From Deltaproteobacteria bacterium (GTDB lineage: Bacteria > Desulfobacterota > Desulfomonilia > Desulfomonilales > Desulfomonilaceae): DNA of 39,819 nucleotides. The position numbers were made by a program, and so were the translations under genes. The stretch covers positions 1 through 39,819 of the forward strand of contig VGSG01000033.1 in NCBI GenBank assembly GCA_016875095.1, written 5' to 3'. Positions 1 through 39,819 of the stretch are shown here, piece after piece. Each line of letters opens with the position of its first letter. Position 1 is the stretch's first letter. The notes beneath the pieces were generated by a model. The model was not told the origin of the DNA. It made no database searches and was given only the letters and a program-made list of their open reading frames with translations.

Positions 1-172
1 AGTTTAGGGCACGATCATCTCGCGGATCTGCTCTGATGGCGCGGCTGAGGCTGATGACAAGCGCGTGAGATTGAGCGGCGCGTTCGAACGCGAGACCTGC
101 CATGGAACAAACCCTAGAGCCGGCGACAACTCCGCGGGGGGATGCGGCGCGGGATTTTGTTCGCTGAATTGC
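1..172. other. Window edge, no gene seen
   Basis: I see no convincing reading frame or RNA gene in the first 172 bases. The stretch ends at the RRM promoter. A gene cut by the window edge cannot be excluded. Confidence 0.5.
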
Positions 173-201
173 TTGACAAGCGCCTGTGCTCAGCCTAATA
201 T
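173..201 (+). promoter_or_regulatory. Sigma70-like promoter of first RRM gene
   Basis: TTGACA at 173-178 and TAATAT at 196-201 are separated by exactly 17 bases, a near-consensus housekeeping promoter. Transcription would start near 208, leaving about 210 untranslated bases before the RRM start codon. The second RRM gene has the same arrangement with the same spacing at 3528-3556. Confidence 0.8.
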
Positions 202-207
202 ACCACT

Positions 208-418
208 CAGGCCTTAACCTGTATTTCTCCGGTCGATCTCTTGTCTGGGCGACGGGCGTTATGCACGGCTTAAGATCAGAGGACATAGGCGCCCGTGGCG
301 AGGACCATCCCGCCTTTTAGCATGCTGGTCTATCCCCGTTCACACAGAGCCCTTGTTCGTAAAGTTCTAACCGCACCGTGAAGGAATCGTCCGGTGTATC
401 TTCCAAAGGAGTGAGAGG
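208..418 (+). promoter_or_regulatory. Conserved long 5' leader of RRM gene, copy 1
   Basis: This untranslated leader aligns without gaps to 3567-3763 over 197 positions (212-408) with 28 mismatches by hand count, about 86% identity. The RRM coding sequences share about 81%. Three possible stems are kept in both copies: ACGGGCG (252-258) with CGCCCGT (290-296); GGCG-A-GGA with TCC-CGCC (297-314); and CACCG (374-378) with CGGTG (392-396). The last stem sits just before the Shine-Dalgarno AAAGGAG at about 405-411. A structured regulatory RNA (autoregulatory or temperature-responsive) is an inference. A small RNA sharing the promoter is an alternative. Confidence 0.65.
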
Positions 419-712
419 ATGAGTATTAACATTTACGTTGGAAACCTGTCTTTCGAAGCCAGCGAAGGTGACCTCAAGGGCCTGTTCGAGACGTACGGGG
501 CAGTGGAGTCCGCCAAAGTTATCGTTGACCAGTTCACGGGTCGATCTCGAGGCTTTGGGTTCGTCGAAATGCAGAACCGTGAGGAGGGCCTTCGTGCAAT
601 TCAGGAGCTGGATTCAAAAGACCTCAAAGGTCGCAGCCTGAAGGTAAACGAGGCTCGCCCAAGGAACAGTTCCGGGGGCGGACGGCGAGACACGGGACGA
701 TCTCGCTGGTAA
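419..712 (+). CDS. Small RRM RNA-binding protein, paralog 1
   Basis: This 97-residue protein is a single RNA recognition motif with a short Gly/Arg-rich tail. RNP2 is visible as IYVGNL (residues 5-10) and RNP1 as RGFGFVEM near residue 44. The size and layout match the bacterial/cyanobacterial Rbp family of single-stranded RNA binders, several of which are cold-inducible. It is 82 of 97 residues identical to the protein at 3774-4067. The ATG follows AAAGGAG at a normal distance. The conserved leader suggests strong post-transcriptional control, which would suit an RNA-binding protein that regulates itself; that is inference. No operon partner is seen. The next gene is convergent and on the other strand. 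Confidence 0.93.
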   Translation: MSINIYVGNLSFEASEGDLKGLFETYGAVESAKVIVDQFTGRSRGFGFVEMQNREEGLRAIQELDSKDLKGRSLKVNEARPRNSSGGGRRDTGRSRW

Positions 713-890
713 TGCGTCGCCTCTAACGACGTTTCAAACCCATAAACTTCTCGGGGGCGGACGGAGGTTTTCCAACTTCCCCCGGGAAGTCGTGAAACCA
801 CTTCTCACCCAATGACAAGGGTGGAGCAAGATGAGGCGCAGGCCGACGCTTGCTCGCCCGTACGACACATGACTTGTGCGAGGAAGTGGG

Positions 891-3074
891 TTAGCGCATC
901 TTTTCGACCCGAGTCCGTTCGGCAGGGTCCTGGTCTCCTCGCGGCAGCAAGTCTCCGCCTTCGTCAATCTCACCGACAAATTCAGGTTCAGCGATTCCCG
1001 AGCGGTTGATTGTCCTGCCAAAGGCCAATCGCTTATTTCCGCTGAGCACAACCAATCCATCCCACTGCTTGCCGTTGGCCGGAACCACGGCAACTCTGTC
1101 GGGGGGCTTAGATTCGCCCACGAGGTCCCTGCCGTCGCTATGCGCGAGGGGGACGGGCCTGCCGGCCAACATGTGCAAAAGAGTCGGGAGGACGTCCATG
1201 TGGGCAGTTGCAGTGGAAACGGTCCTCTTGGGGATCCCCGGCCCGACCATAACAAATGGCGTTCGAAGCTGAATTTCAGACATTCTGTTTGCATGGAGGA
1301 ACACGCCGTCCTCCCCGAGGGATTCCCCGTGGTCACCGGTCACTATGACGATATTTCGCGCCGGATCAATGGATTGGACCAGATTCATCAGCTCGTGTTC
1401 CAGGAACAGCAAAGAGTTCGCGTATCGGCTACTGAGGCCACGAATCCGTTCACGCGAAGTCAGAAATTGCCAAGAACGCCTCGGCTCCAAGAAGACCTGA
1501 AATTCGGGTGAAAATTCGTACGGGTAGTGAGAAGAAACCAGATAGAAGAAAATGAATTGCGGCCCCGCGCCGGATTCCTGCGCCGCGGTCCGGGCGGAAG
1601 CGAGCTTCCAGCGATCGGTGTCAGGCCATTCTTTTGATGCGCTCACAGCGAAGCGACCCTTCGAAAGGATAACGTCACACGTATTTTCGTTGATGTACGA
1701 ATCCACTTTTCGATAACTCTTTATCTCTCCACTGGTGAAAAAGGTGATCCGATAGCCCGATCTGCGGAGACTCTCGAAAAATTGTGAAGGGATCTTTCGA
1801 TCCAACGTCTCATGGTACGCCAGTGGAACTCTTGAATAGAACAGGGAGAAGATGCCTAGATGAGAACAGTTCGAACCTGAGTAATGCCGCTCCAGCCGCA
1901 GTCCTTGTTCAGACCAGGCATGAAGCCTTTTCATCATATGCGGGCTGATAGCGGAATGCCGAAAACTCTCAAAGATAATTAGTATAATGTTGGGTAGATT
2001 CGGTCGTTGAACAAATGCGGACTCGTCGAGAGGGCCCGGGGTTGCCGCGTTTGCAATCAGACTTCTGGCGAGGAGTTCGTCCTCCTCGTCAAAAGGCACG
2101 TGTATGCGTCCTGTGACATCAGGTGAGTCGGTGCGCTCCGAGAAGGAACCGGCGTTCGTTCGGCTCACCCTTGAGACCGGCGACGTGAGACCATCAGTCG
2201 TTAACCCAAAGAGCCGTGAGGCCGCCCTGGTTGCCAGTCGGCCCAGTGACGGTTCGACAGGAGAATCATCAACCCTGTTCTCAAAGAACGAGCCCCCGCG
2301 GGAGACGAGCCCAGGTCGCTGCCTTATTTGTTGAATGTGTTGAGTAACCGCGGAGGGATAGGGTAACGCGTCAACGATTCTATCTATCGCCGGTTGGTCG
2401 TAGCACAAGACCGGCGCCCAGAAAAGTCCGGAGAGGGTCAAGAAGAAGGCTGCCGCGGCGCTTGCCACGGTCTTCCGCGGCCGCAAGCCCTCCCATCTCA
2501 GCGTTCCTCTGCGCACTGCCCATCTAACGGAGAAAAACCAGGCAGGGCCCGCCGCGACGAAGAAGAGAAAGAACACGCCGGCTTCTATGGGGATCCATTC
2601 TTTGATCCATTGCCATACTGTCTGGTCGGGATTTTGCAGCATGTATTGGAAATACGGGGCGTAATCCCAGAGGCGCCAGCCTTGGAAGCCCACGCATATA
2701 ATCTCTGTCGCCATGAAATAGAAAATGCACACCCAAGAGAGGACAAGCGTCACCGCAGCGGCGCTCTTATAACCCAAGACCATAAGCAGCGCCAAGAAAG
2801 GCAGTATTGGAACAAACCACAGCAGGGACTTGGCGATGAGCAGCCAAGACATGAATCCCGCGTCTGCCCAGGACAGAGAAGCGCTCCTCATGCCGAGAAA
2901 ATGATAGTAGCGGTCCCACTCAAATAGGAAAAAGAACAGCAGTGATGATGAAACGAGAAAAGAAATCGCAGTCATCCACTGGATTGCAGAGGAGTCTCTG
3001 TGCGAAGTTATCGTTTTGCTACGGATGTCCGTTCTCACCGTCTGCAAAGCGCCGGGCTCTTTCTGAGGATACAT
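891..3074 (-). CDS. Membrane-anchored sulfatase-fold protein (LtaS/YejM-like)
   Basis: The protein has 727 residues. The N-terminal third carries about five hydrophobic segments (roughly 33-50, 74-100, 106-128, 163-180, 204-224), then a linker, then an alkaline-phosphatase/sulfatase-fold domain from about residue 360. Metal-site signatures are visible: IIFES (E369) and TGDHGES (D581, H582), followed by H594. The nucleophile region reads SNCSHLGIFS (401-410), close to the SNxTxxG pattern of DUF3413/YejM-type proteins but with Ser404 where LtaS-type enzymes use Thr. Such proteins transfer phospho-groups to envelope polymers or act as lipid-sensing pseudo-enzymes; which applies here is unknown. 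The gene is isolated, convergent with the first RRM gene and divergent from the second. The start codon is not supported by a strong ribosome-binding site. Confidence 0.8.
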   Translation of the reverse strand: MYPQKEPGALQTVRTDIRSKTITSHRDSSAIQWMTAISFLVSSSLLFFFLFEWDRYYHFLGMRSASLSWADAGFMSWLLIAKSLLWFVPILPFLALLMVLGYKSAAAVTLVLSWVCIFYFMATEIICVGFQGWRLWDYAPYFQYMLQNPDQTVWQWIKEWIPIEAGVFFLFFVAAGPAWFFSVRWAVRRGTLRWEGLRPRKTVASAAAAFFLTLSGLFWAPVLCYDQPAIDRIVDALPYPSAVTQHIQQIRQRPGLVSRGGSFFENRVDDSPVEPSLGRLATRAASRLFGLTTDGLTSPVSRVSRTNAGSFSERTDSPDVTGRIHVPFDEEDELLARSLIANAATPGPLDESAFVQRPNLPNIILIIFESFRHSAISPHMMKRLHAWSEQGLRLERHYSGSNCSHLGIFSLFYSRVPLAYHETLDRKIPSQFFESLRRSGYRITFFTSGEIKSYRKVDSYINENTCDVILSKGRFAVSASKEWPDTDRWKLASARTAAQESGAGPQFIFFYLVSSHYPYEFSPEFQVFLEPRRSWQFLTSRERIRGLSSRYANSLLFLEHELMNLVQSIDPARNIVIVTGDHGESLGEDGVFLHANRMSEIQLRTPFVMVGPGIPKRTVSTATAHMDVLPTLLHMLAGRPVPLAHSDGRDLVGESKPPDRVAVVPANGKQWDGLVVLSGNKRLAFGRTINRSGIAEPEFVGEIDEGGDLLPRGDQDPAERTRVEKMR

Positions 3075-3527
3075 TAGGTCAGCAGGCCCCTGCTATTCCA
3101 GCCCGCAGTGGCGGTCGAGACAGCGCCGACTTCATGCCTCGCCGGAACGGCAAAGCAAAGGTCGCACTTTTAGCTTCCTGGGCAGACTAACCACACGGGA
3201 GAGGCCACAGGTCTGCCTCGACACCCTATTCTAGGCTCAGCGTATCACGCAGATCAAGGGCAAAAGGATCTCCCATGTGTTCTCGACTTCCCGCGAGGGA
3301 TGCCCTTGGCTCCACGAGCGCCCTGATTGCTATGCAAACGCCCAGTCATCACGAGGGCCGAGAAACCATCTTAAGAAATCAAGAGCCGGATCGTGGGTCA
3401 ACTTGAGGACAAATCAATCAAGCGCGCTTGCCGACTCTCCCGGACACGGAAAAAAAAGGCGCCAGCGCCCAGAGCTGTGGGACGACTCGTCGGGAGCGCC
3501 GAAATTGGAATCATAAACCGGAATAGC
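3075..3527. other. Intergenic region, no gene seen
   Basis: This 450-base gap lies between the divergent sulfatase-fold gene and the second RRM promoter. The short frames in it have no recognisable motif and no credible ribosome-binding site. It should hold the promoter of the sulfatase-fold gene on the minus strand, but I could not pick a convincing one. Confidence 0.5.
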
Positions 3528-3556
3528 TTGACAAGCAGATATTCTGAGCCTATTAT
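3528..3556 (+). promoter_or_regulatory. Sigma70-like promoter of second RRM gene
   Basis: TTGACA at 3528-3533 and TATTAT at 3551-3556 have a 17-base spacer, the same geometry as at 173-201. The spacer sequence differs between the copies while the leader does not, which suggests the leader is under selection rather than merely recently copied. Confidence 0.8.
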
Positions 3557-3562
3557 TCGTAT

Positions 3563-3773
3563 AGAACCTTAACCTGTGTTTCTCCAGTCGATCTCTCGTC
3601 AGCGCGACGGGCGTTATGCAAGGATTAAGATCTGACGACATAGGCGCCCGTGGCGAGGACCTTCCCGCCGTATAGCAAGCTGGTTTTTCCCCGTACACAC
3701 AGAGCCCTTGGTCGTATACCTCAAACCGCACCGTGCGAGAACCGTTCGGTGTACTTTCCAAAGGAGCTAGAGT
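3563..3773 (+). promoter_or_regulatory. Conserved long 5' leader of RRM gene, copy 2
   Basis: This is the partner of the leader at 208-418. The same stems appear at 3607-3613 with 3645-3651, at 3652-3669, and at 3729-3733 with 3747-3751. The longest run identical in both copies (3638-3661) covers the closing arm of the first stem and the start of the second hairpin. Most differences lie in loops or linkers. Shine-Dalgarno AAAGGAG precedes the ATG at 3774. Confidence 0.65.
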
Positions 3774-4067
3774 ATGAGTATTAACATCTACGTTGGAAAC
3801 CTGTCTTTCGATGCTAACGAAAGCGAACTCAAGGGCTTGTTCGAGACCTATGGGGTCGTCGAGTCGGCGAAGATCATCGCTGACCAATTCACGGGCCGAT
3901 CCCGAGGATTCGGATTCATCGAGATGGAAAATCGTGAAGAAGGTCTTAAAGCGATTCAGGAACTGGATTCCAAGGACCTTAACGGCCGCAGCCTGAAGGT
4001 GAACGAGGCTCGTCCGAAAAACAATTCCGGAGGCGCACGGCGAGACGCGGGAAGATCGCGCTGGTAA
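3774..4067 (+). CDS. Small RRM RNA-binding protein, paralog 2
   Basis: This 97-residue single-RRM protein is a paralog of the one at 419-712, with 15 substitutions that are mostly conservative. RNP2 (IYVGNL) and RNP1 (RGFGFIEM) are intact, and the tail again ends in GRSRW. Both paralogs therefore look functional. A highly self-complementary segment lies directly downstream, before rpsU. Two nearly equal RRM genes within 3.5 kb point to a local duplication that carried promoter and leader along. A role in RNA stabilisation or cold adaptation is inferred from the family only. Confidence 0.93.
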   Translation: MSINIYVGNLSFDANESELKGLFETYGVVESAKIIADQFTGRSRGFGFIEMENREEGLKAIQELDSKDLNGRSLKVNEARPKNNSGGARRDAGRSRW

Positions 4068-4082
4068 CCTGCTCTCCGTAAC

Positions 4083-4286
4083 GCCATCGTGAGGCTTGGG
4101 CAAGAATGTGCGGTGGCGAATTCTTGCCTGACCTTCCCAAGATGGCATCTGAACCTCGGGCTTTCCAGAGTAAGCCTCACGGTCCGTGGGGTAACGCTTC
4201 GGATTTTACGGAAAGAGAAGCTCTCAGGCTCTCTCCGGCGTGAGACCCGTGGCAACGGCAAATCACGAGGCAGCGTTACGTCTCAC
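4083..4286 (+). ncRNA. Candidate structured RNA between RRM gene and rpsU
   Basis: Several perfect inverted repeats nest or compete here: CGTGAGGCTT (4088-4097) with AAGCCTCACG (4172-4181); GGCAAGAAT (4099-4107) with ATTCTTGCC (4120-4128); GCCATC (4083-4088) with GATGGC (4141-4146); CTTGGG (4095-4100) with CCCAAG (4136-4141); and GTAACGCT (4191-4198) with AGCGTTAC (4272-4279), enclosing CCGT-GGCA-ACGG (4247-4258). Some pairings exclude each other, as in attenuators. No T-run follows, so it is not a simple terminator. It could be an rpsU leader, a processed RRM 3' end, or a miniature repeat. Confidence 0.5.
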
Positions 4287-4476
4287 CTGCATCATCGAAC
4301 CGACAATTCCTCTCTGATCCGTTTCGAGCACGGGCTGCATGTGGTGGGTGGGGGATTATCCGTCCGATAGGGATTCGCCGCCTGCGGGAGCTTCGCGCGC
4401 CCGAGGCCCCCGATCAAGGGTCCACGAATAATTGGAATTCTCGGGTTGGGTCTGTCCACGAAAGGAGCGCAAATCC

Positions 4477-4680
4477 ATGCCGGGTGTCGTCGTGAGAGAA
4501 GGTGAACCCTTTGACAGCGCTATAAGACGATTCAAGAAACAAATCCAGCGCTCCGGCGTGCTCGCGGAGGCCAAGAAGAGGCGCGCGTACGACAAGCCAA
4601 GTGTCAAGAGAAAGAAGAAAGCCGTACTGGCCCGGAAGAGAGCGCTCAAGAAATTGAGAAGAATGCGGAAATATGGGTAA
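4477..4680 (+). CDS. rpsU: Small ribosomal subunit protein bS21
   Basis: This 67-residue basic protein begins MPGVVVREGEPFDSAIRRFK and ends in a Lys/Arg-rich tail, the typical form of bS21, which sits near the 3' end of 16S rRNA and helps initiation. The start at 4477 follows AAAGGAG at 4461-4467; an upstream in-frame start at 4432 would add 15 residues outside the family and is not supported. The gene stands alone rather than in the common rpsU-dnaG-rpoD cluster. The structured segment upstream (4083-4286) might be a ribosomal-protein leader, but this is inference. Confidence 0.95.
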   Translation: MPGVVVREGEPFDSAIRRFKKQIQRSGVLAEAKKRRAYDKPSVKRKKKAVLARKRALKKLRRMRKYG

Positions 4681-4798
4681 GGGATTCTTGCCCAGACCGG
4701 CGTTGTCGGGCCGAGTTCGCCGGGCTACATTCGTCGGTGAGGCCCATTGATCAGATTTCGCGCCCATGCGCGAGGCGCCGATCACCACCCGGATCATG

Positions 4799-6175
4799 TC
4801 ACCTTGAATTCATCAGTCGAGCGTTTCGTGCGAGACGTTCTTTTCCCTGGGACCTCGACTTGAGCATGAGTCCGAACACAAGAATAAGGCCCGAGAGCAA
4901 CATCACGGCGCCGGCCGCCTGCCACATGTCAAATCGTGGCTTGTCCTCAACCTCGGGCGCGGGAGGCTGCTGCTTGACCTGCGCAATATGGGTCTGCTCA
5001 AGTCCGATCTTTGGCTCAGGATAGATGTTAAGCGCGGCTGCCATGTCTATTTTGGCAAGGTCTTCTCCCGGGGGTCTCGCCATCGCCGCCGGGTTGTCAT
5101 ACACGAGACTATACTCCTGGCCGGGCTGATACAGAAACGCCACCGCGGGAACGTACGACTCTACTTTGACCTGCTCCACGCTTATCCGTGGGCATCCCGC
5201 GCCGAAGAGCTTCAGCCGCAGGTACCGAGAGAGCTCCGGCGCGAAGTCCGCGTGAAGGGTCTCTTGCGCCGCGTGTTCGCGGGTCAGGCGAAAAAAAGTC
5301 CCGCTAAACGCTTCTTTCCAGTCATTCCCTGACGGCGAAGAACTGAAGCCGACGCTCACCCTCTTGACGAAATCGCGATCCGGAGTCTCGATCTCAACGC
5401 GTGAGACCGGAAACCGTTCTTCCCCGAGGTCGGCCACAATCACCGTGGCGTTCTCCTCACGTACGGCCCTGTTCTGCAACACCCGCACAGGAAAGGTCCT
5501 CTGTCTTGGCGATTCAGGCACGGCCGGCCGGCACAGGACAGATCCGATTTCGACCGGCGTCTTGCCGTCTTCGAGAATGCGAATGTGCAGGTATTGGAAA
5601 TTGTTCAGCGGATGTCGAATCAGCAGGGCATCAAGAGGAATCGGTTTATCAAGCCTGGCTATGAGCGCGTCCAATCGGATGACGAAGCTCTCGCGGGAGT
5701 TGTCCGATCCTCGAACCTCCACCTTGCGGACGAAGTTCTTCGCGCTTGTTTGCAGCATGATGCCCTGCGTCAGAATCTTCGAGGACTTGTCCACCCAGAT
5801 GTCGGTCCACTGCCCCGGCCTGCGCGCCATGCGAAAGGTCTTTGCCGGAAAGGGCTCAGGTGTGGGCGGCGGACTCCCATCCTGGACAACGACCGGAATA
5901 GTCGCGCCTGATGACGAGATCACCCGCACGTCGGCAAGGTCTTTTCGACACTTCATCAAGATCGTGGAATCGAGGGGAATCGCGATCGGGCCGGCCGGAG
6001 CGCTGTCCGGTGCGTGTATGTTTCTAACCCGCTTCCATTGAGAGAGATCCTCATCCGCTATTGCTCTATTCGGTGGGGGCGCGCCCAGGAGAAGGACGAG
6101 CGCGATAATCGCCTGAACGCGCGAAATTCCTGTCCAACCCATCTGCAATCGATTCCCTGACGCCCTCCGCAACAT
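4799..6175 (-). CDS. Secreted/membrane-anchored DUF3999-like protein
   Basis: The protein has 458 residues. A hydrophobic signal segment lies at about residues 20-40, and the mature part starts DLSQWKRVRNI. It has a long beta-rich extracytoplasmic region and one C-terminal membrane helix (about 415-435) followed by a short basic tail. The N-terminal pattern (a line about valued side chains, then LADVRVISSSGATIP) resembles DUF3999 proteins, whose function is not known. The protein is probably anchored to the inner membrane facing the periplasm. It is divergent from the DHH/tRNA nucleotidyltransferase gene across about 160 bases that must hold both promoters. The family call is tentative. Confidence 0.6.
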   Translation of the reverse strand: MLRRASGNRLQMGWTGISRVQAIIALVLLLGAPPPNRAIADEDLSQWKRVRNIHAPDSAPAGPIAIPLDSTILMKCRKDLADVRVISSSGATIPVVVQDGSPPPTPEPFPAKTFRMARRPGQWTDIWVDKSSKILTQGIMLQTSAKNFVRKVEVRGSDNSRESFVIRLDALIARLDKPIPLDALLIRHPLNNFQYLHIRILEDGKTPVEIGSVLCRPAVPESPRQRTFPVRVLQNRAVREENATVIVADLGEERFPVSRVEIETPDRDFVKRVSVGFSSSPSGNDWKEAFSGTFFRLTREHAAQETLHADFAPELSRYLRLKLFGAGCPRISVEQVKVESYVPAVAFLYQPGQEYSLVYDNPAAMARPPGEDLAKIDMAAALNIYPEPKIGLEQTHIAQVKQQPPAPEVEDKPRFDMWQAAGAVMLLSGLILVFGLMLKSRSQGKERLARNARLMNSR

Positions 6176-6334
6176 GACGCCTGATTATAGGCGCTGGGTA
6201 GATGAGGATCAAGGGATAGATGAGGGCCCGCGCACAAAGCCTAGGGAGCCGCGAGGCTCACACCTCCGCCGTTGCCGCGGCGTCCTGCGCATGTTATGGT
6301 TTTGTGTCGGGAGTGAATTCATAACATACCGGCT

Positions 6335-9013
6335 ATGGATGTCATAACGACACATCTCAACGCGGACTTCGACGCCTTTGCTTCCATGGTTGCGGCCAAG
6401 AAGCTCTATCCGGATGCGCTCGTCGCGTTTCCCGGTTCCCAAGAGAAGAGCCTCCGAGACTTCTTCATGGAATCCACCCTGTACATCCTCGCGATAGACC
6501 GGGCAAAGGACATAGATCTCTCCAAAGTGAAGCGCCTTATCGTGGTGGATACCAGACAGAAGAGCAGGATCGGAAGGTTCTCTGCCCTGGCTGATGAAGG
6601 CGGAATCGAAATTCACGTCTACGACCATCACCCTGACTCGGACGAGGACATACGAGGCGCTGTCGAAGTGATCCGGCAGGTGGGAGCTACCACCACTATT
6701 CTCAGCCGGGAGATACGTGACCGGGAATTGGAGATCAGCGAGGAAGAGGCAACCATCATGGCCCTGGGGTTGTACGAGGACACGGGTTCGTTCACCTATC
6801 CTTCGACTACCGCAGAGGATCTTGACGCGGCCGCGTGGCTCCTCTCCTGCGGGGCCAATCTCAACATCGTTTCGAACATGATGACCACCGATCTCAATAA
6901 GGTCCAGATCGAAGTCCTTCATCAACTCATAGAAGAGTCGGAGCTGCTCAATCTTGCCGGTCTGGACGTGTTGGTCTGCACCGCCAGCGTAAAAGGGTAT
7001 GTATCGGATATTGCGGTGCTGGTGCAGAAATATCGCGATATGGAGAATCCAGGCGCGATTCTTGCCCTGGTGCGCATGGACTCTCGCGTTCATCTTGTGG
7101 CCCGCAGCGTAATCCCTGAAGTGAACGCGGCTGAGATTGCGGCCGAATTCGGCGGTGGGGGCCATCCGAGCGCGGCAAGCGCCACTATTGTAGGGTTGTC
7201 TCTTTATGAGGCGCGAGAGAAGCTTGTCAGTCTCCTGGAAGCGCGAATTACTCCTCTTCGGGAAGCCGCGCAGATCATGACACGTCCCGTGGTGACGATC
7301 CGTGATGATCAAACGCTCAGGGAAGCCGCCGAGTCTCTGGGGCGTTATCAGGTCAACTCGCTCCCCGTGGTGCGCGACGGCGGGGTTGTGGGGATATTGC
7401 ATCGTCAGTTGCTGGACAACGCATTACGCCACGGTTTCGAAGACCAGGCGGTGAAGGGGTATATGGACCCCGAAGTGGTGGCGGTCGGTCCGCATGACTC
7501 AATCGACAAAGTGCTGCAAATAGCCTTGCACGGTTTGCGCCGACTGGTGCCCGTCCTGGAGGGAGGGCATCTGATAGGCGTGATCACCCGCACGGACCTG
7601 CTGCAACACCTCAGGCTGCCTCGCGCCAAAGACGCGAGTCGTCCGGAGGATTTCCCTTCAGGGCGGGTCCGCAAGAAAAACATCAAGCGCCTCATGGAGG
7701 AAATGCTCCCGGAAGAAGCGCTGAACCTCCTCATCCACGCAGGAGAAGTGGCTGAACGTCGCGAGGAAGACGTTTATTTGGTGGGCGGGGCGGTTCGAGA
7801 CCTCTTGTTGCGGAATCCGAATCTGGACCTCGACTTGGTGGTAGAAGGAAACGGAATTCTGTTTGCCAAGGATTTTGCATCGATTTTCCGTGGCTCCAGA
7901 GTCAAAGGGCATGAGAAGTTCGGCACCGCGGTGGTGACATTCGCGGACGGATTCAAGATCGACGTGGCCACCGCGCGGCACGAGTACTATCAACACCCGG
8001 GAGCGCTTCCAACCGTAGAGACCAGTTCCATCAAGCGCGATCTGTACCGAAGGGACTTCACGATCAACACGCTCGCTGTGAGCCTCAATCCTGGTAGTTT
8101 CGGCCAGGTCTTGGACTTCTTCGGCGGCGCACGGGATGTCAAAGAGCGAGTAATCCGGGTCCTACACAACCTGGCTTTTGTGGAAGACCCGACCAGGATT
8201 CTCAGAGCGTTGCGCTTCAGCAGCCGTTTCGGCTTCACCGTTGCGCGGCACACGCTGGGTTTGATGAAGGCCGCCATCCAGTTGCGCATGTTCGAGAGGG
8301 TTGAAGGAAAACGCCTCCTAAACGAGCTCATACATGCTCTGGACGAGAAGAATCCGGTCCCGGGGCTGAGTCTCATGGAAGAGATGGGTGTCTTCAAGGC
8401 GCTGCACCCGTCGCTGGAGTTTTCGGCCCGCATTCGAGCTCTCGTAGACGGCGTGATCGCAGTGCTCGCGTGGTGGCGCTACCTCTTCCTGGGTGTGAAA
8501 GTTGAACCCTGGATCATTTACTTCCTGGCAGTTACCGATGGCCTATCCCCTGACGATTTTGTCGATGTGGTCGGTCGGTTCTCCATACCGCCAAACAGGG
8601 CGCAGACCCTTGGCAGAGAGCGGGAGCAACTTCGAGCCGCGCTGGCGGCCCTCGCCCGGGGTGAAGCCGACAAGCCCAGTCAGCTCGTTCGTCTTCTGAA
8701 GCCCCTTTCCATGGAGGCGCTTCTGTTCATGATGGCCAGGACCTCCCGTGAAGAGACGAGGAGGCAGATTTCGGAGTACATCACCAAATTAAGGCATGTG
8801 AAACCACTCTTGCGCGGGGATGATCTGATCGCATTGGGTTACCCTCAAGGACCTATCTTTCATAATATCCTTGAAGCGCTTCGAGCGGCCAGGCTGGACG
8901 CACGGGTGGTGACCAAAGAGGATGAAATCGCCCTTGTCAGAGAACTCTTCGTGTTGGACGCGGGACGGCCGGAGGATGTCTATATGCTTGCCAAGCCTCC
9001 GGAATCGGGCTAG
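6335..9013 (+). CDS. DHH-CBS-CBS-tRNA nucleotidyltransferase (poly(A) polymerase-type) fusion
   Basis: This 892-residue protein has four parts. Residues 1-300 form a DHH/DHHA1 phosphoesterase module (MDVITTHLNADFDAF, DHH at 97-99, GGGGHPSA at 273-280), related to NrnA-type nano-RNases. Residues about 310-430 form two CBS domains that usually bind adenine nucleotides. From about 460 there is a class II nucleotidyltransferase head with GGAVRD (484-489), the metal-binding pair D498/D500 and RRDFTIN. The C-terminal part is helical and tRNA-binding. This architecture is known in Aquifex and deltaproteobacteria, where the transferase adds A or CCA to tRNA 3' ends. It joins RNA-end synthesis and short-RNA degradation in one chain, probably gated by nucleotide binding to the CBS pair; the gating is inference. 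All key residues appear intact. Confidence 0.92.
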   Translation: MDVITTHLNADFDAFASMVAAKKLYPDALVAFPGSQEKSLRDFFMESTLYILAIDRAKDIDLSKVKRLIVVDTRQKSRIGRFSALADEGGIEIHVYDHHPDSDEDIRGAVEVIRQVGATTTILSREIRDRELEISEEEATIMALGLYEDTGSFTYPSTTAEDLDAAAWLLSCGANLNIVSNMMTTDLNKVQIEVLHQLIEESELLNLAGLDVLVCTASVKGYVSDIAVLVQKYRDMENPGAILALVRMDSRVHLVARSVIPEVNAAEIAAEFGGGGHPSAASATIVGLSLYEAREKLVSLLEARITPLREAAQIMTRPVVTIRDDQTLREAAESLGRYQVNSLPVVRDGGVVGILHRQLLDNALRHGFEDQAVKGYMDPEVVAVGPHDSIDKVLQIALHGLRRLVPVLEGGHLIGVITRTDLLQHLRLPRAKDASRPEDFPSGRVRKKNIKRLMEEMLPEEALNLLIHAGEVAERREEDVYLVGGAVRDLLLRNPNLDLDLVVEGNGILFAKDFASIFRGSRVKGHEKFGTAVVTFADGFKIDVATARHEYYQHPGALPTVETSSIKRDLYRRDFTINTLAVSLNPGSFGQVLDFFGGARDVKERVIRVLHNLAFVEDPTRILRALRFSSRFGFTVARHTLGLMKAAIQLRMFERVEGKRLLNELIHALDEKNPVPGLSLMEEMGVFKALHPSLEFSARIRALVDGVIAVLAWWRYLFLGVKVEPWIIYFLAVTDGLSPDDFVDVVGRFSIPPNRAQTLGREREQLRAALAALARGEADKPSQLVRLLKPLSMEALLFMMARTSREETRRQISEYITKLRHVKPLLRGDDLIALGYPQGPIFHNILEALRAARLDARVVTKEDEIALVRELFVLDAGRPEDVYMLAKPPESG

Positions 9014-9153
9014 ACTCTACAAGTCGCTCATTGCCTATTCGCTGCGCGGCAAATGGTAAACCCGAGGAGGTCGGCGCCGTCGGTTTGCGGGATACTCTTT
9101 AAGGTCTCTCGCGAAGGGCGCCTCCATGCCAAAAGCTTCGTTGGAGGTCAATT

Positions 9154-10503
9154 ATGGCTGCGGATCAGCCCAAGAAGGTGAGAATTTTTGATATTACGTT
9201 GAGGGACGGCTCCCAGAGCAAAGTCGCGACACGCATCAAACTGGAAGACCTGCTCCGAGTAGCCCGGAAAATGGCCGACACCGGCATTTACGGCGCGGAG
9301 ACGTGGGGCGGCGCCACCTTTGACGTGTGCGTGCGATATCTGCGTGAAGACCCGTGGGAAAGGGCTCGTAAGCTCAAAGAGGCCATGCCGGGAGTGAAGA
9401 GCATGATGCTCATCCGCGGGCAGAACCTCGTCGCGTACAGCAATTTCGCGGACGACGTGGTTTACAAATTCGTGCATGCGGCCGCGCGTAACGGCATAGA
9501 CGTCTTCCGCATCTTCGACGCGCTGGATGACATCCGCAATCACGAGACCGTCATCAAGGCAATCAAGGAGACGGGCAAAATTTCGGAAGGCGCGGTCTGC
9601 TACACCATCAGTCCTGTTCACACCATCGAGAAGTTCGTTTCCAAGGCACGGGAACTGGAAGACAAAGGGGTGGATCAGGTCGCGATCAAGGACATGGCCG
9701 GACTGATCGATCCAGCCACCGCGTTTGAACTGGTTTCAAGCCTTAAGAAGGCCGTGAAGGTTCCCATTCACCTCCACACTCACGACAACTGCGGCATGGG
9801 TATGATGTCCGCGCTCAAGGCTGTAGAGGCCGGTTGTGACATGATTGATTCCGTCCTGAGTCCGTTCGCCGGCGGCACCGGGCATCCCTGCACCGAATCC
9901 CTTGTGTTCGCGTTCCATCAATTCGGGTACGAGACGGGATGCGATCTGAACAAACTGACCGAAGCAGCCGCGGAGGCGAAAAGCGTTCGCATGGCTTACA
10001 AGGAGTTTGAAGCTCCCTACAGCGGAGTTGATTGCAGGATGCTCGTCACGCAGATACCGGGCGGGGTTATGTCTAACCTCACCAGTCAGCTCAGGGACCA
10101 GAACGCGCTGGATCGCCTCGAGGAGATCATCGACGAGATCCCCCGAGTGCGCGAGGACCTCGGTTGGATCCCCCTGGTGACTCCCACTTCTCAGATTGTG
10201 GTTGCCCAGGCCACGTTCAATGTGATGTTGGGCCGATACACGATTATCGCGAACCACACAGCCAACCTGCTCAAAGGGATGTACGGCGAGACCCCGGGGC
10301 CCGTGAACAAGGAGCTCCAACGGCGGGTGCTCAAAGGAGAACAACCCACCACTGTGCGCCCCGCGGAATTGATCCCACCCATGTGGCCGGAACTGCAGAA
10401 GAAATTCCCGAATATGACCGACGAGGAGATCCTCATCCACGCGATTTTCCCTCACGAGGCTTCGGGATACTTCGAGGCCAAGAAGCTCAACCGGGCTTCC
10501 TGA
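9154..10503 (+). CDS. Biotin-dependent carboxyltransferase subunit (transcarboxylase 5S / PycB / OadA-like)
   Basis: The 449-residue protein is an HMGL/DRE-TIM-type carboxyltransferase. The signature RDGSQS is at 17-22, the lysine expected to be carbamylated is K179 in IKDMAG, and metal ligands H208 and H210 lie in HLHTHDNCG. It lacks the C-terminal biotin domain of full OadA or PycB, so carboxybiotin must come from a separate carrier; the 70-residue biotin protein at 15774-15986 is the obvious candidate. With methylmalonyl-CoA mutase and epimerase nearby, a role as the 5S subunit of methylmalonyl-CoA:pyruvate transcarboxylase fits, as does a pyruvate carboxylase B subunit. Sequence alone cannot separate these. 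GGAGG lies 8 bases before the ATG. Confidence 0.85.
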   Translation: MAADQPKKVRIFDITLRDGSQSKVATRIKLEDLLRVARKMADTGIYGAETWGGATFDVCVRYLREDPWERARKLKEAMPGVKSMMLIRGQNLVAYSNFADDVVYKFVHAAARNGIDVFRIFDALDDIRNHETVIKAIKETGKISEGAVCYTISPVHTIEKFVSKARELEDKGVDQVAIKDMAGLIDPATAFELVSSLKKAVKVPIHLHTHDNCGMGMMSALKAVEAGCDMIDSVLSPFAGGTGHPCTESLVFAFHQFGYETGCDLNKLTEAAAEAKSVRMAYKEFEAPYSGVDCRMLVTQIPGGVMSNLTSQLRDQNALDRLEEIIDEIPRVREDLGWIPLVTPTSQIVVAQATFNVMLGRYTIIANHTANLLKGMYGETPGPVNKELQRRVLKGEQPTTVRPAELIPPMWPELQKKFPNMTDEEILIHAIFPHEASGYFEAKKLNRAS

Positions 10504-10522
10504 CTGACGCGGGAGCTCAGCT

Positions 10523-10993
10523 ATGCAAGGAGAACAAGCGGTTCAGGACCTCCTCCACCAGGGCAATCCGATCCGCCACTGTTTCGGCTGCGGCGCGGAT
10601 AATCACGGAGGGCTCAGACTGAAGAGCTTTGTACAAGGCGACGAGCTCGTCGCGAGATGGCAGCCCGCGGAACACCATTGCTCGTATCCGGGGTACCTCA
10701 ACGGAGGAGTGGCTGCCGCGCTTATCGACTGTCACTCGGCCTGGACCGCGTTCATGGCTGACTGCCGAGAACACAACCTGGACCCTGCCCAGCCGCCTGA
10801 AGAGCTCCCCGCCGGATGGACGAGGGTCCTCAACATCGAATTCCTCAAGGCTGTTCCCATGAACACGGAATTGGTCGTGCGAAGCAAAGCGGTCAAGAAA
10901 GGCGCCCGAAGCCGAACCGTGTCTTGCTCAATATACGCGAACGGCGAAGAATGCGTTCGAGGCGAAGCAGTCATCGTGAACGCCAGGAAATGA
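10523..10993 (+). CDS. PaaI-like hotdog-fold thioesterase
   Basis: The 156-residue protein has the hotdog thioesterase pattern: an N-terminal CFGCGADN segment near residue 17, then HHCSYPGYLNGGVAAALID with the conserved Gly-Gly before the central helix. Such enzymes hydrolyse acyl-CoA thioesters in the cytoplasm; the substrate is unknown. It starts 19 bases after the carboxyltransferase gene and is probably cotranscribed with it. That link suggests clearing of a CoA ester in carboxylic acid metabolism, but this is inference. AAGGAG overlaps the start region, so the exact start is moderately certain. Confidence 0.8.
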   Translation: MQGEQAVQDLLHQGNPIRHCFGCGADNHGGLRLKSFVQGDELVARWQPAEHHCSYPGYLNGGVAAALIDCHSAWTAFMADCREHNLDPAQPPEELPAGWTRVLNIEFLKAVPMNTELVVRSKAVKKGARSRTVSCSIYANGEECVRGEAVIVNARK

Positions 10994-11038
10994 CCTTTCC
11001 TTGAATGAGCAGACGTATTTCCGTGGGCGGCGAACGGT

Positions 11039-11329
11039 ATGAATGTCAGCGGACTTCTTCACGAGAAAAGGGACCTCATAGTGGCATTGGCGGCCAAGCA
11101 CGGCGCGGTCAATGTGCGGGTGTTCGGCTCTGCGGCTCGATGAGACGCTTCCGCTGCAAGCGATCTGGATCTTCTGGTAGAGATGAATCCAGGCCGCACC
11201 CTGCTTGACCTGGTCGGACTGTGGCAGGAATTGGAGGAATTGCTCAACTGCAAGGTCCACGTCCTCACCGACGGAGGAGTCAGCCCGTACTTGCGAGACA
11301 AGATATATTTTGAGGCGCGACCCCTTTGA
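11039..11329 (+). pseudogene. MntA-type nucleotidyltransferase antitoxin, broken by a nonsense codon
   Basis: Read from 11039, the frame gives a 97-codon MNT-family nucleotidyltransferase with VRVFGSAAR, then TGA at 11141-11143 (codon 35), then DASAASDLDLLVE and a normal C-terminus. The TGA falls exactly where the family has Gly in GSxxRG, so one base change (GGA to TGA) explains it. The remainder of the frame has no other stop, so inactivation looks recent. Selenocysteine is unlikely because the position is a turn glycine. The next gene remnant is HepT-like, so this was an MntA-HepT toxin-antitoxin pair, in which MntA AMPylates HepT. Confidence 0.8.
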
Positions 11330-11388
11330 AAGACGATCGCATCTACCTCTCACATATTCCGGACGCTATCCGACGCCTTTTGGCTTAG
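11326..11388 (+). pseudogene. HepT (DUF86) toxin remnant, N-terminal 20 codons
   Basis: Overlapping the end of the MNT frame, TTG-initiated codons encode MKDDRIYLSHIPDAIRRLLA and then a stop at 11386-11388. This matches the first helix of HepT/DUF86 proteins, which normally run for about 110-140 residues. The rest of the gene is missing; the next gene ends at 11405 on the opposite strand. The pair is therefore dead on both sides. Confidence 0.65.
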
Positions 11389-11404
11389 ACAGCGGAAGCT
11401 GACA

Positions 11405-11803
11405 TCACTGCTCTAGGGCTTTGTCCAACATTCGCCTAACAGTTTGTAGAAGTTTCTCTACTGATGCGAGTGCAGCTCGCCTGTCTAGAGGCTCGTCATA
11501 AATGAGAAGCGATTCGTAGCGAAACCTTACGGCATAAACATTGTATTCGAGCAGATCCCAATAATCTTCAATATCCTGTCCGCTTGCTCTCAATAAATCC
11601 AGAAGAGCGCTTATGTCATGAGTTAACGGGTATTCTTTGCCGAGCAGAGCCAACCAAGCTTTGAGGGTCTTTTCAATTGCTTGTTGGGCATGGAATCCGA
11701 ATATTTCCTCATCAAAGACCTCAGTATCCATCATTCCTGTCAGCGCTTTGAAATCCTTATAGGCCATTCCCAGCACTGCTTCTGCTTGCCGCAGGTCTCT
11801 CAT
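11405..11803 (-). CDS. HEPN domain protein, partner of MNT nucleotidyltransferase
   Basis: The 132-residue all-helical protein has the HEPN signature FHAQQAIEKTLKAWL (37-51), then a THDISALLDLL helix and an Y-x-VRFRYE segment (90-97). The sequence lacks an obvious R-x4-6-H ribonuclease motif, so it may not be a nuclease of the HepT kind. It overlaps the 3' end of the upstream nucleotidyltransferase gene by 47 bases, so the two are translated together. HEPN/MNT pairs act as toxin-antitoxin or defence modules; which member is toxic in this subfamily is not clear. It is unrelated in sequence to the HepT remnant next door. Confidence 0.85.
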   Translation of the reverse strand: MRDLRQAEAVLGMAYKDFKALTGMMDTEVFDEEIFGFHAQQAIEKTLKAWLALLGKEYPLTHDISALLDLLRASGQDIEDYWDLLEYNVYAVRFRYESLLIYDEPLDRRAALASVEKLLQTVRRMLDKALEQ

Positions 11804-12122
11804 AGAGCACCTTGCCTTCTCTCATTGCCCTCGCAATCACGTTGTTCAAAGAATCTCGCCAGTGATCGACCTCGTCTCGACTATAGACCAGGATATCTTT
11901 AGCAAAAGGAAAAGAGGCAAGGGCACGCCAAAGCCGCACCATCTCTTTCTTGCGGCTCCTCTTTGCATCAAACGGCTGGGATTCCACGATCAACAGGTCA
12001 ACATCCGAGCCCGAACGGAATTCTCCCCTTGCCCGAGACCCAAACAAAACAATCTGCTCCGGGTCCGACATCTCAACGATCACTCGCACCATTTCCTCAA
12101 GGGCATTCTGTGTAACTGCCAT
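11757..12122 (-). CDS. MNT-family minimal nucleotidyltransferase
   Basis: The 121-residue protein carries the full pol-beta-type motif GSRARGEFRSGSDVD (28-42) with G28-S29 and D40/D42, so it should bind metal and NTP. It is the first gene of a two-gene unit with the HEPN protein at 11405-11803. In the best-studied relatives the nucleotidyltransferase AMPylates and silences its HEPN partner. It lies 26 bases downstream of the methylmalonyl-CoA mutase stop on the same strand, so it may be read from the same transcript. Confidence 0.88.
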   Translation of the reverse strand: MAVTQNALEEMVRVIVEMSDPEQIVLFGSRARGEFRSGSDVDLLIVESQPFDAKRSRKKEMVRLWRALASFPFAKDILVYSRDEVDHWRDSLNNVIARAMREGKVLYERPAASRSSAGNGL

Positions 12123-12148
12123 ATCGAGATCCCCACCGGTTCAGGTCT

Positions 12149-13810
12149 CTAGCACTGTGATGCGTGGGTATATTGGCCAAAGACGCTTCGGAGCACGTCG
12201 CAGATCTCGCCGAGGGTACCCCGCTTCTTAACCGCTTCCACGATGGGAGGCATCACGTTATCCGTGCCCTCCGCGGCCTTTTTCAGCTCTGCGAGCGCTC
12301 GTTCCACTGCGGCGGAATCTCTTTCTCTTCGGATCTTTTCAAGGCGCTTGCACTGAAGCTCGCGAATGGCAGGATCCACCCGGAGGAGTTTCGCCTTGAA
12401 TTCCTCCTGCGTCTGGAACTTGTTCACGCCCACAATGACCTGATCGCCTGACTCGACAGCTCTTTGGAACTGATACGCGGAATCGTGAATCTCCTGCTCG
12501 ATAAATCCGCACTCCACGGCCCTTACCGCGCCGCCCATTTCGTCGATCTTCGCGATGTATTCGGAGGCCAAGCGTTCAATCTCATTGGTGAGCGCTTCCA
12601 CATAGTATGATCCGGCCAGAGGGTCCACCGTATCCGCTGCGCCTGTTTCAAAAGCCACAATCTGCTGCGTGCGCAGCGCGACCTGAACTGAGGCTTCAGA
12701 CGGCAGCGCCATAGCTTCGTCCCAGGAATTGGTGTGCAAGGACTGCGTGCCCCCGAGGACCGCTGCCATAGCCTGAAACGCCACTCTCACCACATTGTTC
12801 ACCGGCTGCTGCAATGTAAGGGTGCAGCCGGCGGTTTGAGTGTGGAATCGCAGCATGGTGGCTCGTGGGTTGGTTGCTTTGAATCGCTCTTTCATGATGC
12901 GAGCCCACAGTCTCCGTGCGGCCCTGAATTTTGCGACCTCTTCAAGGAAATCCTGGTGTGAGTTGAAAAAGAAGCTCAGGCGTTCGCCGAAGCTGTTCAC
13001 GTCGAGGCCTGCGTCAATGGCAGCCTGAACGTACGCGATGCCGTTGGCGAGCGTAAAGGCCACTTCCTGCACCGCGGTGCTGCCTGCCTCACGCATGTGG
13101 TACCCGCTGATACTGATAGTGTTCCATTCAGGCACGTGCTGATTGCAGAAGGCGAAGATGTCCGTGATGATCCGCATGGATGGAACGGGAGGGAAGATGT
13201 AGGTCCCACGCGCGGGATATTCCTTGAGTATGTCGTTCTGGATGGTGCCCCGAAGCTTTTCAGCGGCCGCGCCTTGCTCTTCGGCCACAGCGATATACAT
13301 GGCCAGGAGGATCGCGGCCGGTGAATTTATCGTCATGGAGGTGCTGACCGACGCCAGGTCTATCCCATCAAAAAGGATCTTCAGATCCTCCACCGAGTCG
13401 ATAGCCACACCCACCTTACCCACTTCGCCCGCGGCCAGCTCGTGCTCGGAATCGTATCCGATCTGGGTAGGGAGATCGAAGGCGACGGATAAGCCAGTCT
13501 GGCCTTGCTCGATAAGGTACTTGAAACGCTTGTTGGTCTCCTCCGCGCTGCCGAAGCCCGCGTACTGTCGCATGGTCCACAGGCGTCCTCTGTACATGTT
13601 CGGCTGGACGCCTCTGGTAAAGGGATACGAACCAGGTAGCCCCAAATCCCTGTTCGGATCGAAGCCCTCTGCGTCCCAGGGCCAATAGACACGTTTGATC
13701 GGCAGTTGAGAGACTGTGGTAAACTTACTGCGGCGTTCAGGCCTCTTGGAGAGTTTTGCCTCGATATCCGCTTCCCAGCGCTGCGCCTTCTCCTTGAAAT
13801 CATCAGACAT
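12149..13810 (-). CDS. Methylmalonyl-CoA mutase, large (catalytic) subunit
   Basis: The 553-residue protein matches the TIM-barrel catalytic part of acyl-CoA mutases: [44 protein letters not shown] and the [12 protein letters not shown] segment are all present. It ends before any B12-binding domain, so it needs a separate cobalamin-binding subunit, which is not in this window. The enzyme interconverts R-methylmalonyl-CoA and succinyl-CoA with adenosylcobalamin. GGAGG lies 6 bases before the ATG. Nearby are the epimerase (16191-16604), a biotin carrier and a carboxyltransferase, consistent with the methylmalonyl-CoA route for propionate. Isobutyryl-CoA or ethylmalonyl-CoA mutase cannot be ruled out by eye, but the context favours methylmalonyl-CoA. 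Confidence 0.93.
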
Positions 13811-13871
13811 GGCCTGCCTCCATGAATGACCTGAGCATGACCGATCGGTGTTATGGGAGCAATTGCCTCAA

Positions 13872-14031
13872 CCATGTCATTGCGAGGACCCCGGACCTGA
13901 ACCGGGGGACGAAGCAATCTTCGTCGGTGGGACAGGCGTCTCGCCTGTCTGCCGGAATGACGGGCAAGATGCCCGTCCTACCATAAACGAGATTGCTTCG
14001 TCCCGCGTCTCGCGGGACTCGCAACGACATG
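13872..14031. repeat. Palindromic intergenic repeat cluster
   Basis: ATTGCGAGG and CGAAGCAATC at the left are mirrored by GATTGCTTCG and CTCGCAACGA at the right, giving a ~160-bp inverted array. Nested inside are GACAGGCG-TCT-CGCCTGTC and GACGGGCA-AGAT-GCCCGTC. Such units occur in many copies in deltaproteobacterial genomes and probably move as short hairpin elements. A relative of the GGGACAGGCG part is at 23412-23445. Confidence 0.75.
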
Positions 14032-14134
14032 TTCGGAGGGAGTCTCCCGCTCCGCGTAACTCAGCGCGCGCACGTAGACCGAATCAACAATGCGAGCCGC
14101 GTGCTCGGGAAACGACCTTTGTAGCGTCGGATAA

Positions 14135-15268
14135 CTAGTCCTTGTCTTCGTTCTTTGCTCTGAGTTCCCGCTCGACCTTGCACGAAATACCGAGCCCTTG
14201 CAGGCCCGTTTCAAAGCAACCATTGCACGATATACAGGTAGCCCTGGCCGTATCACCGGTTTTCCATCGATTGACCAAGTGCGGCTCACGGATGAAAGGC
14301 CGTGACAAGGCCGCGTAGTCCGCCTTTCCATCGGCAAGAAGGCTGTTTATCTTCTTGGGGGAACGGATACCTCCCACCGTTATTACCGGGGTCTTCAGCG
14401 CGCGTTTGACGATCGCCGCGAGGTCGACCAGATACGCCTCATCCTCTTCTTTGGCTATCCTTTTCCGAGAAGGGGATGTGTCCCCTCGCGAGGTTGCGCT
14501 CCCCGCGCTCACCTCGATAGCGTCAATACCATCTTCTTCGAGCCATCGAGCGATTTGAGCCGCCTCTTCGGGAATCAGGCCGCCATCAAGGAAGTCCAGC
14601 GCGCTGAGTTTGATCAACACGGGGAAGTCTTCCCCCACCGCGCCTCGCACCGCTTCCAGAACTTCTCCGAGAACGCGGTAGCGCTTCTTGACGCTTCCGC
14701 CGTACGCGTCTCCTCGTTGATTCCAGGCCCCGGAAATGAACTGATTGATGCCGTACGCGTGCGCCCCATGGAGCTGGACGCCGTCGAATCCTGCTTCCTG
14801 GGATCGCCGCGCTGCCGCGGCATAAGCCTCAACCAGTCGAGTGATTTCTTCCCGAGAGACCTCATGTGGCGTACTGCCGGTCGCGGGATCGGGGATCGCG
14901 GAAGGCCCCCAAAGTTCATCCCCTTCTCGAAAAAACGTCGGGTTCGCCCGCGTCCCGCAGTGAACGATCTGCGGAACGATCTTCCCGCCTTGTTCGTGCA
15001 CAGCCGCGGCCAATCTGCGCAAGCCTTCCACCTGGGCATCCTCGTAGTTGCCCACCATGTAGACTAACTGCTGCCCATTGGTCATCACGAATTGATAACC
15101 CGTCACTATCAGACCTATGCCCCCACGACCCAGTTCGGAATAAAAACTGACCGCGAGGTCGGTGACGTATCCTCGCTCGTCTCCCACTCCGCTCCACGTG
15201 GCGGATCTCACCGTACGGTTCGCCAGCTCCAACGACTTGATCCAAGTCCTATCGAACAGGTCAGGCAT
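14135..15268 (-). CDS. NADH:flavin oxidoreductase, old yellow enzyme family
   Basis: The 377-residue protein begins MPDLFDRTWIKSLELANRTV and has the OYE barrel signatures: QLHGAHAYGINQF, NQRGDAYGGSVKKR and ITVGGIRSP. The C-terminus has C-x2-C-x2-C-x11-C, probably a [4Fe-4S] site as in 2,4-dienoyl-CoA and enoate reductases, but the chain stops without their extra FAD/NADPH domains. It would need another electron donor. The start at 15268 follows AGGAG; the longer frame to 15334 has no family support. It reduces activated C=C bonds in the cytoplasm; the substrate is unknown. It lies on the same strand as the mutase and biotin carrier. Confidence 0.87.
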   Translation of the reverse strand: MPDLFDRTWIKSLELANRTVRSATWSGVGDERGYVTDLAVSFYSELGRGGIGLIVTGYQFVMTNGQQLVYMVGNYEDAQVEGLRRLAAAVHEQGGKIVPQIVHCGTRANPTFFREGDELWGPSAIPDPATGSTPHEVSREEITRLVEAYAAAARRSQEAGFDGVQLHGAHAYGINQFISGAWNQRGDAYGGSVKKRYRVLGEVLEAVRGAVGEDFPVLIKLSALDFLDGGLIPEEAAQIARWLEEDGIDAIEVSAGSATSRGDTSPSRKRIAKEEDEAYLVDLAAIVKRALKTPVITVGGIRSPKKINSLLADGKADYAALSRPFIREPHLVNRWKTGDTARATCISCNGCFETGLQGLGISCKVERELRAKNEDKD

Positions 15269-15773
15269 GAAATGATCTCCTGGTTGCTGCGGCCGCGTCC
15301 CGCGTCGAACTCCGTCGGTACAACCTCCCGCCAATCCGCCTCTCCGCCCCGAGACGCGCTGAGCGTCCGGGGGAGGCTCGGTCGACCATAAGGGTTGAAC
15401 TGAACCCGGTGATCCGGCGCCGGCCGTTCAGGCATGGCGTTCGTCGGACAGGAGAGTGCGCAGGGCGGCCGGAGATCCGTCGGTCGCGGCAAAATGGTCA
15501 AGGGCTCTTGTCCTGCCAAACTGAGGAGGTGATATTCGCGGGAGCGGACTTTCCCCCGCGGTTCGCGTCACACAAGAAGAACCCGCGTGAACCTACCGAC
15601 AATCTGAACGGCCGCGTCCTCTTGCCCAAGTTCAAACGGACCGCCCCGATGGTGCAAGAAGCTCATGCCCGGTTGCGTGTGGTTTACGGAGCGCGGTGGC
15701 GCTCTAACGTTCGTCGCAAAGCGGGGCGGCGCCTTAACGGTCCTTGAAATTCACATTCGGGAAAGAAGCCGTG
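15269..15773. other. Intergenic region with short tandem near-repeat
   Basis: About 500 bases hold no convincing gene. At roughly 15690-15740 two imperfect units of the form GCGGnGGCGC-n2-TAACG follow each other at a spacing of about 33 bases. Frames here translate to basic low-complexity peptides with no motif, so I treat them as noise. Confidence 0.5.
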
Positions 15774-15986
15774 TCAACCCACCACTACCAGAACGTCGCC
15801 GGCCTGATATGACTCGCCCTCTTTGGCCCGAATCTCCTTCACTGCGCCCCCTTCGGGAGCAGCAACCGGCAATTCCATTTTCATGGCTTCTATGATCACA
15901 ACTTCTTGGTCTTCCTCGACGGTCTGTCCTACCTGCACCTTGATAGAGATAACCTTCCCGTTCATGGGCATGGTTACATCGGCCAT
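15774..15986 (-). CDS. Stand-alone biotin carboxyl carrier protein (transcarboxylase 1.3S-like)
   Basis: The 70-residue protein is a single biotinyl domain with the biotin-attachment motif EAMKM; the modified lysine is K36. The start is taken at ATG 15986, 8 bases after AGGAGG; a GTG two codons upstream lies too close to it. A free carrier of this size fits the 1.3S subunit of transcarboxylase or the gamma/carrier part of decarboxylases. It would carry carboxyl groups to the 5S-like subunit at 9154-10503. A biotin carboxylase or 12S subunit is not in the window. It lies about 600 bases downstream of the epimerase gene on the same strand and about 500 bases upstream of the OYE-type reductase gene. 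Confidence 0.92.
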   Translation of the reverse strand: MADVTMPMNGKVISIKVQVGQTVEEDQEVVIIEAMKMELPVAAPEGGAVKEIRAKEGESYQAGDVLVVVG

Positions 15987-16190
15987 ATCCACAACCTCCT
16001 GAAAGCATTGGCTTATTATGCTGAAATGAACGGAACGTAAACAATCCCTCGGGCCGGCTCTATCCGCGTGCCCCCGTGAGGCGCCTCCCGTTGGTAGAAG
16101 ACCCGCAGCGAGGCTTGCCGAGTGAGCGCTTATTTCTAGGTCGGCCCACCGATGGGGCGAGGCGCTCGGGCGCGGCTATTCCGCAGCCGG

Positions 16191-16604
16191 TCAATGCGTA
16201 TCCTTCTTGGACGGCTGCACCAACTCCATGAGAATGCCGTGCGTGCCTTTCGGATGCATGAAGGCAATCGTCATGCCGTGAGCCCCTTCACGCGGAGTTT
16301 CATCGATGAGTCGGATTCCGCGCTCCTTGAGTTCAACCACAGCCTGGCTAATGTCGTCTACCTCGAACGCGATATGGTGAATCCCTTCGCCGTTTTTTTC
16401 GAGAAATTTCTTAATCGCGGACGAACCGGACACGTCCTGCAACAGCTCGATTGAGCTATCCCCCACGGGGATAAAGCCGATACGCATCCCTTGATAATCT
16501 TCGGTATGGGTCAATTCCAGAGGTAGTCCCCCTGTGAAGAACCGAAGAGCCTCATCCAGGTCTTTCACCACCACTCCAAGGTGGGCTATGCGCTTGATTT
16601 TCAT
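16191..16604 (-). CDS. mce: Methylmalonyl-CoA epimerase
   Basis: The 137-residue glyoxalase-fold protein begins MKIKRIAHLGVVVKDLDEAL. Expected metal ligands are visible at H8, E53, H77 and E127 (GILMELVQP). It interconverts S- and R-methylmalonyl-CoA, linking biotin-dependent carboxylation to the B12 mutase. The frame runs open to 16970, but the extra N-terminal residues overlap the FmdB gene in another frame and are not part of the family, so the start is set at 16604. It sits downstream of the FmdB-type gene on the same strand. Confidence 0.92.
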   Translation of the reverse strand: MKIKRIAHLGVVVKDLDEALRFFTGGLPLELTHTEDYQGMRIGFIPVGDSSIELLQDVSGSSAIKKFLEKNGEGIHHIAFEVDDISQAVVELKERGIRLIDETPREGAHGMTIAFMHPKGTHGILMELVQPSKKDTH

Positions 16605-16650
16605 CTGCGCCCTTCCAGTGTTGATGGCCCGAAATCCACCAAGGCAGAGC

Positions 16651-16941
16651 CTAATCGGAAGATTCGGAACTCTTGGTTTCCTTTGACGCCGCGCAGCTCT
16701 CGGAATCGGAACCGCACGAGCCGCTGTGACATTTCGAGTCGGACCTGCCCCCGCCACAGTCTTTCCGTCCATAGTCAGTGACGTACCAGCCCGTGCCCTT
16801 GAGAACAAACGAAGAACGCGATATGAGACGTGAAGCTTTCCCACCGCAACGTCTGCACTTGTCCACCGGAAGATCCGTAATCTTCTGCCATTCCTCGAAT
16901 TCGCAACCGCAGCTCTGGCAGAAATATTCATAAATCGGCAT
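16651..16941 (-). CDS. FmdB-family zinc ribbon protein
   Basis: The 96-residue protein starts [20 protein letters not shown] and has C8-x2-C11 and C29-x2-C32, the four-cysteine zinc ribbon of the FmdB/CxxC_CxxC_SSSS family. The tail is Ser/Gly/Cys-rich and probably disordered. The start at 16941 has GGAGG 8 bases upstream; the GTG at 16950 falls inside that site. The family is a putative regulatory or metal-handling protein of unknown mechanism. It is next to the epimerase and the HExxH protein on the same strand, and probably cotranscribed with them. Confidence 0.9.
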
Positions 16942-16959
16942 CTGAAACACCTCCGCTCG

Positions 16960-17490
16960 TTAGGCCACACTCCACGCAGCGTTCATATAGGACTCGTACC
17001 TATTGAGGAGAAGATCGGTATTTGTCACACCCGCAAGAATTTTCCGGGTGAGGCTGTGCACCAGTTGTTCTTCCTTCTCACGTTCGGTTTCCGAGTGAGG
17101 CGCCAGGCAATCTATCCTGAACTTCCGGAAACGAACAATATGGACCAATTCGTGAGTAAGAACAAAAAGGATCAGAGTCCACAAATCGGGGCTCCCGGCG
17201 CGCAAGAGCGCCCGCAGGATGGTAGGGTCCTGAAGCACAATGGCGAATCCTTCTTCCAGAGGAACCTTACCAGCGGCCGGTCTCCGGGCCGAACACAGCA
17301 CCACCTGCGCAAATGCGTCCTCGCGGTACAAGGTCGAATCCACCTCTTTGCGCGTGAATACCCCGTACGGGTTCCTGGTCCACTCGTCGTTCGCCAAATC
17401 AAAGAACGCGCCTGTTAGATTCTCAGCGACGGATGCCGCTCGAAAGATGGTCGCCAGATCGGTGGTAGTAAAGAGACCGCTCGGGACCAT
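16960..17490 (-). CDS. Conserved hypothetical with HExxH metallopeptidase motif
   Basis: I do not recognise the family. The 176-residue protein has THELVHIVRF with H113-E114-x2-H117, the zinc-peptidase motif, in a hydrophobic helix (LWTLILFVLTHELVH), followed by an acidic stretch SETEREKEEQ (133-142) that could supply a third glutamate ligand. There is no signal peptide, so it would be cytoplasmic or membrane-associated. It is followed by the FmdB gene 18 bases downstream and preceded 11 bases upstream by the COX24-like mini-gene. That suggests one operon of mini-protein, HExxH protein, zinc ribbon and epimerase. Confidence 0.75.
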   Translation of the reverse strand: MVPSGLFTTTDLATIFRAASVAENLTGAFFDLANDEWTRNPYGVFTRKEVDSTLYREDAFAQVVLCSARRPAAGKVPLEEGFAIVLQDPTILRALLRAGSPDLWTLILFVLTHELVHIVRFRKFRIDCLAPHSETEREKEEQLVHSLTRKILAGVTNTDLLLNRYESYMNAAWSVA

Positions 17491-17501
17491 AGGCGCCCTT
17501 C

Positions 17502-17591
17502 CTACTTGTTCTTGTGGCGCAACCGCGCTCTGAGCTTCTTGTACTTATGTTTGCGCATTTTCTTTCTGCGCTTCTTAACGACGCTCCCCAT
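17502..17591 (-). CDS. COX24/AURKAIP1-domain ribosomal mini-protein (bS22-like)
   Basis: A 29-residue, highly basic peptide starts MGSVVKKRRKKMRKHKYKK and ends LRARLRHKNK. This closely matches the bacterial COX24/AURKAIP1 proteins, relatives of mitochondrial mS38 and of the small mycobacterial ribosomal protein bS22. In ribosome structures such peptides lie in the small-subunit rRNA near the decoding region. The gene is short enough to be missed by standard calling. It lies 11 bases upstream of the HExxH gene on the same strand and is probably the first gene of that operon. Confidence 0.88.
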   Translation of the reverse strand: MGSVVKKRRKKMRKHKYKKLRARLRHKNK

Positions 17592-17902
17592 GAGACGTAC
17601 TCCAGTGAATCGGTCAAGTCTTCTTTTCTAACACGTGCGGCAATCCGTGTCAAACGTTCTCGCCTTTTTTCAGGGCGCTCCGTATGGTCGCTCTGCATCG
17701 CAAACTTCGCTGCCGGCCCAGGAGGAGTCTTTCTCATGGCACGGGCGGACGTGGCGCCGCGTCGAGTTCCCCGTCGGCCCCAGGTAAGCCCGCGGACGAT
17801 ATCTCTTTTCAATTAATGTCTGATTTGCTCCTGTCAAGTCCCGGTGCGGAACGGGCGGTGATGACGCCGGACTAAATACAGGGTTTTTGCCGTACAATTT
17901 TC
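17592..17902. other. Divergent intergenic region
   Basis: About 310 bases between the COX24-like gene and the Rrf2 promoter show no gene on either strand. The region should contain the promoter of the minus-strand operon, which I could not place with confidence. Confidence 0.45.
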
Positions 17903-17930
17903 TTGACATCATCGGTAAAGTAATCATAAT
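17903..17930 (+). promoter_or_regulatory. Promoter of Rrf2 regulator gene
   Basis: TTGACA (17903-17908) and CATAAT (17925-17930) with a 16-base spacer form a plausible sigma70 promoter about 40 bases before the start codon. The first 12 bases, TTGACAtCATCG, recur as TTGACAcCATCG at 19961, so both may be bound by one regulator. Autoregulation is common in the Rrf2 family but is inferred here. Confidence 0.55.
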
Positions 17931-17969
17931 GGATTCGGCTTTAATGACGCTTCGCGCGTTGCAGGGATT

Positions 17970-18440
17970 ATGATGCGCATTACTACAACGAGTAGGTACG
18001 GGGTGCGCGCGCTGTTCGACGTAGCTTATCATGGCGGGGGGCAGCCGACGCAGATCAAGGATATCGCTCGACGACAGAAGATCTCCCAGCGCTATCTTGA
18101 ACAGATATTTAACAAGCTTCTCAAGGCGGGTCTGCTCAAGAGCCGAAGAGGCCCCCGGGGCGGCTACATGCTCGCCAAAGACCCGACTGAAATCAGCGTG
18201 GGTGAAATTATCAAGGCGGCTCAAGGGCCTATTGTGCCTGTGAAATGTCTGAATTTTGACGATGCGAAGAAGGCGCACTGCGAGATCTTGCCGTCTTGCA
18301 TCACGAGGCACGTGTGGCGGCAGACGCAAGAGATTCTGGTTCAATACTACGATTCGGTGAGCTTGGCTGACCTTTGTTCGATTGCGCGCAAGCAAGGGGT
18401 TTCCAGGGACCTGGATCATCGGTATATGTACTTCATCTGA
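17970..18440 (+). CDS. Rrf2-family transcriptional regulator
   Basis: The 156-residue protein has the Rrf2 winged helix: RITTTSRYGVRALFDVA, then QIKDIARRQKISQRYLEQIFNKL and the wing SRRGPRGGYMLAKDP. Three cysteines, C93, C104 and C110, occupy the place where IscR/NsrR-type members bind an Fe-S cluster, so iron-sulphur, redox or NO sensing is likely. Family members usually repress Fe-S, cysteine or stress genes. No isc or suf genes adjoin it, so the targets are unknown. Two consecutive ATG codons make the start ambiguous by one residue. Confidence 0.9.
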   Translation: MMRITTTSRYGVRALFDVAYHGGGQPTQIKDIARRQKISQRYLEQIFNKLLKAGLLKSRRGPRGGYMLAKDPTEISVGEIIKAAQGPIVPVKCLNFDDAKKAHCEILPSCITRHVWRQTQEILVQYYDSVSLADLCSIARKQGVSRDLDHRYMYFI

Positions 18441-18577
18441 TAGGGCTTCTTGGTTTCCTCCTTGATTTCGATTCCGCCTGTTTTCCTCCACGCTCCCCTC
18501 AGGAGCGCCCGGATGGTCGCAGCTCTTTTCTTATGACCAAAACCCTGATAAAGAAGGTGCGAGCCTGACGAGCCGGG

Positions 18578-19861
18578 GTGTCCTCTTTGAGCAAATCCAT
18601 GTCGGTTTTCGGGAAATTAGCAGCAGGGGCGAGCGTCGCGATTCTCTCCTCGCTCTTGAGCCTTTTGGGAGGGGGTGTGAGTACCGCGTTAGAAGCGGCT
18701 TCAAACACTCAAGGAACGGATCCGTTATCGCCGGTCACTGACGCTATGGCGCCCGTTTCGTGGGGAGTGGCTGCGGCGCAAGGAAAGGGATCTCAGTCGG
18801 ATGATGTTTGGAGAAGCGAAGTCCTAAACCTCCTGGGAATAGGCATGGCTGTCGGAGACGTTACTGGAAGCGGCGGCAAGAATCTGGTGATCATCGATCC
18901 GTCCACTGTTTATCTTTACGCTTTTGCCGAAAAGCAACTGAGGCTGCTCGCCCAGTACGCGCCTGCCGCGCTGGAACTCAAGAGTGTGGACGTGGTCCAG
19001 ACGAGCAAGAAGGGACCATGCCGGATCTATGTTACGGCCCAGAATCGAGCGGCTATCACCTCATTTGTGTTGGAGTTCCGAAGAGACCGACTGACGCCGG
19101 TTATCGACAGTTTTCCCTACTATCTGAGGGAAATCCTCTACCCGACCAGGGGCCCCCTACTTCTGGGTCAGCAACGGGGATTGAACGTCATATACCACGG
19201 TCCCATCTATCGGCTGGAGGATAAGGGGAACGAACTTGTGGTGCGGGAGCGATTCGGCGTGCCGCTTAAGATACCGATTTTCGGCTTTGCAATCGGCGAC
19301 TTTCGGGGGGACCGAAAACCGCTTATAGCCGTGTACGATCGGGAGGACAAGCTGCGCATTTATTCTCCCGACGGCAAGAGACTTTATCGATCGACCGAGT
19401 ACTACGGCGGGTCCGATGTTGTCCTCAGAATGACCGGCCTGGAGGACAAAGTCGATAGTCGTATTAGACCGCTGGGGGACGAGAACGAGGAGAGAGAATT
19501 CATGCGGCCTCGGATCATGGCGCTCGATTTGCAGCGGAACGGAGTGTATCAGATCCTCGCGATCAGCCATAGCTCTAAGACAGGCCGGTTTCTGAGCCGT
19601 ACGAAGATGTTGGAAGAGGGAATGGTCATCGGGTTGGAATGGAACGGTGATGCTCTGGAGCAGAGGTGGAAGACTCCAAAAATCCAGGGAATGATCACTG
19701 ATTTTGCGGTGGACGAGTTCCCCGGTCTCAGCGGCCGCCGGTTGATCACCCTTGAGCGCCAGAAGACCGACTGGCTGTCGTTTCTTAGTTCACGCAGCCA
19801 GGTCCGGGCATACAATCTGGATATGGTGATGCAAGGGCGAGTATCGGAACGCGCGGAATGA
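18578..19861 (+). CDS. Secreted FG-GAP/VCBS-like repeat protein
   Basis: The protein has 427 residues from a GTG at 18578; an ATG at 18599 would remove 7 residues and is equally plausible. A hydrophobic export segment lies at about residues 12-40. The body has repeated units such as IGMAVGDVTGSGGKNLVII and FAIGDFRGDRKPLIAVYDRE, the calcium-loop blades of FG-GAP/VCBS beta-propellers, and MALDLQRNGVYQILAIS. The protein is therefore probably a periplasmic or outer-surface propeller. The function is unknown. No partner gene is evident, and the next gene has its own promoter-like sequence. Confidence 0.7.
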   Translation: MSSLSKSMSVFGKLAAGASVAILSSLLSLLGGGVSTALEAASNTQGTDPLSPVTDAMAPVSWGVAAAQGKGSQSDDVWRSEVLNLLGIGMAVGDVTGSGGKNLVIIDPSTVYLYAFAEKQLRLLAQYAPAALELKSVDVVQTSKKGPCRIYVTAQNRAAITSFVLEFRRDRLTPVIDSFPYYLREILYPTRGPLLLGQQRGLNVIYHGPIYRLEDKGNELVVRERFGVPLKIPIFGFAIGDFRGDRKPLIAVYDREDKLRIYSPDGKRLYRSTEYYGGSDVVLRMTGLEDKVDSRIRPLGDENEEREFMRPRIMALDLQRNGVYQILAISHSSKTGRFLSRTKMLEEGMVIGLEWNGDALEQRWKTPKIQGMITDFAVDEFPGLSGRRLITLERQKTDWLSFLSSRSQVRAYNLDMVMQGRVSERAE

Positions 19862-19960
19862 AAAGAGTCAGAGGGGCCAAAGTCGCTTCAAGAGCGCCCT
19901 TCCGCTTGGCCCGCGGAAGCCTGGGCGCGGAAAGACATGGTAACAGTGGAGAAAATGTCC

Positions 19961-19995
19961 TTGACACCATCGCGGCCTGCGATGAATAATCATCG
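19961..19995 (+). promoter_or_regulatory. Promoter with overlapping palindromic operator
   Basis: TTGACA at 19961-19966 and AATAAT at 19985-19990 (18-base spacer) form a possible promoter for the UPF0280 run. CGATGA-ATAA-TCATCG (19980-19995) is a perfect 6+4+6 palindrome covering the -10 region, and another CATCG sits at 19968-19972. This suggests repressor binding. Confidence 0.5.
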
Positions 19996-20051
19996 ATAAG
20001 TGAGCCATAGAATTCAACAAACGTCTCTCACCCAATGCGCGGACCTAACTG

Positions 20052-20789
20052 ATGCCGTCCATTTATGACATTTATGAGAGAAAGAACTACCGCAACAACC
20101 TGCGAGTCGACCGGGCAGTGAGTTTCACGGTCGAGGTTCGAGAGACCAATCTGCACGTGCAGGCCCTTACTGATCTGAGCGCCAAAGCAAAGGATTCGGT
20201 CTTTCGTTACCGTTATCAGTTGGAGGAGTACCTGCGCCAGCATCCCGCGTTCAGGGAAGCGCCTGCGCCCATCCAGATTTACGGCTCCGCGCCGGAAATC
20301 GTACGGTATAGCGACCTTTCCAGCCAGTCGACCGGCGTGGCCCCCATGTCCTGTGTCAGCGGCGCAATGGCTGATCTGGTCGGCCGCGATCTGGCGGCGG
20401 AATCGGAAGAGGTGGTGGTCTCCAGCGGAGGGGACACATTTATTCGATGTTCAATTCCTCTGGATGTCCGTCTATACGCACAGGGCTCACCGCTCCATGA
20501 TAAGATCGTCCTGGCGCTCCCCGCGTTCAAGAACCCGTACGGGATCGCTACCTTTGTGCCTGAAAGAGGCCCACACTCGGTGACGATCCTATCGAGGTCT
20601 GCGTGTTGGGCGTCGGCCTTCGCCAGGGACATCGGCCTGCGGCTGAGCAAAGGAGAGTCGCCCTCATTGGTGCTGGATCGTGCCGCGAATTACCAATCCG
20701 TGGGGGGCTTAGTGATTATCGCAGGGGAAAGGCTGCTCGTGGGGGGCGATTTGCATCTCCGTTCGGTTAATGGCGCATCCGCAGGGTAG
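20052..20789 (+). CDS. UPF0280 family protein (ApbE-related fold)
   Basis: The 245-residue protein matches UPF0280: YGSAPEIVRYSDLSSQSTGVAPMSCVSGAMADLV (its small-residue core) followed by EVVVSSGGDTFIR. The fold is related to ApbE flavin transferases, but no activity has been established for this family. It is probably cytoplasmic. It starts a forward run of five genes (phosphoesterase, HIT, LapA, RibF); the presence of RibF, which makes FAD, in the same run is a weak link to flavin chemistry. Confidence 0.85.
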   Translation: MPSIYDIYERKNYRNNLRVDRAVSFTVEVRETNLHVQALTDLSAKAKDSVFRYRYQLEEYLRQHPAFREAPAPIQIYGSAPEIVRYSDLSSQSTGVAPMSCVSGAMADLVGRDLAAESEEVVVSSGGDTFIRCSIPLDVRLYAQGSPLHDKIVLALPAFKNPYGIATFVPERGPHSVTILSRSACWASAFARDIGLRLSKGESPSLVLDRAANYQSVGGLVIIAGERLLVGGDLHLRSVNGASAG

Positions 20790-20809
20790 AGGCGTGACAA
20801 GAAGGTGAA

Positions 20810-21304
20810 ATGAAGATCGGGGTACTTTCCGATACCCATTTGCGATCCCCGGATAAGACTCTGGACCACATACTCGACAAGCTCTTTGCCGACGCCGACA
20901 TGATCTTGCATGCCGGTGACATTGTGACCGCGCGTGTCTTGGAGAGAATTGAAGAGAGGGGAGTCCTGGCGGTTTGCGGCAATATGGACGATTTCGAGGT
21001 TGCCGATTGGATCCCCCAAACCAGAGTCATCAGCGCGGCGGGGTTGCGCATCGGGCTGATCCACGGTTGGGGCGCAAGGCAAGGCCTTGAAGAACGGCTT
21101 GTCATGCGATTTGACGATCCGAAGCCTGACCTGATCGTTTATGGGCATACCCATACCCCTTTTTGGGGCAAGGTGAACGGTGTGCGGATGTTCAATCCCG
21201 GGACAGCGGCCGTTCGGGGTTTCGGCGCGGCAGGAACCGTGGGACTGCTGGAAATCGAGGACGGGAGTATTGCGCCGCTCATCATTCCCGTTGAGCGGCA
21301 GTGA
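20810..21304 (+). CDS. YfcE/MJ0936-family metallophosphoesterase
   Basis: The 164-residue protein has the calcineurin-like motifs in order: GVLSDTHL (4-11), HAGDIV (residues 34-39), GNMD (residues 57-60) and YGHTHTPF near residue 110. These supply a two-metal site. Members hydrolyse phosphodiesters or phosphomonoesters; the physiological substrate is usually unknown. It starts 20 bases after the UPF0280 gene, with AAGGTG before the ATG. Confidence 0.92.
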   Translation: MKIGVLSDTHLRSPDKTLDHILDKLFADADMILHAGDIVTARVLERIEERGVLAVCGNMDDFEVADWIPQTRVISAAGLRIGLIHGWGARQGLEERLVMRFDDPKPDLIVYGHTHTPFWGKVNGVRMFNPGTAAVRGFGAAGTVGLLEIEDGSIAPLIIPVERQ

Positions 21305-21386
21305 CCCGCACGGGGTGCCGCCCCGCCGAGCGTAACGGCTGCTTGAGCATCCTTCACCTCTGATTTCTCTCTTATGGTTAAGCGGA

Positions 21387-21902
21387 ATGGAACGACTATA
21401 CGCGCCGTGGCGCATCGAGTACGTTGTTGGAAAGAAGAAGGAGCCGGGGTGCATCTTCTGCGCAAAGCCGGCCGCGGCGGAGGACGACAAGAACCTGATC
21501 GTGCACCGGGCCCGGGGCGCCTTTGGCATGATGAATAAATATCCATACAACAACGGCCATCTCCTCGTGAGTCCTTACCGTCATGTTTCCGATCTTTGCG
21601 ATCTGAGCGCGGAAGAGAATGCGCTGCTCATCCAGGAAGTGTGCCGGGCTATCACGGTAATTAGGGAAGTCATGAAAGCGGAAGGCTTTAACGTAGGCTT
21701 GAATCTTGGCGTCGAGGCGGGCGCGGGCATTGAGGAACACCTTCACTACCACGTGGTGCCTCGGTGGAGGGGGGACACCAACGTGATGCCCGTGCTGGCG
21801 GACGTAAGGGTCATTCCTGAGCACTTTCTGGAAACGAGCCGCAAGTTGAGAGCGGGATTCCAACGTCTATTTCCACCGAGCGAGCGCGAGGCGCGAACAT
21901 GA
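21387..21902 (+). CDS. HIT-family hydrolase/phosphorylase
   Basis: The 171-residue protein carries the histidine triad HLHYHVVPRW after the loop GAGIEE. The N-terminus reads MERLYAPWRIEYV, typical of Ap4A phosphorylase-like HIT proteins of deltaproteobacteria and actinobacteria. CIFCAK may contribute to a metal site. The enzyme acts on nucleoside phosphates or dinucleoside polyphosphates. Its stop codon overlaps the LapA start (ATGA), so the two are translationally coupled. Confidence 0.92.
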   Translation: MERLYAPWRIEYVVGKKKEPGCIFCAKPAAAEDDKNLIVHRARGAFGMMNKYPYNNGHLLVSPYRHVSDLCDLSAEENALLIQEVCRAITVIREVMKAEGFNVGLNLGVEAGAGIEEHLHYHVVPRWRGDTNVMPVLADVRVIPEHFLETSRKLRAGFQRLFPPSEREART

Positions 21903-22360
21903 GACTCATCAAGAGATTGATCGAACTGGCTGTGGTTGTGCTGATCATATCCCTGTTCATGATGAACAAGGACGTGACGGTGCAGATCACCTACTTCGGT
22001 TTAAGCCAACCCGTGACGCTGGCTTTCTGGGAGCTGGTGACCATCTGCGTCTCACTGGGGATCATCATTGCGGCGATTGGAGATTTCATCACCCATTACA
22101 AGTGGTTGTCCGAACGGAAAAGGCTGCTCAAGGCCGACCAGGAACATCAACAGGTGGTGGAGAATCTGAATAAGGATATACGACAGCTTCATGCCGAGAA
22201 CGCGAACCTCAGGCAGGATCTGGAACAGAAGTCCGCGGAGATCGACTCTCTGAAAGCCGCGAAGGAGCAAGCGTTTCCCACATCTGAAAAGCCGATCTTT
22301 TCGGAAACTGGGGAACTCGGCGGCCTGAGCGGCGAAATTACCGGAAAGACGGACAAGTAG
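21899..22360 (+). CDS. LapA domain membrane protein
   Basis: The 153-residue protein has two membrane helices (about 8-24 and 42-64), joined by NKDVTVQITYFGLSQPV, the LapA/YciS pattern. A cytoplasmic coiled coil (about 70-123) with heptad-like Leu/Ile spacing follows, then a disordered tail. In E. coli LapA works with LapB in controlling LPS synthesis; no LapB-like protein is in this window. It overlaps the HIT gene by 4 bases. Confidence 0.85.
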   Translation: MRLIKRLIELAVVVLIISLFMMNKDVTVQITYFGLSQPVTLAFWELVTICVSLGIIIAAIGDFITHYKWLSERKRLLKADQEHQQVVENLNKDIRQLHAENANLRQDLEQKSAEIDSLKAAKEQAFPTSEKPIFSETGELGGLSGEITGKTDK

Positions 22361-22389
22361 GATTGGCAGGTTTCTTGACCACCTTCAAC

Positions 22390-23328
22390 ATGGAAATTAT
22401 TCGGGTACGAGAAAAGATCTATCACAAGTTCAATGCTCCATCCGTGGCTTTGGGCAACTTCGATGGCGTGCACCTGGGGCATCAGGAGATCCTGAAACGC
22501 GCGGTCGCGGCCGCGCGAGCTCGGAAGCGGGATTCCGTGGTCTATACTTTCGATCCCCACCCCCGCGTGGTGCTGAACAAGGCGCCGGCGATACCCCGTA
22601 TCACCACCTTCAATGAGCGAGCTGAAATCCTGGAGCATCTCGGCGTGGATGTCCTGGTCACCGCGGAGTTTACTCCCGAATTCGCAGCTCAGACGGCCGA
22701 GGAGTTCGTCCGCAACGTCCTCGTGGAGGAGCTGGGCGTGCGGGAACTCTTCATCGGCGAAAACTACCGATTCGGAAAGGGTAGGGCAGGCACTCCGGAA
22801 ACCCTCAAGGCGCTTGCGCCGGAAATGGGTTTCAAGGTTCATGTGGCGCCCTGCATGGTGATCGGTGACAAGAGGGTCTCGTCAAGCAGAATCAGAGAGC
22901 ATCTCCTGCGAGGCGAAATCCGGGAAGCGAACGTCCTCCTGGGTCGAGAGTTTACCGTCGAAGGCAAAGTGATCCACGGGCATCATCGAGGCAAAGCTCT
23001 GGGGTTTCCCACGGCCAATATTCGGCCAGAAGAGAAGCTCGTGCCGCCTCAGGGCGTGTACGCGGCTTACTGCAAGATTCGCGGGCAAACCCGCACCGCA
23101 GTCATGAACATTGGCCGCAATCCTACCTTCAAAGGCCGGCGGGTCTCCTATGAGGTACACATCCTAGACTTCAACGACGATCTGTACGGCGAAACCATCA
23201 AGGTGTACCTGGTGGACCGGCTCAGGGCTGAAATGGCATTCACCGGGCCTGACCAACTGGTCGCGCAGATCGGAAAAGACGTCCAGCGCGCCCGCGGTAT
23301 CTTGAGCGTGCTCCCTCAGTTCCCTTGA
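22390..23328 (+). CDS. ribF: Bifunctional riboflavin kinase/FAD synthetase
   Basis: The 312-residue protein has an N-terminal nucleotidyltransferase domain with GNFDGVHLGH (22-31) and a KGRAGTPETL/SSSRIREHLL region, then a C-terminal riboflavin kinase domain with GKALGFPTANI and GVYAAYCKI. It turns riboflavin into FMN and FAD in the cytoplasm. The domain begins at ATG 22390; a TTG at 22363 would add 9 residues. It is the last gene of the UPF0280-to-RibF run and is convergent with folD. Confidence 0.95.
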   Translation: MEIIRVREKIYHKFNAPSVALGNFDGVHLGHQEILKRAVAAARARKRDSVVYTFDPHPRVVLNKAPAIPRITTFNERAEILEHLGVDVLVTAEFTPEFAAQTAEEFVRNVLVEELGVRELFIGENYRFGKGRAGTPETLKALAPEMGFKVHVAPCMVIGDKRVSSSRIREHLLRGEIREANVLLGREFTVEGKVIHGHHRGKALGFPTANIRPEEKLVPPQGVYAAYCKIRGQTRTAVMNIGRNPTFKGRRVSYEVHILDFNDDLYGETIKVYLVDRLRAEMAFTGPDQLVAQIGKDVQRARGILSVLPQFP

Positions 23329-23411
23329 TGCATGAGCAATCGTCATGTCGCTGTGCCTGTCGCAAGAATCCTGGCCGGATGAATCGGCTCGGTTACGTGC
23401 CGGACGCGCGA

Positions 23412-23530
23412 TGGACTGGTGGGATAGGCGTCCCGCCTGTCTGAGGAGGTGGGCGGCGACAACGTCGGACGGCCTTTCGAGAGGCCCCGGGGAAAAGCCC
23501 CGCCTACGAGGCATTCCCCCGGGGTATGGT
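23412..23530. repeat. GC-rich intergenic repeat between convergent genes
   Basis: GGGATAGGCG-TCC-CGCCTGTC at 23420-23440 is a degenerate relative of the hairpin inside 13872-14031. It is followed by GCCCCGGGGAAAAGCCCCGCC and GGCATTCCCCCGGGG. It separates ribF from folD. It may end transcription from both sides, but no T-run is present. Confidence 0.5.
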
Positions 23531-23549
23531 TTCCGCGAGCAAAATCGCT

Positions 23550-24428
23550 TTACTTTCCGTATTGCTCGTAAGCTGCGGTGAGGGTATTCTTCATGAGCAT
23601 AGCGATGGTCATGGGGCCCACGCCGCCCGGGACCGGAGTGATGGCCGCGGCCCTTTCCTTGACCGCGTCGTATTCCACGTCACCGACCAGTTTCCAGCCT
23701 CTTTCGGTGCCGGGCGCATCCACGCGGTTGATACCAACGTCGATCACCACCACGCCTTCCTTCACCATGTCGCCCTTGAGAAATTCAGGCACGCCGATGG
23801 CCGCGATGATGATGTCCGCGGAAAGGCATTTCTCTTTCAGGTTCTTTGTCTTGGTGTGGCACATGATCACGGTTGCGTTCATGTTTCTCTGATCGAGCAT
23901 GTTTGACAAAGGCCGACCTACGATATTGCTGCGGCCTAAGATCGCCACATCCTTACCCCCGGTTTCGAATCCGCCGCGTTTTATCAGCTCGATCACGCCT
24001 GCGGGAGTGCAGGGGAGAAATCTGACCTCGCCGATGCTGATCAAACCGACGTTAAACGGATGAAAGCAGTCCACGTCCTTCTCAGGCAATATGGCCCGCA
24101 GGATCTTGGTTTCAGGGATGTGCTTGGGTAGTGGGAGCTGACAGAGTATTCCGTGGACCGACTTATCCTTGTTATACCCGTCGATAACGTCCAGAAGCTG
24201 CTCGGTGGTCGCGTCCTTGGGAAGCACGGTCTCTAAGGACCTGATCCCGATGTATTCGCACGCTTTCTTCTTGTTGCTCACATAGACCTTGGAAGCCGGG
24301 TCCTCACCCACCAGGATGACGGCCAGGCAGGGCGCCATGCCCTTGGCCTTCATTTGAGCCACTTCCTCTTTCATTTCGTCCTTGAGTTGCTGAGATACCT
24401 CGTTTCCGCTAATGATCTTGGCTGCCAT
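23550..24428 (-). CDS. folD: Methylenetetrahydrofolate dehydrogenase/cyclohydrolase
   Basis: The 292-residue protein has the FolD signatures YVSNKKKACEYIGI with the catalytic lysine, QLPLPKH, GRSNIVGRPLSNML and PGGVGPMTIAMLM. It interconverts methylene-, methenyl- and formyl-tetrahydrofolate, a step of the methyl branch of the Wood-Ljungdahl pathway and of purine synthesis. AAGGAGG precedes the ATG. Upstream on the same strand are a 216-bp repeat and the CooC-type ATPase, then DUF3786 and serA. The C1 context favours a role in CO2 fixation or acetyl-CoA oxidation. Confidence 0.96.
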   Translation of the reverse strand: MAAKIISGNEVSQQLKDEMKEEVAQMKAKGMAPCLAVILVGEDPASKVYVSNKKKACEYIGIRSLETVLPKDATTEQLLDVIDGYNKDKSVHGILCQLPLPKHIPETKILRAILPEKDVDCFHPFNVGLISIGEVRFLPCTPAGVIELIKRGGFETGGKDVAILGRSNIVGRPLSNMLDQRNMNATVIMCHTKTKNLKEKCLSADIIIAAIGVPEFLKGDMVKEGVVVIDVGINRVDAPGTERGWKLVGDVEYDAVKERAAAITPVPGGVGPMTIAMLMKNTLTAAYEQYGK

Positions 24429-24479
24429 GCATACCTCCTTGTGATAAACGATCGAAAACGTTCAGGACTCCGCAAAGAG

Positions 24480-24695
24480 CCCGGAAAAGCAGTTCACACT
24501 AACTCCCGTAGTTAGAGAGCTACAACGAATTATGAAAGCCCTCGGCTCCGGCGACCACTCCGGGGCTTCGCCTCGGAGATAGGCAGCAAGAGCGCATCGC
24601 TGCGCAATCATTTGGAGGGGAGACTCATCTCCCCTCCAAACCACCCCATACGTGAACCCGAGCACGGGTACCTCATGCCGGCGACTTTCATAGGA
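24480..24695 (-). repeat. 216-bp dispersed repeat, copy A (upstream of folD)
   Basis: This matches 25516-25731 in the same orientation, best over its central and right two thirds. It contains a perfect 13-bp hairpin, TTTGGAGGGGAGA (24611-24623) with TCTCCCCTCCAAA (24628-24640) around a CTCA loop, and GCGC-ATCGCT-GCGC nearby. The left edge is 51 bases upstream of the folD start, and the right edge touches the cooC stop codon. It may be a mobile non-coding repeat or a cis-acting element. Confidence 0.75.
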
Positions 24696-25460
24696 CTACG
24701 CTTCGGCTTCCAGCCGAGAAGCGATCTTTTCTACTGCCGAAAATATCACCGGATCGTCCAAATTAGGGGGCCGACTTTCCAGGTCCGCGCTCGCGATCTC
24801 TTCGGAAAAAGGCAGCGTTCCGATCAGGCGAATCCCGTCCAGATTCGTCTGGAGGAACGCCTCTTCTCTTTCATTGCGAACCTTGCTCGCGACCGCGACC
24901 ACCTTGCTCAGCCCGATATCCTGGGTGAGTTGCTTCACTTTGGCCGCGGTTTCAATGCTCCGGCGACCGGGTTCCACCACGATGATGAGCCGGTCGACTC
25001 CTTGCGCGGTGCCGCGACCGAGGTGCTCGATCCCGGCTTCCATGTCCAGGATTACCAGATCCTTGTGATAGAGGACCAGGTGCGTGATCAACGCCTTGAG
25101 CATTACGCTCTCGGGACAAACGCAGCCTCCGCCGCCCTTCTTGATCGTGCCCATGACGAGCACCCGAACGCCGTCTTTGTCCCGGCCCAGCGCTTCGGGC
25201 AAGTCATCCACCTTGGGATTCATCTTGAAGAACCCGCCCACAGTTCCCGGCTTCGCGCCGGTTCTCTCCGCGATGAGCTCTTCCATCTTGGCAATAGGCA
25301 CGATGCCCGTGGTGTCTATCCCCAACGCGGAACCGAGGTTCGCGTCCGGGTCCGCATCCACCGCCAGGACGCGATAGCCCTTCCTCGCCCAGTACCTGGC
25401 AAGAAGGCTCGCCAACGTTGTCTTCCCCACGCCGCCTTTTCCGGATACCGCTATCTTCAT
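24696..25460 (-). CDS. cooC: CooC-type nickel/CO dehydrogenase maturation ATPase
   Basis: The 254-residue MinD/SIMIBI-class ATPase has a deviant Walker A, GKGGVGKT (7-14) with signature lysine K8, and the CooC metal motif C113-V-C115 in GGGGCVCPES. The second region LVILDMEAGIEHLGRGTAQG is also typical of CooC. The protein delivers or organises nickel for the carbon monoxide dehydrogenase C-cluster. CODH genes are not in the window. It lies between two copies of a 216-bp repeat, upstream of folD and downstream of a DUF3786 gene. Confidence 0.93.
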   Translation of the reverse strand: MKIAVSGKGGVGKTTLASLLARYWARKGYRVLAVDADPDANLGSALGIDTTGIVPIAKMEELIAERTGAKPGTVGGFFKMNPKVDDLPEALGRDKDGVRVLVMGTIKKGGGGCVCPESVMLKALITHLVLYHKDLVILDMEAGIEHLGRGTAQGVDRLIIVVEPGRRSIETAAKVKQLTQDIGLSKVVAVASKVRNEREEAFLQTNLDGIRLIGTLPFSEEIASADLESRPPNLDDPVIFSAVEKIASRLEAEA

Positions 25461-25515
25461 CGTGCGCCTCGCTCAGAATTCTACTCTTTCGCAGCCATTA
25501 ATTTGCTCACGACAT

Positions 25516-25731
25516 CCCGGAAAAGAAAGCGCTGGGCAACTACCATACCCAGAGAGCCACAATGAATCAAGAAAGTCCTCGGCTTCGGCAAGCACTCCGT
25601 GGCTTCGCCTCGGAGACTGGCAGCAAGAGCGCATCGTTGCGCAATAATTTGGAGGAGAGACTCATCTCCCCTCGAAACCACCCCATACGTAAACCCGAAC
25701 AGCGGTGCTCATCCCGACGACTTTGATAGGA
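25516..25731 (-). repeat. 216-bp dispersed repeat, copy B (upstream of cooC)
   Basis: This is the partner of copy A at 24480-24695, in the same orientation, with an edge 55 bases upstream of the cooC start. The hairpin arms are slightly decayed here (TTTGGAGGAGAGA with TCTCCCCTCGAAA). Minus-strand frames across both copies give related peptides (IAQRCALAA-x-LRGEA), but with decaying ends and no family match. Confidence 0.75.
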
Positions 25732-25764
25732 ATCTGCACTGAGATTTGCGCCCTTGCAAAAAGC

Positions 25765-25850
25765 CGGCCTCCCCCTCACTCTCCCCTCTCCGCCCGGCGA
25801 GGGGAATGACTCCCCCTCCCTTGATGGGAGGGGATAGGGGAGGGTAAGAT
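25765..25850. repeat. CT-rich hairpin-forming intergenic repeat
   Basis: CCCTCTCC-GCCCGGC-GAGGGG and CTCCCTTGATGGGAG form adjacent hairpins in a strongly strand-biased C/T stretch, followed by AGGGGAGGG. It looks like a common genome-wide intergenic repeat of the CCCCTCTCC type. No gene is seen here. Confidence 0.55.
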
Positions 25851-25883
25851 CGGTTCCGTCTTATTCCACGGCTGTAAAGATTT

Positions 25884-26528
25884 TCACTCCCTAGCGGCCC
25901 TCAGCAGTTCCAACACGGCCATTTGTCCTGCCACCGCCATGTCCTCTGCGCTGAAATAGAGGTCGGCTGTTTCGTCAAACAGAACCGTCGCTTCCGCGGG
26001 AAACTCCTCGTCCCCTTTCCACACCATGCACGTGATAGGCACGTATGGGAAGTACGCCAGCTCGACCGAAGCGTCTCCCCGGTTCAGGATCTTGCCGCCG
26101 AGTTTGCGGCCGGCTTCGATCATGGGGGCCGGTTCTTGGCCGAAAACACTGATGAGGATCTCTTTGGTCCTGCGATTGAACGCAGGTTCATAGAAATGCC
26201 CTTCTTTGAACTCTCTGAAGTGCTTCAACTTTCCGGTGGGGATTTTTCCTTCCGCGTTGTTCAGGTAATGGATCGCCAAGATTGCCAGCCATATGGCGGC
26301 TTCTTCTCCGGTCGAGCTGACACTGAAGCGGAGCGAGTCCAGATCGAGAATGATTTCTCGCTCCAGATGGGGTACAAACACCGAGCGACCCTCGCGCCTG
26401 GCGCCGGCCAGCTTGGCCACACGCGCCGGGTCCTTGCGCTGGAACACCTCCAGACCAATCTCAAGCGCTTGTTGGTAGTTGTCCTGTTTGGGCAGCTCAG
26501 GACGTGACAAGTCCTTTATGTTCAGCAT
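25884..26528 (-). CDS. DUF3786 domain protein
   Basis: The 214-residue protein matches DUF3786, a family of anaerobes: ELAYFPYVPITCMVWKGDEEFPAEATVLFDETADLYFSAEDM is its characteristic C-terminal stretch. The function is unknown, but the family occurs mostly in acetogens, methanogens and sulfate reducers near carbon monoxide dehydrogenase or corrinoid genes. Here it precedes the CooC gene and follows serA by 9 bases, so serA and DUF3786 are probably cotranscribed. A role in C1 or Ni/Fe-S enzyme assembly is inference from the neighbourhood. Confidence 0.82.
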   Translation of the reverse strand: MLNIKDLSRPELPKQDNYQQALEIGLEVFQRKDPARVAKLAGARREGRSVFVPHLEREIILDLDSLRFSVSSTGEEAAIWLAILAIHYLNNAEGKIPTGKLKHFREFKEGHFYEPAFNRRTKEILISVFGQEPAPMIEAGRKLGGKILNRGDASVELAYFPYVPITCMVWKGDEEFPAEATVLFDETADLYFSAEDMAVAGQMAVLELLRAARE

Positions 26529-26537
26529 GAATCGTCA

Positions 26538-28118
26538 TTAGATGGTAAGCCGCTGGACTGACTTGACGTTCTCCAGCGCCCTGAGAGTCTCCAGCGAGGC
26601 ATCGTCCGCCCTGGAGTCCGTGTTCAGAAAGAGAAGCGCCTCTCCTCCCTCCTCCAGTCGCGCAAACTGGAAGTGGGAGATGTTTATGTGGCGCGCGCCC
26701 AAAGCCGCGCCGATCCCGCCGATCACTCCGGGCCTATCCGTGGCGCTTATGAGGAGGAGGTTGCCCGAAAGGTCGAATTCTCCGGAGAAACGCCCGTACC
26801 GCACCATTCGAGGCTCAGTCCGACCGAAGAGCGTGCCCTCGACCGCGTGCTCCCGATTCTCCGTGACCACGAGAAACCTCAGGAGCGAAAGGAAATTCTC
26901 CGCTTTGCTCACGCGGGTCTCAGAAACCACTATTCCTCGTTCGGTCGCAACAACGGGGGCATTGACCTGGTTGACGTCGTCCTTCATTGAGGGCGTGAGG
27001 AGCCCGGTCAGAAAAGCGGTGGTCATGGGCTTGACGTCCATCTCACTCACTGCGCCGCAGAATTCCGCACGCACGCTCTTGATGCCGCTGCGGATGATCT
27101 GGCCTAAGAAGAGCCCGAGCCTCTCGGAGAGGTCGATGAATGGACGCAAGACCAGGAGGGCTTCCCCCGACACAGCGGGAGCGTTGACGGCATTGACCAC
27201 CGTCCCGTACAGCAGAAAATCTCGTATCTGAGTGGCCACAGCCACCGCAACGTTTTCCTGGGCCTCTTTCGTGGACGCTCCTAGATGAGGAGTGCAGATC
27301 ACCTTGTCCATGTCGATGAGGCGGCGATTCTCGGGAGGTTCCACGGGGTACACGTCCAACGCGACTCCCGCCACCTTGCCTGATTCCACAGCGCCGGCCA
27401 GGTCTTCCTCGTTCACTACCGGCCCCCGTGAGCAGTTGATGATACGCACCCCATTCTTCATCTTGGCTATATTCTTGGCGTTAATCAGTCCTCTTGTGTC
27501 GTCGGTGAGCGGCACGTGCAGCGTGATGAAATCCGCTTCTTGGAAGAGTTCATCAAGGGAGACCAGCCGCACGCCCATCTGTCTGGCCTGGTCCTCAGAC
27601 AACACCGGGTCGTACGCCACCACGTGCATACCCAGCCCTGCGGCCCTATCCGCCACTATGGAGCCGATTTTTCCCAGACCCACCACTCCGAGGGTCTTGT
27701 TGTATACCTCGGCCCCTCCGAACTTCTTCTTCTCCCATTTGCCGGACTTCATGGAAGCGCTGGCCTGAGGGATATTGCGGCTGAGCGCCATCATCATGGA
27801 GAGAGTGTGTTCCGCTGTGGTTACTGAGTTTCCACCCGGGGTGTTCATCACCACGATGCCCCGTTTCGTCGCCACGGGGATATCCACATTGTCCAGCCCG
27901 GTCCCAGCTCGCCCGACGACTCGGAGGTTCTCACCCGCAGCTATGACATCAGCGGTGATTTTGCTTGCGCCTCTGATGGCAACGCCTTGATATTGTCCTA
28001 CAATCGACTTCAGCTCGTCGGGACTCAGACCGGACTTGACGTCAACGTCAATCCCTTTGGCCTCGCGCAGAATCTTCACCCCAACCTCAGAAATGTTGTC
28101 CAGCACCAAGACCTTCAC
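26538..28118 (-). CDS. serA: D-3-phosphoglycerate dehydrogenase
   Basis: The 526-residue protein has the long-form SerA layout. It has a substrate and NAD domain with VVGLGKIGSIVA, NCSRGPVVNEEDL and CTPHLGASTKEAQ (catalytic His), an intervening ASB domain (about 320-440), and a C-terminal ACT domain with SATDRPGVIGGIGAALG that usually senses serine. It makes phosphohydroxypyruvate in the first step of serine synthesis. The start is GTG at 28118 with AAGGAGG 9 bases upstream. Serine feeds one-carbon folate, consistent with folD further downstream. Confidence 0.96.
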   Translation of the reverse strand: MKVLVLDNISEVGVKILREAKGIDVDVKSGLSPDELKSIVGQYQGVAIRGASKITADVIAAGENLRVVGRAGTGLDNVDIPVATKRGIVVMNTPGGNSVTTAEHTLSMMMALSRNIPQASASMKSGKWEKKKFGGAEVYNKTLGVVGLGKIGSIVADRAAGLGMHVVAYDPVLSEDQARQMGVRLVSLDELFQEADFITLHVPLTDDTRGLINAKNIAKMKNGVRIINCSRGPVVNEEDLAGAVESGKVAGVALDVYPVEPPENRRLIDMDKVICTPHLGASTKEAQENVAVAVATQIRDFLLYGTVVNAVNAPAVSGEALLVLRPFIDLSERLGLFLGQIIRSGIKSVRAEFCGAVSEMDVKPMTTAFLTGLLTPSMKDDVNQVNAPVVATERGIVVSETRVSKAENFLSLLRFLVVTENREHAVEGTLFGRTEPRMVRYGRFSGEFDLSGNLLLISATDRPGVIGGIGAALGARHINISHFQFARLEEGGEALLFLNTDSRADDASLETLRALENVKSVQRLTI

Positions 28119-28535
28119 GCTGCCTACCTCCTTGTAGCTAAGTGTGTTGCAAGCATATCGGGCCTCTGTGAAACAATAGAAATGATGTTGTTACGTCCGG
28201 AAACGCGGTTTGAGTCGCGGAAACCGGCATTTGGATGCCGAGATTGGCGCTTCCGCCCTGTGGGCGCCTGAGGTCGGAGCGTCTCTGGCCGCCAAGTCAG
28301 GGAACCCGGTTTCCCGTCGTGCGCCCAGGCAAGAACGCGGGTCTTCGCCGCTGCGCGAAACAATACTATGTCCCGTGACGCTCCCCCACGTTGGATCATG
28401 AGTCCGTCGGCCCAACTGACAAAGGCGGAACCGGTTGATTCTTACCAAGAACGGGCCTGTCTGTCAAGAAAACGCCGTTGCGACCGCAGCTTCGTCCGAT
28501 CTTCGCGGCCGGCGACGCGGGCCAAACGACGTACG
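28119..28535 (-). other. Gene-free region with consecutive hairpins upstream of serA
   Basis: No gene is seen in about 415 bases. Three hairpins follow each other: CGGTTT (28206-28211) with AAACCG (28221-28226), CGGCAT-TTGG-ATGCCG (28225-28240), and GGCGC (28246-28250) with GCGCC (28264-28268). On the minus strand this is serA's upstream region, so a transcribed leader is possible. No riboswitch class is recognised. Confidence 0.4.
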
Positions 28536-28913
28536 CTATATGGCAAGGAGCGCGAAGAGCATCCAGGCGGCCGCAAGCAGGAAAGGGAGGGGAGGAGGGT
28601 CAAGCGCGGCCGGAGTAGCGGCGATTGGTTCAATCTCCGCCAGTGACTCACCATAAAGGTCTTCCCATGCCACTCGAGAATACTCGCTCTGAGGCTCTCG
28701 CAGATCATTGGCCTGATCTTCTTGCGGCAGAATTTCGGCCCAGGGCACGTCTTCGGCCGCGGCGGCTGTCGTGGCATCGCCAAAGTCTGCCTTGCGCGCC
28801 GGCGACCCCGGCCTGCGCATGAATCTCTTATAGTCAAGTTTGATCTTGTCCTTCACGATTTCCCCAGGGCTTTCTCCGATTGTCGCAGCCCGTCTCCCGC
28901 TTCGCGCTTCCAT
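28536..28913 (-). CDS. Small hypothetical protein with C-terminal membrane helix
   Basis: I do not recognise this 125-residue protein. The N-terminal part is charged and includes KDKIKLDYKRFMRRPG. The middle is Ala/Glu-rich and probably disordered. The last 20 residues (PFLLAAAWMLFALLAI) form one membrane helix with no tail, so it looks tail-anchored. The ribosome-binding site is weak. Amino acid composition and frame openness support a real gene, but only moderately. Confidence 0.45.
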   Translation of the reverse strand: MEARSGRRAATIGESPGEIVKDKIKLDYKRFMRRPGSPARKADFGDATTAAAAEDVPWAEILPQEDQANDLREPQSEYSRVAWEDLYGESLAEIEPIAATPAALDPPPLPFLLAAAWMLFALLAI

Positions 28914-29185
28914 TTCGCGGCAGGGCTTAATTATTGACGTTTATTGCACAAGCGTCCGTGTGTCAAGACCCTCGATCAGACGGCCTTGAAAGGCGCCGAC
29001 GGCGGTCAGGTCCCGAGGCTCTTGGCATTGGATCATTTGCGCCGCTCCGGTGGGGCAAACCTATAAGGACTTGCAGACACATGGCATCCTCGGATAAGGT
29101 AGTGCTATAAGGTCTCCTCGCGCGCCGCGACGTGAAGCGCACGGTTTGGGAGGCAGCCCTAATATCATCATAAAGTTGATACAAA

Positions 29186-30340
29186 ATGGCAGAGACGGCG
29201 CCCAACTCGGGAAAAATACTTATCTTCGGCGATGAGGCGCGGCGGCTGGCATTCCTGGAGCAGGCCCTAGGCGTGGAATACGATGTCAGCGTACGGATCG
29301 CTCACGGGGACACGGGGGGATGGGCTGTCGCTTCCTGTCCTGATTTGATCGTCGTGGACGTGTTGGGGGACCAAGCGCTTGAGTTGTGTCGGCTGTTGAA
29401 GCGAGAATCTCATCTACTTGCCGTCCCGTTGCTTATGCTGGCGGACGACGAAGAGATTCAGGTGCGGGCATTGGAACTGGGCGCGGCCGATTGCATGGCC
29501 AGAACCCTTAATCTTGATGTCCTCAAATGGAAAATCAGGAACTTGGTGAAGTGGCGGACCGCATATCAACGGGTTTGTGCGGCCGTCACCCGTTCCAACG
29601 AGAAAATAGCCGAACTGGAAGCGTTCATCCAGATGGTGGCTCATGACCTGAAATCTCCCGCGCTTGCCGTGGACGGGTTTGTAAGGATGCTCAAGAGGAC
29701 TTGGGTCCACATACCCACCGATCCGCGAATCGATCAGATTCTGCACCATCTTTCAAGCGCATCGAACACTATCCAGGACTTTCTCCATGACATATCGGGA
29801 TACCTGGAGCATGAAAACCTGCCGCTTGAGTGGAATCCGATCCAACTCGATCTCACCGTGAAAGAAGTGACCGACAGATACCGTCCGTTGGTCGAAGAGA
29901 AAGGGATCAGGCTTGAATTGGACCTCGGGGACACGCCCGCGCGAATCGTCGGGGATCGGCGCCGGATTACACAGGTGCTTGACAACTTGATCAATAACGC
30001 AATCGTGCACATGGGTAAAGTGCCCGATCCCTGCATCATGGTCAGAGTTGAAGACGAACCAGATTTCGTTATCGCGTGCATTGCCGATAACGGCGTCGGG
30101 ATTCCGCCTCAATACCAGGAAAAGGTCTTTCGTCGCTTCTTTCGGGTTCCTCGCGCAGGGTCTGCGCCGGGCACGGGTCTTGGGCTCTTTATTTCGAAAT
30201 GTATCGTGGAAAGCCATAGTGGCCGGATATGGATAGAACCCGCGGACGAACGGGGTTTTCGGATTAGTTTCAGGCTGCCCAAGGCCCGGGCCGGAACGAA
30301 CGGCGAGAACCCCGGCGCCTGGAATGGTCCGCAAGTCTAG
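29186..30340 (+). CDS. Receiver-histidine kinase hybrid
   Basis: The 384-residue protein has an N-terminal receiver domain (about 10-125) with phosphoacceptor candidate D58 (LIVVDVL) and an acidic pair D16/E17. The usual conserved lysine before the last helix is replaced (MARTLNL), so switching may be altered. Residues 140-205 form the HisKA domain with H153 in AHDLK, and the rest is an ATPase domain with NLINNAIVH, DNGVGIPP and GTGLGLFISK. No membrane segment is present, so it is a soluble kinase probably driven by another kinase or partner. No response regulator is adjacent. Confidence 0.92.
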   Translation: MAETAPNSGKILIFGDEARRLAFLEQALGVEYDVSVRIAHGDTGGWAVASCPDLIVVDVLGDQALELCRLLKRESHLLAVPLLMLADDEEIQVRALELGAADCMARTLNLDVLKWKIRNLVKWRTAYQRVCAAVTRSNEKIAELEAFIQMVAHDLKSPALAVDGFVRMLKRTWVHIPTDPRIDQILHHLSSASNTIQDFLHDISGYLEHENLPLEWNPIQLDLTVKEVTDRYRPLVEEKGIRLELDLGDTPARIVGDRRRITQVLDNLINNAIVHMGKVPDPCIMVRVEDEPDFVIACIADNGVGIPPQYQEKVFRRFFRVPRAGSAPGTGLGLFISKCIVESHSGRIWIEPADERGFRISFRLPKARAGTNGENPGAWNGPQV

Positions 30341-30422
30341 TTATAACAACTTAGGCGTTTGACCCTGAACAGGATCTCCGTTACTCGCGTAAGCTTCGCG
30401 ATCCACCGAATGGGATACGATC

Positions 30423-30911
30423 ATGTCCGATCAAGAAATGCCGGGAATCACACTTCTCAAGCGGAGCACGACCGTATATCCCGACACCCCTGAAAAGGCT
30501 GTTCTGGAGACTTTTCCCAACAAGTATACGGCCAGAGATTACGTGGTTGAATTCCACTGCCCCGAATTCACCAGCGTGTGCCCTATCACCGGGCAGCCCG
30601 ACTTCGCCAGGATCACCATTACGTATGCGCCGGACCGGAAGTGCCTGGAGTCCAAGTCGTTGAAGCTATATCTCTTCTCCTTCCGCAACACCGGGATGTT
30701 CCACGAAGAGATCACCAACCGTATCCTCGACGACCTGGTTAAGGCATGTGAACCGAAGTGGGCACGGGTCCTGGGACGCATGAATCCCCGTGGCGGCATC
30801 TCGATTGATGTGATCGCGGAGCATACCAGGCCCGGATATGAGCCACCGACTCATGCGCGCCATTCGTTCGGTTCGGGACATTCTTCGGAAACAAGTAGCG
30901 AAAACCGCTAA
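30423..30911 (+). CDS. queF: PreQ1 synthase (NADPH-dependent 7-cyano-7-deazaguanine reductase)
   Basis: The 162-residue protein has the tunnel-fold QueF motifs: FTSVCPITGQPDF with nucleophile C53 and D60, then ESKSLKLYLFSFRN and HEEITNRI. It is the short YkvM-like type. It reduces preQ0 to preQ1 for queuosine in tRNA. The C-terminal 25 residues are His/Ser-rich and probably disordered. It is separated by 82 bases from the kinase gene and followed by a strong terminator, so it ends its transcription unit. Confidence 0.95.
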   Translation: MSDQEMPGITLLKRSTTVYPDTPEKAVLETFPNKYTARDYVVEFHCPEFTSVCPITGQPDFARITITYAPDRKCLESKSLKLYLFSFRNTGMFHEEITNRILDDLVKACEPKWARVLGRMNPRGGISIDVIAEHTRPGYEPPTHARHSFGSGHSSETSSENR

Positions 30912-31043
30912 GACACAATTCTTGAGCCGGAAAGCCGGCCAGAAGATCCAGATCAAGCTTGACTTTCGTGACCAAGAAATTGTAATCTAGCCTCAGAACA
31001 CAGGGGATGGAGTCCCCCGCACAAAACTGCCTGACCGGCTGAT

Positions 31044-31076
31044 GACTCCTGCCGTGGAGATCCTACGGTGGGAGTC
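31044..31076 (+). other. Hairpin between queF and terminator
   Basis: GACTCC (31044-31049) pairs with GGAGTC (31071-31076) and CCGT (31052-31055) with ACGG (31065-31068), with symmetric TG/TG internal loops. It lies 13 bases before the terminator, so it may be part of a structured 3' untranslated region or a small RNA. Confidence 0.5.
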
Positions 31077-31089
31077 CGGCGTGAAAACG

Positions 31090-31114
31090 GCCCACCGTAT
31101 GGTGGGCTTTTTTT
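31090..31114 (+). terminator. Intrinsic terminator after queF
   Basis: GCCCACC-GTAT-GGTGGGC (31090-31107) is followed by seven T residues (31108-31114), the textbook rho-independent form. It separates the kinase/queF unit from the dynamin operon. Confidence 0.93.
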
Positions 31115-31171
31115 GTTTTTGGCACGTCCGCGCGTCATGTCTTGCGCTCTGACGCGTTGTGAGGATCGATC

Positions 31172-33004
31172 GTGACCACTCCAACCATAGAGCATTCCGA
31201 CCGAAGAACCTTAATAGGCCTGTCGCCGCAAGTTTCGAGATCTTCAATAGATTTCCAGCTCCTCCTCGGGCAAGGGGTGAAAAAAGCACAGGATCTGGGA
31301 ACAGAGTTCTCCTTGGACTGCGAAAAGCTCCTGGCTCTTCGCACTCGAATGGAAGAGGGACGGTTTCACCTTGCCGTTTTAGGACAATTCAAGCGGGGGA
31401 AAAGTACACTACTTAACTCTTTCCTGGGACAACCGCTCTTGCCCACTTCGGTAGTGCCCTTGACCGCGATACCGACTTTCCTTGAATACGGACCTAAACT
31501 GCACGTGCGAGTCCGTTTTCAGGACGAGAGACCTGCCAAGGAGTTCTCTGGGAAATCGCTGGACGAGCTCATGAGCGTTCTACAAGGATTTGTTACAGAG
31601 GAAGGCAACCCAAGAAACTGCCTCGGAGTTCTGCAAGTAGAGGTCCAGCATCCGGCGGACATACTCCAACACGGCGTGGTTCTGATCGATACCCCGGGCA
31701 TCGGGTCCACGTTTACGCACAATACCGAGGCCACGCTCAATTTCTTGCCCCAATGCGACGCAGCGTTGTTTGTCGTGTCGGCCGATCCTCCCCTCACCGA
31801 GGTGGAGGCCCGATTCTTGAATGAGGTGCAGCAAAGAGTTTCTCGTCTCTTTTTCATCTTCAATAAGATGGATTACCTCAACGAACAAGAAAAGGAAGCC
31901 GCTCTTGGCTTCTTCAGGAAAGTTCTCGCTGAGAAGACTCAGGGCGGCGATCAGCACCCCATCTTCTGTGTCTCCGCGCGACGAGCGCTCGACGCAAAGC
32001 TTTTCGACGATCAAAACCTTTGGGCGCAGAGCGGTCTAGAAGGTGTTGAAGACCACTTGATGGGCTTTCTCGTTTCGGAGAAGACCAGGGCTTTGCGTGA
32101 AGCTCTAGGGAAGAAAGTGAGCGACGTGTTGGAAGAAGTGGTCATGCGCTTACGTCTCAGCATCCGATCACTTCAGATTCCCCTGCACGATCTCGAAGAA
32201 AGATTGAAGGTATTCGAAAAGGAACTGAAAAACGCTGAGCAGCAGCGCGTAACAGCTCAGGATTTGCTTACGGGCGACAGAAAGCGCACGCTCGTACGGC
32301 TGGAAGAAGCGGCAGAAGCTTTGCGCGAGAAGTCCATCTCACATCTTGAACAGGTCGTTGAAGCCTCATTTTCCGCTATGGAAGACGGTGAGTTCCAAGA
32401 AGCGTCGGTTCTTGATGCACTGGCGGAAGAAGTAACATCGTTCTTTCAGAGTTCCGCAGAAGGTGTCTCAACAGGTTTTGGTCGGCACGTGACTGAAACT
32501 CTCAAGCCACATCAAGAAAGGGCCGACGAACTGATCAAGAATATTCGAAAGGCTGCCGCGGAGCTGTTCGATATTCCATATCACGCGCCGGAAAGCGCCG
32601 AAGCCTTTGAAATCAAACGGCGGCCTTACTGGGTCTTGCGTAAGCGAGTACCCACTCTCCCGATCGTGATCCCGGAGGAGGCGCTGGACAAGCTCCTCCC
32701 CGCGTCACTTCGAAAAGGCCGGCTTAAGAAACGACTTTCGCGCCAGATTGAAGCTCTGGTGCGGCATAACGTCGAGAACCTGCGATGGGCCACGCTCCAA
32801 AATCTCAATGACGCGTTTCACCGCTTCGGCACGATTCTGGATCAACGCTTCGAGGAGACAATATCAGCAACTCATGGAGCGATCCAGGCGGCGTACACGA
32901 AGCGCAAGGAACACTCAGAAGCCATCGTGGACGATGTGGTTCGGTTCGAGGGGGCTGCCACAGAGCTTGCGGCAATTGCTCAGGAGATTCACGAGGCAAC
33001 ATGA
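31172..33004 (+). CDS. Bacterial dynamin-like GTPase
   Basis: The 610-residue protein has a dynamin-type GTPase domain: P-loop GQFKRGKST (71-79), switch threonine in VVPLTAIPT, DTPG (173-176) and NKMD (231-234). A long helical region (about 320-610) with several coiled coils follows. A central hydrophobic/basic patch near 490-530 could be the membrane-binding paddle. Dynamin-like proteins remodel membranes; bacterial ones act in membrane protection, vesicle formation or phage defence. The start is GTG at 31172 after GAGG. The gene overlaps the next by ATGA, and the next overlaps the third, so the three products are probably made together. Confidence 0.92.
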   Translation: MTTPTIEHSDRRTLIGLSPQVSRSSIDFQLLLGQGVKKAQDLGTEFSLDCEKLLALRTRMEEGRFHLAVLGQFKRGKSTLLNSFLGQPLLPTSVVPLTAIPTFLEYGPKLHVRVRFQDERPAKEFSGKSLDELMSVLQGFVTEEGNPRNCLGVLQVEVQHPADILQHGVVLIDTPGIGSTFTHNTEATLNFLPQCDAALFVVSADPPLTEVEARFLNEVQQRVSRLFFIFNKMDYLNEQEKEAALGFFRKVLAEKTQGGDQHPIFCVSARRALDAKLFDDQNLWAQSGLEGVEDHLMGFLVSEKTRALREALGKKVSDVLEEVVMRLRLSIRSLQIPLHDLEERLKVFEKELKNAEQQRVTAQDLLTGDRKRTLVRLEEAAEALREKSISHLEQVVEASFSAMEDGEFQEASVLDALAEEVTSFFQSSAEGVSTGFGRHVTETLKPHQERADELIKNIRKAAAELFDIPYHAPESAEAFEIKRRPYWVLRKRVPTLPIVIPEEALDKLLPASLRKGRLKKRLSRQIEALVRHNVENLRWATLQNLNDAFHRFGTILDQRFEETISATHGAIQAAYTKRKEHSEAIVDDVVRFEGAATELAAIAQEIHEAT

Positions 33005-33783
33005 CGGTCCGAGGAACAAGAGACGTTGTGAACGTCAGAACAGCAGCCGTCATTTCGTCGTCGGCACAAGAGGAGCCGTTCAAGCTTTCCCCGGGAGAGA
33101 TCGCCTTTTTGTGGTGGTTCATCCAGGGAAGCATCATGAACCCGTTTACGAGGGATCGTCTACGCCAAGCTTGGGGCCTTTGCGAGAGACATGCATGGGG
33201 ATGGATGGTGGTCGAAGCGGCTTTTCGTAGCAGTTACATGCATGGTCCGGCGGTTTTGTACGAAGATCTTATGGGGTTGGCGTCTGCCGCTTTCGAGGTG
33301 GAAGGCCCGGCACGCTCCCGGAGACTCAGGAGACGACTTTGGCAGAAGGGACCCTGCCTCATGTGCGAGGAGGGGTACGACGCTGACAGCGCGGGCTTTG
33401 TGAACGAAGACAGGGTTCGGCAAGGCCGGGACCTCGTAAATCTGGTGAAATTTGCTCGAACCACTCAGCAGTATTGGTGGAAAGCGGTTTGTGGAAAGTG
33501 CGCGGGAACCAGCTCTAAGGTGAGATGCCGCCGGCACCTGGTCGAAGAAGAACGATCCGGCACGATCGCCGACATCGATTTCCATCAGGCTATGGTCGCC
33601 TCCATTACTCAGCAGATAGTGAAGTGTGCGCGTTCCTTCCAGTTTGAATTTCGCGATAGCCAGACGACCGAGGACATGGCCGCCATCGTGAGCGCTGTCG
33701 GCTGGTGCAGCGGATGGTCGGTTCTGCTCTCCATCTTGGGGCACACTAGTCCGGTCGGCCTCGCAAGGACCAGGCATTCATGA
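33001..33783 (+). CDS. Hypothetical protein with four zinc-ligand pairs (DUF6062-like)
   Basis: This 260-residue protein contains C61-x2-H64 (LCERHAW), C119-x2-C122, C164-x2-C167 and C176-x2-H179, so two zinc sites are likely. The order CxxH ... CxxC ... CxxC ... CxxH is unusual, and the CERHAW pattern recalls DUF6062 proteins, which I name only as a resemblance. The rest is helical and Trp-rich, with no signal peptide. Start and stop codons overlap with the dynamin gene before it and the small helical gene after it (ATGA both times). A role as scaffold or regulator of the dynamin is inference. Confidence 0.75.
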   Translation: MTVRGTRDVVNVRTAAVISSSAQEEPFKLSPGEIAFLWWFIQGSIMNPFTRDRLRQAWGLCERHAWGWMVVEAAFRSSYMHGPAVLYEDLMGLASAAFEVEGPARSRRLRRRLWQKGPCLMCEEGYDADSAGFVNEDRVRQGRDLVNLVKFARTTQQYWWKAVCGKCAGTSSKVRCRRHLVEEERSGTIADIDFHQAMVASITQQIVKCARSFQFEFRDSQTTEDMAAIVSAVGWCSGWSVLLSILGHTSPVGLARTRHS

Positions 33784-34199
33784 ACGAGAGCCTCATTCGT
33801 GGAATTTCCACGAGTTTGTCGCTGCTGGATAGAGCCCTTTCCGAGTTCGAACAATGGGGAAAGGGTGAAGAGGTGTGTTCCGCGCTATACGAGGTCAAGA
33901 ACACCCTTTCTCAGGCTCAACGCCAAGCGATCTTGGAAGAAGTCGCTCAAATGAGAGAGGTGCTGTTCGAGCTCCGGGACACCTTACACTTGGAGCGCCT
34001 GGAACGCAGCGTGTTGAAGTTGATTTCCACATCGTGCACCGTCGCGTGGATTTCTCTCGTGGAGCTTCAGCCCAAGCATCTTCGACGTTACGGAGAGATC
34101 GCTCCCGGACTGTCCGAATTCTTGGACCCACGTGTGGCAATATTGATTGAGCGACTGCACCGGATAGACTCGATCGCCGGCGGGAGAAACGCCCCGTGA
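33780..34199 (+). CDS. Small helical hypothetical protein of the dynamin operon
   Basis: I do not recognise this 139-residue protein. It is predicted all-helical with heptad-like patterns at about 10-35 and 45-80 (AILEEVAQMREVLFELRDTLHLERLERSVLKL), so a coiled-coil adaptor is plausible. It has no membrane segment. It overlaps the zinc-pair gene by ATGA, and the antiporter gene begins 40 bases later. Confidence 0.7.
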   Translation: MNESLIRGISTSLSLLDRALSEFEQWGKGEEVCSALYEVKNTLSQAQRQAILEEVAQMREVLFELRDTLHLERLERSVLKLISTSCTVAWISLVELQPKHLRRYGEIAPGLSEFLDPRVAILIERLHRIDSIAGGRNAP

Positions 34200-34239
34200 G
34201 CGGCTACTCCCAATTCCGGTCTGGAGGAAATACGAGATA

Positions 34240-35385
34240 ATGGATCATACTTGGTTCGTAGCGACGGTGTGGATCGGCATGGCGCTTGTCGCAAGCCTGA
34301 TCTCCATACGCACAGCCATATCCGTCGCCCTGATTGAAATTTGTGTCGGTGTTATAGGGGGCAATTATCTTCTCTTGGACCCGCAACCTGAGTGGATCGG
34401 CTTTCTGGCCGGCTTCGGAGCGATCCTGCTCACGTTCTTGGCCGGCGCTGAAATCGAGCCGGAAGTCCTTCGCAAGTATGGCAAGGAAAGCATAGGGATA
34501 GGTGTTCTCAGCTTCTTGCTGCCGTTCTTGGGAGCAATGGCCTACGCATATTATGTCGCGGGATGGACTTCGGAAGCCTCCAAGATCTGCGGGATTGCTC
34601 TTTCCACCACATCGGTGGCGGTCGTTTACGCCGTTATGATCGAGACACGCTTGAACAAGACAGACCTGGGTAAGGTCATTTTGGCCGCGTGTTTCGTGAC
34701 GGATCTGGGCACTGTCGTCGCCTTGGGGATACTCTTTGCCAACTACAGCATCTGGTTGATTTTCTTTGCTGTTGTCACGTGTTTGGCGCTCATGATAACG
34801 CCACGCTTTACTCGATGGTTCTTTGCCACCTTTAACGGACACGTGAGCGAGCCCGAGATAAAGCTCCTTTTCTTCATGCTCTTCGGCTTGGGCTGGCTCG
34901 CGACCACCGCAAACAGTGAGGCGGTCCTTCCGGCGTATCTGTTGGGTATCGTTTGCGCGGGTCTTTTCCAGGAAAACCGACAGATGGTGAGGCATCTCCG
35001 CACTGCAACGTTCGCGCTTCTCACGCCGTTCTATTTCCTCAAGGCTGGAACCATCGTGTCGATACCGGCTATTGGGACCGGCATAGGGCTCATTGGTGTC
35101 TTGCTCGCGGTGAAGGTCGCGGCCAAATTTGTCGGGGTTTATCCACTGTCCAAACTATTCGGGTTTTCCACGCGGACAAGCTCGTATACAACGCTCCTGA
35201 TGAGCACGGGCTTGACGTTCGGGAGCATATCCGCGCTCTTCGGGTACACTCGTGGAATGATTACCCAGGAACAGTACACAATCCTGGTGACCGTGGTCAT
35301 CGCGAGCGCTGTGGTTCCCACGCTCATCGCACAGTGGTTATATCAACCCACACACAAGGACCTCAACGGAAACTGGCAGAAATAA
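34240..35385 (+). CDS. CPA2-family cation/proton antiporter
   Basis: The 381-residue protein has about 11-12 membrane segments and the CPA2 pattern: GAILLTFLAGAEIEPE, then GIALSTTSVAVVYAVMIE and ACFVTDLGTVVALG, where the conserved acidic residue sits in the middle of the membrane. It ends after the transport domain and lacks the NAD-binding TrkA-N domain of KefB/KefC. It would exchange Na+ or K+ for protons at the inner membrane. It lies 40 bases after the dynamin-operon trio and 52 bases before the UspA gene on the same strand, so one long envelope-stress transcript is possible. Confidence 0.9.
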   Translation: MDHTWFVATVWIGMALVASLISIRTAISVALIEICVGVIGGNYLLLDPQPEWIGFLAGFGAILLTFLAGAEIEPEVLRKYGKESIGIGVLSFLLPFLGAMAYAYYVAGWTSEASKICGIALSTTSVAVVYAVMIETRLNKTDLGKVILAACFVTDLGTVVALGILFANYSIWLIFFAVVTCLALMITPRFTRWFFATFNGHVSEPEIKLLFFMLFGLGWLATTANSEAVLPAYLLGIVCAGLFQENRQMVRHLRTATFALLTPFYFLKAGTIVSIPAIGTGIGLIGVLLAVKVAAKFVGVYPLSKLFGFSTRTSSYTTLLMSTGLTFGSISALFGYTRGMITQEQYTILVTVVIASAVVPTLIAQWLYQPTHKDLNGNWQK

Positions 35386-35437
35386 GCGTGCTTGGTCCGT
35401 CATTACACATTGAATCTCCTTGCGGAGGAGTCTGAAG

Positions 35438-35857
35438 ATGCTGAAGAAGATACTCGTGGGGCTGGATGGATCCAAAGGATCCTTCAAAGCGCTTGAAGAA
35501 GCGCTGGTTCTCGCGTCTCTCGCCGATACGGAACTGCACACCATATCTGTGGAAGAAGTGCCTCGATTTCCTGGAACCATCGGTGAGGTTGTCGAGGAAA
35601 AAGAGGCCGCGGATACCAGGTTCGGCGCGGCAATCGCACATGCTGAGAAGATGGCTCACGATCGTGGAGTGACATTAGTCCCGCATGTGATCGTGGGCCA
35701 CGAAGTCAAAACTATCGTGGAATTCGTCAGCGAAGGAGGATACGACCTCTTGGCCATTGGCTTCATGGGACATTCAGCCATTTATGAGAGAGTCATGGGG
35801 AGCACGTGTCAGAACCTGGTGCGGTTGGTTCCATGCACTGTGCTGGTGGTGAAATAG
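35438..35857 (+). CDS. Universal stress protein (UspA family)
   Basis: The 139-residue protein begins MLKKILVGLDGSKGSFKALE and has the ATP-binding motif near GFMGHSAIYERVMGSTCQNLVRLVPCTVLVV. It is the small single-domain UspA type, which binds ATP and helps survival under stress. GGAGGAG precedes the ATG at 35438. UspA genes often adjoin antiporters, as here. Confidence 0.95.
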   Translation: MLKKILVGLDGSKGSFKALEEALVLASLADTELHTISVEEVPRFPGTIGEVVEEKEAADTRFGAAIAHAEKMAHDRGVTLVPHVIVGHEVKTIVEFVSEGGYDLLAIGFMGHSAIYERVMGSTCQNLVRLVPCTVLVVK

Positions 35858-35943
35858 TCGTCAGCCCCAGAGCAAGACCGTATGCTTTTGGCGACGGACG
35901 GGTGCGTCTTTCCGTGGAGGTCCTGCGAGTCCATGAAGGATGG

Positions 35944-36003
35944 TGTAACTTAGGTTACATTATGCCTTGACATGCTCGGTGAGGATGTGTAACCTAGGTT
36001 ACA
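35944..36003 (+). promoter_or_regulatory. Promoter with twin TGTAAC-N4-GTTACA operators
   Basis: Two perfect 16-bp palindromes, TGTAACTTAGGTTACA (35944-35959) and TGTAACCTAGGTTACA (35988-36003), have centres 44 bases apart. Between them TTGACA (35967-35972) has its 17-base-spaced -10 position at 35990-35995, inside the second palindrome. A protein on that site would block the promoter, and the first site allows looping. A 10-bp inverted repeat, CCTTGACATG (35965-35974) with CATGTCAAGG (36002-36011), also frames the unit. The same palindrome recurs at 38256-38271. Confidence 0.75.
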
Positions 36004-36031
36004 TGTCAAGGTGACTCAGGAGGGCTTCACC

Positions 36032-37000
36032 ATGGATATACTCACCATCGCTATGGTCGCTTCCGGCCTCTTTTTCGGCTGGACTATCGGCTCTCATTAC
36101 ACGAGGGCCACGATGGGCATGGCGTACGGGTCGGGGATCGTCAAGAACCCCATAACTGCAACTATTCTGGTCGCATTTTTTGCCTTGCTCGGCGCCACCT
36201 TTGAGAGCCACAACGTGGTTGAAACGGTCGGAACGGGCATTATCAAGGGCACGGACATGACTCCGCTGGGAGCCATGACCATGATGTTCACCGCCGCGCT
36301 TGTCACCGCAGCTAACACCTGGATGAGATGGCCGGTTTCAACCTCTCAATTGGCCTGTTTTTCAGTCGTGGGCTCGGCCGTCGCTATGGGGGCGCCCGTC
36401 TCTTGGGGAAGCACGATTGTGTTCCTTTGCGTGACATGGGTCGCGACTCCTATCGTGGCAGCTATTTTGGGTTGGGTCTTTACGCACGCAACCGATTGGG
36501 CGATTAGGGGTCGATCCGAGACAGTGCAGAAAGTGTTGGGATATGCCTTGTTCATCGCGTCTTGTTACTCATCATACACATTGGGAGCCAATAACACCGG
36601 CAACGCCGTAGGGGTCTTTTTTGGACTAAACCTCACCACTGAAATGCAGGCCGGGTTCATCGGAGGCATCGTTATAGCTATCGGCGCGATGACCTGGGGT
36701 GTGCCGCTTCTCCAGAAGGTCGGCAAAGAACTTGTTCAAGTAGATTTGGGTGTAGGAGTCGGGGCAAAATTCGCTCAGAGCGTTACTGCTCACATAGCGG
36801 CAGTCCTGGGCTTTCCCACTTCCATGAATCAGGCCCAAATCGGGGGTGTGGCAGGAGCGGCTTATGTTAGAGGTCTCCAGACCATCGACATGGCCGCTAT
36901 GAAGGAAATCGTGCTTTCGTGGTTCCTTACGCCAGTAGTGGCAGGCATTGTCTCATTCACGCTGTACACTAGTTTCTCCTATGCGTTGAGGATTCATTGA
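36032..37000 (+). CDS. PiT-like inorganic phosphate (oxyanion) permease
   Basis: The 322-residue protein has about 10 membrane helices with the internal duplication of PiT transporters. The second half has the signature GANNTGNAVG; the first half has GSHYTRATMGMAYGSG where canonical PiT proteins have GANDxAN. It is thus a divergent member, and phosphate as substrate is an inference. The start at 36032 follows CAGGAGG; GTG at 36011 is in the operator-proximal region and unlikely. It begins the operator-controlled unit with the MFS protein, and a ChrB-like protein follows. Confidence 0.85.
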   Translation: MDILTIAMVASGLFFGWTIGSHYTRATMGMAYGSGIVKNPITATILVAFFALLGATFESHNVVETVGTGIIKGTDMTPLGAMTMMFTAALVTAANTWMRWPVSTSQLACFSVVGSAVAMGAPVSWGSTIVFLCVTWVATPIVAAILGWVFTHATDWAIRGRSETVQKVLGYALFIASCYSSYTLGANNTGNAVGVFFGLNLTTEMQAGFIGGIVIAIGAMTWGVPLLQKVGKELVQVDLGVGVGAKFAQSVTAHIAAVLGFPTSMNQAQIGGVAGAAYVRGLQTIDMAAMKEIVLSWFLTPVVAGIVSFTLYTSFSYALRIH

Positions 37001-37013
37001 GGGAGGCCGCGCG

Positions 37014-38210
37014 ATGAAGGGGGAATTGCACGCAGTACAAGCAGCGTGTGACATATCAGGGCCTTCTGCCCTGAAGTTCGTCGTGCTGATCGGAGTAGTC
37101 AGCCTCTTTTCCGACATGACCTATGAGGGGGCCCGGAGCATTATCGGGCCTTTCCTGGCCGTCCTTGGGGCGAGCGCCACTGCTGTGGGGGTTGTCGCGG
37201 GACTTGGGGAATTGATCGGGTACGGATTGCGTCTCCTATCGGGTTATGCCGCGGACAAGACGCGAAGGTACTGGACGATCGTCTTCTTGGGTTACGTCAT
37301 GAACCTGTTGGCGGTTCCTTTGTTGGCATTGGCCGGGCACTGGGAAATCGCCGCGATTCTCATGATCGTTGAAAGAATGGGCAAAGCCGTACGGACTCCT
37401 GCGCGTGACGTCATGCTCTCCTGCGCGTCGGATCGGATCGGCCGGGGATGGGGATTCGGGCTGCATGAGGCTCTGGATCAAATAGGAGCGATACTTGGGC
37501 CGTTAGTGGTGGCTACGGTCTTCCACTTCAGTGGACGGTATCAGACGGGGTTCGGAATTCTGTTGATCCCAGCCCTCATCGCGCTCGGTGTCCTATTCGC
37601 ATCGTACAAGCTGTACCCCAATCCTCACGATCTTGAGTCCACGTCCGTAAAGATTCAGAGCAAAGGCTTTCCAAAAGCCTATTGGTTTTACATCCTGGCC
37701 ATAGGCTGTGTAGCCGCGGGATATGCCGACTTTCCCCTGGTGGCCTATCACTTCAAGAAAGTGGCTGTCGTCCCGGACTACTGGATTCCCGTATTCTATG
37801 CAGTTGCTATGGGAGTCGACGCAATTGCCGCGCTGATCTTCGGCCGAGCTTTTGATCGCATCGGATTTCCTGTGCTGGTCGCGGCAGTAGTGCTTTCCTC
37901 GCTCTTCGCTCCGTTTGCGTTTTGGGGAGGCTTCACAAGCGCATTGATCGGCATGGCGTTGTGGGGCGTGGGTATGGGAGCGCAGGAGTCAATCGTCCGA
38001 GCAGCTATTGCGGATCTGGTTCCTCGAACGAAGCTGGGTTTTGCCTTCGGGCTGTTCAACACATGTTACGGGCTCTTCTGGTTTGCCGGAAGCGCGCTGA
38101 TGGGCGTGCTTTATGACGTATCCGTGAGTTCCTTGGTGATTTTCTCGGTTGCAGCTCAGTTGACGGCCGTGCCGGCGCTCCTGGCCTTGAAGAGGTCCGG
38201 CTCGGCATAG
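37014..38210 (+). CDS. Major facilitator superfamily transporter
   Basis: The 398-residue protein has 12 predicted membrane helices and MFS loop signatures, including GYAADKTRRYW after helix 2 and a helix 8/9 loop GRAFDRIGFP. The N-terminal region SDMTYEGARSIIGPFL is typical of a subfamily often found with chromate- or arsenate-linked genes. It probably exports a small molecule or oxyanion. GGGAGG precedes the ATG, and only 13 bases separate it from the PiT gene. Confidence 0.88.
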   Translation: MKGELHAVQAACDISGPSALKFVVLIGVVSLFSDMTYEGARSIIGPFLAVLGASATAVGVVAGLGELIGYGLRLLSGYAADKTRRYWTIVFLGYVMNLLAVPLLALAGHWEIAAILMIVERMGKAVRTPARDVMLSCASDRIGRGWGFGLHEALDQIGAILGPLVVATVFHFSGRYQTGFGILLIPALIALGVLFASYKLYPNPHDLESTSVKIQSKGFPKAYWFYILAIGCVAAGYADFPLVAYHFKKVAVVPDYWIPVFYAVAMGVDAIAALIFGRAFDRIGFPVLVAAVVLSSLFAPFAFWGGFTSALIGMALWGVGMGAQESIVRAAIADLVPRTKLGFAFGLFNTCYGLFWFAGSALMGVLYDVSVSSLVIFSVAAQLTAVPALLALKRSGSA

Positions 38211-38235
38211 ATGAGGCTGCGTGCGAAAACTCAAG

Positions 38236-38271
38236 TTGACTGCCATGCTCCAACATGTAACGATAGTTACA
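38236..38271 (+). promoter_or_regulatory. Third TGTAAC-N4-GTTACA operator, with promoter, at ChrB-like start
   Basis: TGTAAC-GATA-GTTACA at 38256-38271 is a perfect 16-bp palindrome. TTGACT (38236-38241) lies 20 bases before it, against 21 bases for TTGACA before the second palindrome at 35988. CATGCTC occurs between them in both places. The last base of the palindrome is the A of the ATG at 38271, so protein binding would cover both the -10 position and the start codon. Confidence 0.65.
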
Positions 38272-38879
38272 TGAGGTGGGTATTCTTTTCGTACACGCTC
38301 CCGTCCCGACCGTCCCGGGCGAGAGTCTATATCTGGAGACGGCTCAGGAAGATGGGAGCAGTGAACTGCCAGTCGCTGTGGGTGCTGCCCCATTCGGCGG
38401 ATCGACTGAAGGAGCTTAGAAACCTCACGGAGGAGATCGAAACCTGGAACGGGGACGCACTGTTGATCGAGGGCCGACTTCTTAATCCTGAGGCTGAAGA
38501 CAGTATCAGAGACGCCTTTATCGCGTCACGGGAAGAAGAATATCGTGAAATTATCAGCAAATGCGCTGACTTTGTGAAAGAGATCGAGTTCGAGATTTCC
38601 AGGCAGAACTTTATCTTTGCCGAAGTTGAGGAAAACGAAGAGGAATTTGAAAAGCTCAGGCAGTGGCTTACGAAAGTACAGAAGAGAGATATCGTCGGCG
38701 CTCCCAGCCGTGAGCAAGCTGTCGAAGAGGTGGCGCAATGCGAAGAGCTGTTTCATGATTTTGCGCTCAGGGTTTACGAACATGCTCAAACCAAGAAGCG
38801 GGAAAGGAGAAAAAAGAAAAGAAACGTATCTTCAACGGAACGAGCAGGTCAAGACCGGCTCCGGAACGTTTCGGAGTGA
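38271..38879 (+). CDS. ChrB N-terminal-domain protein
   Basis: The 202-residue protein begins MRWVFFSYTLPSRPSRARVYIWRRLRKMGAV and continues WVLPHSADRLKEL, the pattern of the ChrB N-terminal domain of chromate-resistance regulators. A long acidic helical part follows, and the tail is basic (KKRERRKKKR). The C-terminal rhodanese-like ChrB domain is absent. ChrB represses or senses in chromate operons, so this may bind the shared operator. The start is uncertain: ATG 38271 fits the domain but has no Shine-Dalgarno site and lies at the expected transcription start; ATG 38211, directly after the MFS stop, would add 20 residues encoded across the operator. Confidence 0.8.
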   Translation: MRWVFFSYTLPSRPSRARVYIWRRLRKMGAVNCQSLWVLPHSADRLKELRNLTEEIETWNGDALLIEGRLLNPEAEDSIRDAFIASREEEYREIISKCADFVKEIEFEISRQNFIFAEVEENEEEFEKLRQWLTKVQKRDIVGAPSREQAVEEVAQCEELFHDFALRVYEHAQTKKRERRKKKRNVSSTERAGQDRLRNVSE

Positions 38880-38919
38880 ATCGTCGCCGGATCAGACTTC
38901 TTGCAAAGGAGTGTGAGCC

Positions 38920-39408
38920 ATGATTATCCAGAAAGCAGACCTGTTTAGAGACCTGAGCCAAGAAACGGTGAGCGCGATCTCAACGGCCATGACTGAAGAG
39001 GCTCACGAGCAAGGCTCGCTCCTCTTCAAGGCCGGAGAACCGGCAAAGAACTTCTACCTCATTGTGGAAGGCCGAGTGAGACTGTCCATTGGGACCGAGG
39101 GGCGGATAGATTACACCGCAAGTGTGCCGGGGGAAGCTTTCGGCTGGACAGGGATGGTTGACCGACCCGCGTATGTGGCCACGGCGGAATGCCTGACCTC
39201 ATGCAAGCTGGTTAAGGTGGAAAAGGACAAGCTCAACCAGGTCTTCACGAAGGACCCGCAAGGCGGGATGATCTTCTTCAAGCGTCTGGCTGGAGCCGTG
39301 GTGCAGCGGCTCATAGACAACTACAATGCGTTTCTTTCGGCAGGCAGCCTGAGCGGTGTCACGTACGGCACTGAGCAGGTCGTGACATCCACTGAAGATG
39401 AGCAATAG
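38920..39408 (+). CDS. Cyclic-nucleotide-binding-domain protein without DNA-binding domain
   Basis: The 162-residue protein is a Crp-like beta-barrel: LFKAGEPAKNFYLIVEGRVRLSI, then GEAFGWTGMVDRPAYVATAECLTSCKLVKVEKDKL and a dimer helix (KRLAGAVVQRLIDNYNAF). The helix-turn-helix of Crp/Fnr is missing, so it should sense a ligand but not bind DNA. AAAGGAG precedes the ATG, 40 bases after the ChrB-like gene, so it is probably in the same unit. It may be a sensor partner for another protein. Confidence 0.9.
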   Translation: MIIQKADLFRDLSQETVSAISTAMTEEAHEQGSLLFKAGEPAKNFYLIVEGRVRLSIGTEGRIDYTASVPGEAFGWTGMVDRPAYVATAECLTSCKLVKVEKDKLNQVFTKDPQGGMIFFKRLAGAVVQRLIDNYNAFLSAGSLSGVTYGTEQVVTSTEDEQ

Positions 39409-39819
39409 AAACGGCATCCCTCCCAAACTCCCGTAGGGGCGCACGGCCGTGCGCCCCTACTTCCGCGATTACTTCTCAGCCCGTAGGATTTGGTGAGTGT
39501 AGCGAACCTTCCCGCGAGACGCGGGATTTGGGGTTTTCTGCTTCTTTGCCCGGGAGATAAGGGAAAACAAATTGAACAGTATCATACGCCAGAAGACCGC
39601 GACCCATGCGATTCCCCCCCGCGCCGCCGGGTCACCGCATCCTACCCCAACTGTAGTAATCGCGAAATGAGACATGGCCATTACCTTACCCCCAAAGGGG
39701 GAGCACCTTGAGTAGCCACGGGTGAAACCCGTGGTACGCGGTACCAATAACAAGTTTCTTTCGACCCTGAAGGGGTCGACCCTTTCAGGGTCGTTTTCCG
39801 AATTACCGATCAGACGCTC
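39409..39819. repeat. Palindromic repeat region at window end
   Basis: No gene is seen. A perfect 28-bp palindrome spans 39433-39460 (half-site GTAGGGGCGCACGG). CCACGGGT-GAA-ACCCGTGG is at 39716-39734, and a near-perfect 32-bp palindrome at 39762-39793 is built on CGACCCTGAA. Frames across the region translate repeat sequence. These are typical dispersed hairpin repeats; the 28-bp one may also end transcription of the CNB-domain gene. Confidence 0.7.

Follow-up and report, generated by a model that had tools for sequence, protein, structure and literature searches.

Twin RRM genes with matching promoters and leaders

The window, by which we mean the whole contig of 39,819 bases analysed here, carries two RRM genes on its forward strand, at 419–712 and 3774–4067, each encoding a protein of 97 aa. 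The encoded proteins contain a canonical RRM domain (PF00076, 76.7 bits for copy 1 and 80.1 bits for copy 2) and match the NCBIfam model NF058537, Rbp_regulator, at 118.3 and 116 bits, respectively, a model that bears the name 'RNA-binding regulator'. Each gene is preceded by a TTGACA-17-TATAAT-like promoter and a leader of 206 nt. As a sequence-only reading of this DNA had claimed, the promoter geometry is the same in both copies: a sequence scan places a sigma-70-type promoter at 173–201 (+) for copy 1 (TTGACA, 17 nt, TAATAT) and its counterpart at 3528–3556 (+) for copy 2 (TTGACA-17-TATTAT). The conserved untranslated leader RNA, traced by alignment and by the covariance model R1 described below, occupies 213–418 (+) in copy 1 (178.5 bits, with this leader itself in the training set of R1) and 3568–3773 (+) in copy 2 (180.6 bits), where the internal features recur at an offset of +3355. 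The ribosome-binding site of copy 1, AGGAG, lies at 407–411 (+).

A BLAST alignment of the two copies runs without a gap from position 166, just 5' of the promoter, to the stop codon. The 54 mismatches in 291 coding positions (81.4% identity) are exactly as first counted, and 39 of them fall at codon position 3. The earlier figure of 28 mismatches in 197 leader positions was a slight undercount; we find 31 in 197 over 222–418 (84.3% identity) and 31 in 207 over 212–418 (85.0%).

Much of this layout extends to other leaders of the kind, which we counted as a set of 58 that leaves out L101, whose start codon our script did not pick up. A loose script, run with no chance control, recognised a promoter resembling that of copy 1 in 54/58, and by the same script 39–40 nt separate the first base of the −35 element from the beginning of the leader in 35 of those 54. 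AAGGA or TAGGA lies within the final 20 nt of all 58 leaders, and AGGA stands 8–9 nt 5' of the start codon in 49. Leader length is 189–206 nt among the 27 leaders used for training and 189–207 nt in 56 of the 58.

The leader is linked to RRM genes within one family

The likeness of the twin leaders reflects more than a duplication. When the leader of copy 1 was compared by BLAST with 148 genomes, matches appeared in 14, all from the family of the window, most likely the Desulfomonilaceae (Thermodesulfobacteriota), to which Desulfomonile belongs. We aligned 27 leaders and folded them with RNAalifold to obtain R1, a covariance model of 205 positions. The covariance-model search of related genomes that the sequence-only reading had proposed then returned matches in all 18 genomes examined of this family, 52 in total, of which 27 trained the model and 25 are independent. 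Every one of the 52 lies directly 5' of an RRM gene and ends 11–18 nt 5' of the RRM domain match, which corresponds to the start codon. In 14 of the 18 genomes there are at least two leaders, every one of them paired with a separate RRM gene.

PF00076 detects 66 RRM genes in the same 18 genomes, 52 of them with an R1 leader. Among the 14 others, six (L106, L123, L001, L118, L110 and L101) show a weaker, significant leader match at the right place when filters are switched off (16.5–28.7 bits, E < 0.001), that of L123 being cut by a contig edge. The match at L121 is marginal (E 0.038) and that at L120 is not significant (7.4 bits, E 0.22); L124 and L126 have RRM genes that begin at a contig edge, and at L127 the leader core is visible by eye before a run of N. 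No significant R1 match was found 5' of the RRM genes L119, L122 and L125 (best 5.4 bits, E 0.82).

R1 matched none of 24 genomes of the class's other family, and the leader was found at none of 20 RRM loci of the sister family (best 7.9 bits, E 0.31). The expectation that relatives would carry the leader 5' of their RRM genes therefore holds within the family, in 18/18 genomes, and fails for the sister family. An even sample of the phylum, 395 genomes searched with stricter filters under which weak matches may be missed, gave six genomes with an R1 match, five of them members of the family. The sixth match is 81 nt long, scores 21.7 bits and has no reading frame directly 3', and we took it as chance. 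A pattern scan of species genome contigs returned 48 stretches, 21 of which match R1; a simple motif recognised an RRM gene at 19 of these 21, and the other 27 stretches have neither. Among viral contigs, eight stretches fit the pattern and none match R1.

Loci L091–L095, from one genus of the sister family, have a strongly conserved leader of their own, about 110 nt 5' of the RRM gene. R1 does not match it, and L090, from the same genus, differs. RRM leaders may have more than one evolutionary origin.

Conservation of the leader and of the coding DNA

The sequence-only reading had rested its case on a leader more conserved than the coding DNA. This is true of the twin pair (85.0 versus 81.4% identity) and not of the family as a whole, in which mean pairwise identity is 71.3% for the leader and 73.9% for RRM coding DNA. 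The family figures come from 595 pairs of 35 loci, that is, from the 35 of 58 leaders that passed a motif filter, which also lost the good leaders L068, L045, L059 and L081. Over the same pairs, mean identity is 50.5% at third codon positions and 78.2% for the RRM protein, and it is 36.0% for the DNA 40–110 nt upstream of the leader. The leader surpasses the coding DNA in 34% of pairs, and the fraction of pairs in which it surpasses third codon positions was printed as 1.00. At the level of the family, then, leader and coding DNA are conserved to about the same degree, and the leader is not the more conserved of the two. Its identity is above that of third codon positions and far above that of the upstream DNA, so the leader is indeed under selection, at a strength near that acting on the protein-coding DNA. 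Near-invariant stretches are spread over about 150 nt of the leader.

A leader peptide in an upstream frame was considered and rejected because differences are even across the three codon positions (1,862, 1,709 and 1,899 in 118 pairs of equal length) and the frame concerned is short in many leaders. A conserved GTG is found in 55/58 leaders, in the arm described below as the S2 3' arm. Its frame reaches near the RRM start in 24/58 leaders, compared with 17 and 15 for the other frames, and averages 30.8 codons, compared with 26.1 and 23.2; it ends at the RRM start codon in 7/58.

Pairing within the leader

We examined pairing in an alignment, A2, of 59 leaders, made up of the 52 R1 hits and seven diverged leaders (L120 was kept; L119 and L122–L127 were left out). 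In an arm-swap test on non-redundant leaders, 46 of 58 for the hairpin P3 and 47 of 59 for the other helices, we compared the pairing of each leader's own arms with the mean of arms swapped between leaders.

The stem that the sequence-only reading had placed immediately 5' of the ribosome-binding site corresponds to a predicted hairpin, P3, at 373–397 (+) in copy 1 and 3728–3752 (+) in copy 2. Against shuffled sequences, copy 1 is unremarkable (z = −0.64) and copy 2 is lower (z = −2.06); the 55 nt 5' of the ribosome-binding site give a mean z of −1.09 over 58 leaders. The sequence of P3 changes widely across the family while its arms co-vary. Native arms beat the mean of swapped arms in 39/46 leaders, compared with 15/46 for each of two control pairings, and mean pairing energy is −10.87 kcal/mol for native and −8.27 kcal/mol for swapped arms. 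RNAalifold, applied to the segment before the ribosome-binding site alone, returned no pairs.

At the 5' end, the helix S1 is predicted to join 218–224 (+) to 261–267 (+), with one mismatch in copy 1. It has 91.7% of cells paired over the 59 leaders and both-side changes in 4/7 pairs, and its native arms beat the mean of swapped arms in 40/47 leaders. An outer extension of S1 pairs CUUAA at 213–217 (+) with UUAAG at 270–274 (+); 84.1% of its cells are paired, with both-side changes in 5/5 pairs, and the arm-swap test gave no usable energies for it. S1 and its extension link the 5' end of the leader to the region 3' of a conserved CGGGCGU box. A further helix, S2, would link this box to CGCCCGUG farther 3', pairing 251–258 (+), the pseudoknot partner strand, with 290–297 (+); its outermost pair is unformed in copy 1. 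The comparisons suggest S2 less firmly. It has 91.1% of cells paired and both-side changes in 1/8 pairs, its support being mainly one-sided changes together with C-G to U-A in five leaders at one pair, and the arm-swap test gave it no support (25/47, control 22/47). A hairpin, P2, at 299–338 (+), pairs 299–304 with 333–338 with one mismatch inside and has 80.9% of cells paired; arm-swap counts are 34/47 for its base and 27/47 for its inner helix.

S1 and S2 cross, and an H-type pseudoknot would result if both were formed. The pseudoknot structure has 85.1% of cells paired in the 59 leaders, the same ones from which it was drawn, compared with 36–48% when it is slid by 1–3 columns. Its covariation score was reached by 0/500 column shuffles, but sequences that are related can pass this control even when they share no structure. 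Both-side changes are not above the slid controls (16 pairs versus 14–17; 54 cells versus 44–63); only the percentage of paired cells, the types of pair and the covariation score rise above them. RNAalifold draws two nested hairpins instead, keeping S1 and pairing the S2 3' arm otherwise, and a version of this fold has 82.5% of cells paired, compared with 85.1% for the pseudoknot. We regard the 5' pseudoknot as favoured over the two-hairpin fold but not proven. The alternative P2 pairing uses strands that also belong to S2; both folds may occur, and the RNA would then be a switch. Whole-leader folding energies of the two copies are not lower than those of shuffled sequences (z = 0.83 and −0.66), and a mutual-information scan of the first alignment, A1, gave no clear helix.

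These comparisons give good support to the proposal that the leader is a structured RNA with a function: it is present in 18/18 family genomes, in those genomes only before RRM genes, and the arms of P3 and S1 co-vary. Covariation among homologous leaders, on which the sequence-only reading had staked its claim, is found within the family in 39/46 leaders for P3 and 40/47 for S1.

Relation to known RNA elements

A scan of window 160–430 against Rfam release 15, also proposed from the sequence alone, gave no match at E up to 5, and the same release run over the loci of nine relatives found only an unrelated cobalamin riboswitch. Among the matches listed in a search of open-licence PMC papers, there is no description of this leader. 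We class the leader as a new RNA family of an established type, the RRM-gene leader.

The nearest catalogued RNA of this type that we found is Chlorobi-RRM (RF01697), which, as its name implies, lies before RRM genes. The likeness lies in that position, seen here for 52/52 family matches; the Chlorobi-RRM model has 73 positions, whereas the leader model has 205. No genome among 42 of the class exceeds the Chlorobi-RRM cut-off of 45 (best 19.7 bits, E 0.19). PMC2864571 reports the motif in Chlorobi and tabulates it as probably an RNA, probably cis-regulatory and probably not a riboswitch. In cyanobacteria, rbp genes encode short single-RRM proteins and have conserved 5' UTR elements, according to PMC9333190; we liken their cold-box leaders to ours by description. 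The rbpB mRNA of Bacteroides thetaiotaomicron holds a binding site for its own RRM protein, as stated in PMC11697453. RbpB is therefore a precedent for an RRM protein with a site in its own mRNA.

Autogenous control and its alternatives

Comparison among genomes supports a conserved element, restricted to RRM genes, with paired S1 and P3 and a position between promoter and start codon. With moderate confidence, we interpret it as a family-specific, probably pseudoknotted cis-regulatory leader RNA that serves autogenous control by the RRM protein. Excess RRM protein would bind the leader of its own mRNA and lower its own synthesis, and paralogous RRM proteins would probably bind the same leader too. 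Binding would presumably affect P3 and the stretch just 5' of the ribosome-binding site, with translational repression as the likely outcome. Autogenous control by the encoded RNA-binding protein predicts just such a leader, one that reaches to the ribosome-binding site and stands before RRM genes only, across many paralogs, and the restriction to regulator genes expected of an autogenous leader is seen throughout the 18 family genomes. Of the two functions suggested by the sequence-only reading, RRM autoregulation fits best, although we infer both the binding of the protein to the leader and the repression. Weighing against it, gene-exclusive linkage is also expected of any gene-specific leader, changes in S2 are mostly one-sided, the nested rival fold is nearly equal, and three RRM genes of the family have no significant leader match.

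The other suggested function, a temperature switch, would have the leader change its fold with temperature, the RRM protein being produced under cold conditions. The cspA mRNA has a leader that refolds with temperature, a long 5' UTR before the gene of a small RNA-binding protein; the protein family differs, and the leader here has no average temperature signal. The strands shared by S2 and the alternative P2 pairing make two folds possible, the cold-linked cyanobacterial rbp genes offer a precedent (PMC9333190), and in copy 1 of the window alone the ribosome-binding site is predicted to become less accessible with heat (0.99 at 10 °C, 0.47 at 55 °C). However, averaged over 58 leaders the predicted accessibility stays nearly constant (0.33 at 10 °C, 0.38 at 55 °C), shuffled leaders give equivalent values (0.32 to 0.37) and copy 2 of the window is flat too. 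These computations, made with nested folds only and thus ignoring pseudoknots and kinetics, lend a temperature switch no support between 10 and 55 °C, and we consider it unlikely.

Transcription attenuation, in which P3 would be an intrinsic terminator and the 5' domain a sensor deciding read-through, strikes us as more doubtful again. Attenuators can have a hairpin with a T-rich stretch on its 3' side, and P3 is followed by such a stretch (at least five T in eight bases, near the ribosome-binding site) in 35/58 leaders, a count for which chance expectation was not computed. Yet the stretch is missing in the other 23, and a consensus scan detected no terminator on the + strand of copy 1 or copy 2. 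Nor do family matches ever stand before a non-RRM gene, unlike a typical metabolite riboswitch. Metabolite riboswitches occur before metabolic or transport genes, whereas 52/52 R1 matches in 18 genomes precede RRM genes. We give the least credence to a structured leader that merely sets mRNA stability or a constant level of translation, with no switch. Conservation and structure are by themselves no proof of regulation, but in our judgement a near-invariant region of about 150 nt seems more than a stabiliser would need.

An extension of autogenous control, which we put forward only tentatively, is that the leader is a pseudoknotted RNA receptor through which paralogous RRM proteins cross-regulate one another by way of a common leader fold, and that leaders evolved independently in other lineages, namely the sister family and the bearers of Chlorobi-RRM. 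Such a circuit, speculative as it is, would resemble the feedback of eukaryotic RRM proteins. In our judgement, little is known of how RRM protein levels are controlled in bacteria or of the specific RNA targets of these proteins, and a large conserved RRM leader provides a concrete candidate ligand with which binding, structure and feedback could be studied together.

Other features of the loci

Between the twin RRM genes, window 891–3074 (−) encodes a protein of 727 aa that weakly resembles YejM and phosphoethanolamine transferases, with all matches below NCBIfam cut-offs. A fluoride riboswitch (RF01734, 51.6 bits) lies at window 30994–31058 (+), 113 nt 5' of the listed start of a gene for a dynamin-family GTPase; this ORF, 31172–33004, matches Dynamin_N at 96.1 bits and is no obvious fluoride exporter. 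The cobalamin riboswitch found among the relatives (RF00174, 108.7 bits) is at 2717–2904 (+) of L049, about 1 kb from one leader.
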